A stretch of DNA of 64,000 nt, taken from positions 908,501 through 972,500 of the forward strand of contig NZ_LR134338.1 of assembly GCF_900637055.1 (NCBI RefSeq), in the 5' to 3' direction. The notes below the pieces were generated by a model. It saw nothing but the letters and a program-made list of their open reading frames with translations, did not search any database and had not been told where the DNA came from. Positions 1-64,000 of this stretch are shown in pieces (the stretch's first letter is position 1; every line of letters starts with the position of its first letter). Made by a program: the position numbers and the translations under genes. The DNA is from Brevibacillus brevis. Its GTDB lineage: Bacteria > Bacillota > Bacilli > Brevibacillales > Brevibacillaceae.

Positions 1-7
1 CGTATGA

Positions 8-43
8 ACGACAGCCAGAAGACAGTGATGGCTGTCGTTTTTG
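8..43 (+). terminator. Intrinsic terminator of an upstream gene
   Basis: ACGACAGCC (8-16) pairs perfectly with GGCTGTCGT (30-38), followed by a T run. It ends transcription of a gene left of the window. Confidence 0.8.
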
Positions 44-76
44 TTTAGCACGGTGAATACGTGAGGAGGCAGAGGT

Positions 77-925
77 ATGCAAGTCTGGTTGCATTCTTTT
101 TGGGTAGCGATGGTGCTAATCGGTTGCATGTGGGGGATGTACGAAATCGGAGCAAAACAAATCGGAAATATGAATACGAAAAAAGCAGCACTTGCAACGC
201 CAGTTACTTCCACACAAGCGAGTCAGAAGTTGGTGGACCGTGACGCCGTTGTTGAAGAGTTTGATTGGACAGACGACAAGGGTGTAGGCCTCGAGTATAA
301 CGAAGCTGAGCTGTTACAAATGCAAAAAGATCCGGACAACCATAACTACAAAAAAGTTCTCCGCCGTTTTGTGCAGAGTGAGTTGAAAACGGAAATCGAG
401 AGCTTTCAAACGATAGGCAGTCAATTAAATCCCAGGAGAATTCTTGTAGCGACGACAGACGGCATGCTGTACGAGGTGATAATGAAAAAAAGGAGTAATC
501 ATCGGCAAATGTGGACGGTAGAAGGATACAACATGACGGCTGGATATAGGACGGATGTGGAGAAAGAGCAAGACCTGCTGCCGGAAGATATGTATCCAAC
601 CTATCGAGTGATGGAGCTAGCCGAAGCCGATTTGCAAATCCAAGCGTGGGCGAAGCCGCTTATTCAGAACAGTCAGGGCCATACATTTAACACTGCTCTA
701 AACGGCAAAACCTATCTCTTGATCAAAACATCCCAGAGCGAAACAGATTCGGTGGAGATTGAGGGAATTAGAATCTGGGTGGAAGAAATGCTCGTCCATT
801 ATCAAACATATGAATTTGGAGAAGGGGCAGATCGTTCCATACTTAATAACTACTTGCTGATTGAAGTGCCGGAAACTGCAGAATCTGGCGTGACGTTTTA
901 CAATACGGTAACCGTTGTCCGTTAG
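77..925 (+). CDS. Membrane-anchored protein of unknown function
   Basis: This 282-residue protein begins with a short hydrophobic segment (about residues 3-22), so it is probably anchored with the rest outside the cell. I recognise no catalytic motif. The remainder is charged and mixed in predicted character, and the last 90 residues look like a compact beta-rich domain. The ATG follows a good AGGAGG-like site (63-68). It is preceded by a terminator and followed after 58 bases by the ArsC-like gene, so it may be monocistronic or lead the next genes. Function cannot be assigned from sequence alone. Confidence 0.75.
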   Translation: MQVWLHSFWVAMVLIGCMWGMYEIGAKQIGNMNTKKAALATPVTSTQASQKLVDRDAVVEEFDWTDDKGVGLEYNEAELLQMQKDPDNHNYKKVLRRFVQSELKTEIESFQTIGSQLNPRRILVATTDGMLYEVIMKKRSNHRQMWTVEGYNMTAGYRTDVEKEQDLLPEDMYPTYRVMELAEADLQIQAWAKPLIQNSQGHTFNTALNGKTYLLIKTSQSETDSVEIEGIRIWVEEMLVHYQTYEFGEGADRSILNNYLLIEVPETAESGVTFYNTVTVVR

Positions 926-983
926 GTGTACTTCTTTTACAATGAAAGAAACGACGACATAAACCAAAAGCGAGGAAATACAT

Positions 984-1349
984 ATGACGATGAAAGCCTA
1001 CCTGTACAACAAATGTGATACATGCCGCAAAGCGAAAAAATGGCTCACGGATCAAAATATTCCCTTTGAAGAAATTCCGATTGTTGATGCACCGCCGTCC
1101 AAAGAGGAGCTGCGCCAAATTTGGCAGACAAGCGGTCTCGATTTACGCAAGTTTTTCAATGTGAGTGGTGTCCATTACCGCGAGCTGGGCTTGAAGGACA
1201 AGCTTCCTACGATGTCGGAGGATGAAATGCTTGAGTTGTTGGCTTCCAATGGCAAGCTGATCAAACGGCCACTTATCACAAACGATCGTACTGTAACCCT
1301 TGGTTTCAAAGAAGAAGAACTGGAGAAGGCTTGGGGAGGGAAGGCATGA
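984..1349 (+). CDS. ArsC/Spx-family thioredoxin-fold protein
   Basis: A 121-residue protein of the ArsC/Spx/YffB group. The N-terminus carries the family signature KCDTCRKAKKWL (about residues 10-21) with a CxxC pair, then an IPxEEIPI beta strand, and the C-terminal part has the KRPLI segment typical of the family near residue 94. Members are thiol-disulfide regulators (Spx, MgsR) or arsenate-reductase-like proteins. The RNA-polymerase-binding features of true Spx are not obvious, so I keep the general family call. The stop overlaps the start of the aminotransferase (ATGA), indicating translational coupling. Confidence 0.88.
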   Translation: MTMKAYLYNKCDTCRKAKKWLTDQNIPFEEIPIVDAPPSKEELRQIWQTSGLDLRKFFNVSGVHYRELGLKDKLPTMSEDEMLELLASNGKLIKRPLITNDRTVTLGFKEEELEKAWGGKA

Positions 1350-2536
1350 TGCGCCAACCTTCCAAAAGACTGAACCATCTTTCAGCCGATATTTTTTCAG
1401 AGATGGAGGCTCGCAAACGGGAAGTTGCCAAAACAAGAACAGTATACGACTTGAGCATTGGCAGTCCTGATCAGCAGCCTGACGAGAAGCTTCTGCAAAC
1501 GTTAATCCATGCCATCCAGCAACCAGCTGCTTTTCGCTATCCATTGAGCGATGGAACGGCGGCCTTCCGAGAAGAGGTCGCCCGCTGGTATCAATATCGT
1601 TTTGGGGTGGAGCTGGCGCCAGATGGGGAGGTTCATTCCTTGATGGGGTCTCAGGATGGCTTGGCTCACTTTGCTTTGGCATGGACCGATCCTGGAGATA
1701 TCGTCCTCGTACCTGATCCTGGGTATCCGATCTACGAAGGCAGTGTTCATTTGGCGGGGGCGGTACCTTACCGGATGCCTCTGCGGGCAGAAAATGATTT
1801 TTTGCCAAAGCTGGCAGACATTCCGGAGGAGATTGCGGCTCGTGCAATGTTTATGATTCTGAACTATCCGAATAATCCAATTTCCGCGGTCGCTACCCTT
1901 GCGTTTTTTGAAGAGGTCGTGGCGTTTGCCAAACGTTTTGACATTATCGTAGTTCATGATTTGGCTTACTCGGAGATGGTGTTTGACGGCTACCAAGCGC
2001 CGAGCTTTTTGCAAGTGCCAGGAGCGAAGGAAGTGGGAATTGAATTTAACTCGTTTTCCAAGAGCTTCAACATGGCAGGCTGCCGGATCGCTTACGTTGT
2101 AGGGAATGCAGACATCATCAAGCCGCTTGCGATTGTAAAATCCAATATCGATTACGGCGTCTTTTTGCCTGTACAGCAAATGGCCATTGAGGCTATGCGA
2201 AATGATCGGGAATCGGGTGGGACAAACACAGTCGCGCCCGTTTACCAGGAACGGCGTGATGTACTGCTAGGGGAATTGGCAAAAGCAGGATGGAGCATCC
2301 CATCTCCCAAGGCGACCATGTTCGTCTGGGCAGCGGTACCGAACGGCTGGACGTCGCGAGAGTTTGCCTTCGCGTTACTGGAAAAAGCCGGAGTCGTGGT
2401 CGTTCCGGGAAGTGCCTTCGGCGAAGAAGGAGAAGGGTATGTAAGAATGGCCCTCGTCCAACCTCCCGAGATCCTGTTAGAGGCTGTAGCTGCCATCGAT
2501 CAATCCGGGATTCTTCGCATGAAAACTAGTGTGTAG
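1346..2536 (+). CDS. PLP-dependent aminotransferase (class I/II)
   Basis: A fold-type I aminotransferase of 396 residues. Visible features are the SIGSPDQQP N-terminal motif, the cofactor region around MGSQDGLAH, NYPNNP (substrate and cofactor Asn), VVHDLAYSEM (Asp binding the PLP ring nitrogen), and NSFSKSFNMAGCR with the Schiff-base lysine. The best matches in my memory are LL-diaminopimelate aminotransferase-like and aspartate or aromatic aminotransferases, but the substrate is uncertain. An upstream in-frame TTG exists at 1331. The ATG at 1346 has GGGGAGGG (1333-1340) at proper spacing and overlaps the previous stop, so I chose it. Confidence 0.9.
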   Translation: MMRQPSKRLNHLSADIFSEMEARKREVAKTRTVYDLSIGSPDQQPDEKLLQTLIHAIQQPAAFRYPLSDGTAAFREEVARWYQYRFGVELAPDGEVHSLMGSQDGLAHFALAWTDPGDIVLVPDPGYPIYEGSVHLAGAVPYRMPLRAENDFLPKLADIPEEIAARAMFMILNYPNNPISAVATLAFFEEVVAFAKRFDIIVVHDLAYSEMVFDGYQAPSFLQVPGAKEVGIEFNSFSKSFNMAGCRIAYVVGNADIIKPLAIVKSNIDYGVFLPVQQMAIEAMRNDRESGGTNTVAPVYQERRDVLLGELAKAGWSIPSPKATMFVWAAVPNGWTSREFAFALLEKAGVVVVPGSAFGEEGEGYVRMALVQPPEILLEAVAAIDQSGILRMKTSV

Positions 2537-2569
2537 CGGTTGAAGTGAAAAAAGAGGGGATGAGCTTTC

Positions 2570-3022
2570 ATGCGTTTGCGCGAAGAAATGCCTGACTTTC
2601 CTGGGATTACGGAGTGGATCAATGGGCAAGTAACCAAAGCTGATTTAGCTGGAAGTCCTGTCTTGGTGCATATTTGGTCCGTCAGTTGTTACATGTGCAA
2701 GGAATCGATGCCAAGCATAAACGAATGGCGAGATCAATACGCTGCTAACGGTTTGAAGGTCATTGGAATTCATATGCCTCATTCGGAAAAAGATACAGAT
2801 ATCGAGATGATCAAGAAAGCGATTGCAGAACAACATTTGACACACCCTATTGCAATCGATAATGATAGAAAGACAGCCGATGCATTCCAGAATGAATACG
2901 TCCCCGCTTTTTACTTGTTTGACGAGGCTCTTCAGTTACGTCACTTTCAGGCAGGAGAGAAGGGTCTCGAACTGGTAAAAAAACGCTTGTTCAGAATTTT
3001 GGGGATCGAAGAGGAATCCTAG
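2570..3022 (+). CDS. Thioredoxin-like redoxin domain protein
   Basis: A 150-residue thioredoxin-fold protein without a signal peptide. The active site is WSVSCYMCKES, a CxxC (Cys-Tyr-Met-Cys) in the TlpA/ResA/AhpC-TSA position. The cis-proline is in EYVPAFYLF (about residue 108). The inserted GIHMPHSEKD segment is typical of TlpA-like redoxins. It probably reduces or oxidises thiols in the cytosol or at the membrane face. It lies 33 bases after the aminotransferase with its own GAGGGGATGAG ribosome site, and gcvH follows. Confidence 0.85.
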   Translation: MRLREEMPDFPGITEWINGQVTKADLAGSPVLVHIWSVSCYMCKESMPSINEWRDQYAANGLKVIGIHMPHSEKDTDIEMIKKAIAEQHLTHPIAIDNDRKTADAFQNEYVPAFYLFDEALQLRHFQAGEKGLELVKKRLFRILGIEEES

Positions 3023-3081
3023 AATGTTCGTCTAATTATGTATGTGTAATGGATTGTACCCGATAGGAGGATATGTAAACG

Positions 3082-3462
3082 ATGGAATTCCCGAAAAATC
3101 TACGTTACAGTGAAGAGCATGAGTGGGTGCGAGTAGAAGGAAACAAGGCGTACATCGGAATCACTTCTTTTGCTCAATCAGAGCTGGGTGACATCGTGTT
3201 TGTCGAGTTGCCTGAGGTAGGCGCGACAATCCAACAGGATGAGCCGTTTGGCAGTGTAGAATCGGTAAAAACCGTTTCTGAGCTGTACGCTCCTGTAACT
3301 GGTAAAGTAGTAGAAGTAAATGGCGAACTGGAAGACGCACCTGAACTGGTGAACTCCTCGCCATATGAGCAAGCATGGATGATCGTCGTGGAATTGTCTG
3401 ATGCAGCTGAGCTGGACAAGCTGATGGATGCAGACAAGTACGAAGCGATGGTAAAAGAATAG
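3082..3462 (+). CDS. gcvH: Glycine cleavage system H protein
   Basis: GcvH carries the lipoyl arm that shuttles the aminomethyl group between the P, T and L proteins of the glycine cleavage complex. In Bacillales it also acts as the relay donor for lipoylation of other enzymes. The 126-residue length is normal. The sequence shows [30 protein letters not shown] and the lipoylation motif [11 protein letters not shown], with the modified lysine at about residue 63. No other gcv gene is nearby, which fits its solo location in Firmicutes. AGGAGG lies 9 bases before the ATG, and a bidirectional terminator follows. Confidence 0.97.
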
Positions 3463-3468
3463 GAAACA

Positions 3469-3501
3469 AAAAAGCCGGGGCTTTTGTGCTCCGGCTTTTC
3501 T
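3469..3501. terminator. Bidirectional terminator between gcvH and the chemotaxis receptor
   Basis: AAAGCCGG pairs with CCGGCTTT around an 8-12 base loop, with an A run on one side and a T run on the other. It serves both convergent genes. Confidence 0.85.
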
Positions 3502-3516
3502 TTATTTATGGACGAA

Positions 3517-5571
3517 TTACTCCAACTTGAATGTTCGTACTGCATCATTAAGTTCTTCTGCCATTTTTGCGAGCATCGTTGCAGCCGAAGAAATTTCTTC
3601 CATGGAAGCGGTTTGCTCTTCTGCTGCTGCTGCAACCGTTTGAGAGTTGCCCGCTGATTGTTCTGCGATTTGTGTAATATGCGTAATGGCGGATACAATC
3701 GTCTGCATTTGCTGACTGATCTTGCTCATTTCCGCTGTCACTTCATTCATACGTACGAGCAGCTCCGACGTGGAGCCAGTAATTTGCTCAAATGCATTTC
3801 CTGTTGAGCGAACAAGAGTCATGCCTTCTCCTAAAATAGAAGAGCCATGATTCATTGCCGCGATCGCCGAGCCTGTGTCCTGCTGAATCACGGTGACGAT
3901 GTGACTGACCTGCTCGGCCGCGGAGCTGGACTGTTCGGCCAACTTGCGCACCTCGTCGGCTACAACGGCAAAGCCTCGTCCTTGTTCTCCCGCGCGAGCT
4001 GCTTCGATAGCGGCGTTCAGAGCGAGTAGGTTGGTTTGATTGGCAATCGTGGTGATGAGTGAGATCATTTCCCCAATTTCTTGGGAGCGTTGGCCTAGCG
4101 CATTGACAATGGTAGAAGTCTTGGCCATCTGGCTATGGATCACATCCATGTGCTCGACCGTTTTGGCTGCCATCTGATTGCCATCTTTGGCTTGGCGGTT
4201 CGCTTCTTGTGTAGAGAGATTTACATCCTCGATGCCTTTTTCCATCGCTTCGATGTGTACGGCAATCTCGTTGATGACTTCATAGCCTTGAACGGTTGCA
4301 TCCACTTGCTGCTCAGTACCGTAGGCAATTTCTTGAACGGATTGAGCGATCTGCTCTGTTGCTTTGCTCGTCTGTTCCGCACTTGCCATTAATTGCTCAG
4401 ACGTAGCAGCAACCTGTTGAGCGTTGAAGCTGACTTGACCCAGCGTTTCGCGCAAGGTTGCCGTCATGGAGTTGAAGCGATTTGCCATAACCCCCATCTC
4501 ATCTGCTGTTTGAATGTCCATAGAAGCGGTAAAATCGCCATTGGAGAGGGCATGCGACAGCTGATTGGCGCGATCGATTTGTTTGGTCAAGTATTTGCTG
4601 AAGTAATAAATGACTGCAATCATGATCAACAAACCGATTAGACTCACCATACAAAGCTCAAAGAACAAGTCATAGAGAGGATCGGCAATTTCTTTTTCCG
4701 GCATGACCAGAGCGATTGTCCAGTTTGTATCTCCGAGCTCTTGAAAATAAACACGGTTGATGCCGTTTTCATCGGTAAACGTCTTCATTCCTGACTTCTC
4801 TTCTAGAAGAGAAGGACCGATTGCAGCCAAGGAAGCATTCTCGTCAGATTGAACGGAATGATTCATCAGCTTGTCTGCTTGAGGATGAGCGAGGTACCTC
4901 CCTTTTTTATCCACTAAAAAGGCCCAGCCTGTTTCGCCTACTTTTGTACTGGAGACGAGCTTTTCCACGTCAGTAAGTGTAATATCGTCTGTGGCCACAC
5001 CCAGAAGTTTTTTATCCGGCGTGTAAAAAGGAGCGACTACCGTCACCATGGAGACCTTGGAAATCTCGTCATAGTACGGCTCGGAATAATCGGTTTCCTT
5101 CTTGGTCGAAATACCGACCTTGTACCAGTCTTGATTTGGATAGTTATAGGAGTCGCTGCTGTACTCATCTGTAATGTTAACCTTGCCGTCGGTCTTAGCC
5201 CCGTAAGTAGCAACGAGTTTCTTGTTCGGGTCAAAAGCGTAAGGTTCCATGAAAATTCCCATTCCGACCGTCGTATCATTAATGAGAACGGTTTTGGACA
5301 GCAGGGAATTTAACTGCTCTAGCGAATTTGTAACAGGACCCATTTCGATAAAGCGAGCCATACTCAGCGTTACCTTGCTATGGGCTTCCAGTTGCTTTTC
5401 CACATTACTGCCGACCATATCTAGTTGATAATTCATTTTGTCTTCAATTTCCCGATTTAGTTGGTCGACAGAAAACCAGAAACCGATTCCCACGACGAGT
5501 AAAAGAGTCAAGATAATGACAGGCAGGGTAATGGTCAGTGTTCGAGCACGAAGACTTTTGAAACGAAGCAT
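3517..5571 (-). CDS. Methyl-accepting chemotaxis protein (dCache type)
   Basis: A 684-residue transmembrane chemoreceptor. Order: transmembrane helix 1 (about residues 11-32), extracytoplasmic double-Cache sensor (about 40-280, with GVGMGIFMEPYAFDP and QDWYKVGIS typical of dCache_1), transmembrane helix 2 (about 288-310), HAMP linker, then the long coiled-coil signalling domain with the conserved hairpin tip (EIGEMISLITTIANQTNLLALNAAIEAARAGE region; I cite only its position, about residues 490-525). The sensor ligand is unknown, though such domains often bind amino acids. An upstream in-frame ATG exists at 5637, but the ATG at 5571 has AAAGGAGAG at correct spacing. Confidence 0.95.
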   Translation of the reverse strand: MLRFKSLRARTLTITLPVIILTLLLVVGIGFWFSVDQLNREIEDKMNYQLDMVGSNVEKQLEAHSKVTLSMARFIEMGPVTNSLEQLNSLLSKTVLINDTTVGMGIFMEPYAFDPNKKLVATYGAKTDGKVNITDEYSSDSYNYPNQDWYKVGISTKKETDYSEPYYDEISKVSMVTVVAPFYTPDKKLLGVATDDITLTDVEKLVSSTKVGETGWAFLVDKKGRYLAHPQADKLMNHSVQSDENASLAAIGPSLLEEKSGMKTFTDENGINRVYFQELGDTNWTIALVMPEKEIADPLYDLFFELCMVSLIGLLIMIAVIYYFSKYLTKQIDRANQLSHALSNGDFTASMDIQTADEMGVMANRFNSMTATLRETLGQVSFNAQQVAATSEQLMASAEQTSKATEQIAQSVQEIAYGTEQQVDATVQGYEVINEIAVHIEAMEKGIEDVNLSTQEANRQAKDGNQMAAKTVEHMDVIHSQMAKTSTIVNALGQRSQEIGEMISLITTIANQTNLLALNAAIEAARAGEQGRGFAVVADEVRKLAEQSSSAAEQVSHIVTVIQQDTGSAIAAMNHGSSILGEGMTLVRSTGNAFEQITGSTSELLVRMNEVTAEMSKISQQMQTIVSAITHITQIAEQSAGNSQTVAAAAEEQTASMEEISSAATMLAKMAEELNDAVRTFKLE

Positions 5572-5621
5572 GACAAACCGCTCTCCTTTTGAATTTTTGC
5601 TAAAATGATTATTATTCCTTA

Positions 5622-5628
5622 TTATCGG
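5622..5628 (-). promoter_or_regulatory. Possible sigma-D -10 element for the chemoreceptor
   Basis: On the minus strand CCGATAA lies about 50 bases upstream of the start, matching the sigma-D -10 (GCCGATAT). The -35 TAAA is not clearly at the right distance, so this is tentative. Confidence 0.3.
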
Positions 5629-5880
5629 ATAGATCAAGACTACCTTGTATGATGAATTTAGGCAAATGAGAGAAAAAATTCATACTAATCAGAAAATGTT
5701 GCGGAAATCGAAGCAAATCGAGTAAAATAGATAAACCAAATCTTTATTTGATTTCCTTCATTGGTATCATTTGCGGGTGGAGTGTTAATGGGTATATAAG
5801 CTACAATGCGGATACAGACAGAGTTTCGACCAAAAGAACGGATATGGACGTTTCATTTGGCGAAGAAGGAGGGAGACTAT

Positions 5881-6321
5881 ATGAGTTTTTGTTGTGGTGC
5901 TGGAATGGTAGGTTCCGTAGGCTCAGTCCGTCATTATAAAACGCTTGTACACAATGTCCCCATCATGTTTTGTCCTGTATGTGACAGAATTGAGGTTCAT
6001 CCCGGTATTGAGGGAGAATACGAAATTTTAGTAGAATATGCTCAGGGAGATCAGGCTCCAGAAGTGGATTTTGCTGACTTTGTGAGTGTTGACAATACAT
6101 CCGAGTTGTTTGAGAATTGTACCATGACGGATGAAGCGGCCAGCTTCGCCGAAGTATTAAAGCAGCAGATTGATATTTCACTTGATCTGCTCGGGATCGC
6201 CAAGGAGTTGCAGGATGACGATTGGCGGGAAGCATTGATGATTCGTTTAAGACGGTTAAGCGAGCGATTGAAGCAGTACAATAAAAGAAAAGCTAATGTC
6301 GCACAAGAGCGCATGACCTGA
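5881..6321 (+). CDS. Small Cys-rich protein of unknown function
   Basis: 146 residues starting MSFCCGAG. A CPVCDR knuckle (about residues 37-42), together with the N-terminal CC, could bind zinc. The middle is acidic and the C-terminus is a basic amphipathic helix. It resembles small Bacillales proteins of unknown function. Longer in-frame starts exist at 5806 and before, but GAAGGAGGGA (5864-5873) sits 7 bases before the ATG at 5881, which decides the start. It is followed 22 bases later by the VOC gene, so the two are probably cotranscribed. Confidence 0.75.
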   Translation: MSFCCGAGMVGSVGSVRHYKTLVHNVPIMFCPVCDRIEVHPGIEGEYEILVEYAQGDQAPEVDFADFVSVDNTSELFENCTMTDEAASFAEVLKQQIDISLDLLGIAKELQDDDWREALMIRLRRLSERLKQYNKRKANVAQERMT

Positions 6322-6343
6322 GTTGACGTGGGAGGCAGTGTGA

Positions 6344-6736
6344 ATGTTTCATTTGAAAGCCGTTCACCACATCGCATTGAATTGTAGTGATGTTGTGAAG
6401 GTAGCTCGTTTTTTTAAGGACATTTTGGAAGTCCCTATCCCGGAAGAGAATATGACGGAAGGAGCACCTGTCTACTTTCAAATTGGCACATACACACGGA
6501 TCGGTCTTCATCCTCATGGCGGGGAAGCTGGGAAAGGCGGCGTAGGGCAGGTCGATCATCTCGCCTTCTCTGTGCAGAGCCGTGCTGAGCTGGACTATCT
6601 GGTCGATAAGCTGGAGGCAGAAAATATTTGCTATCGTGGCCCAATTACACAGCCTACTAGCTATAATTTGTATTTTGAGACACCCGATGGTCACCACCTT
6701 GAGGTGCGACTCGATAAAGACGAGTTCGATGAGTAG
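6344..6736 (+). CDS. VOC-family (glyoxalase/dioxygenase-like) protein
   Basis: A 130-residue protein of the vicinal oxygen chelate superfamily with two beta-alpha-beta-beta-beta modules. Visible signs are AVHHIALNCSD at the N-terminus (first metal His), QVDHLAFSVQ in the middle (second module), and FETPDGHHLEVR near the end (metal Glu). Members are glyoxalases, dioxygenases or drug-binding proteins; the substrate is unknown. GGAGG sits 8 bases before the ATG. A strong terminator follows immediately. Confidence 0.9.
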   Translation: MFHLKAVHHIALNCSDVVKVARFFKDILEVPIPEENMTEGAPVYFQIGTYTRIGLHPHGGEAGKGGVGQVDHLAFSVQSRAELDYLVDKLEAENICYRGPITQPTSYNLYFETPDGHHLEVRLDKDEFDE

Positions 6737-6745
6737 TGTTTCAGG

Positions 6746-6778
6746 AAGCATCTGCGTAAAGCAGATGCTTTTTTGTTT
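6746..6778 (+). terminator. Intrinsic terminator after the VOC gene
   Basis: AAGCATCTGC (6746-6755) pairs with GCAGATGCTT (6761-6770), followed by a T-rich tail. Confidence 0.9.
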
Positions 6779-6867
6779 TTTGCCATCTTACTACTGCGGT
6801 GCTGAAAAAAAGCTGTGGATGATCTTCTTTACGTTTTTAAAAGTACCGATGAACGCCCATAACTGGT

Positions 6868-7079
6868 GAGAAGAAAAAGCACAGAGCTCGCAGACCTTGA
6901 CAACGCCTACCCAGTCGGAACTTAAAAAAGGGGACCCGGTTGTCGAACACTTCTTTCCCTGAGAAGCGTCCGCCCGTAGGGTGGCTTTGGCTCGACGGTC
7001 CCCTTTTTTAAGTGTAGACGGCCAGTCAGTCCCCCTTGCGGGCGTGTCAGAGTCGAAGAGAACTGTGCTTTTTCTTCTC
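6868..7079 (+). ncRNA. Candidate structured non-coding RNA (strand assumed)
   Basis: The 460-base stretch between the VOC terminator and 7241 has no gene, but it contains a long nested palindrome. A perfect 17-bp outer stem (6868-6884 with 7063-7079) encloses a perfect 16-bp inner stem (6921-6936 with 6998-7013), which encloses further small hairpins, for example CTTCT/GAGAAG and CCC/GGG. Total length is about 212 nt, with a large internal loop between the two stems. A long rod with a central bubble at about 200 nt is the general shape of 6S RNA, but I cannot confirm the family and see no certain promoter. An inverted-repeat element (MITE-like) is the alternative. Confidence 0.45.
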
Positions 7080-7240
7080 CTCCACTATGTTGACTAAAAA
7101 AGCCCTCTCTAAAGGTCTTTCTAAAATGTCGAGAAAAAGATGGCTCCCCTGACAACAGCCGACAGTGACTCTCATTCCTCGCCAAAGGATTCGACCTGAC
7201 AGGCCCCGAACCCAATTGGGAAGAGAGGGGTGGCGTGCAG

Positions 7241-7582
7241 ATGATCGGAATGGGCAGACTGCTTTTTGAACTGGGCGAGCGACTGCAAGGAAAAGCACAT
7301 TTGCGATTCATAACAGCAGGATGGGAGCGCAGGATCGGAATTGTAGTGGATGATTCACCGTCACAGTGGCAATTGAGGATAGCAAATGGCGTTGCATCCT
7401 GGGATGTATGGACAGAAGAGCAGTCTGCCGATTTGATCATCAGGGGAGAGGAAAAACAAATGCACATGCTGTTTGGCGGCGATGAGCTCGTCTATGTTCT
7501 AGCTAAAGAAAAGGTGCAAATAGCAGGGCCATTGCGCGACCAATTGAAGCTCGATGCCATTTTGCGACTGACCTGTCGGTGA
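7241..7582 (+). CDS. SCP2 sterol-binding-like domain protein
   Basis: 113 residues with the pattern of a stand-alone SCP2-type domain: a hydrophobic N-terminal helix, then beta strands such as RRIGIVVDD and WQLRIANG, and the late RGEEKQMHMLFGGDELVYVLAKEKVQIAGPL stretch (about residues 67-100) where SCP2 domains have a gly-rich turn and final helix. These domains bind hydrophobic ligands; the partner is unknown. A GTG at 7235 is in frame, but the ATG at 7241 has better spacing from AGAGAGGGG (7222-7230). AGAGAGGG could pair with CCCTCTCT at 7103-7110, which might mask the ribosome site. Confidence 0.6.
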   Translation: MIGMGRLLFELGERLQGKAHLRFITAGWERRIGIVVDDSPSQWQLRIANGVASWDVWTEEQSADLIIRGEEKQMHMLFGGDELVYVLAKEKVQIAGPLRDQLKLDAILRLTCR

Positions 7583-7641
7583 ACTGTCCATGGGGCAGTG
7601 TGATATAATAGGAAGAAAACGGTTTTGGAGGAGGCGCTTTG

Positions 7642-8784
7642 ATGTCTACTGTTATGTCGTTGCAACAGACGGTTGCCGCACGTAAAGATGCTATTGCCGA
7701 AACATTCCGTCATTTGCATGAGAATCCGGAGATAAGCTGGAAGGAAGTAGAAACGACTCGTTATTTGGCGGAGCGCATGCGTGCCTTGGGACTGCGTGTT
7801 ACGACTTTTGACGATTGTACAGGATTAGTGGCTGAATGGGGCGAAGGGAAGCCAGTTGTTGGCTTGCGCACAGATATCGATGCTCTCTGGCAAGAAGTAA
7901 ACGGTGAATGGCGCGCGAATCATTCCTGCGGTCATGACGCCCATATGACATTGATCGTGGAAACGGTAGAAGCATTGGTTGCCGCTGGATATCAACCGCC
8001 GGGAACGTTAAAAATTTTGTTCCAACCAGCAGAAGAAAAAGGAACGGGAGCATTGAAGCTGGTGGAGAAGGGTGTCGTCGATGACATCGATTATTTGTAC
8101 GGTGTTCACTTAAGACCGATTCAGGAAATGGCGAATGGAACGGCGGGACCCGCGATCTACAACGGTGCAGCCATGTTTCTCTACGGGGAAATCACAGGAG
8201 TCGCTGCGCACGGAGCGAGACCGCATCTCGGGATCAATGCGATTGAAGTAGCGGGGGCGATTATTTCAGGTCTCGGTCAAGTACATATCAATCCAATGGT
8301 GCCGGCCACTGTCAAAATGACCATGCTGCAAGCCGGGGGAGAGAGCTACAACATTATTCCGGACAAAGCGCGTTTTGCCCTCGATCTGCGAGCGCAGACG
8401 AATCAGGCGATGGATGACCTCGTGAATCGCGTTCGTCAAATGATCGACGGAGTTGCGATGTCTTTTCAGGCACGCATAGAGATAGAATCCGGCTCTCGCA
8501 TGGTGGCGGCAGAGGTCGATGATCAAGCGAAGGCATTTATGGAGCAGGCGATTGTAGATGTGCTCGGGCAAGAGAATTTGCGAGCGGCGCCTGTCAGTCC
8601 GGGGGCGGAGGATTTCCACTATTATACGGTGGAGCGTCCTCAAATCAAGGCGACGATGCTGGCTCTCGGATGTGATTTAGTGCCGGGGCTTCATCACCCG
8701 CTGATGCATTTTGACCGCTCTGCATTGGAAAAAGGTGTGGCGATTTTGTGTCAAACAGTCGTAAAAACGTTTGAAAATACGTAA
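7642..8784 (+). CDS. M20-family amidohydrolase (AmhX-like)
   Basis: A 380-residue M20 metallohydrolase. Metal ligands are visible in GLRTDIDALWQ, HSCGHDAHMT and FQPAEEKG (catalytic Glu pair), and a C-terminal metal His in GLHHPLMH. A dimerisation or lid domain lies between about residues 175 and 285, starting with GVAAHGARPHLG. The family cleaves acyl or peptide-like amide bonds from amino acids. The DALWQEVNGEW variant resembles B. subtilis AmhX as I remember it. A TTG at 7639 precedes the ATG, but the ATG at 7642 is well placed behind GGAGGAGG. Confidence 0.9.
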   Translation: MSTVMSLQQTVAARKDAIAETFRHLHENPEISWKEVETTRYLAERMRALGLRVTTFDDCTGLVAEWGEGKPVVGLRTDIDALWQEVNGEWRANHSCGHDAHMTLIVETVEALVAAGYQPPGTLKILFQPAEEKGTGALKLVEKGVVDDIDYLYGVHLRPIQEMANGTAGPAIYNGAAMFLYGEITGVAAHGARPHLGINAIEVAGAIISGLGQVHINPMVPATVKMTMLQAGGESYNIIPDKARFALDLRAQTNQAMDDLVNRVRQMIDGVAMSFQARIEIESGSRMVAAEVDDQAKAFMEQAIVDVLGQENLRAAPVSPGAEDFHYYTVERPQIKATMLALGCDLVPGLHHPLMHFDRSALEKGVAILCQTVVKTFENT

Positions 8785-8800
8785 ATCTTTATGCCTTGTG

Positions 8801-8843
8801 AGAGCAACACCAAGAGAGTAAACTCTTGGTGTTGCTCTTTTTA
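8801..8843 (+). terminator. Strong intrinsic terminator
   Basis: A perfect 16-bp stem (8801-8816 with 8823-8838), a 6-base loop and a T tail. It ends the amidohydrolase transcript. Confidence 0.95.
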
Positions 8844-8995
8844 TGGGAAAAATGTCTCTGCGTACTTCACGAATAGTCGATAGACTGACTGGTTTGTGGA
8901 CAAAATACTGCTGTTGGGGAATAATACGCATGAGGAGGGTTATTCACACATTCTCCATAAGAGATTATAAAATTATGTAGCTTATTTAACTAAAT

Positions 8996-9005
8996 GTGAT
9001 ATACT
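8996..9005 (+). promoter_or_regulatory. Possible extended -10 promoter of pckA
   Basis: GTGATATACT contains an extended -10 (TG-A-TATACT). No good -35 lies 17 bases upstream. The leader to the pckA start would be about 65 bases. The 8844-9077 interval is AT-rich and shows nothing else that I can support. Confidence 0.4.
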
Positions 9006-9077
9006 AATTACATAATCGAGCGACAATTAGAAAGTCACAATAAATGGTACACATTTTGGGAAGGAGATCGTTCACAC

Positions 9078-10661
9078 ATGGAAACCAATACGGTTCAAAA
9101 GCTTACTGACATTCTTGGAGCTACAAAAGTGTATCATAACTTGCCTGTAGCTAATCTTGTTGAAATGGCAGTGAAGCGTGGCGAAGGGATTTTGACCGAT
9201 AAGGGGGCGCTCAATGCGCTAACAGGGAAGTTTACCGGCCGTTCGCCAAAGGACAAATTTGTGGTGGACGAAGCTTCCGTACACGATAAAATCAACTGGG
9301 GTCCGGTTAACCAACCAATCAGTACTGAAAAATTCCAAGCACTTCAACAAGACGTGCTCCAATACTTACAATCAAAAGATGAACTGTTTGTCTTCGATGG
9401 CTTTGCGGGTGCAGATACAACCTATCGCCTGCCAATCCGCGTAGTGAACGAATTCGCTTGGCATAACCTGTTTGCGCGTCAGCTGTTCATCCGTCCGTCC
9501 GAAGAAGAACTGGCTGCGCACGAATCAGAATTCACGGTTATCTATGCGCCTAATTTCAAAGCCAATCCTGCGGTACACGGAACGAACTCCGAGACTTTCA
9601 TCGTATTGAGCTTTGAGCAAAAGACAGTGTTGATCGGTGGCACTGAGTATGCTGGCGAAATGAAAAAGTCGATCTTCAGCGTAATGAACATGCTGCTTCC
9701 AGAGCGCAACGTACTCTCGATGCACTGCTCTGCGAACGTAGGCAAAGAAGGAGACGTTGCCCTGTTCTTCGGCTTGTCCGGTACAGGAAAAACAACGCTG
9801 TCTGCTGATCCAGACCGTTTCTTGATCGGTGACGATGAGCACGGCTGGTCTGACAATGGCGTGTTCAATATCGAAGGCGGATGCTATGCAAAATGCGTCA
9901 AGCTGTCTGAAGAAGGCGAACCGCAAATCTGGAAAGCCATCCAGTTCGGTACCGTACTTGAAAATGTAGACGTAAACGAAGCGACTCGTGTAGCAGACTA
10001 CGACAGCACCAAATATACAGAGAATACACGCGCTGCGTACCCAGTGGAAGCAATTCCGGGTGCTGTGATTCCAGGCGTGGGCGGGCAACCAAATGTCATC
10101 GTCTTTTTGACAGCCGATTCGTTCGGTGTATTGCCTCCAATCTCCAAGCTGAATAAAGAGCAAGCGATGTACCACTTCCTGTCTGGCTACACCAGCAAAA
10201 TGGCAGGGACAGAGCGTGGCGTAACCGCTCCGCAAACAGAGTTTTCTACTTGCTTCGGATCTCCATTCTTGCCACTGCATCCGGTAGTATATGCGGAAAT
10301 GCTCGGTAAGAAGATTGATGAGCGCAAGGTTCAAGTATACCTGGTGAACACTGGTTGGACTGGTGGCCCAGTAGGTGTTGGGCAACGTATGAAGCTGTCC
10401 TACACACGTGCGATGGTAACAGCAGCATTGAACGGTGAGCTGGAAAAGGTAGACTATGTAGCTGACGAGATTTTCGGGGTACAAGTACCAACTTCTTGCC
10501 CGAACGTTCCCGCTGAAGTTCTTCAACCTCGCAATACATGGGCAAACAAGGAAGATTATGACAAGCAAGCGGCTGATCTGGCTGCACGCTTCATTGAGAA
10601 CTTTGAGAAAAAATTCCCGAATGCAACAGATATTGCGAATGCGGGTCCAAAAGTAAAGTAA
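9078..10661 (+). CDS. pckA: Phosphoenolpyruvate carboxykinase (ATP)
   Basis: PckA converts oxaloacetate and ATP to phosphoenolpyruvate and CO2, the entry step of gluconeogenesis. The 527-residue length is typical. Visible motifs are RSPKDKF (substrate Arg), the kinase-1 P-loop [11 protein letters not shown] (about residues 232-242), the kinase-2 metal site [11 protein letters not shown], and the ATP-specific NTRAAYP and STCFGSPF segments. AAGGAG lies 11 bases before the ATG. It stands alone between terminators, as in other Bacillales. Confidence 0.98.
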
Positions 10662-10674
10662 TCGAACAAGAAAG

Positions 10675-10708
10675 AAACGGGTAGACGATAAGGTCTATCC
10701 GTTTTTTC
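10675..10708 (+). terminator. Terminator of pckA
   Basis: AACGGGTAGAC pairs with GTCTATCCGTT (one G-T pair), followed by six T. Confidence 0.9.
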
Positions 10709-10721
10709 TTCGTGAAAACAG

Positions 10722-10752
10722 AAAAACCGTCAGCCTGTGACCGACGGTTTTT
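10722..10752 (-). terminator. Terminator of the leftward stalk-domain gene
   Basis: AAAAACCGTC pairs with GACGGTTTTT. On the minus strand the hairpin ends in a T run 10 bases after the stop of the gene at 10761. Confidence 0.85.
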
Positions 10753-10760
10753 ATCTCATG

Positions 10761-11336
10761 TTATATGCTGCCATCGAATACTTTCGAGGTATTGATTGGT
10801 ATAACTTTTCCATTTGACTGACGGAAAAGAGTCAGGTAAGCTTCCGAAGGGAGTCCTTCAATAGTGTGATAGCGATACATAACGAGAAACTCCTGATCAC
10901 TCATTCCTGTCAGATTGACATAACCTTTGGAAACGACTTCTTTCTCTGGTCCGCAATAGTACAAGCTGCCTTTTACATCGGAAGTGTCACAAGGAAGCGG
11001 CAAGGTGTCTTTTGCCTGCTTGACAATTGCTTCTGGAATGCTACTGCCAACGTTGTTTCCGCCAGCGCCTGAAAAACGGACAGCAGGAGTTTTATTGTCC
11101 CATTCCTGCTTAATGCCGAGTGCATTGGCAACAGTCGCTACAGGTGCATAAACGTTTCCATTATATATGAATGGTTCTGCTTTCGTTTTGATGACCTGGT
11201 CATTGACTATCAATTTAATGTTGGAGAAACGAGCAGATACTTTCTCTGTGCCCGTTTTTGCTAAGACTGTGGTACCACCTACGAGTAGTAAGACAGTAGC
11301 TAGTCCAATTGCGAGTTTCTGGTTACTCTTTTTCAA
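10761..11336 (-). CDS. Exported protein with copper-amine-oxidase-type stalk domain
   Basis: 191 residues with a clear Sec signal: MKKSNQKLAIGLATVLLLVGG then TTVLA, giving cleavage near residue 27. The region about 35-85 (IKLIVNDQVIKTKAEPFIYNGNVYAPV, then VANALGI) is the stalk or copper-amine-oxidase N-terminal domain common in Paenibacillaceae exported proteins. The C-terminal half is unknown. The start is a TTG at 11336 behind GAAAGGGATGG; the upstream ATG at 11417 would spoil the signal peptide. Confidence 0.8.
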   Translation of the reverse strand: MKKSNQKLAIGLATVLLLVGGTTVLAKTGTEKVSARFSNIKLIVNDQVIKTKAEPFIYNGNVYAPVATVANALGIKQEWDNKTPAVRFSGAGGNNVGSSIPEAIVKQAKDTLPLPCDTSDVKGSLYYCGPEKEVVSKGYVNLTGMSDQEFLVMYRYHTIEGLPSEAYLTLFRQSNGKVIPINTSKVFDGSI

Positions 11337-11664
11337 AATGATCCATCCCTTTCCAGTTATCCAGTGGTGTTTTTTAACGCATAGGAATTTAAAAATAAAT
11401 TCCGGAGCGCATGACAAAGTGCCTCAGCGTACGCTTCCGGCATTGCTTCGGTAAAACTTTCCTTTAAAACGCGGTCGCTCCTCGATGAATAGACCACGAT
11501 AGGGGTTTTCTTACAAAAAGTACCTGGAATTTAGACAGAAATGTATGCCTAAAAGTTACAAAGGGAAAAATGCTGCGGAGGCAAGAATATTTAGGAAGGG
11601 ATTCATGCGCAAAATCTGACTTTCTAAATATAATGATATAAAAAATACAGATATGTTTCATTCC

Positions 11665-11693
11665 TTGATTTATAATTATTCTTATTATAAGAT
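11665..11693 (+). promoter_or_regulatory. suf promoter containing a palindromic operator
   Basis: TTGATT (11665-11670) and TAAGAT (11688-11693) at 17-bp spacing form a plausible sigma-A promoter. The spacer is mostly occupied by a perfect 7-7-7 palindrome, TTATAAT (11670-11676) / ATTATAA (11684-11690). The half site is like those of Fur/PerR boxes, but the 7-base centre is unusual. The rest of the 11337-11755 gap holds an inverted GCGTACGC, AT-rich DNA and presumably the leftward promoter of the stalk-domain gene, and no gene. Confidence 0.5.
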
Positions 11694-11755
11694 AGTTATT
11701 GAGAATGGATTGAGAATTTACCAACTCACTTTTGACGTGTATGGAGGGAATTCAG

Positions 11756-12544
11756 ATGACAGCAGTACCGCATTTGCAAATAAAAAACCTTCGCGCCAAG
11801 ATCGAGGACAAAGAGATCCTCAAAGGCCTGAATTTGGAGATCAAGGGCGGCGAAGTGCACGCGATCATGGGACCAAATGGTACCGGTAAGTCGACATTGG
11901 CATCCACGTTGATGGGTCACCCAAAATATGAGGTAACCGATGGCGAAGTGCTGATCAATGACGAAGACTTGTTGGAAATGGCAGTAGACGAGCGCGCACG
12001 TGCAGGTCTGTTCCTGGCGATGCAATACCCGTCCGAAATCAGCGGTGTAACCAATTCTGACTTCCTGCGTTCCGCAATCAACGCGCGCCGTGGCGAAGGC
12101 AACGAAATCTCCCTGATGAAATTCATCCGTGAGATGGACAAAAAGATGAACACACTGGAAATGGATGAATCTTTCTCTCACCGTTACCTGAATGAGGGTT
12201 TCTCCGGTGGTGAGAAAAAGCGTAACGAGATTCTGCAAATGATGCTCTTGGAGCCAAGCATCTGTATTCTGGATGAAATCGACTCCGGTTTGGACATCGA
12301 CGCATTGAAAATCGTTGCCGCTGGTGTAAACGAAATGCGCTCCGCAGACCGTGGGTTCTTGATTATTACGCACTACCAACGTTTGCTGAACTATGTAAAG
12401 CCTGACTTCGTACACGTCATGATGCAAGGTCGTATCGTGAAGTCCGGTGGTCCTGAGCTGGCTGAACGCCTGGAGGCAGAAGGCTACGACTGGATCAAGG
12501 AAGAGCTCGGCATCGAGGACGAAACCGTAAACGCCAACGTGTAG
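11756..12544 (+). CDS. sufC: Fe-S cluster assembly ATPase SufC
   Basis: The ABC-type ATPase of the SUF scaffold, working with SufB and SufD to build and release Fe-S clusters in the cytosol. The 262 residues show Walker A GPNGTGKST, the SufC-type signature LNEGFSGGEKKRNEI, Walker B CILDEIDSGLDIDA and the switch His in LIITHYQRLL. A TTG (11732) and ATG (11741) are in frame upstream, but GGAGGGA just before the ATG at 11756 decides the start. It is the first gene of sufCDSUB. Confidence 0.97.
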   Translation: MTAVPHLQIKNLRAKIEDKEILKGLNLEIKGGEVHAIMGPNGTGKSTLASTLMGHPKYEVTDGEVLINDEDLLEMAVDERARAGLFLAMQYPSEISGVTNSDFLRSAINARRGEGNEISLMKFIREMDKKMNTLEMDESFSHRYLNEGFSGGEKKRNEILQMMLLEPSICILDEIDSGLDIDALKIVAAGVNEMRSADRGFLIITHYQRLLNYVKPDFVHVMMQGRIVKSGGPELAERLEAEGYDWIKEELGIEDETVNANV

Positions 12545-12565
12545 GAAGAAGGAGGCAGCAGTGAA

Positions 12566-15514
<2,949 letters not shown>

Positions 15515-15553
15515 TGATGGGTAAGGGACATGAACACGAAGGAGTGAGCAACG

Positions 15554-16949
<1,396 letters not shown>

Positions 16950-16951
<2 letters not shown>

Positions 16952-16970
16952 CCCTTGCGCCACAAGGGTT
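16950..16970 (+). terminator. Hairpin at the end of the suf operon
   Basis: AACCCTTG pairs with CAAGGGTT around cgcca. It overlaps the sufB stop, and only a short T run follows. It is a terminator or part of the phage attachment core, or both. Confidence 0.5.
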
Positions 16971-17011
16971 TCCGAGCTTTAAATGTGGGTTTGCCCACAA
17001 TTTGCCCACAA
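16950..17011. other. Probable attL region of the prophage
   Basis: This interval separates the last host gene from a leftward phage integrase. It contains a perfect tandem 11-bp repeat TTTGCCCACAA (16990-17000 and 17001-17011) with a partly inverted TGTGGG copy just before it, the usual look of integrase arm sites, and the AACCCTTG hairpin, which may hold the crossover core. The right junction is beyond the window, so the core cannot be fixed. Confidence 0.55.
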
Positions 17012-17012
17012 T

Positions 17013-18167
17013 TTAGTTCTGGACGTATCGCTCATAAAGAGCGAGAGCATCGTCCTCAATCTTTTTCGTAACATGTAGATACGTGTCCGCTGTGACTTTC
17101 ACGCTTGCGTGCCCAAGTCGCTCGGACACGTATTTTATATTTGCCCCGGCTTCAAGTAAATGGACGGCATGGGTATGTCTGAGGGCGTGAGGCGAGAGAA
17201 CGGGGAGATCGGCTCGCTTACAAATCTCTTTGAAGTAATCCCGGACTACGTTGGTACGGAGCCAGCGCCCGTCATGCTGGTGGAATATAATATTGTCTTT
17301 GGTTGGTTTGTAGTTCTCATACATCAAGCAAACCTCTTTTTGGTTGATCCTGTGGCGCCTTATTAGTTTAAGTGTGATTTCATCTAGCTTGATGGTTCTT
17401 TCACTGTTTTTTGTTTTCGGCGTTGATAAATAGGGCTGCGAATTTAAGGGGTAGACCAAAGTTTTATTAACGGTTAATGTCTTCGCATCAAAGTTAAGGT
17501 CATCCCAGGTCAGTGCAAGCGCTTCTCCGATCCGGAGCCCGGTACGCGCCATAAGCGTGAAAAAAGCGTAGTATTGGATGGAATGTTGGTACTTTGCTTT
17601 TTTTACTGGGGTTTTTACACAGTCAAAAAACTCTTCCAGTTGCTCTCGTGTAAAGTAAGCCACCTTGCTTGACTTATCCGCTTGCTTTGGTATCTTGATC
17701 TTTTGGACAGGATTTTCCCGTAAAATACGAAACTCATGTACAGCGTCAGTCATTGCTGAACTGAATATGCTATGGATTCGTCGGACCGTTCCTTCGCTGT
17801 AATGACCACGTAGTTCGTTGATCCATTTTTGGTATTCATTTCGTGTGATGTCTTTCAGGCGGTATTTTCCCCATCGAGGCAGGATGTTAAGTCGAACATT
17901 CCTTTCCTGGAGAGTAAAAGTGATCGGCTTCAAATTGGGCCTTTTATAAACCTCTAGCCAATCGTCAAAGAAGTTATCTACTCGTTCACTGCCGTTCTCA
18001 GCAAAGCCAAATTGGTTGATCTTTGACTCTTCTTCAGCGGCAGCTATCTGTGCCTCTTTCTTCGTTTTAAATCCTCCCTTTGTTTTCTCTTTATATGTTC
18101 CAGTTTGCCTGTCGGCATATCTAATTCTGTATTCCCATGCTGTCCCACGTTTTCGGAAAGATGCCAT
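17013..18167 (-). CDS. int: Phage tyrosine-type integrase
   Basis: 384 residues. It has an N-terminal AP2-like arm-binding domain (WEYRIRYADRQTGTYKEKTK), a SAM-like core-binding domain (about 65-155) and a C-terminal catalytic domain. The catalytic residues are visible: Arg in ARTGLRIGEAL, a Lys in the beta hairpin around STPKTKNSERTI, His and Arg in SPHALRHTHA, the later His in LGHASVKVT and the nucleophilic Tyr in TYLHV. It integrates and, with a helper, excises the prophage. It converges on sufB and abuts the putative attL, the standard position. Confidence 0.97.
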   Translation of the reverse strand: MASFRKRGTAWEYRIRYADRQTGTYKEKTKGGFKTKKEAQIAAAEEESKINQFGFAENGSERVDNFFDDWLEVYKRPNLKPITFTLQERNVRLNILPRWGKYRLKDITRNEYQKWINELRGHYSEGTVRRIHSIFSSAMTDAVHEFRILRENPVQKIKIPKQADKSSKVAYFTREQLEEFFDCVKTPVKKAKYQHSIQYYAFFTLMARTGLRIGEALALTWDDLNFDAKTLTVNKTLVYPLNSQPYLSTPKTKNSERTIKLDEITLKLIRRHRINQKEVCLMYENYKPTKDNIIFHQHDGRWLRTNVVRDYFKEICKRADLPVLSPHALRHTHAVHLLEAGANIKYVSERLGHASVKVTADTYLHVTKKIEDDALALYERYVQN

Positions 18168-18194
18168 CGAATTTACTCCTTTTCAATTTAGATT

Positions 18195-18221
18195 TTAAAA
18201 AAGCGCAACCGAATGGGTGCG
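18195..18221 (-). terminator. Terminator of the small HTH repressor gene
   Basis: CGCAACC (18204-18210) pairs with GGGTGCG (18215-18221, one mismatch). On the minus strand it is followed by a T run. Confidence 0.65.
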
Positions 18222-18223
18222 TT

Positions 18224-18433
18224 TTATTTTTTGTCCGGAAGGTGTTCAATTATGTCTTCAATGCGGCAGTTTAAGTGATTGCAAATCTTATCTAACACTT
18301 CTAATGCAATGTTTTCATCCTTGCCCATTTTAGCCAAAGTCGAGGGGGACAACTGTATAGCATCTCTAAGCTCAGTGCGTTTCATGTCCAGATCAATCAA
18401 TAATTTCCAGAGAGGTTTAAAAGTAAAAGCCAA
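18224..18433 (-). CDS. Small XRE/Cro-type transcriptional regulator
   Basis: 69 residues, almost entirely one helix-turn-helix domain: LIDLDMKRTELRDAIQLSPSTLAKMGKDE then the closing helix ALEVLDKICNHLNC. It belongs to the YozG-like small Cro/CI regulators. The start is a TTG at 18433 behind AAAGGAGG. Its own promoter and several TTAGATA-type repeats lie just upstream, so it probably represses itself and the divergent rightward promoter. Confidence 0.85.
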   Translation of the reverse strand: MAFTFKPLWKLLIDLDMKRTELRDAIQLSPSTLAKMGKDENIALEVLDKICNHLNCRIEDIIEHLPDKK

Positions 18434-18497
18434 AACGATTCCTCCTTTGCAAAAAATCTCTTAGATATCTCTTAGAAATAAAGCGATATCTAAAACG

Positions 18498-18527
18498 ATT
18501 ATACATGATCGAATAATAAAAGTACAA
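18498..18527 (-). promoter_or_regulatory. Leftward sigma-A promoter
   Basis: Minus strand TTGTAC (18527-18522), 18 bases, TATAAT (18503-18498). It drives the HTH repressor and perhaps the integrase. The AAGTAC/GTACTT dyad overlaps its -35. Confidence 0.7.
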
Positions 18528-18545
18528 GATGTCGTACTTAATATA

Positions 18546-18574
18546 TTGACAACTAATTCTTTTGACCGTATATT
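18546..18574 (+). promoter_or_regulatory. Rightward sigma-A promoter
   Basis: TTGACA (18546-18551), 17 bases, TATATT (18569-18574), about 60 bases upstream of the gene at 18637. A TTAGATA copy overlaps the downstream edge of the -10. Confidence 0.75.
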
Positions 18575-18636
18575 TTAGATACGCTAAGTCGAATTTTTTG
18601 TATGCATTATAACTTTGTTTTAGAGGAGGTAAGTCT

Positions 18637-19446
18637 TTGTTTACTGGTCAACAGGTTGAAACTATGAAGCAGCATAGTCTTTTTCATACTAAGGGACAGT
18701 TAAGAGAAACAATTGATAACCACCTAAAAAGTATACATGAGAAGTTATCTCCATCTACGCTACGTGTACTTGATGTAATCAGGAAGCGAGCAATGAATGA
18801 ATCCCAAGAAACATTAGGTGTTGCATATCTTCTAATCGAAACGATTTGCAAGATGACGAAGGTAAGTCGCTCAAGTGTAGAAAGAGCAATCAGGAAACTT
18901 GAACAGTTAGATATTCTTAAACGAGTGACAACATCCAGAAAAACAGGACTACAAGGAGCGAACATATTCTATTTTTTACCCTTGAATGACGGGGTTGAGA
19001 TGACGGGGTTGGACAAGCCTGAAACGCCTGAAACATCAAAGGTTGAGGCTCCCAGAAGGGAAACTAATACAGGGGTTTTTAATACTCCAAAAAGACCAAA
19101 AGAAACTAAGAAAAATAACGTAAACGGAACGCACCTCGTGAAAGATAGCTCTGTAATTCCTTCTTACATCCCGAAAGAATTCGCTAAGCTGATCCAGCAA
19201 GGATTTTCATGCGGAAGAGTAATCAAACAGTTCTGGGGCAAGGTGGTGATGTTTAAGCGGGCGACTGGATGGACTCGTAACGAGAACGTGTTACCGATTG
19301 CTGCAGACGCATGGGAATACACCAAGAACGAGTACAAGAGGGATAAAAAAGAGTGGGAGCTTGATCGATTCCTAAAATGTTTTTACGGAACGATGAAGAG
19401 GATCGAAGAGAAAAGAGTTGAAGAGTATACAGCAATTTGGACGTAA
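18637..19446 (+). CDS. Phage winged-helix (HTH_36-like) DNA-binding protein
   Basis: 269 residues. Residues about 35-115 form a winged helix-turn-helix (SPSTLRVLDVIRKRA, then MTKVSRSSVERAIRKLEQLDILKRV as recognition helix and wing), the type found in phage and plasmid replication or control proteins. A polar linker (about 120-170) leads to a basic C-terminal helical domain. The TTG start has GAGGAGGT 6 bases before it. It may be a regulator of the lysogeny region or a replication initiator; I cannot choose. Confidence 0.8.
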   Translation: MFTGQQVETMKQHSLFHTKGQLRETIDNHLKSIHEKLSPSTLRVLDVIRKRAMNESQETLGVAYLLIETICKMTKVSRSSVERAIRKLEQLDILKRVTTSRKTGLQGANIFYFLPLNDGVEMTGLDKPETPETSKVEAPRRETNTGVFNTPKRPKETKKNNVNGTHLVKDSSVIPSYIPKEFAKLIQQGFSCGRVIKQFWGKVVMFKRATGWTRNENVLPIAADAWEYTKNEYKRDKKEWELDRFLKCFYGTMKRIEEKRVEEYTAIWT

Positions 19447-19490
19447 TATTTGAAAAACTTTGTCGATACTATAAAATTTTGTTAAGAAAA

Positions 19491-19499
19491 TGCTATACT
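19491..19499 (+). promoter_or_regulatory. Extended -10 promoter of the receptor leader
   Basis: TGCTATACT is a TG-n extended -10 with no clear -35. Transcription from about 19506 would produce a leader of some 265 nt before the receptor gene. The 19447-19771 gap contains no gene, and its content is given here and in the next two entries. Confidence 0.5.
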
Positions 19500-19501
19500 A
19501 T

Positions 19502-19643
19502 CTTGGTGGAATTTACTTTCGTTAACAAGTAATCTAAAAACTGGTAAAAGTAAAAGCCAACGGGGTGTATACAGTTGGGAGCTGTTTACACTCTTTACCA
19601 CCAAGACTTACCCTTGGTGGCGGGCCGAAGCCGCTTTCCGTTG
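19502..19643 (+). promoter_or_regulatory. Structured leader RNA with alternative stems
   Basis: Three 8-base segments can pair in two exclusive ways: CTTGGTGG (19502-19509), CCACCAAG (19598-19605), CTTGGTGG (19613-19620). Segment 2 can pair with 1, enclosing a GTGTATACAG/CTGTTTACAC hairpin, or with 3 as a tight local hairpin with a 7-base loop. CAACGG (19558-19563) can also pair with CCGTTG (19638-19643), which would enclose the second form as a three-way junction. A small GC hairpin (GCGG/CCGC) follows. This looks like an attenuator or ligand-sensing switch upstream of the receptor gene; the class is unknown to me. Confidence 0.5.
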
Positions 19644-19746
19644 ACATAAACATTATTTTACAGCTTAGAACAGGATACAACAAGTGGCACAAATTCGGTA
19701 TTTAAATTATTTCCTGCCATCCAGACCTTTTGGTGTAAGGCTTTTG

Positions 19747-19764
19747 CTTCTCGAAAAGGAGAAG
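19747..19764 (+). promoter_or_regulatory. Hairpin over the ribosome site of the receptor gene
   Basis: CTTCTC (19747-19752) pairs with GAGAAG (19759-19764), enclosing GAAAAG. The Shine-Dalgarno AAAGGAG is thus split between loop and stem, which would lower initiation at the ATG 19772. Confidence 0.45.
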
Positions 19765-19771
19765 TGAAAAA

Positions 19772-21022
19772 ATGCAAACAGTAGACCGTAAAGATATAGG
19801 CTCGCTGATCAAACGAATGAGAGAAGACAATCATTGGAGCCAAGATTATTTGGCAGAACAATTGATGGTTTCTCGTCAAGCGATAGTAAAAACGGAAAAG
19901 GGCCTTAGCACTCCACGAGCAGAGTTAATCGAAAGAGCATATTTAGCGTTCAAATCTGAGGAACTTGTGTGGAAGTACATGTTAGTTCAAAAAGACAAAA
20001 AGGAATTAATCTATTTGGCAAACATGATGATCAGACACGATAGTAGACTTTCGAGAGGGATTATCAAGCATGTCATTCGTGAGTCACTTTCCAAAGGCGA
20101 CCTTAAAACAGCAGCAGAAAACGTATTTCAAGTAATTTTGTGGGATATAGAGTCTCAGCAGAAAACAAACAAACGTAAAATAGCCTTTGTTATTAGCACC
20201 TTCAAAAATGTTGAGCCTGACCCTGATGAATTCGCTGATCTTCTTCAAAAGTTGTATGACATATCCAAACGAGCAAATAGCTTTGATGCTTTTATAAATA
20301 TATCAGGTGCTATAGCAGGAACCATGAAGCTGGATGATCGAAAAAAATCTCGGCTGCTATATCAAGAAGCAACAGCATATTATTTTCAGGGGAATCACAA
20401 TAAAGCATACAGAATATCGATTAAAGCTCTTGAGATAATGGATCACAGAATTTACCCTCATAGCGCAGATGTATTTCAAAGACACGCACTGATTTGTTCG
20501 CAATTGGATAATCACCATTTTCACCTTGAGGCGATAGAGCACTACACAATTGCAAAAAACATGGCTACACCTGATCAAGCTGTTTATTCACTGGCGCTTG
20601 CTGGCATCGCTAGGTGTTACTACATGTTGGAAAAGTTTGAGGATGCTAAAAAACATTGGAAGGATTTGTTTCAAAAGCTCGGGAAGGATGACCTGATTAG
20701 GGTTCATTCCTTAAATGACATGATTATGATGGAAATAAAACTAGGTGACGTCAATGAAGCGAAACGATTAATAAGGGAGTGCGAACGCCTCCTAGCTATT
20801 GCATTAAAGCAAAAATGGAAGAGGTATAATACGGAATCGCTTCTACTAGAACGCAATAAACAAATGCTTACAGCGTTAGAAAGAGACAAGTACATCACAC
20901 CTGAGATATCACTTTTACTGGCTCAGTTAAAAAAGAGCTATATGCGTGATGAATTCGAACTAACACGAAATTTTATCCATGATAAACTGTTTTCTCCTAG
21001 TACAATAGAATCATTAGGATAA
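19772..21022 (+). CDS. RRNPP-type peptide receptor / XRE-TPR regulator (arbitrium-like candidate)
   Basis: 416 residues. An XRE helix-turn-helix covers about residues 7-62 (IGSLIKRMREDNHWSQDYLAEQ, then the recognition helix VSRQAIVKTEKG). The rest is a long all-helical array with TPR-like repeats, for example LLYQEATAYYFQGNHNKAYRIS (about 190-212), SALICSQ-like and LALAGIARCYYMLEKFEDAKKHW (about 271-293). This HTH-plus-TPR plan and length match quorum-sensing receptors of the RRNPP group (NprR, PlcR, AimR), which bind a short imported peptide. The decisive context is the secreted propeptide gene whose ribosome site overlaps this stop. Its place beside the integrase and repressor genes of a prophage suggests control of lysis-lysogeny. 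Function is inferred. Confidence 0.85.
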   Translation: MQTVDRKDIGSLIKRMREDNHWSQDYLAEQLMVSRQAIVKTEKGLSTPRAELIERAYLAFKSEELVWKYMLVQKDKKELIYLANMMIRHDSRLSRGIIKHVIRESLSKGDLKTAAENVFQVILWDIESQQKTNKRKIAFVISTFKNVEPDPDEFADLLQKLYDISKRANSFDAFINISGAIAGTMKLDDRKKSRLLYQEATAYYFQGNHNKAYRISIKALEIMDHRIYPHSADVFQRHALICSQLDNHHFHLEAIEHYTIAKNMATPDQAVYSLALAGIARCYYMLEKFEDAKKHWKDLFQKLGKDDLIRVHSLNDMIMMEIKLGDVNEAKRLIRECERLLAIALKQKWKRYNTESLLLERNKQMLTALERDKYITPEISLLLAQLKKSYMRDEFELTRNFIHDKLFSPSTIESLG

Positions 21023-21037
21023 AAGGAGGTATTTAGT

Positions 21038-21229
21038 TTGAAAAGAATTCTTTTTGCTACATTTGCTGCTTTAATGATTGGGCTAGTAACACCAAGTACA
21101 GGGGTATTTGCTGGTCCTCCAGAGAATGATAAAGTTGCACCAATTGCAATTGATCATTCTGATGGGGTGGAAAAATTCCCACGGCAAAAACCGCCAATTG
21201 TAGTATATGGTCCGCCTGAGAATGATTAA
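21038..21229 (+). CDS. Secreted signal-peptide precursor with two GPPEND copies
   Basis: 63 residues. A Sec signal (KR at the N-terminus, hydrophobic core about 4-18, then TGVFA) predicts cleavage after Ala25. The exported 38-residue remainder begins with GPPEND (26-31) and ends with GPPEND (58-63), so the same hexapeptide stands at both ends. The two copies differ at two synonymous third positions (21113-21130 and 21209-21226). The TTG start has AAAAGGAGGT 7 bases upstream. A short exported propeptide with a C-terminal mature peptide, directly behind an RRNPP receptor, is the Phr/PapR/NprX/AimP plan. The mature peptide is inferred to be GPPEND or YGPPEND. Confidence 0.85.
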   Translation: MKRILFATFAALMIGLVTPSTGVFAGPPENDKVAPIAIDHSDGVEKFPRQKPPIVVYGPPEND

Positions 21230-21237
21230 TTAAAAAA

Positions 21238-21284
21238 TGTAAACTGACTGGAAAATTTTATAAAATACGCCATAGCAGTTTACA
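21238..21284 (+). repeat. Inverted repeat after the propeptide gene
   Basis: TGTAAACTG (21238-21246) and CAGTTTACA (21276-21284) are perfectly complementary, with an AT-rich centre of 29 bases. It may be an operator for a dimeric regulator such as the upstream receptor, or an RNA hairpin. Confidence 0.45.
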
Positions 21285-21308
21285 GAAAAAAGAATTTGAT
21301 TGGTATAA

Positions 21309-21346
21309 AATAACGGTAGGCAAATAAGCCTGTCGTTATTTTATTG
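21309..21346 (+). terminator. Terminator of the receptor-propeptide transcript
   Basis: AATAACGGTAGGC pairs with GCCTGTCGTTATT (one mismatch), followed by TTATTGTT. Confidence 0.8.
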
Positions 21347-21364
21347 TTATAGGACTGGAAACAG

Positions 21365-21393
21365 TTGCAAATTGTACAAGATACTCATACAAT
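21365..21393 (+). promoter_or_regulatory. Sigma-A promoter for the 43-residue ORF
   Basis: TTGCAA (21365-21370), 17 bases, TACAAT (21388-21393). The spacer contains the palindrome TTGTACAA (21373-21380). A promoter right behind the terminator of the receptor-propeptide unit is where the AimR-activated promoter of aimX lies in arbitrium phages; that role here is inference. Confidence 0.65.
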
Positions 21394-21432
21394 CAAAATA
21401 GAACAAGTGTTCGAACATAGGGGGATTAGTGC

Positions 21433-21564
21433 ATGGAGAATGTAGCGACACAGTCAGACAAGACTAAACTCGAAAAACTCAACTACATAGCAACGGCCTG
21501 TACACCGGAACAGATAAATGAATTATATAAAGCATTTCTGGAATATTCCCAGAAAACGAAATAA
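21433..21564 (+). CDS. Small 43-residue protein of unknown function
   Basis: The ORF starts MENVATQSDK and ends LEYSQKTK. It has no signal peptide and is predicted mostly helical, with an amphipathic C-terminal half (TPEQINELYKAFLEY). GGGGG lies 9 bases before the ATG. It has its own promoter 40 bases upstream and ends in a bidirectional terminator shared with the cI-like gene. It could be a functional microprotein, or the transcript itself may be the active product. Confidence 0.55.
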   Translation: MENVATQSDKTKLEKLNYIATACTPEQINELYKAFLEYSQKTK

Positions 21565-21591
21565 AAAAGCCGCCCGATTAAGGGCGGTTTT
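21565..21591. terminator. Bidirectional terminator
   Basis: AAAAGCCGCCC (21565-21575) pairs with GGGCGGTTTT (21582-21591). It serves the small ORF on the plus strand and the cI-like gene on the minus strand, overlapping the latter's stop. Confidence 0.85.
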
Positions 21592-21931
21592 GTGCTTTTG
21601 TTTGAAGCGTCCACATGGCAAATTCGAGAAACTTATCCTGCTCGCTTGGGTCCATCTTCGCTAAAACCTCATTAAGGGCTTTGCTGCTAGCGATCATGGC
21701 CTCTAAGCCTTTGATTGGTGTTCTATTATCTGTCCTGCCTAACAAATAGTCTGTACTTACGCGAAAAAATTCAGCAAATCCGATAAGCATATCAAATGTG
21801 GGTGTTCTGGTTCCACGCTCATATCCAGAAATAGTTACTTTCCCTACTCCAAAAGTCTCGCCAAGTTCCTCTTGAGACATATCCTTTTCCATTCGTAACG
21901 AACGCAATCTTTCCCCGAAGAGATTATCCAT
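21578..21931 (-). CDS. CI-like XRE repressor
   Basis: 117 residues. The N-terminal HTH (about 3-60) reads FGERLRSLRMEKDMSQEELGETF, then VGKVTISGYERGTRTPTFDML, and is followed by the Xre-typical STDYLLGRTD. The C-terminal 50 residues are a short helical multimerisation region with no LexA-type protease domain, so induction by autocleavage is unlikely. An in-frame GTG at 21943 exists, but AAGGGTGAG fits the ATG at 21931 better. It is divergent from the Cro-like gene over repeated operators, the classical prophage switch. Confidence 0.88.
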   Translation of the reverse strand: MDNLFGERLRSLRMEKDMSQEELGETFGVGKVTISGYERGTRTPTFDMLIGFAEFFRVSTDYLLGRTDNRTPIKGLEAMIASSKALNEVLAKMDPSEQDKFLEFAMWTLQTKAQNRP

Positions 21932-21963
21932 TAGATTACTCACCCTTATATCATCATATCCCT

Positions 21964-22109
21964 ATTTTAATCAATGTGTTAGCGAACTGCAAACAAAAAG
22001 ATTGGCGAATTGATAGATTTATTGTTGACTGTAAGCGATTTGCTAACATATTATAAAAGCACGAAAGCAAAACGCTAACGTAAAGTGAAACAAGATAGCA
22101 AATTGATAA
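21964..22109. promoter_or_regulatory. cI/cro switch: two promoters and four operator copies
   Basis: Leftward promoter: minus-strand TTGCAG (21992-21987), 17 bases, TAAAAT (21969-21964). Rightward promoter: TTGACT (22025-22030), 18 bases, TATTAT (22049-22054). Related operator-like copies are TTAGCGAACTGCAAA (21979-21993), TTGGCGAATTGATAG (22002-22016), AAGCGATTTGCTAA (22033-22046, nearly palindromic) and TAGCAAATTGATAA (22096-22109). Copy 1 overlaps the leftward -35 and copy 3 fills the rightward spacer. Confidence 0.7.
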
Positions 22110-22123
22110 CTGGATGTGATGCT

Positions 22124-22366
22124 ATGCAAAACAGGATTCGAGAGGTTCGAGAGCTGAAAGAAATAAAACTTGAAGCCCTCGCCAAGAAGGTCGAAATTTC
22201 AAAGGCTTATATGTCCCAAATCGAAACTGGGGTACGTGGAAAGAGGATAAGCTATCCTCTTCTGACAAGAATCGCGGTTGCTTTGGAAACTACAGCAGAA
22301 TATTTGATGAATGGTGAAGCAAATGACCAAGGAGCAGAACGTGTCGGTTCCAGAGCAGGGCATTGA
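22124..22366 (+). CDS. Cro-like XRE regulator
   Basis: 80 residues with one HTH: RIREVRELKEIKLEALAKKVEISKAYMSQIETG, recognition helix SKAYMSQIE, then TTAEYLMNG. It is the first gene of the rightward early operon and probably opposes the CI-like repressor. An in-frame GTG at 22085 lacks a ribosome site; the ATG at 22124 has GGATGTG nearby. Its end overlaps the next gene by 44 bases. Confidence 0.75.
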   Translation: MQNRIREVRELKEIKLEALAKKVEISKAYMSQIETGVRGKRISYPLLTRIAVALETTAEYLMNGEANDQGAERVGSRAGH

Positions 22367-22616
22367 ATATGACGATCGGGGGAGGATGCTCTATCACCCT
22401 GAATTCCATCCAAACCAAGGCAAGCGATTCTCAGATGAGGAGACAGCTTATCTTTGCAAATTCTACGAAACAGATACTCTCAAATCTTTATCTCTTGCCC
22501 TTGGCCGCTTAGAAAAGTCACTGGAGGACAGGATTGCATACCTCAAAAAGAAGGCGCTTTTTGATTACTACCGTGCTAAATGGGAGCGCCAAATCAATGC
22601 TTACAGAAGGGAGTGA
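22323..22616 (+). CDS. Phage protein of unknown function (paralogue A)
   Basis: 97 residues. The sequence IEYDDRGRMLYHPEFHPNQG, then YLCKFYETD and SLALGRLEKSLEDRI, closely parallels the protein at 23456. The second half has the length and helix pattern of a small HTH, so DNA binding is possible. GGTGA lies 5 bases before the ATG at 22323; another ATG at 22311 is in frame. Confidence 0.65.
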   Translation: MTKEQNVSVPEQGIEYDDRGRMLYHPEFHPNQGKRFSDEETAYLCKFYETDTLKSLSLALGRLEKSLEDRIAYLKKKALFDYYRAKWERQINAYRRE

Positions 22617-22621
22617 ATGTT

Positions 22622-22900
22622 ATGAAAAAGCTAGTAGCAGTAGATGTAGATGAACAAGAGATAAGGAATATGTGCCGAGAAAAGATTTCGGAATTGATCA
22701 AGGAAGCTGATGCAGAGTTGGTCTTTTGGGATAAGAAAGAGCTATTACGTAGAACCATGATGTGCTGGCCCACTATTCTTAATCAGTTCTTTTATGATCC
22801 TAGATTCCCCAAACATAAAATCGGAACTAAATGGTACTTCCCGGCTAGGGAGACTAGGGAGTTTTTAACTCAGTGGTTATCCGAACAACCAAAGCATTGA
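22622..22900 (+). CDS. DUF771-like phage DNA-binding protein
   Basis: 92 residues. After MKKLVAVDVDEQ comes an excisionase-like winged helix, FWDKKELLRRTMMCWPTILNQF, then YDPRFP and KWYFPARETREFLTQWL. This is the DUF771 pattern of Firmicutes phages (a helix, an aromatic wing and a closing helix). It may act as an excisionase-like or regulatory DNA binder. GAAGGGAGTG precedes the ATG at 22622. Confidence 0.7.
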   Translation: MKKLVAVDVDEQEIRNMCREKISELIKEADAELVFWDKKELLRRTMMCWPTILNQFFYDPRFPKHKIGTKWYFPARETREFLTQWLSEQPKH

Positions 22901-22935
22901 ATCGTGGACGATACCTCGAAAGGAGACAAGTTAGG

Positions 22936-23232
22936 ATGGGAAAATTCATACCTGTTTTTACAGATCTGGAAATGGCAGTAACCAAAATACTCAATGATCG
23001 AACTGCAACTGGTGTTCGCGCAACGATCCTGAGTGATAGGGTCAGAACGGTGGCGGAAGAAGTTTACGCTCGTACCGTGTTGATCGCTGATTCGATGGGA
23101 CTGCACACGGTGCATCAGTTCTGCTACCAAACACCAATCGGCATAATAGAAAATTTCGGTTTCAGTCAGAATTGTGTCAGTGAACCAGAAGTCAGGAAAT
23201 ATATGCACTATTTAGATGGAGATAGGCCATGA
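22936..23232 (+). CDS. Phage protein of unknown function
   Basis: 98 residues beginning MGKFIPVFTD. No motif is recognised. The start follows AAAGGAGACAAG; longer in-frame starts from 22873 lack a site. It overlaps the next gene (ATGA-type junction at 23229), so it belongs to the early operon. Confidence 0.6.
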   Translation: MGKFIPVFTDLEMAVTKILNDRTATGVRATILSDRVRTVAEEVYARTVLIADSMGLHTVHQFCYQTPIGIIENFGFSQNCVSEPEVRKYMHYLDGDRP

Positions 23233-23459
23233 GGTACGACTTCGATTCTGCAATTAACCGAATAGCAGAACTTTGGAGAATCTATCGTTCACTGCGTAAT
23301 CAGCCTGCTGACGGCTCATGGGACTGGTGGATTGTAAATGAAGTAAACGAGCTGGAAAAGGAAATGGCCACTGCTCGTAACAGTGACCAATTCAACACTC
23401 AAACAAATTTGAATAGTCCTATCCTACCACAGTTTCTTGGGGGTGGACAAGCACTATGA
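23229..23459 (+). CDS. Small phage protein of unknown function
   Basis: 76 residues, helical first half rich in Trp and Arg (IAELWRIYRSLRNQ, WDWWIVNEVNELEKEMA), polar tail. No family recognised. It overlaps both neighbours by 4 bases, so it is translationally coupled. Confidence 0.6.
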   Translation: MRYDFDSAINRIAELWRIYRSLRNQPADGSWDWWIVNEVNELEKEMATARNSDQFNTQTNLNSPILPQFLGGGQAL

Positions 23460-23746
23460 CACGAGCTGCTGCAACCATCGTCATCGAAGACGGCATTGAA
23501 TATGATCGGTACGGCAGGATGCAATACCACCCGGAATTTCACTTTAATCATAAAACACCATTTGAAGAGGATGAGCTGGAATACCTCTGCAAGTTCTATG
23601 AAACAGATGCAACAAGATCGCTTTCCTTTGCATTAGGAAGAACGGAACACACGATTAGAACCACGGTTAATCAACTGAGAAAAAACGGAATGTACCAGGT
23701 GTATAAAGATCGTTGGAATGCACGCTATGAACTTGAATCTAACTGA
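23456..23746 (+). CDS. Phage protein of unknown function (paralogue B)
   Basis: 96 residues. IEYDRYGRMQYHPEFHFNH, YLCKFYETDATRSLSFALGRTEHTI match the protein at 22323 along nearly the whole length, so the two arose by duplication. The conserved YHPEFH and CKFYETD segments suggest a shared structural core, perhaps a small DNA-binding fold. GGGGGTGG precedes the ATG, which overlaps the previous stop. Confidence 0.65.
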   Translation: MTRAAATIVIEDGIEYDRYGRMQYHPEFHFNHKTPFEEDELEYLCKFYETDATRSLSFALGRTEHTIRTTVNQLRKNGMYQVYKDRWNARYELESN

Positions 23747-23768
23747 AAACACAGGAGGAAATAAGGAC

Positions 23769-23996
23769 ATGAAATCAACAGGCATTGTACGAAAGATCGA
23801 TCATTTAGGACGAGTTGTTTTGCCAAAGGAGCTTCGTAATACTCATGATCTTCCGGAAGGGACTCCAATGGAAGTCTTCGTGAACAATAACCAAATCATT
23901 CTCAAGAAGTATGTGCCTGGTTGCGCTTTGTGTGGGAGTGTTGAGAACGTTCAACCGCATAAGAGCGGAAAGTTGGTGTGCAAAGGATGCCTATAA
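23769..23996 (+). CDS. AbrB-like transition-state regulator with Cys-knuckle tail
   Basis: 75 residues. Residues 1-50 (MKSTGIVRKIDHLGRVVLPKEL, VFVNNNQIILKKY) are a SpoVT-AbrB swapped-hairpin DNA-binding domain, very close to host AbrB/Abh. Instead of the AbrB C-terminal multimerisation domain there is CALCG...LVCKGCL, two CxxC knuckles that may bind zinc. GGAGG sits before the ATG at 23769. It overlaps the yyaC-like gene by 19 bases. It could mimic or interfere with host AbrB; that is inference. Confidence 0.85.
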   Translation: MKSTGIVRKIDHLGRVVLPKELRNTHDLPEGTPMEVFVNNNQIILKKYVPGCALCGSVENVQPHKSGKLVCKGCL

Positions 23997-24508
23997 AACG
24001 AAAGTTAAAGCTCGCAACAAAAATTAAGCGACTTATCCCGAAAGGGAAAAAAGTACTGTTCGTTTGCGTTGGTACAGACAGATCAACAGGTGATTCTCTT
24101 GGTCCGCTGGTTGGTACTGCATTGAAAAAACTCAAATTTGACGTGTTGGGAACACTGGACGAGCCTGTGCATGCAATGAATATTGCCGAAACACTTACTC
24201 AAATCGAGAAGAACTATCCGAACCATTTTGTTATTGCAGTAGATGCAAGCCTTGGGGATTTCAAAAATGTGGGCGATATTGAAGTAGCCTGCGGTGCCCT
24301 GAAACCAGGTGAAGGTGTAGGGAAGGAGCTACCAACTGTCGGTGACGCACACATATACGGAATCGTTAATGTCGGAGGATTCATGGAATATTTTGTCCTT
24401 CAAAACACGCGGCTTTCATTCGTAATGAAAATGGCCTCTCAAATAGCAGATGCTTGCCATAAGGCAATAAGAGGAAAGGGACGTGGACGTGTGAGGAAAG
24501 GAACATAA
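23978..24508 (+). CDS. YyaC-like (DUF1256) putative spore protease-family protein
   Basis: 176 residues. The sequence follows B. subtilis YyaC closely: VLFVCVGTDRSTGDSLGPLVGT, GTLDEPVHAMN, VIAVDASLG, VGDAHIYGIVNVGGFMEYFVLQNTRLSFVMK. YyaC is a sporulation-expressed relative of the GPR germination protease fold. A phage copy is unusual. The start is GTG 23978 (GGAAAG 5 bases before) or ATG 23987. It is overlapped by the AbrB-like gene, so the two are coexpressed. Confidence 0.88.
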   Translation: MQRMPIKRKLKLATKIKRLIPKGKKVLFVCVGTDRSTGDSLGPLVGTALKKLKFDVLGTLDEPVHAMNIAETLTQIEKNYPNHFVIAVDASLGDFKNVGDIEVACGALKPGEGVGKELPTVGDAHIYGIVNVGGFMEYFVLQNTRLSFVMKMASQIADACHKAIRGKGRGRVRKGT

Positions 24509-24509
24509 A

Positions 24510-24687
24510 TTGAGCCAACGCGGGCTTCGGCCCTGCGTGCAGCTGATAGGAATTTGTCGGTTGCACGGAGGTTCGAACCTCCAAGTAATACATAGCGGGG
24601 CCATCGGGATCAGTCAGAGGAGCTGTACGGCTGGCAGAGAGGTTGGGCTGCTGGCGGCCTCGCAAAAAAGAGAAAGGAGGAGAAAGA
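24510..24687 (+). other. Structured non-coding gap
   Basis: This 180-base gap contains a UUCG-capped hairpin (CGC-GGGC-TTCG-GCCC-T-GCG, 24519-24537) directly after the YyaC-like stop, a second possible stem (GTGCA 24537-24541 with TGCAC 24562-24566) and a 16-bp palindrome GGAGGTTCGAACCTCC (24567-24582). No T run follows, so it is not a normal terminator; mRNA processing or an internal promoter region is possible. Confidence 0.4.
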
Positions 24688-25044
24688 ATGTTCAAATTGG
24701 ACGATTTTGCGAATGGTGCTCTCACAGAAAAATTCAACATGGAGGCGCAAAGGGTTTTGGAAAACATTGCTGATCCGAATACAGACCCAAAGAAAGCGCG
24801 AACCATCACCATGACAATCACGCTCAAAGCAGATGATAACCGTGAACTGGCTATGGTTGATATCAACACGAAAGCTTCACTTGCTCCATCAAAAGGCGTA
24901 CAAACCAAAATCATCATGGGACGTGACAGACAGGGGAAGGTTGAGGCTGCCGAATTGAAATCAGGGGCAGTTGGTCAAACGTACATCACGGAAGAAGGCG
25001 ATGTTGCAGACGACAAGGGTAACAAAGTTGTGCAATTCAAATAA
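24688..25044 (+). CDS. Phage replication-module protein ('replication terminator protein' type)
   Basis: 118 residues starting MFKLDDFANGALTEKFN. The beta-rich sequence with TITMTITLKADDNRE and TKIIMGRD resembles small proteins that are annotated as replication terminator proteins in many Firmicutes phages and are found before the recombination genes. The biochemical role is unproven. GGAGGAGAAAG gives a strong site for ATG 24688. Confidence 0.7.
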   Translation: MFKLDDFANGALTEKFNMEAQRVLENIADPNTDPKKARTITMTITLKADDNRELAMVDINTKASLAPSKGVQTKIIMGRDRQGKVEAAELKSGAVGQTYITEEGDVADDKGNKVVQFK

Positions 25045-25059
25045 TCGGGAGGGATATTT

Positions 25060-25770
25060 GTGTTAAAAGAAGCCTTGCAATATTTGATTGGTCTTGGTAA
25101 TACAGAAGTTTTTACTACTCGAACAGGTCAAGAGTTCGCTTCTCAACCAATTCACTTGATAAAGAATCCAACACCAGAAGCATTAGTTGTTCGGAATCTG
25201 TCAGGACTTGTTGATTATTTGATTCACAACTTTGATGACCAGCCTCCAGTCCTTGTCCATGTAGCTAGTCCAACAATGGTCGATGTTTTCAGTTCTTACA
25301 ACCAGGATTTCAACAGAAATCATTTGATTCAGGCAAAAGCACTCCTTCCTAGGATAACTTTCGGACAATTTATGGATGCGGAATCTTTCAATATTCTTTT
25401 GCAAAGTTGCTTTGTTCCTAATGATGCTCGGGCCATCGTGCTAAAAGTAATTGGCAACTTAAAGGAAGAGACGGTATCCAATGTCGGGGATGACGGAGTT
25501 TCACAACAGGTGACAGCAAAGACGGGCGTAGCAACGGTCGAAAATATCGTTGTTCCTAATCCAGTTTCTTTGAAGCCGTTCCGGACATTTGTAGAAATCG
25601 AGCAGCCCGAAAGCGAATTCGTTTTCCGCATGAAGTCTGGGCCATCCGCTGCTCTGTTTGAAGCAGATGGGGGAGCATGGGAACTGACTGCGATTGCCAG
25701 AATCAAGGAGTATCTGCAAGGTGCGCTTGAGGAAGAAATCAACAGTGGGAAAGTTACTATTATCGCTTAG
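25060..25770 (+). CDS. Phage early protein of unknown function (DUF2303-like)
   Basis: 236 residues. A beta-rich core includes VLVHVASPTMVDVFSSYNQDFNR and the late FRTFVEIEQPESEFVFRM segment, which recalls DUF2303 proteins beside phage recombination genes. No catalytic motif seen. The start is GTG 25060 behind CGGGAGGG. Confidence 0.6.
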   Translation: MLKEALQYLIGLGNTEVFTTRTGQEFASQPIHLIKNPTPEALVVRNLSGLVDYLIHNFDDQPPVLVHVASPTMVDVFSSYNQDFNRNHLIQAKALLPRITFGQFMDAESFNILLQSCFVPNDARAIVLKVIGNLKEETVSNVGDDGVSQQVTAKTGVATVENIVVPNPVSLKPFRTFVEIEQPESEFVFRMKSGPSAALFEADGGAWELTAIARIKEYLQGALEEEINSGKVTIIA

Positions 25771-25785
25771 TTATCCAAACAGAAA

Positions 25786-25809
25786 AGGACTCCGCTGCAA
25801 CGGAGTCCT
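25786..25809 (+). repeat. Perfect hairpin in the early operon
   Basis: AGGACTCCG pairs with CGGAGTCCT around CTGCAA. It has no T run, so it is more likely an mRNA stabilising or processing hairpin than a terminator. Confidence 0.5.
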
Positions 25810-25865
25810 AAGTACAACTATGGTTGGCTTCATGCTACCACAGATGACGCCAGGAGGGAAGAACA

Positions 25866-26054
25866 TTGCTTTGTATGAAGGGCGATGAAGTCAAGATGAA
25901 GTCCGGCGAAATAGGCATCGTAACCGATACATGGGGGATTGCCCGGGATTGGTGCAAAGTGAAGGCAAATGACGGGCAAATCATTATTACCATGACAGAA
26001 AATATTGAATCAATCCTCAAACATAACCGAGAGAAATCGAGGAGGAAGCCATGA
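25866..26054 (+). CDS. Small KOW-like phage protein
   Basis: 62 residues. CMKGDEVKMKSGEIGIVTDTWGIARDW resembles a KOW/SH3-like turn (short beta barrel as in ribosome-associated or DNA-binding domains). The start is TTG 25866, 7 bases after GGAGGG. It overlaps the ATPase gene by 4 bases. Confidence 0.55.
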   Translation: MLCMKGDEVKMKSGEIGIVTDTWGIARDWCKVKANDGQIIITMTENIESILKHNREKSRRKP

Positions 26055-27361
26055 TAAAAATTAGCAAGCTCGAAATCGAAAACGTCAAGCGTGTCAAGGC
26101 AGTCAAAATCGAGCCGACAAGCTCGGAATTGACGGTGGTTGGTGGGAAGAACGGTCAAGGTAAGACGAGCGTGTTGGATTCCATTGCTTGGGCATTGGGC
26201 GGTAATAAGTATCGCCCTTCCCAGCCCGACCGTGAAGGGTCGGTTGTTCCTCCATATCTCCATCTCGTCCTGTCCAATGGTCTGATCGTTGAGCGTAAAG
26301 GTAAAAACTCCGACTTAAAAGTCATCGATCCGAACGGCCAGAAAGGCGGTCAGCAGCTGCTTGATAGTTTTGTCGAAGAGCTGGCAATCGATTTACCGAA
26401 ATTCATGAATTCCACGAGCAAGGAAAAGGCAAATATCCTGCTCCGCATTATCGGTGTTGGTGACAAGCTTCATGAGCTGGAAACCAAGGAAAAGGAAATT
26501 TACAACCAGCGCCATACCATCGGTCAGATTGCTGATCAGAAAGCCAAATTTGCCAAGGAACAACCGTATTTTCCAGACGCACCGAAAGAACCGATTTCTG
26601 CGTCCGAGCTGATCCGCCAGCAACAAGAAATTCTTGCCCGAAACGGCGAGAATCAGCGCAAGCGGCAACAATTGAATTACTTAGAAACAGAGCGCGAGGC
26701 AAAGGGAAAAGAAATTGCGCGATTGGAAACAGAATTGCTAAAGCTCAAGGAAGAGTATATGAAAATAGGCGAAGATTTGGCGATTGCCCGAAAAGACGCG
26801 CTTGACCTACGCGACGAATCGACCGCGGAATTGGAAGCCAATATTCAGCAAATCGACGAGATCAACCGCAAGGTCAGAGCTAACCTGGACAAGGACAAGG
26901 CCGAAACGGATGCAAACGACTACCGCGTACAATACGAGGCATTGACAGGCAATATCACAGCGATCCGTCAGCAAAAGACAGACTTGTTGACGAATGCGAA
27001 TTTGCCGCTGCCTGGGCTGTCCGTTGAGGATGGAGAGCTGACCTATAACGGGCAGAAGTGGGACAACATGAGCGGCGCTGAGCAATTGAGGGTAGCCACC
27101 GCGATTGTACGCAGGCTCAAGCCAAATTGCGGATTTATCTTGTTGGACAAGCTTGAGCAAATGGATCTGGAGACTTTGAACGAATTCGGTCGTTGGCTGG
27201 AGCAGGAAGGGCTGCAGGCAATTGCAACACGCGTCAGCACTGGCGATGAGTGCTCGATCATCATCGAAGACGGGTACGTTGCAGGGCAGGAAGGCGTTCA
27301 GTTGCAACAGCAGCCAGGAGCGATCGATCCGGCCCCAACATGGAAAGCAGGTGAATTTTAA
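26051..27361 (+). CDS. SbcC/RecF-like AAA ATPase
   Basis: 436 residues. It has Walker A GGKNGQGKTSVLDSI (about residues 32-46), a central coiled coil (about 140-290, rich in E/K/L), and a C-terminal half-domain with SGAEQLRVATAIVRR (ABC signature analogue) and the Walker B-like GFILLDKLEQMD. This is a short SMC/Rad50-type protein, likely acting on DNA ends in phage recombination. No matching SbcD nuclease is visible. The stop overlaps the start of the Sak4-like gene. Confidence 0.85.
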   Translation: MIKISKLEIENVKRVKAVKIEPTSSELTVVGGKNGQGKTSVLDSIAWALGGNKYRPSQPDREGSVVPPYLHLVLSNGLIVERKGKNSDLKVIDPNGQKGGQQLLDSFVEELAIDLPKFMNSTSKEKANILLRIIGVGDKLHELETKEKEIYNQRHTIGQIADQKAKFAKEQPYFPDAPKEPISASELIRQQQEILARNGENQRKRQQLNYLETEREAKGKEIARLETELLKLKEEYMKIGEDLAIARKDALDLRDESTAELEANIQQIDEINRKVRANLDKDKAETDANDYRVQYEALTGNITAIRQQKTDLLTNANLPLPGLSVEDGELTYNGQKWDNMSGAEQLRVATAIVRRLKPNCGFILLDKLEQMDLETLNEFGRWLEQEGLQAIATRVSTGDECSIIIEDGYVAGQEGVQLQQQPGAIDPAPTWKAGEF

Positions 27362-28503
27362 TGCAAGTCATCAGTGGAAAGGTAGAAAAGGCCAAGAAGG
27401 TGGTAATTTATGGGCCGGAGGGTATCGGGAAATCCTCACTGGCGGCCATGTTCCCAAAGCCCATCTTCATTGATACAGAAGGATCGACGACGGAACTTGA
27501 TGTTAACCGTCTGCCCAAGCCGTCAAGCTGGGAGATGATCAACCAACAAGTTAGATGGGTTATGACACAAATTGGGAGATATGAAACGCTCATAATCGAT
27601 ACGGTCGATTGGGCCGAAATGCTGTGCGTGGAATGCATTTGTGCCAAGCATCAGAAGAATGGCGTTGAGGACTTCGGCTATGGCAAAGGTTACATCTACG
27701 TAGCGGAGGAATTAGGTCGCTTTTTGAACCTTCTCAGCGACGTAATCGAAGCCGGTATTCATGTCGTGCTGACTGCTCACTCACAGATCATCAAGTTTGA
27801 GCAGCCGGACGAGATGGGAGCTTATGACCGTTACCAGCTCAAGCTTGGACCAAAAACTGGTTCGAGAACGGCAGCACTCGTCAAGGAATGGGCTGATATG
27901 GTCCTGTTCATTAATTACAAAACGTTCTCTGTTGCTACGGACAAGGAGGGCAAGAAGAACAAGGGGCAAGGCGGAGCACGCACGGTCTATGCCACGCATC
28001 ATCCAGCGTGGGATGCGAAAAACCGTCACGGGCTACCGGACGAATTCCCACTGGACTACTCCTATATTGCCCACATCTTCAATGGTTCCACAAAAGTTAC
28101 AACAAGTACACCACCTCAACCAGTACAGCGTAGTGCCAAGGAAATAGAGTATGACCTTGTAAATGGTTTACGGAACGCTATTTTAGATGAACAGAAACAG
28201 CAGCAAGCTTGGGGCCAGATGACCGGGGAGCAGCAGATGGCACAGGAGCAACAACCTTCTGCCGAGGATGCATTGAAACCGCACATCCCTAGTAATATTC
28301 CACCTTCATTGCGCGACCTGATGGTTCAACATCAGGTGTCAGAAAACGAGATTCAGATCGTGGTGAGCAAAAGAGGATACTATCCGATGGATACACCGAT
28401 TGCGAATTATGATCTTGGTTTTGTTGAAGGCGTTCTTGTGGGTGCGTGGCAGCAAGTACTCCAAATGATTCAAGATACCAGAAATGATTTGCCATTTAAT
28501 TAA
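27361..28503 (+). CDS. Sak4-like RecA-fold recombinase/AAA ATPase
   Basis: 380 residues. Walker A is VVIYGPEGIGKSSLA (about residues 14-28), then IFIDTEGST (acidic site), a Walker B-like YETLIIDTVDW and the sensor-like HVVLTAHSQI. This is the AAA_24/Sak4 pattern, single-strand annealing or RecA-like phage recombinases usually adjacent to an SSB. Residues after about 260 are Gln-rich and low complexity. The next gene is an SSB-type DUF669 protein, which supports the call. Confidence 0.8.
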   Translation: MQVISGKVEKAKKVVIYGPEGIGKSSLAAMFPKPIFIDTEGSTTELDVNRLPKPSSWEMINQQVRWVMTQIGRYETLIIDTVDWAEMLCVECICAKHQKNGVEDFGYGKGYIYVAEELGRFLNLLSDVIEAGIHVVLTAHSQIIKFEQPDEMGAYDRYQLKLGPKTGSRTAALVKEWADMVLFINYKTFSVATDKEGKKNKGQGGARTVYATHHPAWDAKNRHGLPDEFPLDYSYIAHIFNGSTKVTTSTPPQPVQRSAKEIEYDLVNGLRNAILDEQKQQQAWGQMTGEQQMAQEQQPSAEDALKPHIPSNIPPSLRDLMVQHQVSENEIQIVVSKRGYYPMDTPIANYDLGFVEGVLVGAWQQVLQMIQDTRNDLPFN

Positions 28504-28521
28504 CAGCGGGAGGAATTACAC

Positions 28522-29106
28522 ATGACCCAAATGGATAGAGAACTTGGATGGGATGACGAGATTCAGAAGGACGGCGGGGAATTTATTGTCCTGCCTGACG
28601 GTGATTACAACTTTACAGTTACGAAATTTGAGCGCGGTCGGTTCGGGGGCAGCGAGAAAATGCCGCCATGCAATCAGGCGAAACTGGAACTAAAGATCCA
28701 TTCTCCCGAACATGGTGACGTTGTTGTATTCCATAATTTGTTCTTGCATACGAAAACCGAAGGGTTGTTGTCCAATTTCTTTGCCGGTATCGGCCAAAAG
28801 AAGAAGGGCGAAAAGCTACGTATGAACTGGAACGCGGTTGTAGGCTCTAAAGGCCGACTGAAATTGGAGATCAATCGATTCAAAAATAGCAAAGGCGAGG
28901 AGCGGACTAATAACCAGGTAAAGTCCTTTTATCCATATGAGGAGGTATTCGGACAGCAGCAACAACAGCCAACGCAACCGCAATACCAGCAACAAAATCA
29001 GTATCAACAGCAACAACAATATCAGCAACAACAACAGCAGTATCAAGCACCGTTTCCGACAGGCGGACAGCAGCAAGGTGGCGGATTTACTCCTGGCCAG
29101 TTTTAG
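28522..29106 (+). CDS. DUF669 protein, probable ssDNA-binding protein
   Basis: 194 residues. Residues 1-135 match DUF669 (LPDGDYNFTVTKFERGRFGGSEKMPPCNQ, then NLFLHTKTEGLLSNFF), thought to be phage SSBs. The C-terminus from about 143 is a Gln-rich tract with repeated YQQQ units, ending GGGFTPGQF. It differs from a typical acidic SSB tip, although the aromatic end may act similarly. It works with the Sak4-like ATPase. Confidence 0.8.
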   Translation: MTQMDRELGWDDEIQKDGGEFIVLPDGDYNFTVTKFERGRFGGSEKMPPCNQAKLELKIHSPEHGDVVVFHNLFLHTKTEGLLSNFFAGIGQKKKGEKLRMNWNAVVGSKGRLKLEINRFKNSKGEERTNNQVKSFYPYEEVFGQQQQQPTQPQYQQQNQYQQQQQYQQQQQQYQAPFPTGGQQQGGGFTPGQF

Positions 29107-29115
29107 GAGGGGCGT

Positions 29116-29340
29116 ATGTCTGAAACAGTATTGATTCAAGACGAACGCTTTACTTGCATTGGTAAGCCTGCATATGGGCTTTTCAAAAAGTGGCGGGATT
29201 TACCAGGGTGCGGACTAAAGTGGGAACATGACACGCCAGATGGGAAATGCCCGGTATGCCGTGGGAACTTAATTCCGACGTCGATGGTTGGGCCGCAGCA
29301 CCGTATTTCTGGCGGGAACGTGGAGGTAATGAAACGATGA
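29116..29340 (+). CDS. Small zinc-knuckle phage protein
   Basis: 74 residues with CGLKWEH...KCPVCRG, a likely single zinc knuckle. Unknown function. It lies between the SSB and the helicase gene and overlaps the helicase start by 4 bases. Confidence 0.6.
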   Translation: MSETVLIQDERFTCIGKPAYGLFKKWRDLPGCGLKWEHDTPDGKCPVCRGNLIPTSMVGPQHRISGGNVEVMKR

Positions 29341-30917
29341 ATTTACGACCTTACCAACAGGAGGCGCGGGATTCCATTCAATCTGAATGGGAAAACGGCG
29401 TGAAAAGAACGCTTTTGGTCCTTCCGACTGGTTGCGGCAAGACAATCGTGTTTTCGAAGGTCATCGAAGATCGGGTAAGGCTGGGCGAGCGCGTGCTCGT
29501 CCTGGCCCACCGAGGCGAGCTGCTAGATCAGGCAGCTGACAAGCTTGAAAAATCTACTGGTCTGAAATGTGCTAGGGAACAAGCCGAGGAAACGTCAGTC
29601 GGAAGTTGGTTCCGTGTTGTGGTTGGCAGCGTGCAAACAATGATGCGTGAAAAGCGCCTGGAAAAGTTTGATCGTCAATTCTTCGACTCGATCATCATTG
29701 ACGAAGCACATCATTGCTTATCAGAGAGCTATCAACGTGTTCTGAAATATTTCGATTCAGCAAATGTCTTAGGCGTGACTGCTACACCGGACCGTGGAGA
29801 CATGCGCAATCTCGGAAGCTATTTCCAGAGCTTGGCCTATGAATACACGCTGCCGAAGGCTATCAAGGGTGGGTATCTCAGCCCGATCAAGGCTATGACT
29901 ATCCCTTTACAACTGGACTTAACAGCAGTTGGTCAGCAGGCTGGTGACTTCAAATCAAGCGACTTGGGAACAGCCCTGGACCCGTATCTGGAATCGATAG
30001 CGGCGGAAATGTGGCGAGTGGCGCAGGACAGAAAAATTGTGGTATTCCTTCCGTTGGTGAAAACAAGTCAAAAATTTGCCAATATTTTGAATTCGTTTGG
30101 ATTCAAGGCTGCAGAGGTAAACGGCGATTCACAAGATCGAGCGCAAATTTTGGAAGACTTTGATCGGGACAAATATAACGTCCTATGCAACTCCATGCTG
30201 CTAACAGAGGGCTGGGACTGCCCAAGCGTTGATTGTGTCGTTGTCTTGCGGCCAACAAAAGTTCGCAGCTTATACAGCCAGATGGTCGGGCGCGGTACCC
30301 GACTACATCCTGGAAAAACTGATTTATTGTTGTTGGATTTCCTGTGGCATACCGAGCGGCACGAGCTCTGCCATCCAGCGCATTTAATTGCTGAGAATGA
30401 GGAAATCGCCAAGGCCATGACCAAACAGATTGAGGAAGCCGGAATTGCGCTCGATCTGGAAGATGTCGAAAAGCAAGCTGTGGAAGATGTGATTGCGCAG
30501 CGTGAGGAAGCTCTCGCCAAGCAACTTGAAGAAATGAAGAAACGGAAGCGCAAACTGGTCGATCCATTGCAATTTGAAATGAGTATCCAAGCGGAGGATC
30601 TAGCTAGTTATGTTCCATCGTTTGGCTGGGAAATGGCACCGCCGAGTGATCAGCAAATCAAGACGCTGGAGAAGTTGGGCATTTTGCCAGATGACATCCA
30701 TAACGCCGGTAAAGCTACGAAGCTGCTGGAGCGCTTGGACAAACGGCGTGAGGAAGGGTTGACCACGCCGAAGCAAATCCGGTTCCTGGAGCAACGAGGA
30801 TTCGAGCATGTTGGCACTTGGTCATTCGACAATGCAAAGCGTCTGATCGATCGTATCGCAGCTAATGGATGGCGTTTGCCGGACGGCATAAATCCCAAAG
30901 AGTACCGTGGGGAGTAG
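29337..30917 (+). CDS. SF2 DEAD/DEAH-box helicase
   Basis: 526 residues. Motif Q region RPYQQEARDSI, motif I LPTGCGKTIVFSKV, Ia VLAHRGELLDQ, II IIIDEAHH, III VTATPDRGD, V MLLTEGWDCPSVDCVVV, VI SQMVGRGTRLHPGK. It is a UvrB/RecG-like SF2 translocase frequent in phage replication modules. The C-terminal 150 residues are helical with a repeat (RFLEQRGFEHVG, IKTLEKLGILPDD) resembling HeH/SAP-like elements. The ATG at 29337 follows GGAGG; longer starts are less likely. Confidence 0.92.
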   Translation: MNLRPYQQEARDSIQSEWENGVKRTLLVLPTGCGKTIVFSKVIEDRVRLGERVLVLAHRGELLDQAADKLEKSTGLKCAREQAEETSVGSWFRVVVGSVQTMMREKRLEKFDRQFFDSIIIDEAHHCLSESYQRVLKYFDSANVLGVTATPDRGDMRNLGSYFQSLAYEYTLPKAIKGGYLSPIKAMTIPLQLDLTAVGQQAGDFKSSDLGTALDPYLESIAAEMWRVAQDRKIVVFLPLVKTSQKFANILNSFGFKAAEVNGDSQDRAQILEDFDRDKYNVLCNSMLLTEGWDCPSVDCVVVLRPTKVRSLYSQMVGRGTRLHPGKTDLLLLDFLWHTERHELCHPAHLIAENEEIAKAMTKQIEEAGIALDLEDVEKQAVEDVIAQREEALAKQLEEMKKRKRKLVDPLQFEMSIQAEDLASYVPSFGWEMAPPSDQQIKTLEKLGILPDDIHNAGKATKLLERLDKRREEGLTTPKQIRFLEQRGFEHVGTWSFDNAKRLIDRIAANGWRLPDGINPKEYRGE

Positions 30918-30933
30918 ACAAGAGGAGGATAAT

Positions 30934-31323
30934 ATGAACGCTCTTAAATCTGTTCAATTGATGCGCAAGTATGCAAATTGTAAGGAATGCGGTAACGACA
31001 AAGTTGGTAATGGTGAAGGGACTTTGCTCATTGAAGACGATATTTTCAAACGCAGTTGCAAATGCGGATGGAGTATTGAAGTGGATGAAAATGATAAGCC
31101 TTTGCTAAATCTGACCATAGCAGCCTGGGCGACTATTGGGCCAAGAAAGATTTACGAGATTCATGATAAAGATGATAGATTCTTCGGTTATGTCAGTGTT
31201 AATGAATTGCAGAAAATGGGCTACGTAAAGCGTATCGATCATTGCAAAAAGGCGGAGGAGTTTTTCAATACTCCTGATGGATTGGACTGGGTTAAGAAAA
31301 ATAGATTTTTCAATGTGCAATAA
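30934..31323 (+). CDS. DUF3797 phage protein
   Basis: 129 residues. NCKECGNDKVGNGEGTLLIED, then RSCKCGWSI, is a four-Cys zinc ribbon characteristic of DUF3797. The C-terminus is helical. Function unknown; it may bind nucleic acid. GAGGAGG precedes the ATG at 30934. Confidence 0.8.
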   Translation: MNALKSVQLMRKYANCKECGNDKVGNGEGTLLIEDDIFKRSCKCGWSIEVDENDKPLLNLTIAAWATIGPRKIYEIHDKDDRFFGYVSVNELQKMGYVKRIDHCKKAEEFFNTPDGLDWVKKNRFFNVQ

Positions 31324-31439
31324 ACGCTATGAATTATAGGGTTCAGTTCTACAAAGGCATACGGCTAGAGCTAGCCGGGTACACCGAAGCAATACCCGGA
31401 ATAAAAAGGCGTTCGATTCAGTGATGGGGGAGTAATAGG

Positions 31440-33356
31440 ATGCAGGAAATTGCAGTTGATAATTTCGCGGGTGGCGGCGGGGCAAGTGTGGGCATGGAAC
31501 TTGCGTTCGGACGCTCTGTAGATATAGCAATCAATCATGATCCAGCAGCCATTGCCATGCATCTGGCAAACCACCCTGAGACAGAACATTACTGCGAGTC
31601 AGTTTGGGACGTTGACCCACGTGAAGTTACACGGGGGCGCCCTGTGGGGCTTTGTTGGTTGAGTCCAGACTGTAAGCATTTCAGTAAAGCAAAGGGCGGT
31701 AAGCCGAAAGAGAAAGGAATCCGAGGTTTGGCATGGGTGGCCCTACGTTGGGCGGCAACGGTAAGACCCCGGGTAATCATGCTGGAGAACGTTGAAGAGT
31801 TTAAGACGTGGGGGCCGTTGTTAAAAGACGGTATGCCAGACCCGAAAAACAAAGGCCGCGAGTTCAATGCTTTCATCAATGCGCTAAAACGTCAAGGATA
31901 CCAGGTTGACCACAGAGAGTTGCGGGCATGCGACTACGGCGCGCCAACGATTAGGAAACGCTTCTTTCTGATTGCTCGGTGCGATGGACGCCCGATTGTA
32001 TGGCCGGAACCGACTCACGGAGATCCAGAGAGTGCAGAAGTCAAATCTGGAAAGCTACTGCCCTGGCGGACCGCAGCGGAGATCATTGATTGGTCGTTGC
32101 CATGCCCGTCCATTTTTGAACGGAGAAAGCCTCTGGCAGAGAATACATTGCGTCGGATCGCACGTGGAATCCAGCGTTTTGTGATTAATAACCCGAGTCC
32201 CTTTATCGTAAAGGTCAATCATCAGGGAGAGCAATTCCGTGGGCAACAGATCAGCGAGCCGATGCAGACCATTACAGCAAAAAACGGGTGGGGTGTTGTT
32301 ACTCCTTTTATCGCTCGTATTGGACAGACCGGGTTTGGCGGTGATCGTATGCAGTATGAAGTGGAAGAACCACTTACGACAATTACAACAAAAGCTGAAC
32401 ATTTACTCGTGACGCCAGTATTGGGGGTCAATACATCAGGGCATCCAGGAAGCTCGGTAGATGAGCCTCTTAGAACAGTCACCACAGGCGGTCACCATAT
32501 GCTAATTAGTCCAGCACTCATCCAGATGGGATACGGAGAGCGGGAAGGTCAACAGCCTCGCGTGCTTGATATTGCAAAACCAATCGGAACGATAACAGCA
32601 GGTGGAAATAAATTTGGTCTGGCGACGGCAGAATTAATCGCAGTTCCCCACATTACTAAGTTTCGCACTGGGGCAACAGGCCATGGAGTAGATGAACCAT
32701 TACACACAGTTACCTCTGGTGCAGGTAGCAAACGACCAGCAGGAGCAGCTCACGCGATGGGAATGGTCACTGCTTTTCTATCCCGACAGTTTGGACAATC
32801 GGTAGGACATGCTGCCGATGTGCCGGCTGGGACGATAACAGCCAGCGGCGGCGGAAAGTCTGCACTTGTAACGAGTCATCTTGTGAAGATGCGTGGGACA
32901 AACATCGGACATCCAGCCACCGAACCGTTGCAGACAATTACAGCAGGCGGGAACCACTTTGGGGAGGTCAGAGCTTTTTTGATGGCCTACTATGGCAGCA
33001 GCGTTGGGCAGAAGGCAGACGAACCATTAGGTACAGTAACGACCCGGGACCGATTCGGATTGGTGACCATTCACGGACAAGATTATCAGATAGTCGACAT
33101 CGGTATGCGTATGCTGGAGCCACACGAATTGTTCGCCGCCCAAGGCTTCCCTAACACATACATTATTGATCGTGACGCAGACGGCAAGTTGTATCCTAAA
33201 TCAGCACAAGTGGCACGGTGCGGAAACTCTGTTCCACCACCTTTTGCGGAAGCGCTAGTTAGAGCCAACTTGCCCGAATTATGCACCGGATCGGGAAATT
33301 CATTGGCGTTTGAGAGATACAAGCAGCAAGAGGGTCAGTTGCAAATGTCTATGTGA
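31440..33356 (+). CDS. C5 cytosine DNA methyltransferase with eight tandem repeats
   Basis: 638 residues. Motif I DNFAGGGGASVGME, motif IV WLSPDCKHFS (catalytic Cys), motif VI MLENVEEF, motif VIII RKRFFLIARC; late motifs HELFAAQGFP and VARCGNSVPPPFAEAL (IX and X). Between about residues 270 and 555 lies an array of eight units, each with an xEPxxTxT core (EPMQTITA, EPLTTITT, EPLRTVTT, KPIGTITA, EPLHTVTS, VPAGTITA, EPLQTITA, EPLGTVTT), at the place of the target recognition domain. No restriction enzyme is seen, so it is likely an orphan protective methylase. GGGGGAG precedes the ATG. Confidence 0.93.
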   Translation: MQEIAVDNFAGGGGASVGMELAFGRSVDIAINHDPAAIAMHLANHPETEHYCESVWDVDPREVTRGRPVGLCWLSPDCKHFSKAKGGKPKEKGIRGLAWVALRWAATVRPRVIMLENVEEFKTWGPLLKDGMPDPKNKGREFNAFINALKRQGYQVDHRELRACDYGAPTIRKRFFLIARCDGRPIVWPEPTHGDPESAEVKSGKLLPWRTAAEIIDWSLPCPSIFERRKPLAENTLRRIARGIQRFVINNPSPFIVKVNHQGEQFRGQQISEPMQTITAKNGWGVVTPFIARIGQTGFGGDRMQYEVEEPLTTITTKAEHLLVTPVLGVNTSGHPGSSVDEPLRTVTTGGHHMLISPALIQMGYGEREGQQPRVLDIAKPIGTITAGGNKFGLATAELIAVPHITKFRTGATGHGVDEPLHTVTSGAGSKRPAGAAHAMGMVTAFLSRQFGQSVGHAADVPAGTITASGGGKSALVTSHLVKMRGTNIGHPATEPLQTITAGGNHFGEVRAFLMAYYGSSVGQKADEPLGTVTTRDRFGLVTIHGQDYQIVDIGMRMLEPHELFAAQGFPNTYIIDRDADGKLYPKSAQVARCGNSVPPPFAEALVRANLPELCTGSGNSLAFERYKQQEGQLQMSM

Positions 33357-33381
33357 GATGACAGAAAGGGTTGCGAAGCCT

Positions 33382-35595
33382 ATGGAACATAAATTTGATA
33401 TCGTTGCGCTGCTGGCTTATATTGACCCGGCCTATCTTACCTATCAGGAATGGCTCAACGTTGGCATGGCTCTCAAATATGAGGGCTATACGGCCAGCGA
33501 TTGGGATGAATGGAGCAAGCGGGACATGGCCCGTTACCATCCCGGCGAATGCTTCAAGAAGTGGACAACATTTGAGGGAACTGGTGGGAAGCCAATCACT
33601 GGCGCGACGATCACACAAATGGCGAAGGACAACGGCTGGTTGCCGCGTTCTGGAACAGAAGACCGGGAGCTTGGTTGGGACGATGAAATTGCCGGCGATT
33701 ATGTAGTGGTCGATAAAAACTGGATCGAAGGCAAAGAAATCCACGAGCCAGCCGTCTGGAATCCAGTACAGCAGCTCACCACGTATCTCTCGACACTGTT
33801 CGAGGCATCTGAAAACGTTGGTTATGTTACTGAAACATGGCAAGACGATCAGGGGGAATATAAGCCCACAAAAGGGGCTTGGGACCGGACAGCTGGCGAG
33901 CTGATTCAATTACTGAATCAATGCAATGGTGATATCGGGTCCGTGCTGGGTGACTACAATCCAGAAGCAGGAGCCTGGATACGATTCAATCCGCTTGACG
34001 GCAAGGGCGTGAAGAACGAGAATGTGTCCGAATTCCGGTACGCCTTGGTCGAGTCAGACACGATGGACATTGAAAAGCAGCATGCAATTATGCGTGAGCT
34101 GGAGCTGCCAATCGCTGTTCTCGTGTATAGCGGCGGGAAGAGTCTTCACGCGATCGTTCGCATCGATGCTGTTAGCTATGACGAATACCGGAAGCGCGTA
34201 GATTACTTGTACAACGTGTGCAAAAAGAATGGTCTTAGCATCGACAATCAAAACCGCAACCCTTCCAGACTCTCCCGCATGCCTGGCATCGAGAGGAACG
34301 GGAAAAAGCAGTTCATTGTAGACACACACATTGGAAAAAGCAGTTGGGCTGAATGGAATGAATGGATTGAGGGAATTAACGACGATCTTCCTGACCCGGA
34401 GAGCCTGGCGAGTTATTGGGACAACATGCCTCCACTGGCTCCACCGCTAATAGAGGGTGTGCTCAGGCAAGGCCATAAAATGCTGATGGCTGGGCCGTCA
34501 AAGGCTGGTAAATCGTTTTTGCAGATTCAGCTTAGTATCGCTATCGCAGAGGGCATCAAGTGGCTAGGATGGCAATGCACGCAGGGTAAGGTGCTATACG
34601 TCAATCTGGAGCTAGACAGCGCCAGCGCCTTAGATCGATTCAAAAACGTGTACCAAGAGTTAGGTCTGCAGCCGCGAAACATCGATAAGATCGATATATG
34701 GAATTTGCGCGGTAAATCCGTACCAATGGATAAGCTGGCTCCCAAATTGATCCGGCGCGCGGCCAAGAAAAATTATATCGCGGTTATTATCGACCCGATT
34801 TACAAGGTCCTGACAGGCGACGAGAACAGCGCAGACCAAATGGCCCATTTCACGAACCAGTTCGATAAGATCGCTACGGAGCTCGGGGCAAGCGTCATCT
34901 ATTGTCACCATCATTCGAAGGGGTCACAAGGCGGCAAAAAGTCGATGGACAGGGCAAGCGGCAGCGGAGTTTTTGCCCGCGACCCGGACGCGCTGATTGA
35001 CCTGGTGGAGCTGGAAGTAACCGAAGCTCTATTAAAGCAAGAAGAGAACAAAGCCGTTTGTGCCGTCTATCAACAGCTCTTTGAAAAATTCAATTTTGAC
35101 TACTTGGATGAGCATATCTCTCAAGACGATCTACTGAGCGCAAAGGCTATGGAGGATCACGCCAAACGTGCGATTCCGGGGCAGATGGAAGCAGCCAAGG
35201 AAACGATAAAGCAGGTGGTTAGAAGCGTCAGTAAACGCTCTGCCTGGCGCGTTGAGGGTACGCTCAGGGAATATCCGAAGTTCGATCCAGTCAATATGTG
35301 GTTCCAATACCCCATTCATCGGGTCGATGACGTTGGTAGCTTGAAGGACATTCAACCGGAAGGCGATGCACCGGCTTGGAAGAAGAATTTCACAATGAAG
35401 AAGAGTCCAGATGCCAAAAAGAAAGAACAGAAGGAAGCGCTCGAAACGGCATACGAAGCTTGCTCCATAGACGAAAAAATAACGATTAAAGCCATTGCCG
35501 AATATATGGGTGTCACCGAAAAAACGGCACGAAATCGTATCAAAGAGCACGGTGGTTTTTGGGTGGATGACGGAGTAGTAGGAAAGAAAGGGTAG
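33382..35595 (+). CDS. Primase-helicase fusion (PriCT, AEP-like, RepA-like AAA, HTH)
   Basis: About 737 residues. Order: PriCT_2-type domain (about 10-85, LTYQEWLNVGMALKYEGY), a linker, an archaeo-eukaryotic primase-like region (about 200-335) with VLVYSGGKSLHAIVRI (His) and NPSRLSRMPG, a RepA/DnaB-like ATPase (about 345-560; Walker A MAGPSKAGKSFLQ, Walker B AVIIDPIYKV, later YCHHHSKGS), and a C-terminal HTH (ITIKAIAEYMGVTEKTARNRI). It likely primes and unwinds phage DNA. The ATG at 33382 is my choice; 33358 is in frame. An iteron array follows directly, so it probably acts there. Confidence 0.85.
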   Translation: MEHKFDIVALLAYIDPAYLTYQEWLNVGMALKYEGYTASDWDEWSKRDMARYHPGECFKKWTTFEGTGGKPITGATITQMAKDNGWLPRSGTEDRELGWDDEIAGDYVVVDKNWIEGKEIHEPAVWNPVQQLTTYLSTLFEASENVGYVTETWQDDQGEYKPTKGAWDRTAGELIQLLNQCNGDIGSVLGDYNPEAGAWIRFNPLDGKGVKNENVSEFRYALVESDTMDIEKQHAIMRELELPIAVLVYSGGKSLHAIVRIDAVSYDEYRKRVDYLYNVCKKNGLSIDNQNRNPSRLSRMPGIERNGKKQFIVDTHIGKSSWAEWNEWIEGINDDLPDPESLASYWDNMPPLAPPLIEGVLRQGHKMLMAGPSKAGKSFLQIQLSIAIAEGIKWLGWQCTQGKVLYVNLELDSASALDRFKNVYQELGLQPRNIDKIDIWNLRGKSVPMDKLAPKLIRRAAKKNYIAVIIDPIYKVLTGDENSADQMAHFTNQFDKIATELGASVIYCHHHSKGSQGGKKSMDRASGSGVFARDPDALIDLVELEVTEALLKQEENKAVCAVYQQLFEKFNFDYLDEHISQDDLLSAKAMEDHAKRAIPGQMEAAKETIKQVVRSVSKRSAWRVEGTLREYPKFDPVNMWFQYPIHRVDDVGSLKDIQPEGDAPAWKKNFTMKKSPDAKKKEQKEALETAYEACSIDEKITIKAIAEYMGVTEKTARNRIKEHGGFWVDDGVVGKKG

Positions 35596-35774
35596 GGAAA
35601 TTCTCGAAAAATTTCCTTCCCTACTCTCCTTCCCTATAAGGGAAATTCTCGATAAATTTCCCTTTCCTTCATAGGGAAAAACTCGAAGTTTTCCTTCCTT
35701 TCCCTGAGAGGGAAAAACTCGATGATTTTCGAGAATTTCCGAGGGAAGGAAAAACCCTATTACTACGTAATAGG
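35594..35774 (+). repeat. Iteron-like array, probable phage replication origin
   Basis: The 316-base gap after the primase-helicase holds four copies of AGGGAAA(TT/AA)CTCGA (35594-35607, 35639-35652, 35673-35686, 35709-35722) and one inverted copy (TCGAGAATTTCC, 35729-35740). Each copy can fold with a following TTTTCC or ATTTCC stretch. CTATTAC/GTAATAG forms a 7-bp palindrome at about 35757-35773. The rest to 35911 is pyrimidine-rich and AT-rich. Iterons plus AT-rich DNA next to the initiator gene mark an origin. Confidence 0.65.
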
Positions 35775-35911
35775 TAAATTTCCCTTTCCCTAAAGGTCAA
35801 GGGGGAAGTGAGGTGGGCTTAAGCTCTGCCCACCACACCTCCCTCCCCTGTTCCTTGACTAATAAAAATTTTCCCTGAGAATTCAAAAAGTTAAAAAATG
35901 GAAGTGGTAAA

Positions 35912-36313
35912 ATGGCGACTGAATTTTTTATGTCGATGATTCCCCCGACCGCTACACACCAAGAGAAGAAGGTGACCGTTTTGAACGGTAAGCCGGTCTT
36001 TTATGAGCCTGACGATCTGAAAGCGGCGCGGGCAAAGCTGACAGCTTATCTCGGGCAGCATGTACCAAAGCAAAAATATACTGGAGCTCTACGAGTGATC
36101 GTCAAGTGGCTATTTCCGATTCCAGAAGGAAGCAAGCATTACGACGGAGAGTGGAAGACAACCAAGCCAGATACTCACAATTTGAACAAACTTCCGTTCG
36201 ACATCATGACTGATTTGGGATATTGGACTGATGACGCCATTGTGGCTAGTGAGATCATCGAAAAGTTTTGGGCCAAGCTACCAGGAATCTATGTCCGAAT
36301 CGAAGAGTTATAG
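35912..36313 (+). CDS. RusA-family Holliday junction resolvase
   Basis: 133 residues. It has MSMIPPTATHQEKK at the start, KPDTHNLNKLPFDIMTDLGYWTDDAIVASEII with the catalytic Asp residues at about 90-110, and the C-terminal GIYVRIEEL, the RusA fold pattern. It resolves branched DNA made during phage replication and recombination. It is the first gene after the origin-like array. Confidence 0.9.
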   Translation: MATEFFMSMIPPTATHQEKKVTVLNGKPVFYEPDDLKAARAKLTAYLGQHVPKQKYTGALRVIVKWLFPIPEGSKHYDGEWKTTKPDTHNLNKLPFDIMTDLGYWTDDAIVASEIIEKFWAKLPGIYVRIEEL

Positions 36314-36316
36314 CCT

Positions 36317-36544
36317 ATGGATTACAAAGCCTTTTACGACGATGTTGTTAACTGGATCAATCAGGCAAACCAAGCAGCTGCCAAATACGGTATGCATGAT
36401 GAACAGTTCTGGGCATGGGTAACCGATTCAAGCGCAGCCATAAGCAAGAAGTATCAAGATAATCGACTGGCCATCAAACAAATGCTCATGCTAATTAACT
36501 GGCTTGAAGAAGTGTATGAAAACAGTCTCAAAGCAAAAGGATAA
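36317..36544 (+). CDS. Small helical phage protein
   Basis: 75 residues, all helical in character (WINQANQAAAKYGMH, IKQMLMLINWLEEVYENSL). No family recognised. It lies 3 bases after rusA and is probably cotranscribed. Confidence 0.6.
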   Translation: MDYKAFYDDVVNWINQANQAAAKYGMHDEQFWAWVTDSSAAISKKYQDNRLAIKQMLMLINWLEEVYENSLKAKG

Positions 36545-36548
36545 ACGG

Positions 36549-36767
36549 TTATTTTGCTGGATAGGCTCGGCCGTCCCTACCAAACAACTTACGGACCACG
36601 ACGTAAACTCGAACAGCAAGGTCTGGAAAAACAATAGCAATATGATTCGGCGGAATATTTAGCTGCTTCGATTGCACCAACGCAAACGGAATAAAGCGAT
36701 CGGATAAAACCCTAACTATTGCATTTGTTTCACTCCAAGTAACGACATAGTAAAACGACCTCTCCAT
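36549..36767 (-). CDS. Minus-strand small protein inside the rightward operon
   Basis: 72 residues, beta-rich (FYYVVTWSETNAIVRVL, HIAIVFPDLAVRVYVVVRKLFG). The ATG at 36767 has a perfect AAAGGAGGT 9 bases upstream, so translation is credible although the strand is opposite to its neighbours. It fills the 36545-36864 gap exactly. Function unknown; a regulator or moron gene is possible. Confidence 0.6.
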   Translation of the reverse strand: MERSFYYVVTWSETNAIVRVLSDRFIPFALVQSKQLNIPPNHIAIVFPDLAVRVYVVVRKLFGRDGRAYPAK

Positions 36768-36864
36768 ACGACAACAACCTCCTTTTTCTAGGAGCGTAAC
36801 GCGGGAGGATAGGACAAAAAAACAGGGCACACAAGATCAATTATGTAAAACAGGAGGGGAAACC

Positions 36865-37680
36865 ATGCAAGTTTTAAGCTTGGGGGCAGGGGTACAGAGC
36901 ACGACAATGCTTCTGATGGCAGCACATAGTGAGTTTGATTCCAAACCTGATTTCGCGGTTTTTGCGGATACAGGATGGGAGCCGGCAGGGGTGATGTACC
37001 ACTTCTTTTGGCTCAAGGCAAAAGTGAAAAAGATGGGAATCCCTGTCCATATTGCAACTAGGGGAGATATTCGTGAGGATTTGCTCCGCGCTTCAAAGGA
37101 GCAGTCACGGTCTGTAAACATGCCATTCTTTGTTAAGGGGAGTGACGGCAGAGCATCCATCATTAGGAGGCAATGCACCGAAGAATATAAGATCAATGTT
37201 GTTAACAACAAGATTCGAGAATTGCTTGGATACCAAAAGGGAGAACGGATGAAGCATCAAATCACAAAATGGATGGGGATCAGCACGGACGAATTTCAGC
37301 GAATGAAGCCAGGTCGCCATAAATGGGAGACGATGTACTACCCGTTAATTGAAAAAAATATGAGTCGCGGTGATTGCCTATTATGGATGAACGAGAATGG
37401 ATATCCAAGGCCCCCGAAGTCAAGTTGCATTGGTTGCCCATTTCATAACGATAAGATGTGGCTGGATATGCAGGAAAGTGATCCAGAGTCCTTTCGACAA
37501 GCAGTTGAATTTGAACGAGAAATCCAAAAAAACGGGTTGAGGCAACTGAACAATGTACCTTTCTTGCATCGATCATTGATTCCGCTAGATCAAATTGATT
37601 TCAAGGCTCGATTGGAAGGTAAGCAAATGGATCTAATCAATGATTTCATTAACGAGTGCGAGGGCATGTGCGGTGTTTAA
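36865..37680 (+). CDS. PAPS-reductase-family phage protein
   Basis: 271 residues. The N-terminal SLGAGVQSTTMLL is a PP-loop-like nucleotide site; VFADTGWEPAGVMYHF and RRQCTEEYKI follow. Cysteines in RRQC, SCIGCPFHND and CEGMCGV could bind an Fe-S cluster, as in DndC/PAPS-reductase relatives. Such proteins are common in phages; roles in nucleic-acid sulfur modification or sulfonucleotide chemistry are suspected. No dnd cluster is present. Confidence 0.8.
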   Translation: MQVLSLGAGVQSTTMLLMAAHSEFDSKPDFAVFADTGWEPAGVMYHFFWLKAKVKKMGIPVHIATRGDIREDLLRASKEQSRSVNMPFFVKGSDGRASIIRRQCTEEYKINVVNNKIRELLGYQKGERMKHQITKWMGISTDEFQRMKPGRHKWETMYYPLIEKNMSRGDCLLWMNENGYPRPPKSSCIGCPFHNDKMWLDMQESDPESFRQAVEFEREIQKNGLRQLNNVPFLHRSLIPLDQIDFKARLEGKQMDLINDFINECEGMCGV

Positions 37681-37717
37681 CACCAACATTACGTTTGTAC
37701 TCAGGGAGGGAAAACCG

Positions 37718-38176
37718 TTGAAATCCATCACCATACACCAGCCGTTTGCGACATTGATTGCTCTCGGTGAAAAACGATTCGAAACACGCAGCTGGTCAAC
37801 AAGGTATCGAGGTCCAATAGCGATCCATGCCGCAAAGAAAGTGGACAAGGAGATTTGCTTGGAGGAGCCTTTCCGTAGTGTGTTGGCTAAACACGGATAT
37901 ACGGCTGAAAACCTGCCGGTAGGCGCGGTAGTAGCGACATCCATTCTAGCTGCATGCTACAAAACAAACCCATTCGGGCTATCCGATTATGTGCAGCTGG
38001 TAAGCGATGAAGCAACCAAATCAATCGATGGAAATGAATTTGCATTTGGTGATTATTCTCGTGGCCGTTATGCCTGGGAGATGACCGAAGTCCAGCTATT
38101 AGCCGATCCGGTACCGGCCAAGGGTCAGCAAGGACTCTGGAATTGGGGAGGGAAACAGGATGCAAGCAGGACGTGA
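37718..38176 (+). CDS. ASCH-domain protein
   Basis: 152 residues. KSITIHQPFATLIALGEKRFETRSW is the ASCH signature (PUA-like fold, RNA-binding or nucleotide-related), with a conserved late YAWEMTEVQLL. The start is TTG 37718 behind GGGAGGG; upstream in-frame codons are not initiators with a site. It overlaps the next gene by 17 bases. Confidence 0.85.
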   Translation: MKSITIHQPFATLIALGEKRFETRSWSTRYRGPIAIHAAKKVDKEICLEEPFRSVLAKHGYTAENLPVGAVVATSILAACYKTNPFGLSDYVQLVSDEATKSIDGNEFAFGDYSRGRYAWEMTEVQLLADPVPAKGQQGLWNWGGKQDASRT

Positions 38177-38483
38177 GTTAGACAAGCAGGTGGCAGTGGG
38201 GCTGGGATGGGAAGTCGATGAACACATCGACATTTACCTCAAGGAGGGTGCGTGGCGTGAAATACCTCACTTCTCCACCAAATGGGAAGGCATGGGCGTG
38301 CTGGTGGAGGAAGCGATAAAGAAGCAAGATGTTTACTTGAAATTTGAAGCTGATCCTCATGGATGGTATGAAGCTGGTGCTTGGGACGAACGGGAATGGA
38401 GAAATTATGGACCAATAGCATCTGATTCTGCACCATACGCTATGTGCATAGTTTTCCTAAAGGCTATGAGGATCGCTATTTAA
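38160..38483 (+). CDS. Phage ABA-sandwich domain protein
   Basis: 107 residues. LGWEVDEHIDIYLKEG, FSTKWEGMGVLVEEAIKKQDVYLKFE and SAPYAMCIVFLKA follow the phage ABA-sandwich family (BC1872-like). Function unknown, common in early regions. The start overlaps the ASCH gene end. Confidence 0.75.
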   Translation: MQAGRELDKQVAVGLGWEVDEHIDIYLKEGAWREIPHFSTKWEGMGVLVEEAIKKQDVYLKFEADPHGWYEAGAWDEREWRNYGPIASDSAPYAMCIVFLKAMRIAI

Positions 38484-38520
38484 CATAAGAGGCATAAATC
38501 GAAATTAGGAGGATTGTACG

Positions 38521-39270
38521 ATGAGTGTAAAATTGTATGTTTCCGAAGGACAAAAACGCGTGGAGCTTGAGTTGTCTAAAGCCAATAACCTGCAGGTGTT
38601 AAACATCATTCAGGGGATGTTTGGGTACTTGGGATACGAGCTGAAAGAAGCAGCAAAGCCAATACAGAAAAGCGTGAGCTTTGGACCGATTGTTTCTGAG
38701 CCAGTGACGAAAGGTCAAGCCGCCGTTGAGCTGAAAGATATCCCGAAGGTTATTGCGATGCCGAAAGACTCTGAGGAAGTGGACAAGCAGGTGAAGGGAC
38801 AACGGCAACTGCCATTTATAAATGGCGAACATACTCTATCTCAGTCTCTTGGAGAAAAGTTAGGTCCACTTCTTGGACTGGAAGTGAAAGAAGGCGCGAC
38901 CTGGGTAGATGGATCGGATAATCCTCTTATCGCTAAGGAGAGCCAACCTCATATGGCCATCCCGATTGAAAAGTCACTTATTGATCCAACCAAGGAATAT
39001 CCGAGCATTCGTAACATCAATGGGGAACCGCACTATCAGACGTATGTTTATTGCAAAAATGCAAAATGCGGTCAACGAAAAAAAGTGTTCGTGAAGGAAT
39101 CGCAGTTGTCCGTGTATTGCCCAGCATGCAATACCAAGCATGCCAGACGGGACGCTACGCAAGGAGGATTCCCTGAACAGGACGATTTCGGAAACTACTT
39201 CAAAGCGGATCGTCTTTGGGTGGAGAACCACAAGCCACATCACGAAAGAATCAAAAGCCCGTTGAAATAG
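38521..39270 (+). CDS. Phage protein with zinc ribbon
   Basis: 249 residues. The first 60 residues look like a small alpha-beta domain (KLYVSEGQKRVELEL), followed by a long linker and a C-terminal four-Cys zinc ribbon, VYCKNAKCGQRKKVFV, then VYCPACNTKH (about 184-215). Similar proteins occur in phage early regions. Function unknown. Confidence 0.7.
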   Translation: MSVKLYVSEGQKRVELELSKANNLQVLNIIQGMFGYLGYELKEAAKPIQKSVSFGPIVSEPVTKGQAAVELKDIPKVIAMPKDSEEVDKQVKGQRQLPFINGEHTLSQSLGEKLGPLLGLEVKEGATWVDGSDNPLIAKESQPHMAIPIEKSLIDPTKEYPSIRNINGEPHYQTYVYCKNAKCGQRKKVFVKESQLSVYCPACNTKHARRDATQGGFPEQDDFGNYFKADRLWVENHKPHHERIKSPLK

Positions 39271-39292
39271 CATCATTGTGGAGGTGGTCGGC

Positions 39293-39832
39293 TTGAATCA
39301 AAGACTTGCGGAAGAAGTAACCAAGCTGTCGGCTGAAACTGCGGTTAAGGCAGCGATAGAATTTCTTGAGAAAGAAAAACAAAAGCAGCAGAAAGAGAAA
39401 CGGGATTGGCGGCTACGCAATACCAAGCTCCTCCTAAAGCATTATCGATCATTTGTGAGCCATGTGGAAGGAGCTAAGGAGAAAGTCAAAGTTACTGCCC
39501 ATGATTATGCGGAAGCCATGGAGAGTCTGCACACTCAGGAGTTAGCGCTAGAATCCATCAAGCGAAGCACGCAACGGACGATGGTTATGGTCAAGTTCGT
39601 CCAGAGGATGCTTACTGTATACGAATCGATGTGCTTGACGTCTGAACATCCGGAAGATTGGCGAAGGTATCAAATCATCCATGCCATGTATATCTCTGAT
39701 GAAAAAATGACGGCTGAACAGGTTGCAAAATGTCACTTTATCGAAACGAGAACCGTGTACAGAGACATAAACGAAGCCTCTAAAACCTTGTCCGTACTGG
39801 TTTTTGGAGTGGATGCTATCGAATTCGCCTAA
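39293..39832 (+). CDS. Putative late-gene transcription activator (ArpU/sigma-like)
   Basis: 179 residues, helical. The C-terminus has an HTH of sigma-70 region 4 or ArpU type: MTAEQVAKCHFIETRTVYRDINEA. Position at the end of the early region and immediately before an activator-type promoter with repeats (39833-39887) supports a role in switching on packaging and structural genes. The start is TTG 39293 after GGAGGTG; GTG 39278 is an alternative. Confidence 0.65.
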   Translation: MNQRLAEEVTKLSAETAVKAAIEFLEKEKQKQQKEKRDWRLRNTKLLLKHYRSFVSHVEGAKEKVKVTAHDYAEAMESLHTQELALESIKRSTQRTMVMVKFVQRMLTVYESMCLTSEHPEDWRRYQIIHAMYISDEKMTAEQVAKCHFIETRTVYRDINEASKTLSVLVFGVDAIEFA

Positions 39833-39887
39833 GTCAATTGCACGTCAATTTCGTGTCATTTCGGCGTCAGTCGTTCCGTGATATTAT
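39833..39887 (+). promoter_or_regulatory. Late promoter with four 11-bp activator repeats
   Basis: GTCA occurs at exactly 11-base intervals (39833, 39844, 39855, 39866), with related units GTCAATTGCAC, GTCAATTTCGT, GTCATTTCGGC and GTCAGTCGTTC. A -10 TATTAT lies at 39882-39887, with no -35 consensus where the repeats end. This is the layout of a promoter that needs an activator bound on one face of the helix. Confidence 0.65.
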
Positions 39888-39923
39888 GGTAGCATCGAAA
39901 AATTATAAACAGCGAAACGTGGG

Positions 39924-39951
39924 AGCCATCCGGTCTATCGGGTGGCTTTTT
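39924..39951 (+). terminator. Terminator just inside the late transcript
   Basis: AGCCATCCG pairs with CGGGTGGCT (one G-T pair), loop GTCTAT, then TTTTT. It sits about 30 bases after the expected late start, ahead of all structural genes. Confidence 0.8.
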
Positions 39952-39977
39952 GCATGCATAACTCAAAAACGAAGGTG

Positions 39978-40940
39978 ATGATCGTGGTTATAAACGGACT
40001 AAAATTATCAGAATGGGCAGATCGTTACAGGAAATTGTCCCCCGAATCATCAGTGGAAACAGGTCAATGGCGAACTGATCGCGTCCCCTATCAACGTGAA
40101 ATCCTAGATGCTATTACCGATCAGAGTGTGGAGTCAGTAGTCGTGATGTCATCTGCCATGATGGGCATGACAGAGATGCTGCTAAATGCAATCGGTTATT
40201 ACATGGACAATGATCCTGCCCCCATCATGGTGGTTCAGCCGACATTGGAAATGGCCCAAGCATTTTCAGAGAACCGGCTTGCTCCCATGTTGCGTGATAC
40301 GCAGGTGCTCAGTGACAAACTGGACGATAAGGGCAGCAGAAACACAGTTCTTCATAAAACATTTCATGGTGGACATATCACAATCACTGGAGCAAACTCA
40401 GCATCAAGTTTAGCAAGTCGGCCGATTCGAGTTCTATTGGCAGATGAGATTGATCGTTACCCAATTTCGGCTGAGGGTGACCCTTTATGTATGGCTGAAA
40501 AAAGAACGACAACCTTCCGAGATCGGAAAAAGGTTTATGTCTCTACTCCAACGGGCAAAAGCACTAGTCGAATCGAGAGAGCTTACGAAAACTCTACGAA
40601 AGAACAATGGTGTCTACCATGTCCAGACTGTGACAAGCACCAGCCATTAGAGTGGGGAAGAATTTATGTTGAAGATGCAACCATGGCATGCAAATACTGC
40701 GGTTCGCGGTTCGATGAATCAACATGGAAGACCCGGCAGACGGCAGGGAAATGGATTGCTCGATCTGTTACTCTCAAGGTTCGCGGTTTCCATCTCAACG
40801 AGTTAGCTTCACCATGGAAACGTTGGACGACGATCATAGAGGAATTCCATAAGGCAAAGGAGCAAGCTGAGGTTGGCAACATGGAGCCATTGAAATGGTG
40901 GGTCAATGCAAGCCTTGGAGAAGCCTGGTCAGATCAGTAA
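39978..40940 (+). pseudogene. Truncated, degenerate terminase large subunit copy
   Basis: About 320 residues parallel to the ATPase half of the intact TerL at 41643: LSEWADRYRKLSPESS, VQPTLEMAQAFSENRLAPMLRDT, GGHITITGANSASSLASRPIR, LLADEIDRYP (Walker B). Walker A is degenerate (MSSAMMGMTEM instead of MGSQVGKT), losing the key lysine, and the C-terminal nuclease domain is absent. It may be decaying, or a regulatory paralogue. GTG 39984 is an alternative start. Confidence 0.7.
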
Positions 40941-41064
40941 AATTGCGTGTCAATAGGTACTTCCAGCCTGCCTGATACCATGCGGGTCGATCGAGCCCCG
41001 AAATGCAGCTAGACTCAAAATTTTAAAGTCACTTCCTATTCACTGATCGTTGCTACTACTGAAA

Positions 41065-41127
41065 AAATCGCTTCATCTACTGTCCCGAACTGCATTGGGT
41101 CAAGAAGAGGAAGCGATTTGTTTTTTT
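41065..41127 (+). terminator. Long-loop terminator before terS
   Basis: AAATCGCTTC (41065-41074) pairs perfectly with GAAGCGATTT (41110-41119), then GTTTTTTT. It separates the TerL-like copy from terS, so packaging genes need read-through or another promoter. Confidence 0.8.
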
Positions 41128-41152
41128 ACTTCCGAAAGAAAGGAGAGAACTC

Positions 41153-41662
41153 ATGGATATGATTGTGGGCACACAGCAGCTTGCTGATGTGATCGGAAAA
41201 ACCCCCAAATGGGTAAATACGCTCACCCGGGATGGTGTCCTTGAACAGATCAGCAGAGGAAAATACGATCTAGCCGACAACGTTCAGCGGTACATCAAAT
41301 ACGTGCAGCATCTTAGCGATAATACAGACATCGATTACAACGAAGAAAAAGCGCTGCACGAACGAGCCAAGCGGAAAATTGCTGAGCTTGATCTGGCAGA
41401 AAAAGAATTGTCGCTCATTCAGGTGGATGAAGTAGTTAAGATTATGGAGCGGATGGTCGGTCTATTTAAAGCGCGTTGCCTCACGATTCCATCGAAAGTA
41501 TCTCCGTTGCTCCAATTTGAAACAGAAATGCCGGTAATCGTGGGGATATTGAAAAAAGAGATTAATGAAGCATTGCAAGAACTGGCCGATCACTATACCA
41601 ACTTTGCTGAAAAGGGCACGGTCGAGCCAACTGGTGAAGAGCATGAACCAGAAACATCGTAA
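41153..41662 (+). CDS. Terminase small subunit (Nu1-like)
   Basis: 169 residues. The N-terminal winged HTH MIVGTQQLADVIGKTPKWVNTLTRDGVLE recognises the packaging site; a middle coiled coil (about 60-100, ERAKRKIAELDLAEKEL) and C-terminal helix assemble the oligomer and contact TerL. The pattern follows lambda Nu1. AAAGGAGAG precedes the ATG. TerL overlaps its last 20 bases. Confidence 0.85.
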   Translation: MDMIVGTQQLADVIGKTPKWVNTLTRDGVLEQISRGKYDLADNVQRYIKYVQHLSDNTDIDYNEEKALHERAKRKIAELDLAEKELSLIQVDEVVKIMERMVGLFKARCLTIPSKVSPLLQFETEMPVIVGILKKEINEALQELADHYTNFAEKGTVEPTGEEHEPETS

Positions 41663-43481
41663 GCTTTACCAGGCTATCGCCCAAATCGTTTCTCCTCCAA
41701 CCGATTTGACAATTACTGAGTGGGCAGATGCCTACCGATATCTGTCTCCTGAATCGGCAGCCGAGGCCGGGAAGTACAGAAGCGATCGGGCCCCATATCA
41801 AAAGTGCATGATGGATGCAGTTAGTCATCCAGAAGTGGAAGAAGTCGTTTTCATGATGGGATCACAGGTTGGTAAAACGCTATCCCAAGAAAACATCATC
41901 GGTTACTACATTGATCAAGACCCGTCCCCCATGATGTTGGTTGTCCCCACACTAGATATGGGAAAAAGCTTTTCAAAAGATCGACTAAGCACAATGATAC
42001 GCGATACGCCAGTTCTGACTAAAAAGGTAGCTGATTCGAAAGCCAAAGATTCAGGAAATACCATCTTGCACAAATCATTCCCAGGCGGTCATATCACCAT
42101 TGTGGGTAGTAATTCCCCGGCTTCCCTGGCGAGCCGTCCGATCAGGATATTGCTGGTCGATGAATTAGACCGTTTCGAGGCGACTTCTGAGGGTGACGCG
42201 TTGGACTTGGCAAGAAGACGGACGGCCACTTTCCACAATAGAAAAATTGTAGTTGCTTCTACGCCGACAATTAAGGGCCATTCGCGGATCGAGCAGTTAT
42301 ACAATAACTCTTCGAAAGGTGAATGGCATCTTCCATGTCCGAAGTGTGAGGCACTTCAACCCTTGGAGTGGAATCGGATCATTTTCGATAGCGTATCGAT
42401 GCGCTGCTTGCATTGTGGCTTTGATTCCCCTGAAATCGATTGGAAGAAACAGCAGATTGCCGGAAAAGGTGAATGGATACATGAATTCCCGGAACGAAAA
42501 GTAAAGGGATTCCACATGAACGCGTTAGCGTCTCCATGGACACGCTGGCAAGAAATGATCGATGCCTTTTTGATCGCACAGGAAGAGTTGAAAAAAGGAA
42601 ATCCCGAGCAGATGCAGGTTTTCGTCAATACGTTATTAAGCGAAACATGGGAGGATCGCGGTGATATTCAGGACGAAAACATTCTCCTGGAACGGCGAGA
42701 AAGCTACGATGCAGAACTACCGAACGGCGTTCTCATCCTTACAATGGCAGTCGATACCCAGAATGATCGATTAGAGTACGAAGTTGTCGGCTGGGGCAAA
42801 GAAGAAGAGTCTTGGGGAATCGAAAAAGGAGTTATCTGGGGAAAGCCAGACAATCCGCAAACATGGAGAGAGCTCGATGATAAGCGGGAACGAGTCTGGA
42901 AATTCGCCAATGGTGCGGGACTGATTGTAGCGTGTACCTTTGTTGATTCAGGCGGTCATTACACCGATGAAGTCTATAAATACTGTGGGCAGAGACTCCA
43001 AAGCCGTGTATTCCCCATCAAAGGTGAAGGTGGATCAGGTCTTGAGTTAATCCGGAAGGTCTCCAAAAACAACAAATACAAGATTCCGCTTATCCTCCTT
43101 GGTGTGGATTCAGGAAAAACGACGATCATGCAGCGGTTGCATATCGCGGAACCTGGTCCACACTATTTTCATTTCCCGATTGAGGAGGCACGCGGATATG
43201 ATCAGATTTATTTCAAAGGTCTTGTTTCTGAGCGGCAAGTGTTTCGGAAAAAGAACGGCCAAACCGTCATGGTTTGGGAAAATGTCGCCAAAGACAAGAG
43301 GAATGAGCCGCTGGATTTACGGGTCTATGGTCTCGCCGCGTTGCGTTTGCTGAAACCAGACTATGAAGCACTCGAAAAACGCTTGCGAGAAACTGATCCT
43401 CCCGTAAAACATACAGCTGCAGCAAAACAAATATCAGGTCAGCAAGCAAAGCAGCTCGTCAAGCGCTCAAAACTTTGGTGA
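41643..43481 (+). CDS. Terminase large subunit (GpA type)
   Basis: 612 residues. Packaging ATPase: FMMGSQVGKTLSQ (Walker A), LLVDELDRFE (Walker B), a zinc ribbon CPKCEALQ...CLHCGF and a nuclease half with MAVDTQNDRLEYEV (catalytic Asp) and FVDSGGHYTDEV. This is the lambda gpA family, which makes cohesive ends. The start overlaps terS and has GGTGAAGAG in front. Confidence 0.95.
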   Translation: MNQKHRKLYQAIAQIVSPPTDLTITEWADAYRYLSPESAAEAGKYRSDRAPYQKCMMDAVSHPEVEEVVFMMGSQVGKTLSQENIIGYYIDQDPSPMMLVVPTLDMGKSFSKDRLSTMIRDTPVLTKKVADSKAKDSGNTILHKSFPGGHITIVGSNSPASLASRPIRILLVDELDRFEATSEGDALDLARRRTATFHNRKIVVASTPTIKGHSRIEQLYNNSSKGEWHLPCPKCEALQPLEWNRIIFDSVSMRCLHCGFDSPEIDWKKQQIAGKGEWIHEFPERKVKGFHMNALASPWTRWQEMIDAFLIAQEELKKGNPEQMQVFVNTLLSETWEDRGDIQDENILLERRESYDAELPNGVLILTMAVDTQNDRLEYEVVGWGKEEESWGIEKGVIWGKPDNPQTWRELDDKRERVWKFANGAGLIVACTFVDSGGHYTDEVYKYCGQRLQSRVFPIKGEGGSGLELIRKVSKNNKYKIPLILLGVDSGKTTIMQRLHIAEPGPHYFHFPIEEARGYDQIYFKGLVSERQVFRKKNGQTVMVWENVAKDKRNEPLDLRVYGLAALRLLKPDYEALEKRLRETDPPVKHTAAAKQISGQQAKQLVKRSKLW

Positions 43482-43494
43482 GGGGGTGTAGGAT

Positions 43495-43770
43495 TTGACT
43501 TATGATCCACAGCAGCAGAAAAGGATACAAGATGAATTAGAAATTGTTAAGGACCGCCTGAGTAAATACTACGAGGCAGAGACAGCCATTTTGACAGGCG
43601 CACAGGAGTACCGGATCGGGTCCAGGAATTTGCGTCGCGGCGACTTGAAACTCATTAAGGATGAGATCGAGAAGCTACAAGATCGGAAAAACGAACTGGA
43701 AAATGCACTAACAACGGGTGAGAGTCCATCAAAGCGTAAGGCATTTCGAGTCATCTATCGAGACTTGTAA
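43495..43770 (+). CDS. Small head-completion protein (gpW-like/DUF6148-like)
   Basis: 91 residues, helical coiled coil (LEIVKDRLSKYYEAETAILTG, LKLIKDEIEKLQDRKNELENA), at the position of lambda gpW between TerL and portal. The start is TTG 43495 after GGGGGTGTAGG. It probably stabilises the portal-DNA complex. Confidence 0.7.
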   Translation: MTYDPQQQKRIQDELEIVKDRLSKYYEAETAILTGAQEYRIGSRNLRRGDLKLIKDEIEKLQDRKNELENALTTGESPSKRKAFRVIYRDL

Positions 43771-43786
43771 GGGGGGTGAGTAATTT

Positions 43787-45439
43787 GTGAAGTTCATAGA
43801 CAAAACAATTGAATGGATATCACCAACTATGGCGTTAAAGCGAGAAGTGAATCGCGCAAAGCTATCGGCATTTCGGAAGGCTACGAATAGTGGTTATTCG
43901 AATAACGGGGCCAGTCGGAGAAAAAACTCAATGAAAGGCTGGCACAGCGATAGCAAAAGTCCGCAAGAGGACATCGGGCAAAACCTTGCTGTGCTACGTG
44001 AACGTAGCCGTGACCTTTACATGGGTGGCGGACTTGCTACAGGGGCCATAAAGAAGAATCAGTCAAACATCGTCGGTTCGGGACTCACACTCAAATGTCA
44101 ACTCAATTACCGGATGCTTGGCATTACGGCAGAACAGGCAAAAGAGTGGGAAGATCGTACAAAATTCGAATTTAACCTTTGGGCATCATCCAAGATCGAT
44201 AACACCGGGCTGAATGACTTCTACGATGCACAACGGATCATGTTGACCGGATGGCTGCTGAACGGTGATTCCCTTGCTGTTATGAAATATGCGGATGCCG
44301 CAGAGCGGCTAAATCCGTATCGTATGCGGCTCCACCTCATTGAAGGGGACAGGCTCAACAATCCGAATCATACGCAAGGATACTCGCCAATCCTTACTAC
44401 CGAGGGGTTCTCACCGTCAGAATATGTGGAGCTATCAGATGGCCGTACTATCCGAAATGGAATCGAGACAGACCCGAATGGTAAAGTGATCGCTTACTGG
44501 ATAAGCAATAAACACCCAAACAGTACGATTCCACAAGGGCATATAACACAATGGGCGCGCGTTGAGGCACAGAATCCGGTTTCCGGATTACCTAACGTGC
44601 TTTTTGTGATGGATGCGGAGAGGGCAGAGCAATATCGCGGTGTACCGTATCTTGCACCTGTCATCGAGCAAGTCAAACAAATGGACCGTTATGCCGAGGC
44701 AGAGATTGCAGCGGCGATCATCAATAGTTTTTTCGCTGCCTTTATTACAAGAAAAGAGGGAGCAAAAAACGAGATACCATTTACCAATCCCATTCCTGAA
44801 AGTGAGCAATTGAAACTGTCGCCAGAGGAACGGCTCTCCAGTTACGAGTTGGGGCCGGGAACCATCAACATGTTGGCAGAAGGCGAGGAAGTGACCTTTG
44901 GCGATCCTACGCATCCGAATGCTGGCTTTGATTCGTTTACAAAGACCATGGCGCAGTTAGCAGGCGCGGCGTTGGACATGCCGTATGAAGTGTTGCTTTC
45001 GGTATTCAACAGTAGCTATTCAGCGAGTCGAGCTGCACTCTTGCAAGCGTGGAGATCCTTCCGGGACCGCCGTGATTGGTTCTCTCATGATTTCTGTCAG
45101 CCGACCTACGAGACGTGGTTGTTTGAAGCCGTGGCAACTGGACGTATTAAGGCACCTGGATTCTTTAGCGATCCGGTTATGCGAAAGCTATGGAGCCAAG
45201 CTATTTGGATTGGACCGAGTCCTGGTCAAATCGACCCTGAGAAAGAAGTAGATGCTGCCGTGAAGCGAATCAACAACGGATTTAGCACGCACGAACGGGA
45301 AACGGCGGAGCTCACAGGGATGGATTGGGATAGCAATATTGACGTGCTGACGCGCGAGTGGGAGGCACGTCGTGATCTGCCGCAAGCACATATTCCGGGC
45401 ATGAAAGGAGGTGACAAACAAAATGCCAAAACGGATTGA
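43787..45439 (+). CDS. Phage portal protein (lambda gpB family)
   Basis: 550 residues. SPQEDIGQNLAVLRERSRDLYMGGGLATGAIKKNQSNIVGSGL region (about 65-107), LNGDSLAVMKYAD and the downstream DMPYEVLLSVFNSSYSASRAALLQAW are lambda-type portal features. It forms the dodecameric ring for DNA passage. The GTG start lies 6 bases after GGGGGGTGAG. Its end overlaps the protease gene. Confidence 0.93.
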   Translation: MKFIDKTIEWISPTMALKREVNRAKLSAFRKATNSGYSNNGASRRKNSMKGWHSDSKSPQEDIGQNLAVLRERSRDLYMGGGLATGAIKKNQSNIVGSGLTLKCQLNYRMLGITAEQAKEWEDRTKFEFNLWASSKIDNTGLNDFYDAQRIMLTGWLLNGDSLAVMKYADAAERLNPYRMRLHLIEGDRLNNPNHTQGYSPILTTEGFSPSEYVELSDGRTIRNGIETDPNGKVIAYWISNKHPNSTIPQGHITQWARVEAQNPVSGLPNVLFVMDAERAEQYRGVPYLAPVIEQVKQMDRYAEAEIAAAIINSFFAAFITRKEGAKNEIPFTNPIPESEQLKLSPEERLSSYELGPGTINMLAEGEEVTFGDPTHPNAGFDSFTKTMAQLAGAALDMPYEVLLSVFNSSYSASRAALLQAWRSFRDRRDWFSHDFCQPTYETWLFEAVATGRIKAPGFFSDPVMRKLWSQAIWIGPSPGQIDPEKEVDAAVKRINNGFSTHERETAELTGMDWDSNIDVLTREWEARRDLPQAHIPGMKGGDKQNAKTD

Positions 45440-46496
45440 AGTTAGAGGCGTAATCATACCGAATGACCATCAATGGATTTACGACTTGTTTGAAATGGAT
45501 GCAACAAGCCCTGGGAAAATATCGAAAGCTATTGCGGAAGCAAACGGCGATGATCTTGAGGTCATTATCAACTCAGGTGGTGGTGATGTTTATTCGGGCA
45601 GTGAAATCTATACCATGTTGAAAAGCCATCCAGCTGGTGTTGACGTCCAAATCGTTGGCGTGGCAGCTAGTGCTGCTTCTGTCGCGTCCATGGGTGGAAA
45701 GAAGGTCAGAATGTCACCAACGGCGCAATTCATGATTCACAACGCAAAGACTCGGACTCAGGGAGATAAGTGGGAGCATCGGCACACAGCGGATTTTCTC
45801 CAAGCGGTCGATAAGTCCATTGCGAATGCATACCGGCTAAAAACAGGGTTGTCTCAGAACGAATTGAGTACCCTCATGAACCGAGAAACGTGGATGACGG
45901 CACAAGAAGCATTGGCAAAAGGGTTTATCGATGAAATTATGTTCGACGATTCGAATCAGCTTAGTGCTGTCGCACATGCAGGCATCGAAATGATTCCCCA
46001 ACAGGTGATAGACCGTGTCCGAAATGAAATTATGAAGTTCCAAACGGAAGGAGCGAGCTTTATGCAAGTAACCAATCAAACACAAGTAATCGATCCACAA
46101 CCACCGACAGCATCAAATGCAGCACCACAACCACCCGTACCGAATCAGGCACAAAATACTCAAGATGCAACTGCACAAGAGAGGGAGCGCCTTCGCGCCA
46201 TTGACGCTATTGCAGCAAATATCGATCCTGCTTTGGTCAACGAGGCGAAGTATGGGGAAAACCCAATGACAGCCGCTGATCTTGCTCTCAAGGCTATGCA
46301 AGAGGGCAAGATGATCAATAACGGCCTATTCAATGCGGCAGTAGCAGCTAATCAAGCGTCTGGAGCTCTTGATGTGACAGCTCAATCACAACAACAAAAC
46401 ACGGAAAAAGAGTATGACTTGAACAACTTGAAAGACGTGAATGCAGTCTTCCAGCAACTCGCGCATGCACATTCAATGCAGCGCCTACAAAGATAA
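45423..46496 (+). CDS. ClpP-like prohead protease with scaffold tail
   Basis: 357 residues. Residues about 1-190 are a ClpP/S49-like protease: VIINSGGGDVYSG, the Ser in VAASAASVASMGG, and His in FMIHNAKT. The tail from about 220 is Gln/Pro-rich and then helical (RERLRAIDAIAANID, LALKAMQEG), like a scaffold domain, as in lambda C/Nu3. It processes the procapsid. ATG 45423 follows AAAGGAGG. Confidence 0.9.
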   Translation: MPKRIEVRGVIIPNDHQWIYDLFEMDATSPGKISKAIAEANGDDLEVIINSGGGDVYSGSEIYTMLKSHPAGVDVQIVGVAASAASVASMGGKKVRMSPTAQFMIHNAKTRTQGDKWEHRHTADFLQAVDKSIANAYRLKTGLSQNELSTLMNRETWMTAQEALAKGFIDEIMFDDSNQLSAVAHAGIEMIPQQVIDRVRNEIMKFQTEGASFMQVTNQTQVIDPQPPTASNAAPQPPVPNQAQNTQDATAQERERLRAIDAIAANIDPALVNEAKYGENPMTAADLALKAMQEGKMINNGLFNAAVAANQASGALDVTAQSQQQNTEKEYDLNNLKDVNAVFQQLAHAHSMQRLQR

Positions 46497-46508
46497 GGAG
46501 GAATAACC

Positions 46509-46886
46509 ATGGCACCAAACATTTCTACTACATTTGGCACGGTGGATAATCAGTCCTTTTTCGCGGGGACGGAAGTGTCCGCAATGACAACAGCTGTGAC
46601 ATTACTTGCTGGTCAAGGGAAGCTCAAACGCGGATCCGTACTCGGAAAGATCACCGCCAACGGGAAGTATGCGTTGGTAAACAAAGCAGCAACAGACGGA
46701 AGTCAGATCGCGTCATTGGTTTTATCTGAGGACGTGGACACAACCGGAGCTGATGTAAACGCAGTAGCGTATAAAACGGGTGTTTTTCGATATGACGCCC
46801 TGAAAGTGGCGGCCGGCGATTCAGTGGACAACCACAAAGATGAGCTTCGCACCGTCAATATCCATTACAAAACTGATCGGGGGTAA
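46509..46886 (+). CDS. Head decoration protein (gpD-like)
   Basis: 125 residues. LLAGQGKLKRGSVLGKIT and the later ALVNKAATDGSQIASLVLSEDVDTTG are gpD features; the protein trimer sits on the capsid surface and stabilises it. Position between protease and major capsid gene matches lambda C-D-E. AGGAGGAAT precedes the ATG. Confidence 0.9.
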   Translation: MAPNISTTFGTVDNQSFFAGTEVSAMTTAVTLLAGQGKLKRGSVLGKITANGKYALVNKAATDGSQIASLVLSEDVDTTGADVNAVAYKTGVFRYDALKVAAGDSVDNHKDELRTVNIHYKTDRG

Positions 46887-46892
46887 ACAACC

Positions 46893-48026
46893 GTGAAAAT
46901 TAAACAATCTGCCATCGCAGGACGTTTTATGAGTCCGCAAAATGCCGCAACTGTTACAGGTGGTGGCATTAGCATCTACGAACCACAAACCATGCTTCCT
47001 TCGTTTCAACGAAGAATGCCAGTTACAACGTTCCTTCGGGACATGTTCTTCCCTGGAGAGGAGACTTTCGATACAAAGCATGTTCTAGTGGATTTCTACA
47101 AAAACCGCCAACGTGTTGCACCACTTGTTGCAGAAGGCAGTATGCCAATTAATATCAAGCGAGATGGATTTGAAACGAAAATTTATACGCCACCTTTTAT
47201 CAACCTATCTTCCCCAATTGACATCAGCATGCTACAAACTCGCATGCCTGGGGAAGCGGTATTTGGCGGTATGTCGCCAGATGAGCGGGCTGTACAACAG
47301 ATGAACCGCGACTTTTTGGAGCTCTCCGACATGGTCACGCGCCGCGAAGAGTTGATGGGTGCAGAACTTCTGCAGACGGGTAAAGTAACAGTATCCGGTT
47401 ACATTGATGATGCCGCAACGGTTGTTCGTACTGATACCATCGACTTTGGGTTTGACAACATGATCAACCTTACATCCGGAAGCCAATGGAACCAGACTAC
47501 GTCCAAAAAGTATGAAGACTTGGAGGAAGCGGTCAGAAAATCTCGAAAGGCTGGATACAATCCAACTGTCGCCCTCCTTGGTGATGAGGCGTGGGCTAAT
47601 CTTCGAGCAGACGATAATTTCATGACGAAGTTTATGGACCTGCGATACGCGCAATTCGGAACGATCAATCCCCAGCTCAGCATTGAGAATGGAAATGGTT
47701 ATACTTACATTGGCCGTTTAACCGAACTTGGACTCGATGTGTACCGATATGATGCGTGGTACTATGATGACACAACGCAGTCTCTTAAACCATACATCGA
47801 CCCCGAAAAGGTCATTGTCGCGCCACGAAATATTGGGGAACTTTTGTACGGTGCAAATACCTTCATCCCAGAAGGTAGTATCAACTATGTTACTGTAGCA
47901 GGGCCTCGTGCGACAAAGGTAACAGTCAACCATGAGACCGATGTGAAATCTCTTATTGTGAAGAGCCGTCCATTGCCGAAGCCGTTTGACGTATCTGCAT
48001 GGTCTGTTATCAAAACGCGCGCGTAG
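46893..48026 (+). CDS. Major capsid protein (lambda gpE family)
   Basis: 377 residues of the HK97 fold. TFLRDMFFPGEETFDTKHVLVDFYKNRQRVAPLV (about 33-66), PPFINLSSPI and NPTVALLGDEAWANL mark the gpE family, and late strands follow. The GTG start follows GGGGG. It forms the icosahedral shell decorated by the preceding gene product. Confidence 0.93.
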   Translation: MKIKQSAIAGRFMSPQNAATVTGGGISIYEPQTMLPSFQRRMPVTTFLRDMFFPGEETFDTKHVLVDFYKNRQRVAPLVAEGSMPINIKRDGFETKIYTPPFINLSSPIDISMLQTRMPGEAVFGGMSPDERAVQQMNRDFLELSDMVTRREELMGAELLQTGKVTVSGYIDDAATVVRTDTIDFGFDNMINLTSGSQWNQTTSKKYEDLEEAVRKSRKAGYNPTVALLGDEAWANLRADDNFMTKFMDLRYAQFGTINPQLSIENGNGYTYIGRLTELGLDVYRYDAWYYDDTTQSLKPYIDPEKVIVAPRNIGELLYGANTFIPEGSINYVTVAGPRATKVTVNHETDVKSLIVKSRPLPKPFDVSAWSVIKTRA

Positions 48027-48038
48027 GAGGAAACTATC

Positions 48039-48317
48039 ATGCGATTTCAAGTGCAAATTGGAACAGTGAAGCATAATGGTGTCTTTCATGAGAAGGGCGC
48101 CATTTTTAATGCTCACAAAAAGGATGTAGCGCATCTGATCGGTGAAGGGGCGGTAGTGCAGTTTGAAGAGACTGAACCTGACATAAAAACTGATAGTGAT
48201 GTAGGCTCTGGTGGAATAACGAGCGAGGATACGGAACAGGACGAGCATTCTGACGATAATCAAGAGCTTAATTTAAATCTTGATACGGACAAATTGATTG
48301 TAGACGCGCCCAAATGA
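48039..48317 (+). CDS. Small head protein with acidic tail
   Basis: 92 residues. A short alpha-beta domain (QIGTVKHNGVFHEKGAIF) ends in an acidic, Ser/Asp-rich tail (about 50-85). It is found where lambda has gpFI; a role at the capsid portal vertex is possible. The end overlaps the next gene by 4 bases. Confidence 0.6.
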   Translation: MRFQVQIGTVKHNGVFHEKGAIFNAHKKDVAHLIGEGAVVQFEETEPDIKTDSDVGSGGITSEDTEQDEHSDDNQELNLNLDTDKLIVDAPK

Positions 48318-48646
48318 GCACATTCAAGGACCAACTAAAGGCGGATGCCACTGTCTTTCTCAATACATGCGAATTTGCAGATGAAATTGACATCGATGGG
48401 AAGAAGATTACGGGATTGATTGAGCCTGTCGCGATTGGTGGGGGGAATCGATCGTACTCCTACCCGACCCATGACCGCGAATACACGGAAGAAATAATGC
48501 TCTATGTGAGCCGAGCCGATTTTACATTCATTCCACCAGTTGGGCACACGTTAAAAATAAACAAAAAAGCGTATGTAATTGTAGCCCCACCTTCTGATCT
48601 TGAGGGCATTTTGGAAATCCGTCTTGGAGGGAATTCAAACCCATGA
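48314..48646 (+). CDS. Head-tail joining protein (gpFII-like)
   Basis: 110 residues, beta-barrel pattern (EIDIDGKKITGLIEPV, EEIMLYVSRADF, HTLKINKKAYVIVAPPSD). Size and place between head and tail genes fit head-tail connectors. Overlaps both neighbours by 4 bases. Confidence 0.65.
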   Translation: MSTFKDQLKADATVFLNTCEFADEIDIDGKKITGLIEPVAIGGGNRSYSYPTHDREYTEEIMLYVSRADFTFIPPVGHTLKINKKAYVIVAPPSDLEGILEIRLGGNSNP

Positions 48647-49203
48647 TTGATTTCGACAACTCCATCAAACAGAGACTGAATGAAGCGGCAAATCTTTTGG
48701 CACATATTCCGAAGCAAATTCCAAAGGTACAGGCACGGGCAATGAACCGTGCCCTGTCCAGCGGGAAAACGGAAGCGGCTGCCAGGGTAAGGGATACGTA
48801 CCTTGTCCGAAAAAGAGACGTCAGCGAGACGATGAAGCTCAAAAAAGCATCCGCGAATAATCTGGACGGCAGTCTGGAATCAAAGGGCCATGTGATGCCA
48901 CTGATTCGTTTTCGTGTCACGCCGAAATCGCCGCAGCCTGGTAGAAAAAAACCGATCTTGGCCCAAGTATTACGAGCTGGCGGGAAATCTCCGATTCCTG
49001 GTGCGTTTGTTGCCAAAGTCAGAAATGTGGCCTCCGTATACAGACGAACGACACCGAAGAGGTTCCCAATCAAAGGACTCTATGCGCCTGCTGTACCGCA
49101 AATGCTAGACAACGAGAAGGTACGAAAATCAATACAGAATAAAATGCTGGAGACATTGGACAAGCGTCTCGAGCATGAAATAGGACGGGTGCTAGATGGT
49201 TAA
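48643..49203 (+). CDS. Minor tail protein Z-like
   Basis: 186 residues. AMNRALSSGKTEAAARVRDTYLVRKRDVSETMKLKKAS (about 34-70) and FRVTPKSPQPGRKKP match the prophage minor tail protein Z family of tail-completion proteins. Overlaps both neighbours. Confidence 0.85.
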   Translation: MIDFDNSIKQRLNEAANLLAHIPKQIPKVQARAMNRALSSGKTEAAARVRDTYLVRKRDVSETMKLKKASANNLDGSLESKGHVMPLIRFRVTPKSPQPGRKKPILAQVLRAGGKSPIPGAFVAKVRNVASVYRRTTPKRFPIKGLYAPAVPQMLDNEKVRKSIQNKMLETLDKRLEHEIGRVLDG

Positions 49204-49690
49204 TGTTGTCCTAGTTAACAAGCTGAAAGAGCGTATTGAAACGCTTGTGAAAGATTTTGTGCTACCCACCAACCTAGATGGCCACGATCACAAAGCACCA
49301 CAGGTAGTTAGCGGGTTTCTGAGTGAGAGCAAACAATCACCTGTAGCTGATCCGCAAGAAATCAAAGCGGAGCTGCCCGCCGTTGTCGTTCGTTTTCGGA
49401 GAGAGAACGACGGGAGGCAGGCAAACATCGTTAAAATTCGTGTAATCGTCATCACATACAGCGAAGACGAACAAAACGGCTGGATTGATAGCCTGAATGT
49501 AGCGAATCGGATAAAGATTGGGTTAAAAAGAGATCCGATCATTGACGATCGCTTTCAGATCGATGACGAATCTTTCGAAACAGAGCAACCAGACGAGCAA
49601 CCATTCCCAGAATGGGCGACATACATCACGTTCGACGTACTGATTCCACAAGTACAGTCCGAATTTGATTGGGAGGTATTTTATAAATGA
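49196..49690 (+). CDS. Tail terminator-like protein
   Basis: 164 residues, alpha-beta: helix at the start, then AVVVRFRREND, VKIRVIVITYSEDE and TYITFDVLIP. Size and position after Z and before the sheath fit a tail-terminator (gpU- or gp15-like) protein. No firm family recognised. Confidence 0.6.
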   Translation: MVNVVLVNKLKERIETLVKDFVLPTNLDGHDHKAPQVVSGFLSESKQSPVADPQEIKAELPAVVVRFRRENDGRQANIVKIRVIVITYSEDEQNGWIDSLNVANRIKIGLKRDPIIDDRFQIDDESFETEQPDEQPFPEWATYITFDVLIPQVQSEFDWEVFYK

Positions 49691-49971
49691 GCAAAGCAGA
49701 ATCAAAGGTGACTGCAAAAGAACCAATGCACGTCATTTACTGCGGGAGTAGTTTACGTGATGGCACTCTGCATCGATACGCGCTATTTACGGACGGAATT
49801 CCACAACATCTGAGCAAGCACATCGAAGCGTGTCCAGCCATCAAGAAAATGTTCGTGCCCGTTGAAAAGCTGTCCCAAGCAGAAGCGGCGATCAGAGATC
49901 ATGGAACACCGGAGAGCGTCTTTTTCCAGCAGACCGCTGATTACGCCGCAGGAAAGAGAGTTGAAGAATAG
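49687..49971 (+). CDS. Small tail-module protein of unknown function
   Basis: 94 residues. MHVIYCGSSLRDGTLHRYALF, then LSKHIEACPAIKKMFVPV. No family recognised. It lies directly before the sheath gene, whose GTG overlaps its stop. Confidence 0.65.
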   Translation: MSKAESKVTAKEPMHVIYCGSSLRDGTLHRYALFTDGIPQHLSKHIEACPAIKKMFVPVEKLSQAEAAIRDHGTPESVFFQQTADYAAGKRVEE

Positions 49972-51434
49972 TGGCCTATAAACACCAGGTATCTATCTCA
50001 GAAAGTGGTACGAGTGTCCTTTCGCCTGTTGAAGCTGCAGCCGGATTGCCCGTCTATTTCGGTACGGCTCCTATCCATTTGACAGACAATCCATCCGCAT
50101 ATGTGAATAAGCCGGTACTGGCCTACAGCTATGAGGAAGCGGTAAAGGCTCTTGGATACCATTCGGACTGGAACGACTATACACTATGCGAGGCTATCAA
50201 AGCTCAATTTCAGCTTTTTAACGTTGCTCCTGCTGTATTTGTCAACGTGCTGGATCCTTCCATCCATAAGGAGAACGTGGCGGACAGCGCAATTACTCTC
50301 TCATCAGGTAAATACACAATTGCTGTTGACGGCGTGCTGCTTTCGACCCTGGTCGTAAAACTCACTGGTGCAGGTAATGCTTTGGTGCGAAATAAGGACT
50401 ATACAGTTGTATTCAATGGATCAGGGCATCCTGTCATTTCTCGCGTGGATGGTGGGGATATTCCGGCGAACCAAACCTCATTGACTGTATCCTACGATAA
50501 ACTCATGCCTTCCACCGTAACAGATGCACAAATCATTGGTGGAATCGATTCAGGAACAGGCAAGGTGACAGGACTAGAGTTGATCAACAAGATATTCCCG
50601 TTGTATCGACTAGTCCCAGGGCAAATAGTAGTACCGAAGCATTCAAAAAAGCCAGCCGTTGCAGCTGTCATGAAAGCAAAGTCTACTGGCATTAATAGTT
50701 TGTTTAAAGCGATGGCCATTGCCGATATTGATTCTTCTTCAACAGGAGCTGGCGTTTACACAGAAGCACCAGCATGGAAAAACAACAACAATTTCAGCGA
50801 CCCACACCTAGTGGCCTGCTATCTTAAAGCGAAATTGGGCGACGAGATTTATCACTTGTCTACGCAATTTGCAGCGTTGAATAGCAAAGTCATTGCTGAA
50901 AACGGCAACGTTCCATATGTATCGCCTTCCAACAAAAACATTCAAGCGAACGCTGTCGTAAATGAAGCTGATACCGAAATCAACCTCGGCGTAGATCAAG
51001 CAGCCTATCTTAATGGTGAGGGGATTGTCACGGCAATCAATTTCGTCGGTGGATGGAAGTTGTGGGGAAACAACACATCTGTCTATCCAGCCAATACGGA
51101 CGTGAAAGACAGATTCATTCCCGTACGTCAGATGTTCAATTGGATCGGAAACACGCTTATCTTAACCCATTGGCAAGTGGTGGACGATCCAACAAACAGA
51201 AGGTTGATTGACACAGTTGTGGACTCAACAAACATCTGGCTGAATGGACTGACAGCGCAAGGTTCCATACTCGGCGGGCGTGTAGAATTCAGAGCAGCGG
51301 ATAATCCGGTCACATCGTTGCTGGACGGAAAAGTTTCTTATCGGTTGTTCCTAGCGGCTCCCGTACCGGCTGAAAACATTGAGTTCAAACTTGAATTTGA
51401 TGTGGCGTATCTTCAAAATCTCTTTGCAGCCTAA
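49971..51434 (+). CDS. Contractile tail sheath protein
   Basis: 487 residues. It begins KHQVSISESGTSVLSPVEAAAGLPVYFGTAP and ends with NTLILTHWQVVDDPTNRRLIDTVVDSTNIWLNGL, typical of the P2 FI / PBSX-type sheath, with the conserved C-terminal domain that interlocks subunits. Its presence shows a contractile (myovirus) tail. The start is GTG 49971. Confidence 0.93.
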   Translation: MAYKHQVSISESGTSVLSPVEAAAGLPVYFGTAPIHLTDNPSAYVNKPVLAYSYEEAVKALGYHSDWNDYTLCEAIKAQFQLFNVAPAVFVNVLDPSIHKENVADSAITLSSGKYTIAVDGVLLSTLVVKLTGAGNALVRNKDYTVVFNGSGHPVISRVDGGDIPANQTSLTVSYDKLMPSTVTDAQIIGGIDSGTGKVTGLELINKIFPLYRLVPGQIVVPKHSKKPAVAAVMKAKSTGINSLFKAMAIADIDSSSTGAGVYTEAPAWKNNNNFSDPHLVACYLKAKLGDEIYHLSTQFAALNSKVIAENGNVPYVSPSNKNIQANAVVNEADTEINLGVDQAAYLNGEGIVTAINFVGGWKLWGNNTSVYPANTDVKDRFIPVRQMFNWIGNTLILTHWQVVDDPTNRRLIDTVVDSTNIWLNGLTAQGSILGGRVEFRAADNPVTSLLDGKVSYRLFLAAPVPAENIEFKLEFDVAYLQNLFAA

Positions 51435-51458
51435 TCATACAAGGCAGGTGGATAAACA

Positions 51459-51980
51459 ATGGCTAACAAAGCAATTCCTGATCGGTTAAAGGATTTCATG
51501 GTGTACAAAAATACAACAGACCTTGTGGGGGTGGCAGATATCCAATTGCCATCCTTTTCTTTTGCCACAGAGGAAGTCAAAGGAGCTGGGGTATTCGGCA
51601 GCTTTGAATCTTCTGTCGGGTCCTTCGGCTCTCAAAAAATCATCCTGAATTGGCATTCGATCACAGATAGATTGTTTGACTTTCTGGAGCTGGGTGCCCA
51701 TCGACTAGATTGCCGTGGAGCTCTGCAAGAACATGACCGTAGTTCTGGTCGTCCGATAACCCGTGCGCTACGGATCGTCGTTCAAGGGCACACCACCAGT
51801 GGAGAACTAGGAAAGCTAGAAAAGAACGCAACAACAGACAGCAGTACAGAGTTGGAAATCACGTATATCAAAATAGAATTGGACGGAAAAAACATCTTGG
51901 AGCTCGACAAATTAAATTACATCTATCGAGTGAACGGCAAGGACCAGTTGGCTGATACGCGCCGAGCGCTTGGACTATAG
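51459..51980 (+). CDS. Tail tube protein (P2 FII-like)
   Basis: 173 residues. It opens with IPDRLKDFMVYKNTTDLVGVADIQLPSF, followed by VKGAGVFGSFESSVGSFGSQKI and a closing NYIYRVNGKDQLADTRRALGL, the major tail tube pattern. It forms the inner tube inside the sheath. Confidence 0.93.
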   Translation: MANKAIPDRLKDFMVYKNTTDLVGVADIQLPSFSFATEEVKGAGVFGSFESSVGSFGSQKIILNWHSITDRLFDFLELGAHRLDCRGALQEHDRSSGRPITRALRIVVQGHTTSGELGKLEKNATTDSSTELEITYIKIELDGKNILELDKLNYIYRVNGKDQLADTRRALGL

Positions 51981-51996
51981 AAGGGAGTTTTGCAAA

Positions 51997-52320
51997 ATGA
52001 AATTACCACTGCCATTGGAAAAACCATTGAAAGTAGACGATAAGGAGATAACCTCCCTGACATTTGATTTCGATAAACTGACAGGCGCGGATATTATTAA
52101 TGCTACTGATGAGGCCCGCCAGATTAGTGGATTTTCCCCGAATGACATGCAATCATCGGCTTTCCGGGCGGTGCTTGCCGCAAAAGCTTGCGGAGTCCTC
52201 TACCATGATCTATTAAGACTTGGAGCACGGGATTTTTACCGAGCAGTAACGGCGGCGCATGCTTTTTTGCTCGGTATGGATTTGAAGGAGATGGAGGAGA
52301 TAGAGAAGACGGAGGAATAA
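51997..52320 (+). CDS. Tail assembly chaperone (short product)
   Basis: 107 residues in the position of P2 gpE between tube and tape measure. KVDDKEITSLTFDFDKLTGADIINA and AAKACGVLYHDLLRLGARDFYRAVTAA are typical. It ends with an acidic tail (EMEEIEKTEE). AGAAGGGAG precedes the ATG 51997. A slippery T-TTT-TTG at 52263-52269 near its end directs the long form (next entry). Confidence 0.88.
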   Translation: MKLPLPLEKPLKVDDKEITSLTFDFDKLTGADIINATDEARQISGFSPNDMQSSAFRAVLAAKACGVLYHDLLRLGARDFYRAVTAAHAFLLGMDLKEMEEIEKTEE

Positions 52321-52463
52321 GAGAGTTACGGAAACTTGTACTCAATATGGCGAGGAACACGCATACCAGCATGGAGTTTTTCCTTGGCATGACTTTGAAC
52401 GATTTAAATGAATGGGTAACAGCAGCCATGGAAATTACGGAGGGAGGCGAAACGGATGGGTAG
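52263..52463 (+). CDS. -1 frameshift extension of the tail assembly chaperone
   Basis: At the slippery heptamer T TTT TTG (52263-52269; zero-frame GCT TTT TTG) a -1 shift enters a frame that is open up to TAG at 52461-52463. It encodes, after RYGFEGDGGDREDG, the segment RELRKLVLNMARNTH and SMEFFLGMTLNDLNEWVTAAME, the expected content of the P2 E+E' or lambda GT extension. The long product joins 51997-52269 to 52269-52463 (about 155 residues) and overlaps the tape measure start. Confidence 0.8.
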   Translation, partial: FFARYGFEGDGGDREDGGIRELRKLVLNMARNTHTSMEFFLGMTLNDLNEWVTAAMEITEGGETDG

Positions 52464-54438
52464 GAAACTGTATGAATTCACAATCAAGATGTCTGGGAAA
52501 ATGAACAGATCGTTCACCAGCGCGTTCGATAACGCTTCCCGCCGTATGCAGGATATGCGAAAAAAAATCAGCGAGTATCAGGCATCTATTGAGAAGGCAA
52601 ATGGCAAACTGCAATCCATGTCCACCTTGCACTCGAAAATGTCGGCAGCGATAGAGAAAACCAAGCGCGGCCTTGCCTCTTTGGAGCGGAAATACCGAAG
52701 TGGCGCAATCAGCGAAGAGGTGTACAGACGGGAAAGCCAGAAGCTGCAAAACGACCTTCAACGGTTTACCAACGTACAAAAGAGAGCAGCCTCACAGGTC
52801 GATAAGTTTAAACAGAACATAGCCGCATTAAATCGAGAAATGAGAAGTGAATCAAACAATCTGAACGCTTATTCTCGCCAACTTCAAACCATGGAGGCAA
52901 ACGCACTTGCTGCGGGAGTCTCCATAGGGGAAATTGCGTTGGCAGGGGCTGCATTGATACCTGTTGGGGGGTATCTTGGTACGGTTGGGGTTGGTCTGGC
53001 TGGGATTGCTGTCGGAGCAAAGACTGCGAAATCTGCTTTTGACTTGATGATGGATAGCGTCAGCAAAGCGGCCGATCGAGAATACAACATCGAAGTCATC
53101 CAATCATTGCTCCGGGACCAAAAGAAAGCAGATCAGTTGTTCAACTGGATGGAGAAGCGTGCCATTGAATCCCGTTTCGGGATGACGGACTTCTTTGAAT
53201 CCGGTCAGGCATTTTTGTTTAAAACGAAAGACCTGCGACAAGTCCAAAGACTGATTGATATATCCGAGAAGCTGGGTACGATCAATAAACAACAGGGGAT
53301 GCAGGGAGCGGCTATCGCTCTCAACGAGTTATTGATTGGCGATACTCAGTCTATCGTTGAGCGTTTTAACATGCCAAGGTCAGACATTAAGAAGTTTGCC
53401 AAATCGGGAATTGACGGCATTATCAAGGGCATGAATGAGTTGCTAGATAAACAGAACATCGATGCCAAGCTGTTGAGTGATGTGGATACAACTGGTCTTG
53501 TTATGTATGAACAGCTCGTAGAAAAGCTTCAACTGACATGGACCAAAATGGGGGTAGAAGCGTTAGACGCTTTGAAACCAACGTTAAAAGAAATCGACAA
53601 TTTGACCAAAACAGAAGCGTTTCAGGATTTGGCGAAGCTGGGGTCAGATGCTTTTGCGGAAATGGGACGAACTGTTACGAAGTCAGTCCAGTTTGCATCT
53701 AATAAGCTACAGACGATTTTCAATAATCCTGAATATAAGAAGTTGGATGTTTGGGGGAAAATCGAGTTTATCGTAGCGGATGTATACGATACGTTCAACA
53801 CGTGGTGGAGCTCCGGAGGGAGTGAAGCCACGCAACGTGTCACTTATGAAATTGCATCGAAGCTCGGTGAGTTGATCAAAGCGGCAGCTGTACCTCTCAT
53901 TCCAATCGCCCAAGACGTAGGATATGATGTCGGGAAATCTATCATTCAGGGTATTTGGGATGGAATGTGGGGAGAAAACAAGCTGGAAACTCCCTTTAGC
54001 AAACTGGAAGCCCGAATAGAGAGCATGAGAGCTGCTGGCCTAGATCCTACCACTACACCCGTTTACGGCGGTCCAAATGCAACCATGACAGCAGGACCAG
54101 AACCTGCATGGTACGAAAAAGCGTGGAGTTGGGTAAATGGTTCCCATGCAAACGGACTACCTTATGTCCCGTTCGATGGATACCGTGCAGAGCTTCACAA
54201 AGGGGAACGTGTATTGACTGCCCAACAGAATCGTAATCTCGACTCCAATCTATGGTCGAGAGCGAATCAGGCGTTGTCGTCACGCACCGGGAATCAAACG
54301 TTTGTTTTTCAGTTCGCACCAAACCTTTCAGGCGGAAATCGAGCGGAAAACGAGTTGATGCTCCGAGCCTCCTATCATGAATTTAAGGCGAATATGCAGC
54401 GGTTCATGAGGAATGAGAGGGCGGTGAGGTTTTCCTGA
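52456..54438 (+). CDS. Tail tape measure protein
   Basis: 660 residues. A long N-terminal coiled coil (about 1-140), a Gly/Ala/Val-rich membrane-like segment (about 155-195; IGEIALAGAALIPVGGYLGTVGVGLAGIAVG region), then helical parts and a C-terminal segment with GLPYVPFDGYRAELHKGERVL, which is the tape-measure C-terminal signature. Length predicts a fairly short contractile tail. Start overlaps the chaperone extension. Confidence 0.93.
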   Translation: MGRKLYEFTIKMSGKMNRSFTSAFDNASRRMQDMRKKISEYQASIEKANGKLQSMSTLHSKMSAAIEKTKRGLASLERKYRSGAISEEVYRRESQKLQNDLQRFTNVQKRAASQVDKFKQNIAALNREMRSESNNLNAYSRQLQTMEANALAAGVSIGEIALAGAALIPVGGYLGTVGVGLAGIAVGAKTAKSAFDLMMDSVSKAADREYNIEVIQSLLRDQKKADQLFNWMEKRAIESRFGMTDFFESGQAFLFKTKDLRQVQRLIDISEKLGTINKQQGMQGAAIALNELLIGDTQSIVERFNMPRSDIKKFAKSGIDGIIKGMNELLDKQNIDAKLLSDVDTTGLVMYEQLVEKLQLTWTKMGVEALDALKPTLKEIDNLTKTEAFQDLAKLGSDAFAEMGRTVTKSVQFASNKLQTIFNNPEYKKLDVWGKIEFIVADVYDTFNTWWSSGGSEATQRVTYEIASKLGELIKAAAVPLIPIAQDVGYDVGKSIIQGIWDGMWGENKLETPFSKLEARIESMRAAGLDPTTTPVYGGPNATMTAGPEPAWYEKAWSWVNGSHANGLPYVPFDGYRAELHKGERVLTAQQNRNLDSNLWSRANQALSSRTGNQTFVFQFAPNLSGGNRAENELMLRASYHEFKANMQRFMRNERAVRFS

Positions 54439-54653
54439 TGGCCGGAACATATACAACGAATGCAGGAGACATGTGGGACTGGATCGCTTATAAAACGATG
54501 GGCAGCGAGTACTTCATGCCACAGTTAATTGAAGCCAATTTAAAGCATCGAGAGACGGTAGTCTTTTCATCCGGAATCGTCCTCGTTGTTCCCGACATTG
54601 GCAATGTCACGACGCAGGATACATCAAATCTGCCTCCTTGGAAGAGGGAGTGA
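54438..54653 (+). CDS. Tail protein X (LysM-like)
   Basis: 71 residues. TNAGDMWDWIAYKTMGSEYFMPQLIEAN, then SSGIVLVVPD, is the gpX/LysM-like fold that links tube and baseplate hub. It overlaps the tape measure stop by one base. Confidence 0.9.
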   Translation: MAGTYTTNAGDMWDWIAYKTMGSEYFMPQLIEANLKHRETVVFSSGIVLVVPDIGNVTTQDTSNLPPWKRE

Positions 54654-54659
54654 CGACGG

Positions 54660-55676
54660 GTGGCACAGCCAAGACGAGTCAAATTTGAACTATTCTATGA
54701 CAACAAGAATATATCGAATGACCTGCAGCCGTACCTCATCTCGTTTGAGTACACCGACAACCTCTCTGGCACGGCGGATACCCTATCTATCAACCTAGCA
54801 GATCGGGAACGCCTGTGGTGGGCAGCGTGGATGCCAGAATTGTATGCAAGCATAAAGGCAAAAATCATTCGTGAAAATTGGATCGATGATGGGAAAGCGG
54901 ATGCTTTAAATTGCGGGTATTTCGAGATCAACGAGATCAGCCTAACAAGTCCACCCAATGCCGTAAGCATCCAAGGCGTGTCTGTGCCAGATGCATCGAC
55001 GATCCGGGCTCAACGAAAATACCGTGCATGGGAGAAAACGCGTTTGTCTGTGATCGCAAAAGATATTGCAGGCAAGAATGGCCTCGAACTTCTTTTTGAC
55101 GCAGAAGACGAGGACTATGATCGGATTGAACAAACAGAGGAAACCGACCTTGGTTTCCTCATGCGACTGTGCGATGATGCTGGCATTGCTGTTAAGCTGA
55201 CAGGCAAACAGATCAGTTTATTTGATGAAGCCAAATACGAGGAGAAACCTCCTGCTTTTTCGCTCAATTACGCAACGTCCAAGATCAAAAGCTTTTCAGC
55301 ACATGTGACCACGACAGGCATCTATAACCGCGCGATTGTGGACTATCACAGTCCGAAGGGGAAAAAGAAGATCCATCATACCTTTATACCTCCCAACGCT
55401 CCAAAAACGGGACGTACGCTGTATATCAATGAGCGCGTAAAGGATGGACGCCAGGCAGAACGAAAAGCCAAAAGTGCGCTGCGCCAAGCGAATAAGGAGC
55501 AGCACACGGCAAGCATTACCTTGATGGGAGACGTTAACCTAGTAGCCGGTATGACGTTTATGCTGAACAATTTTGGGGCTGTGAGCGGGAAATACATCAT
55601 TACGCAAGCTGTTCATGCCTATAGCGGTAATGGCTACGAAACTTCGCTTGAATGCAGAAAGGTATTGGGCTGGTAA
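54660..55676 (+). CDS. Late control protein D / baseplate hub
   Basis: 338 residues of the P2 gpD/T4 gp27-like hub family: AQPRRVKFELFYDNKNIS, the Trp-rich ERLWWAAWMPELYASIKAKI, and the C-terminal KSALRQANKEQHTASITLMGD. It forms the central hub to which the spike attaches. GTG start behind GGGAGTG. Confidence 0.92.
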   Translation: MAQPRRVKFELFYDNKNISNDLQPYLISFEYTDNLSGTADTLSINLADRERLWWAAWMPELYASIKAKIIRENWIDDGKADALNCGYFEINEISLTSPPNAVSIQGVSVPDASTIRAQRKYRAWEKTRLSVIAKDIAGKNGLELLFDAEDEDYDRIEQTEETDLGFLMRLCDDAGIAVKLTGKQISLFDEAKYEEKPPAFSLNYATSKIKSFSAHVTTTGIYNRAIVDYHSPKGKKKIHHTFIPPNAPKTGRTLYINERVKDGRQAERKAKSALRQANKEQHTASITLMGDVNLVAGMTFMLNNFGAVSGKYIITQAVHAYSGNGYETSLECRKVLGW

Positions 55677-56125
55677 TGGATATGAAAAACATATTACGTG
55701 TCGGCATTGTATCGAGCGTGGACGAGAGGGATGCGACAGCAAGGGTCGTTTTTGGTGATCGCGAGGATGTCGTGTCCTACAACATGGACATCCTTTCTCG
55801 CGGTTCTTTTTTGCAGAAAGATTATTGGCTCCCAGATGTGAATGAACAGGTATGGTGCCTATTCTTGCCGACAGGGAATGCAGATGGGATCATCCTTGGA
55901 TCAACGTACAACCAAGAGGACCTGGTGCCAATCAAAAACAAAAATAAACGACACATCCGGTTTGGTGATGGGACATTCATCGACTACGATCGAGAAACGC
56001 ATACCATAACCATTGATTTCCTCCACCCTGGGAAAATTGTCGTCAATAACGCCAATATCACATACAACCAAACGACGCAGCGAGGTGAACCAGAATGGCG
56101 GTCATCGGAAGTCTTGGAGAAGTGA
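55676..56125 (+). CDS. Baseplate assembly protein V (spike-like)
   Basis: 149 residues. ILRVGIVSSVDERDATARVVF and WLPDVNEQVWCLFLPTGNADGIILGS form the OB-fold of gpV; the end is a short beta-repeat (HTITIDFLHPGKIVVNNANITYN). It is the puncturing spike. The start overlaps the D stop. It lacks a long C-terminal apex, so a separate tip protein could exist. Confidence 0.88.
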   Translation: MDMKNILRVGIVSSVDERDATARVVFGDREDVVSYNMDILSRGSFLQKDYWLPDVNEQVWCLFLPTGNADGIILGSTYNQEDLVPIKNKNKRHIRFGDGTFIDYDRETHTITIDFLHPGKIVVNNANITYNQTTQRGEPEWRSSEVLEK

Positions 56126-56505
56126 TTTTTGAAGTATCTTCCCAGCGTGTTCGTACTTTTGATGATATGACAAGAAACGGCTCGAGCCGGTGGGTAGCCC
56201 ATGACATCCATCGAAACAAACCGATTCCGGAATTCGTTGGTCCGGGGCTTGAAGAAATCAGTCTTTCCATTCAGCTGAAAACCTCGCTCGGGGTAGATCC
56301 AGAATCGGAACTGAAAACATTGCGGATCAAAAGGGATACAGGCCAAAGGGACTTATTGGTGATTGGAAACAAACCTGTTTCAACCAGCCAATGGATTACC
56401 GAGTCGGTCAGCGAACAACACAAAAACTATGACGGCCGTGGTCGTTTACTATCTGTTAACGTTGAGCTGCGTCTCAAGGAGTATCCGAAAAAGGCGGGAA
56501 GTTAA
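56095..56505 (+). CDS. Tail protein U-like
   Basis: 136 residues. VIFEVSSQRVRTFDDMTRNGSSRW and PEFVGPGLEEISLSIQL match the phage tail protein U (P2 gpU) family. It overlaps the V gene by 31 bases, which is larger than usual, and its stop joins the next start. Confidence 0.88.
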   Translation: MAVIGSLGEVIFEVSSQRVRTFDDMTRNGSSRWVAHDIHRNKPIPEFVGPGLEEISLSIQLKTSLGVDPESELKTLRIKRDTGQRDLLVIGNKPVSTSQWITESVSEQHKNYDGRGRLLSVNVELRLKEYPKKAGS

Positions 56506-56816
56506 TGGCTCAAATCGTAACGATTACCAGTGATTTTAAAGAGGTTATTTTCGGCGCGACGGGAGAAACAGAAGTTATCCAAAATGTGAGGACGATCATG
56601 AAGAGTATGATTCATACGTCTCCGATGTATCGTTCATTCGGATGGGACCCAAACATAGATGCTCCTGTGAATGCCTATATGGCAATCACTTCGGCACGAC
56701 TCATTGAAAAAATCCAACAGTATGAGCCCCGCGCAGAGGTACAGGAAGTTACGTATGAAGGTGATGAAAACGGGATGTTAAAACCTTTGGTAAAGGTGGC
56801 GATAAAGGGTGTCTAG
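56505..56816 (+). CDS. Baseplate protein W / gp25-like
   Basis: 103 residues. VIQNVRTIMKSMIHTSPMYRSFGWD and ITSARLIEKIQQYEPRAEVQEV are the GPW/gp25 wedge pattern. Overlaps both neighbours. Confidence 0.88.
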   Translation: MAQIVTITSDFKEVIFGATGETEVIQNVRTIMKSMIHTSPMYRSFGWDPNIDAPVNAYMAITSARLIEKIQQYEPRAEVQEVTYEGDENGMLKPLVKVAIKGV

Positions 56817-57924
56817 GTTTGACTTTTTACCAGATGTATCATTCGCCAATAAATCGCCTCAACAGATCGAAGCGGATCTAATCGCAAACTACGAAAAAGA
56901 ATACAAAAGACCACTTGCACCAGCCGATCCGGTACGACTCTTTATCAAGAGCCTCGTGCCTTTTTTTGTGCAGCAAAGAATCATTATCGACGACTCTGCA
57001 AAACAGAACTTGCTTAAATACGCGCGAGGAAAGTACTTGGACCTAATTGGCATCTTGCTAAATGTAATAAGAATACCGGCTACAAAGGCTAAGACCACGA
57101 TTCGTTTTACCTTATCGACACCAGTATCCCAGCCCATCCCTAAAGGGACGCGGGTCACAGCAGGGGACAACGTATTTTTTGCAACAGCAGAGGACGTCAC
57201 TGTCACCGGGGGAGCAACACATGTAGAGATTAAAGCGGAATGCGTTTCCGTGGGAGAGATGGGCAATGAGTATCCAGTAGGGAAACTGAACCAATTGGTT
57301 GACCCTCTGCCGTTTGTCCAATCGGTATCTAATGTCACTGAATCGAGTGGCGGGGCAGATGAAGAGGACGACGATTCATTTGCAGAACGAATCCGTCAGG
57401 CACCAGAGAGTTTTTCCGTAGCTGGTCCTTCTGGAGCCTATGAGTTTTGGGCAAAGTCAGCCAGTACCCTTCTAGGGGATGTTAATGTATCAAGTCCAAG
57501 GGCTGGAGTGGTAGAGATTCGACCTCTACTCAAAACGGGAGTGATACCGGATCAGACAATCCTGGATCAAGTCGCGGCTGTTTGCAATGATAGAAAGATT
57601 CGGCCACTCACCGACCAGGTATTTGTTTTGGCTCCAACACAAAAAACATACGACATTGAGGCCACATACTGGATCGATACGGACAAAGAGAGTGCAGTTA
57701 CTACGATACAAGCAAATGTGAATAAAGCCGTTGCTGCCTATCAACTTTGGCAAAAAGGCAAACTTGGCCGTGACATCGATCCATCCGAGCTTGTTTTTCA
57801 AATGAAGAAGGCGGGAGCCAAACGAGTATCTGTGACAAGTCCAGTCTTTACCACGCTGACTGAATCGCAAGTAGCTAAAGAACATACGGTCAATGTGGTG
57901 TATGGAGGGTTGGAAAGTGGTTGA
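56809..57924 (+). CDS. Baseplate J-like protein
   Basis: 371 residues. ADLIANYEKEYKRPLAPADPVRLFIKSL and LLKYARGKYLDLIGILLNV mark gpJ; the beta-rich centre has TRVTAGDNVFFATAEDVTV and the late segment ESFAERIRQAPESFSVAGPSGAY. It is a wedge component of the baseplate. GTG start overlaps W. Confidence 0.93.
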   Translation: MSRFDFLPDVSFANKSPQQIEADLIANYEKEYKRPLAPADPVRLFIKSLVPFFVQQRIIIDDSAKQNLLKYARGKYLDLIGILLNVIRIPATKAKTTIRFTLSTPVSQPIPKGTRVTAGDNVFFATAEDVTVTGGATHVEIKAECVSVGEMGNEYPVGKLNQLVDPLPFVQSVSNVTESSGGADEEDDDSFAERIRQAPESFSVAGPSGAYEFWAKSASTLLGDVNVSSPRAGVVEIRPLLKTGVIPDQTILDQVAAVCNDRKIRPLTDQVFVLAPTQKTYDIEATYWIDTDKESAVTTIQANVNKAVAAYQLWQKGKLGRDIDPSELVFQMKKAGAKRVSVTSPVFTTLTESQVAKEHTVNVVYGGLESG

Positions 57925-58561
57925 TATCTACAACGCTAAACTGTCGGACATCCTTCCCCTATCCATTAAAGAAGACAAGCAGATTCGAGCGTTGGCTGCA
58001 GCCATTACAAAGGAAATGCAGGACATATCCTCTGATATGAAACTGGTGCTGATGTTCTCTCGGATCGATGAACTAGATTCAGAAGTTGTGGACATTTTAG
58101 CCCACCAATTGCACGTTGATTTCTATGATTCAACGTTATCTCTTGAAAGTCGGAGAGAGCTCGTCAAAACGGCAATTGGAGCTCATCGATATAAGGGCAC
58201 GCCCTGGGCAATCGAGCAGGTCGCATCTATTGTGTTCAAAAATTCATCGGTCCGTGAATGGTTCGAATATGGAGGAGAACCGCATCATTTTCGAATTGAG
58301 ACAGAACAGTTGATTTTTGAGCCGGGGGATCTGGCAAAGTTCCGCCGCCTGGTGGAAGGTGTGAAGCGCAAAAGCTCCTGGCTTGATGACATTGTGTTCA
58401 AGATCATAGCCAGCACGATCAGAGTAGATATTTCTGCTAAAAGATTTATTGTTGATTACTTTGTGTGCAATACCTTCTACCCTGACGAAATTGTTGTCAA
58501 TGCTCCAAGCTTGCCCGTCTTTGTTGCGCCTGGCATGCCTATGTTTACAGCAACGGAATGA
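57917..58561 (+). CDS. Tail protein I-like
   Basis: 214 residues. LSDILPLSIKEDKQIRALAAAI, DVLAHQL-like VVDILAHQLHVDFYDS and AIGAHRYKGTPWAIEQV are the gpI family. It finishes the baseplate. GTG 57917 lies 7 bases after GGAGGG; ATG 57902 is in frame. Residues about 180-214 are unusual for gpI. Confidence 0.9.
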   Translation: MVDIYNAKLSDILPLSIKEDKQIRALAAAITKEMQDISSDMKLVLMFSRIDELDSEVVDILAHQLHVDFYDSTLSLESRRELVKTAIGAHRYKGTPWAIEQVASIVFKNSSVREWFEYGGEPHHFRIETEQLIFEPGDLAKFRRLVEGVKRKSSWLDDIVFKIIASTIRVDISAKRFIVDYFVCNTFYPDEIVVNAPSLPVFVAPGMPMFTATE

Positions 58562-58577
58562 TATAGGAGGGAATCAG

Positions 58578-58937
58578 ATGCCAATTGGCACAAGACATAT
58601 ATTACGTGACGGCGGTCTACTTCCGGTTCCGCAATATTTCAATGTGACGAAGGATGAATTTCAGGAAATTCAGGGTAATAAAGGTGCTATGTTCGTGCAA
58701 CTTCGCGGCTTATCTGCAAAAGAGCCTTTTAGCGGTGCCACAGATACTACGCAAATTTTCACAGAGCCCATGTACGGCTTTGTTATTAAGAACGACGGAA
58801 CGAACGATTTGACATTCACGATTAACAACTACACATTTACGGTCAAAGAAGGCGAAGTGTTTGAGGAATATTTTGAGCCATTTACACAAGTGATCATAAA
58901 AACAACTTCTCCGTTTCGGGCGTACGGGAAGGGGTGA
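58578..58937 (+). CDS. Tail-module protein of unknown function
   Basis: 119 residues, beta-rich (LTFTINNYTFTVKEGEVFEEYFEPF). Follows the baseplate genes. No family recognised; a tail-fibre connector or small receptor-binding part is possible. AGGAGGG precedes the ATG 58578. Confidence 0.65.
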   Translation: MPIGTRHILRDGGLLPVPQYFNVTKDEFQEIQGNKGAMFVQLRGLSAKEPFSGATDTTQIFTEPMYGFVIKNDGTNDLTFTINNYTFTVKEGEVFEEYFEPFTQVIIKTTSPFRAYGKG

Positions 58938-58941
58938 TTGG

Positions 58942-59262
58942 ATGGCAATAAAAGTGGAACCAGCTTTCCTCGAATTCATTCGGAATTCGGTTAGTGCGAA
59001 ACTCAACAATGCAATCATCACCGTTGATGGGAAGTCTAACCTTCATCCGATCACACAAACCAAGCATATTACGAATGCGCAAAGGACGGTTGTACAACTA
59101 TACGTCTATTTGGATGCAACAGACGCAGCCGGCACCATTACAGAGGCAAAACTGGTCGATGCAAGTGGAGCGGCAATGATCACCTCTGATGCAAGTATCT
59201 CCTCGCACGAAACAGGTGCTTTGCTACTGTTCGAGATTCCTTTTGAAGTGAGGAGTGTGTGA
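58942..59262 (+). CDS. Tail-module protein of unknown function
   Basis: 106 residues: a helical start (PAFLEFIRNSVSAKLNNAII), then beta strands (VQLYVYLDATDAAGTI). No family recognised. It ends 1 base before the next gene's start region, so expression is coupled. Confidence 0.65.
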   Translation: MAIKVEPAFLEFIRNSVSAKLNNAIITVDGKSNLHPITQTKHITNAQRTVVQLYVYLDATDAAGTITEAKLVDASGAAMITSDASISSHETGALLLFEIPFEVRSV

Positions 59263-59263
59263 G

Positions 59264-59818
59264 ATGCCCTATCAACGTCAATTTTGGGTAGATAGGCTTG
59301 TGAATACAGAAACAGGTGAAACGATCCAAGATGGCACCCGTTTCACAGCGCGGCGTATGAACCACATAGAGGAAGGCATAAAGGACATCGATGATATTGT
59401 CATCAGGATGGAAAATCGCATCCTCCACCTGCACGCTAAGATCACGACTGGAGACAGAACTGCCGGAAACAATGGGATTTTCGTCGATACCTTCGACGGG
59501 ATTCAAGATGCAGTTATTGCCTTGGATAAGACGAGAACGACGATCCAGGCTATATCGGGCACGAATGTTACCGTTGCATCTGTTTCAGGCTTTGCAGTTG
59601 GACAAGAGGTTACCCTAGCGTCTGTCTCTAATCAAGAAGAGCGAACAATCACGGCAATCAACGAGTCTACTCGGGTGATTACGCTAAATGCAGCTCCTAC
59701 ATCTACCTATACCGAAAACGCTATACTGGCACGGTCAACAGTAGAGATCGATACGGCAGCCAAACGAATGCGTCGAGGATCGATTGATACGTATAGCGTG
59801 AAAATAGCCGTAACGTAA
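59264..59818 (+). CDS. Tail appendage protein
   Basis: 184 residues. DGTRFTARRMNHIEEGIKDIDD (about 25-46) is a trimerising helix like that in phage tail-fibre N-termini; the C-terminal half is beta-rich (TTIQAISGTNVTVASVSGF, VITLNAAPTSTYTENAIL). Likely a tail-fibre or adaptor part. ATG 59264 is after GTGAGGAG. Confidence 0.7.
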   Translation: MPYQRQFWVDRLVNTETGETIQDGTRFTARRMNHIEEGIKDIDDIVIRMENRILHLHAKITTGDRTAGNNGIFVDTFDGIQDAVIALDKTRTTIQAISGTNVTVASVSGFAVGQEVTLASVSNQEERTITAINESTRVITLNAAPTSTYTENAILARSTVEIDTAAKRMRRGSIDTYSVKIAVT

Positions 59819-59834
59819 GAAAGGAGGCGGTTGG

Positions 59835-61505
59835 ATGGCAAGCAAGTCTACCGTCGTCAATTTTCCGGAATCAACCTCACAAAGCAGGTCACAAAAGATA
59901 ACCATTCCCAATTTGAAGCGCGTAGTTTCTGTAACGGTCAACACGGGTAAAGTTACGCACTCCGTCAATGGCAACGAAGTGACGATCAATGTCAGCGAAG
60001 GCTCGTACACCCGTTATACCCCACACAGCAGCACCGCATCAAAAACGGTGTCAGACACACGCACAGACAGCACAGACAGTTTTCCGTCCACCATCAGCTA
60101 CAACGACGGTACATATAGCGGAACACTGTACAAGTCTGGAGGTTCAAACTCTTATCTCGTAAGCGGTAGTCCTGCCGGCCAAAAAACAGCAACTGACTCT
60201 AAAACAGCTACATATACATTGGGATATGAGTGTAGCGAATCGCAAAGTCAAGCATTGTCGCAGCTACCATCCACCGTGTCCTATTCAGATGGTGAAGGTT
60301 ACACAGGTGTTTTGTCTCGTACCGGGTCGTCTGTTGGCTCTTGTCAACGTTGGTATCGTGGATCAGGCAGGTATACTTACGATGCTACTGCCACGGGAAC
60401 CTATTCCGGGACAGTTACCAAGCCCGACACGCGGGTTTACAATTACTCTCAGTCATACTCTGGCACGGTGTATGGGCCATCTAGCACATATTACACCTAC
60501 TACTACGCTTATACCGTAACCGTTACTTACGAGGACAACTACGGACAGACGCTGACACTCTCTGCTCCAGCAAACGGAATTAAATTGTCTGTAGGCAACA
60601 CTTATACGGTCACGGGCACCACTTTGGACACTGATCCTGGTGATATCGTATCTGTCTATATACGTGTAAACAAAGGCACAAACTATCGAATCATGCAGGC
60701 ATCAGCTGATGGAGTCAATCCACTATCCTTTAGTAAGGCGTTTACATTTACAGGCGGGGCTATTAAGGATGGCACGACTGCCGTTTCTGGGCTGTTAGAT
60801 GAGGGAGCCACGCATTTATTGGAAGTATGGTCTGAGGATAACAAAGGCGGTACATCCATCATTGCAGAGCGTACATTTACGGTGGTGTTGAATCGCCCTC
60901 CAACCCTTACACACTCATTCGTCGCGAATAACGATAATCTGTCGGACGATTCACCCATTACAATCAATGGTACTGTCTCTGATCCAGATGGAAATAGCGT
61001 GACGATGAAATATCGTTTGAACGGTGGTGCAGATGTACCCGTATCGGTAAGTGGAGGAGCGTGGACAATAACCGTCACGCCAAAGCAGATGGTTTCAGGA
61101 TCAAACAATCTTGTTATAACGGCTACAGATTCATTAGGGGCAACAACGGTAGTCACGTTTTCTCTGACCCGTTCGGTGACGAAAACTCGTCTCAAGACAG
61201 CACATGCCCGATATAAGCTATCTCCTCAATCAACGACAGCTAAAGAAGTGCTTGCATGGCTCCAACATGAAACCGGTGATTTGAAGGTGGACGGAGCTCT
61301 TTCCATCGTGGCAGCTGGAGCGGCAGAATCTTATCAATCCATGACAAAAACCTCTGCTCCTGTGATAACGGGTATCTTAGAAACGGAGTTTATTGGAACC
61401 TATGCGACAGGTAATGCTCAACTACATTTGAAATTGACACTGAGCAGCAATGATGCAAACTCAACAGCGTCTGCTACGAGTTTATCGGGGGCGATCAAAG
61501 CATGA
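59835..61505 (+). CDS. Large repetitive tail protein with Ig/cadherin-like domains
   Basis: 556 residues. The first 250 are rich in Ser/Thr/Tyr/Gly with repeats of the form YSGTLYKSGGSNSYLVSG, YTGVLSRTGSSVG and YSGTVTKPDTRVYNYS; then beta-sandwich modules (NPPTLT-like NRPPTLTHSFVAN, TINGTVSDPDGNSVTMKYRLN, about 355-395) of Ig/cadherin type. It probably projects from the baseplate and binds the cell surface. Confidence 0.8.
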   Translation: MASKSTVVNFPESTSQSRSQKITIPNLKRVVSVTVNTGKVTHSVNGNEVTINVSEGSYTRYTPHSSTASKTVSDTRTDSTDSFPSTISYNDGTYSGTLYKSGGSNSYLVSGSPAGQKTATDSKTATYTLGYECSESQSQALSQLPSTVSYSDGEGYTGVLSRTGSSVGSCQRWYRGSGRYTYDATATGTYSGTVTKPDTRVYNYSQSYSGTVYGPSSTYYTYYYAYTVTVTYEDNYGQTLTLSAPANGIKLSVGNTYTVTGTTLDTDPGDIVSVYIRVNKGTNYRIMQASADGVNPLSFSKAFTFTGGAIKDGTTAVSGLLDEGATHLLEVWSEDNKGGTSIIAERTFTVVLNRPPTLTHSFVANNDNLSDDSPITINGTVSDPDGNSVTMKYRLNGGADVPVSVSGGAWTITVTPKQMVSGSNNLVITATDSLGATTVVTFSLTRSVTKTRLKTAHARYKLSPQSTTAKEVLAWLQHETGDLKVDGALSIVAAGAAESYQSMTKTSAPVITGILETEFIGTYATGNAQLHLKLTLSSNDANSTASATSLSGAIKA

Positions 61506-61678
61506 GATACCGGAAAAGGAATCCAGATGGCTCATTAGGCGAGTGGGTTTACACTCCAGCGGGGGAAGAAGAGCGAAAGCAGGAAGAGGCTCGACTAAAA
61601 GAGATTGAGGCTTTACGAAAAGAGAATGCAAAATTGAAAAAAGCGCAAAAGGGTGGCGGTGAAAATGGCGTGGTCTAG
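61502..61678 (+). CDS. Small coiled-coil protein
   Basis: 58 residues. MRYRKRNPDGSLGEWVYTPAG is followed by a heptad-like coiled coil (EEERKQEEARLKEIEALRKENAKLKKA). Its ATG overlaps the previous stop (ATGA) and its end overlaps the deacetylase start by 14 bases. Function unknown; perhaps a linker or chaperone between tail genes. Confidence 0.65.
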   Translation: MRYRKRNPDGSLGEWVYTPAGEEERKQEEARLKEIEALRKENAKLKKAQKGGGENGVV

Positions 61679-62840
61679 TCCTACAACAGACAAGAAAAAC
61701 AAAGACTTGATATTAGCTCGAGTCCGGGACTTCAAGAAAGGCAGACTTGTGGAGCCATTTAGTGATACAAATTCCTGGCTAAAAGCATACGGCGGCGGCT
61801 CGGTGTCAATTAACAATGGCAAGCTGCAAGTCACTTCGACAGGCACATCGATTGCCGCACGCCGAAACGTTCTCTTAAACTTAGCGGGCGCCAAAACCCT
61901 GAAAGTGAAATACTATGTAGACAATTTGACCGACTTTTATGAGTTTCAGCTCTATCTGGCCCATGATACTGGGTATGCTGAATTTTTGGGCTACACCGTG
62001 CGAGGATGGCGAATGGCGCTGGGGTGGAATGAACATATCATCGATGTCAGCAAGCTGGAGCCCATTGGAGCTGCAAGCCTGGCACGGGATATCGTCTCTA
62101 TGCAAATCCGGGTTAAGTCCAACGAGAACACTACGGCGTCGATCATATTTGATTCGATCATTCGTGATGAAACACAGCGCGGTAAGGTGATTTTCATGTT
62201 TGACGATGGTTGGTTGACACAGTACACCGAAGCGTTCAAGTACATGGGGAAATTTAACCTTCCAGGTGTCATTGCCGTCATTCCGTCGCACGTAGGGTGG
62301 TCTGGCTATTGCACACTGCAACAGCTAAAGGAAATGTACGTCTACGGATGGGACATGGCCAACCACACCATGAACCACGCGACTTTGAAAGACCTGAAAG
62401 ATGCAGCAGCTATCGAGAAAGAAATTGGAGACGCCGAAGCCTGGTTGAATACAAATGGCTTTACGAGAGCGTCAAATATCTTGGCGTACCCATACGGGGC
62501 GTATGACGCAAGGGTGCTGCAAGTTATGCAATCTCGCAGAGCGGGCCGCACTGTCCAAGAAGATACGGTGACAACGCCACCACCTGATAAACGGACGATC
62601 AAGATTCGAAATGTCGATCATACAATTGCACCGTCCACATTAAAAGGGCACATTGATAATGCGGCAAAGGTAGGGGGCGTGTGTTTGTTCATGTTCCACA
62701 AGATCGTTAGCGGTGAAGCCTCGTCAAGTATCGAGTACAACGTAAGCAACTTCCAAGAGGTTGTGGATTATGCCTATTCCCGGAGAGCTGACATCGATAC
62801 CGTGACGTTCAGTGAATGGCTGGACAGCTGCGGCATGTAA
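61665..62840 (+). CDS. Polysaccharide deacetylase (NodB-type) in the tail module
   Basis: 391 residues. An N-terminal beta-sandwich carbohydrate-binding-like domain (about 20-170) precedes a NodB deacetylase (about 175-391). Metal and catalytic motifs are visible: MFDDGW (two Asp), NHTMNH (His triad part) and AYPYGAYD. No signal peptide is seen, consistent with a virion protein. It likely deacetylates cell-wall or capsule glycans at the cell surface. ATG 61665 or GTG 61653. Confidence 0.85.
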   Translation: MAWSSPTTDKKNKDLILARVRDFKKGRLVEPFSDTNSWLKAYGGGSVSINNGKLQVTSTGTSIAARRNVLLNLAGAKTLKVKYYVDNLTDFYEFQLYLAHDTGYAEFLGYTVRGWRMALGWNEHIIDVSKLEPIGAASLARDIVSMQIRVKSNENTTASIIFDSIIRDETQRGKVIFMFDDGWLTQYTEAFKYMGKFNLPGVIAVIPSHVGWSGYCTLQQLKEMYVYGWDMANHTMNHATLKDLKDAAAIEKEIGDAEAWLNTNGFTRASNILAYPYGAYDARVLQVMQSRRAGRTVQEDTVTTPPPDKRTIKIRNVDHTIAPSTLKGHIDNAAKVGGVCLFMFHKIVSGEASSSIEYNVSNFQEVVDYAYSRRADIDTVTFSEWLDSCGM

Positions 62841-62857
62841 GCAATCACGTAACGATC

Positions 62858-62890
62858 AAAGCGCCTTCTAGTTTGAGGGCGCTTTTTCAT
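62858..62890 (+). terminator. Terminator after the deacetylase gene
   Basis: AAAGCGCCTTC (62858-62868) pairs with GAGGGCGCTTT (62875-62885, one G-T pair), followed by TTT. It may end the main late transcript. Confidence 0.85.
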
Positions 62891-62948
62891 AAGGAACTAC
62901 ATCTGCACTCTATCTTGGAGCCAAAAAGCAAGAAAGGACACGGTGAAC

Positions 62949-64000
62949 ATGGGATGGATCAGTCAAGCACAGAGAAAGAAACCACTGCTTAAAAAGTTGT
63001 TGGTTTACTATGGGTATCCTATCTCGATCAACGGCGCATGGAATGTAGACACAGCGGTGTCCATCTACAAGGACTATGATCTAATCGTATTTGGAGAGTA
63101 TCAGAACCCAGCCCATGGAGCTTACGCAGACACGTTAAACATTATCGCAAAGCTCAAGCAAGCAAAGCCGGGAGTTGAAATTTTTGGCTATATCTCAATC
63201 GGTTTAGCGCCGGCTGCTGCTGACAACTTCACCATCGAAGAAATTAAGGAACGGGTTATGCAATGGAAAACGATGGGGTCTACTGGCATCTTTTTAGATA
63301 CCTTTGGCTACGATTATTACGTCACGCGAGAGCGACAAAACGAAGTCGTACAGTTTTGCCACTCCCAAGGGTTTAACGTTTTTGTAAACTCATACAAACC
63401 CGACTACGTATTTAAAAAAGAAAATATGTATCTGGACTGGATTGATTTTAATGGTAATCCAAAGAACATCGAACCAGTCGTCGGTCCACAAGACTACTAC
63501 ATGATCGAAAACGCATTCTACGTTTACTCAAGCAGTCAGCAGACAATGCGCGGTTCGTCCAGGAGCCGGTTGTTGGAGAATATGGAATGTTTCACAGTGA
63601 AGCGTGACGAATATGGTGGACTTACCTATTTTGAAAAATTCAGGACTCAATTCATTGCACTGGACGAGATCATTGACCGAGACCAGGAATATTTTAATAC
63701 CGGATATATTGGATCGGTCGTGCTTGGTTACCATGGATACGGAGCATCCATTCGCAGCTGGGGGGCATCTATTAGCGATTACCACCACTACCCCCTGCCT
63801 GACATCCCGTACGATGCTGGCGACCGTTTGGGCACTCCTACGGCGAGCAGAAACACACCATCAAGCTCCAGCAACACCAAGTACGAAAACACATTAGGTA
63901 ACATCAAACTCACCTTAGTTTGGGACCCTGATCCAACTGACGATAAAAACCTATCGAAAGGTACTAGGCATGTACTCATCAATGGAAATCTTGTTGGGTA
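62949..64000 (+). CDS. Glycoside-hydrolase-like tail protein (partial, runs off the window)
   Basis: An open frame from ATG 62949 continues without a stop to the last base (350 codons seen). KLLVYYGYPISINGAWNV and YDLIVFGEY open a TIM-barrel pattern; EIFGYISIGLA, STGIFLDTFGYDYY and FVNSYKPDYVF follow, resembling the GH114-like / polygalactosaminidase family, with candidate acidic residues in FLDTFGYD. A Ser/Thr linker (about 300-315) precedes a new domain. GAAAGGA lies before the start. It is probably a cell-wall or exopolysaccharide glycosidase of the tail. Confidence 0.75.
   Translation, partial: MGWISQAQRKKPLLKKLLVYYGYPISINGAWNVDTAVSIYKDYDLIVFGEYQNPAHGAYADTLNIIAKLKQAKPGVEIFGYISIGLAPAAADNFTIEEIKERVMQWKTMGSTGIFLDTFGYDYYVTRERQNEVVQFCHSQGFNVFVNSYKPDYVFKKENMYLDWIDFNGNPKNIEPVVGPQDYYMIENAFYVYSSSQQTMRGSSRSRLLENMECFTVKRDEYGGLTYFEKFRTQFIALDEIIDRDQEYFNTGYIGSVVLGYHGYGASIRSWGASISDYHHYPLPDIPYDAGDRLGTPTASRNTPSSSSNTKYENTLGNIKLTLVWDPDPTDDKNLSKGTRHVLINGNLVG

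Follow-up and report, generated by a model that had tools for sequence, protein, structure and literature searches.

The prophage analysed here carries a gene for a receptor with HTH and TPR domains, immediately followed by one for a short propeptide of the exported type that contains the sequence GPPEND twice. The two genes almost certainly encode a receptor/pheromone pair, and this pair probably acts as a peptide-communication switch steering lysogeny versus lysis, as arbitrium does in Bacillus phages. The pair, its twin code, an inverted repeat, a hairpin and a LexA box can all be read directly in the DNA.

Receptor and propeptide genes in the prophage

The window, that is, the whole stretch of DNA analysed, comprises 64 kb (positions 908501-972500) of a 6.73 Mb genome. 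A prophage of ca. 51.8 kb with terminase, portal and tail-sheath genes is bounded by exact 19-bp repeats, CCTTGCGCCACAAGGGTTT, of which the left attachment copy lies at 16953-16971 of the window (no strand assigned) and the other at genome position 977281. The left repeat is located directly behind an ORF that was named SufB-like by eye. A tyrosine integrase gene on the minus strand (17013-18167; Pfam Phage_integrase, E 4e-32; phrog_1, E 4e-89) is followed by the receptor gene (19772-21022, plus strand; 416 aa from an ATG start) and the propeptide gene (21038-21229, plus strand; 63 aa from a TTG start, with a predicted export signal), and then by genes for a cI-like repressor (21578-21943, minus strand) and a cro-like HTH protein (22121-22366, plus strand). 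The pair is thus situated between the integrase and a cI/cro-like switch, as stated in the initial annotation. Since known arbitrium phages also carry their module between cI and Cro (PMC6669507), the location alone is not new.

The receptor matched HTH_3 of Pfam over the cut-off (E 6e-8, residues 13-54) and TPR_12 at E 6e-7 with 30.0 bits, 0.1 bit below the cut-off of 30.1. The XRE-HTH and TPR-like assignment originally made for this ORF therefore held, and the order of an N-terminal HTH with a TPR domain is that of RRNPP(A) receptors. In searches of the PDB, NprR was found with the single sequence (E 0.002 for 5dbk and 0.004 for 4gpk) and with a profile (E 1.4e-6); among the 60 of 117 profile matches listed, no RRNPP receptor of known structure came closer, and higher scores went to designed TPR proteins and to one HTH protein. 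The alignment of NprR with the receptor covered the TPR part only. The peptide would be bound in the groove of the receptor TPR domain.

The Shine-Dalgarno sequence AAAGGAGG of the propeptide gene (21022-21029, plus strand) overlaps the receptor stop codon TAA (21020-21022) by one base, in agreement with the initial annotation. The propeptide shows a basic start, a hydrophobic stretch and then VFA|GPPEND...YGPPEND, the signal peptide being judged by eye. Copy 1 of GPPEND (21113-21130, plus strand) stands directly behind the predicted signal-peptidase site, and copy 2 (21209-21226, plus strand) forms the C-terminus. An exported-type propeptide of 63 residues with GPPEND was present as first described; its twofold GPPEND had not been mentioned.

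Relatives of the receptor were found on viral contigs (three with the single sequence and five with an alignment), on two genome contigs and as eight proteins. On plasmids, one relative was full-length and 19 others matched residues 9-48 only (20 of 29 records listed). Within the genus, five of 26 genomes carried a relative at E 1e-5 and 21 did not. At E 1e-20, with four candidates scored per genome in the class-wide search, the receptor was present in eight of 39 genomes of the order and in the same eight of 398 genomes of the class, belonging to two genera. All named full-length matches were from Brevibacillus species. Viral contigs searched with the receptor P0008 yielded no relative.

Once duplicates had been removed (their receptor and propeptide were identical in the cases compared), 15 distinct loci remained for comparison. 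These include nine core loci (the window, L002, L004, L005, L006, L008, L009, L012 and L015), three loci with more distant HTH receptors (L013, L024 and L001), and three whose receptors have a Pfam TPR match and no HTH match (L026, L028 and L029). A small propeptide with an export signal, judged by eye, was located directly behind the receptor in all 15 of these loci, each with readable DNA; homologous loci lacking a linked propeptide, which had been named beforehand as an observation that would speak against the pair, were thus not encountered. Two matched copies of a code were present in 10 of the 15 loci, and no repeated code was seen in the other five. The count leaves out the protein-only receptors P0001-P0004 and P0008: P0002, P0003 and P0004 each had a propeptide match on an equal-sized contig, and no propeptide match came from a contig equal in size to those of P0001 and P0008. 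The linkage of the propeptide throughout the 15 loci strongly supports the proposal of an RRNPP-type receptor/pheromone pair in the prophage.

A prophage quorum system could also steer host genes, such as those of sporulation or competence, and have little role in the choice between lysis and lysogeny, as proposed for prophage Rap-Phr systems (PMC10075063). The three relatives without an HTH match are consistent with this explanation, as is the finding that no phage-like gene was seen by eye in two listed neighbourhoods of such HTH-less receptors. In the window, however, the receptor has an HTH, a dedicated repeat lies beside a small ORF and cI, and no sporulation or competence regulator occurred among the neighbours scanned. 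Besides, in the window, L032 and L034 the receptor gene is flanked by a phage recombinase gene and cI, and in L033 it precedes a remnant of cI. We therefore consider host-gene steering very unlikely.

Twin peptide codes and exchange of cassettes

A repeat as long as GPPEND arose in none of 20000 shuffles of the mature part of the propeptide, and DNA encoding GPPEND occurs in just two places in the 6.73 Mb genome, both in the propeptide gene. A further match to the GPPEND pattern, obtained in G010 in the search of the genus, was discarded as chance; the reversed control pattern also matches G010 once. A profile built from ten propeptides retrieved 18 proteins (seven query rows and 11 new ones), none of which is functionally named. 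The code was repeated, with copy 2 at the C-terminus, in 18 of 18, a count to be read with the preference of a two-copy profile for two-copy finds. The codes were GPPEND (five), GPPEW (four), GPPDGW (two), GPPDGWG (two), GPPEGNG (two), GPPEGGG (one), GPPIHP (one) and GPPDG (one, in which W is missing from the second copy), and at least six peptide codes occur in the receptor line. P0022 keeps GPPEND in an otherwise different propeptide, and the size of its contig (3373) equals that of the contig of receptor P0003 (52% identity). One propeptide match, P0017, comes from a contig of 2.8 kb that is catalogued as Bacillus thuringiensis.

Codons were compared within four code groups comprising six pairs; the three EW pairs among them are not independent of one another. 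The 68 pheromone codons compared showed 14 synonymous and no nonsynonymous differences, while 23 synonymous and 36 nonsynonymous differences were found in 125 linker codons (pheromone versus linker, Fisher p 2.7e-5) and 19 and 11, respectively, in 151 codons of the signal part. In all 10 two-copy loci, copy 1 and copy 2 of the code are encoded by different nucleotide sequences. The twin code is under purifying selection. Duplicate pheromones are not new according to PMC9765709 and PMC11343458, and two identical copies are a feature shared with Phr105 and other multi-copy RRNPP propeptides; unlike in the Phr105 group, copy 1 here lies directly at the predicted signal-peptidase site.

Nucleotide similarity between the window and prophages of other codes stops at the receptor start (19771-19780 in six of six comparisons) and resumes behind the propeptide, at 21227-21236 in five comparisons and at 21329 in L015. 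A few short matches persist inside the receptor in these comparisons, and in L016 a match of 128 bases (73%) spans the receptor end. With L014, which has the same code as the window, similarity continued through the receptor to 21372 and broke off ahead of the small ORF. END receptors are combined with a small ORF of type A (window) or of type B (L014), and EW receptors likewise with type A (L017) or type B (L016 and L002). Among the mosaic prophages, the variant of the inverted-repeat arms correlates with the receptor, and the type of the small ORF with cI. Related prophages have matching pairs with other codes, and private peptide signals therefore probably pass between these phages. Of the five genomes of the genus that carry the receptor, two contain two systems with different codes.

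Leader RNA, putative operator and the small ORF beside cI

The 5' leader of the receptor contains a structured RNA with a closing stem and three hairpins (19555-19645, plus strand), identified by covariation and folding. The fold is possible in the nine core loci (94% of cells paired), and seven of its 28 pairs are changed on both sides, all seven in helix 2. The covariation score was higher than in all 500 shuffles, and the number of further pair types showed no excess (365 of 500 shuffles); the fold had a z of -2.95. No Rfam family reached its cut-off in a search to E 5. With strict filters, the motif was found in 398 genomes at six core receptor loci only, and it is absent in L013, L024 and L001. 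Another hairpin (19742-19769, plus strand; -13.3 kcal/mol, z -2.29) holds most of the receptor Shine-Dalgarno sequence. The sequence CTGTTTACA at 19582-19590 was considered as an upstream operator and rejected; it is part of a leader-RNA hairpin and is conserved in only three of nine core loci.

Behind the propeptide, an inverted-repeat search and locus comparison identified a putative receptor operator, with the left arm TGTAAACTG at 21238-21246 (plus strand) and the right arm, TGTAAACTG on the minus strand, at 21276-21284, where it occupies the place of a -35 element after a spacer of 29 bp. There are exactly two exact copies of TGTAAACTG in the 64-kb window, both in this repeat. The inverted repeat was present in nine of nine core loci with a spacer of 29-31 bp and with arms of TGTAAACTG, TGTAAAGTG or TGTAAAGCG, which are perfect over 9 bp in six loci and have one mismatch in three. 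L001 has the arms TGTCAAACG/TGCCAAACG with 31 bp between them. When sequences were shuffled 1000 times each (L005 and L015 outside this test), perfect arms as long were obtained in 4-17 shuffles for the five tested loci with 9-bp arms, so that a single locus is weak evidence, and in 34-134 shuffles for three loci with 7-bp arms. Perfect arms of at least 6 bp were found neither in L013 nor in L024, where a weak repeat was seen by eye, nor in the positive control phi3T, where GTTC-25-GAAC is readable. HTH identity was 41-53% in receptor pairs with different arms (14 pairs) and 61-69% in pairs that share their arms (16 pairs, each joining receptors of different codes), the corresponding ranges of TPR identity overlapping at 39-47 and 41-56%; all the different-arm pairs involve the divergent END group, and this correlation is not independent of phylogeny. 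A search with the right-arm and hairpin DNA yielded three viral contigs and four places in three of 26 genomes, all of them known receptor loci, and no such locus without a receptor was found in the viral contigs or the 26 genomes.

A terminator-like hairpin (21305-21344, plus strand; -19.1 kcal/mol, z -5.64) shows compensatory changes between loci. An extended -10-like sequence, TGGTATAAA (21301-21309, plus strand), was recognised in the locus alignment by resemblance to the consensus only, and the start predicted from it for a receptor-driven promoter, at about 21316, falls within the hairpin; a transcript from there retains a hairpin remnant of -6.3 kcal/mol. Given the full hairpin versus this remnant, the receptor transcript would end at the hairpin and a transcript started at TGGTATAAA would escape it. 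A match to Rfam Yfr11 over 21238-21347 scored 29.4 bits, the cut-off being 44, and was taken as chance. A promoter-like sequence matching the consensus, TTGCAA-17-TACAAT (21365-21393, plus strand), is followed by a LexA box, AGAACAAGTGTTCG (21400-21413, plus strand), a motif also found upstream of lexA in this genome. The LexA box is present at the promoter in nine of nine core loci, with a changing centre, and was found behind the receptor in none of the three distant loci (L013, L024 and L001). The SOS promoter of L004 is missing 16 bases from its spacer.

It is conceivable that the receptor acts elsewhere and that the inverted repeat, the hairpin and the small ORF belong to a different regulator or only terminate the transcript of the receptor gene. 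The sites were recognised by consensus alone, promoter-like sites in 19300-22500 numbering 11 versus 9.1 in shuffles with no excess, and the search for perfect arms found no repeat in L013 and L024. However, the variants of the arms travel with the receptor across mosaic prophages, and we regard this explanation as unlikely.

Between the hairpin and cI, a small ORF of 43 codons (type A; 21433-21564, plus strand, in the window) or 51 codons (type B) is present. It is a candidate antirepressor gene in the place of aimX. Types A and B pair with two types of cI, and this joint travel gives indirect support for antirepression; in 26 genomes neither type was found elsewhere than at receptor loci. 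The dN/dS ratio of type B was 0.43 over 47 codons in seven loci, which is mild evidence of coding. ORFs of similar size and place occur in L013, L024 and L001; their similarity to types A and B is weak, the best match being between L034 (of the L024 locus) and L001. Mimicry of the C-terminal tail of cI by the small ORF was considered and dismissed: the cognate pairs were not above shuffles (p 0.29, 0.21, 0.14 and 0.40), and one non-cognate pair gave p 0.026.

The cI-like repressor consists of 121 aa with an HTH only, no S24 peptidase domain being found by Pfam. None of the four cI proteins scanned had an S24 match, HTH-type matches being the only ones of note, and all S24 matches in the genome, four in number, are more than 400 kb away from either receptor. 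By its domain content, cI is apparently non-cleavable. In L013, apparently just the end of the cI gene is kept, as seen by eye. Since cI lacks an S24 match and none is nearby, SOS induction is likely to take another route, and a LexA-controlled antirepressor of the Gifsy kind (PMC3121763) would fit. Gifsy prophages have LexA-controlled antirepressors, which are small proteins, and their repressor is not cleaved (PMC3121763). The small ORF with its LexA box and the cI without a detected self-cleavage domain resemble this arrangement, antirepression being predicted here; unlike in Gifsy, where the antirepressor gene lies outside the immunity region (PMC3121763), a putative peptide-receptor site is added. 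Because a promoter-like site with a LexA box precedes the 43-codon ORF, DNA damage would induce this ORF independently. Judging from the long-spacer repeat, the LexA box and the small ORF next to cI, the pair is likely to have a role in lysis and lysogeny.

Relation to known systems and proposed switch

NprR-NprX of the Bacillus cereus group comprises an HTH plus TPR receptor with a linked propeptide; it is chromosomal and is not known as a phage switch. The present pair has the same type of receptor and a linked propeptide but is located in a prophage. HTH-TPR receptors are also shared with RRNPP cluster 8, the DPG-peptide systems. Cluster 8 systems of Paenibacillaceae, the same bacterial family, are described from phages, plasmids and chromosomes (PMC10075063, PMC12700828), and the peptides of subfamily 08 and of AimR have DPG as their motif (PMC12700828). 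The propeptide that accompanies the receptor of pBRLA33 (B. laterosporus) ends SDYDPGY, and from its DPG motif this pair presumably belongs to cluster 8. The receptor of the window matched the pBRLA33 receptor in the HTH only with a profile (E 0.002) and at E 2.1 with BLASTP, and DPG occurs in none of the 18 propeptides.

The layout resembles that of phi3T/SPbeta arbitrium, in which a phage receptor, an exported-type propeptide, a long-spacer repeat behind the propeptide and a small gene follow one another; this gene order was confirmed in the sequence record of phi3T. The binding site of SPbeta AimR, downstream of aimP, consists of two 6-bp arms with 25 bp between them (PMC6458997). In contrast, the repeat between the propeptide and the next gene, found in nine of nine core loci, has 9-bp arms and a spacer of 29-31 bp; the system also differs from arbitrium by a GPPxx peptide in two copies, by the LexA box and short cI that neighbour the small ORF, by a structured leader RNA, and in that no sequence similarity between the receptors was found. 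The common order of receptor, propeptide, long-spacer repeat and small ORF might reflect a very divergent true AimR-AimP system, and AimR sequences evolve fast (PMC12700828). The comparison with AimR suggested in the initial annotation was made at the sequence and profile level with four SPbeta-group proteins: the receptor profile reported none of the four at maximum sensitivity, HHalign gave a probability of 0.5% for phi3T AimR, and NprR but not AimR was among the 60 of 117 PDB matches listed. Neither the receptor (tblastn, E 0.01) nor the propeptide matched any of 50,697 phage records, so that GPPEND is unlike known AimP peptides as far as tested, as had been remarked. These results leave a divergent AimR very improbable. 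In PMC9765229, AimR appears in the reference list only.

By sequence, the receptor is neither AimR nor the DPG-peptide receptor of the Brevibacillus plasmid. It likely represents a new RRNPP subfamily, which by the tests made is not AimR and which we infer to be arbitrium-like in its working. No Brevibacillus GPP system was seen in the accessible literature; the supplementary pair lists of PMC10075063 may include some of the loci.

We propose that the switch operates in the order of peptide, receptor, operator, candidate antirepressor and cI, that is, in an arbitrium-like manner with an SOS input. The propeptide would be exported from the cell, and signal peptidase and other proteases would release GPPEND from its front and end. 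GPPEND would then re-enter cells and bind the TPR domain of the receptor. The peptide-free receptor dimer would bind both arms of the operator, separated by 29 bp, and increase the expression of the 43-codon ORF at the transcript level, the product of which would disable the adjacent cI. The peptide-bound receptor would leave the operator, and lysogeny would follow. On balance, control of lysis and lysogeny through the small ORF and cI is favoured, and activation by the apo-receptor is put forward tentatively. The pair may thereby measure prior infections and decide between lysis and lysogeny, as the initial annotation had supposed.

The same pair could work with the opposite sign, the peptide-bound receptor being active as in NprR and PlcR, and the peptide promoting the small ORF and induction. 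The position of NprR as the closest RRNPP receptor of known structure (E 1.4e-6 among the 60 of 117 matches listed) points in this direction, as does the fact that the pheromone activates in most RRNPP members (PMC11343458). However, AimR, which is released by its peptide, has the same layout with a long-spacer repeat behind the propeptide (PMC6458997), and the opposite sign appears rather unlikely, with activation by the peptide-free receptor remaining our preferred reading.

Taken as a whole, the system might be a second, independently evolved arbitrium, derived in Brevibacillus phages from another RRNPP lineage and equipped with twin GPPxx codes, swappable cassettes, an AimR-like long-spacer operator and a new structured leader RNA on the receptor mRNA, with phage quorum and host SOS converging on one small antirepressor; we advance this full reading with reserve. 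Peptide communication of phages is known mainly through AimR. With the same layout and no sequence kinship with AimR in the comparisons made, the present receptor line, having arisen outside the AimR family by these criteria, can serve as an independent test of the components that arbitrium requires. The cassette codes, together with the genomes that hold two systems (two of five carriers), make orthogonality directly testable. If the proposal is true, the pheromone-linked repeat and the LexA box at one small gene beside an apparently non-cleavable cI would allow the cross-talk between phage quorum and DNA damage to be tested at a single promoter.

Leader RNA of the receptor and a second GAACNNNNGTTC site

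A structured leader RNA, which is unclassified, was located upstream of the receptor gene at 19555-19645 of the window. A search of 398 genomes showed that this leader occurs one-to-one with the six core receptor loci in that set, and it may act as a riboregulator of the receptor. Elsewhere in the window, a second exact GAACNNNNGTTC site was observed at 31497-31508, close to the start of a prophage ORF of 638 aa (31440-33356); two exact sites were counted in the window, versus 1.08 expected.

Genomes carrying two systems

The genome of the window (G000) contains a second prophage-like locus, L032 (G000:C1:1243000-1262000), which has the same layout with the code GPPDGW and carries the other cI type than the window prophage. 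Two systems, with the codes GPPEW and GPPIHP, were also found in G018. No code was found twice in one genome among the five carrier genomes of the genus.

In L033, a locus with the code GPPIHP, only the end of an apparent cI gene was recognised by eye (11240-11360), and the candidate antirepressor ORF is open. Besides, a hydrophobic 28-residue ORF (MEVYQALALMISF...; 9021-9107) adjoins the recombinase gene and is followed on its 3' side by a terminator-like repeat, an arrangement that, by analogy, resembles a type I toxin locus.

Receptors without HTH and their peptides

Three receptors of the family, L026 (G036), L028 (G035), and L029 (G034), had no HTH match and were Rap-like. Their propeptides contain ...AGPVEPDVIKHDK or a closely similar variant, and a small Cys-rich ORF lies near these receptors. 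By eye, no phage-like genes were seen in two of the three neighbourhoods, namely the two that were listed. G035 holds both L025 and L028, the named plasmid copy being L001. The peptide of the plasmid receptor, GPVEPNVAK, is much like GPVEPDVIK, which belongs to the receptor without HTH that G035 also encodes. This likeness may mean that plasmid and host eavesdrop on or mimic each other's signals.
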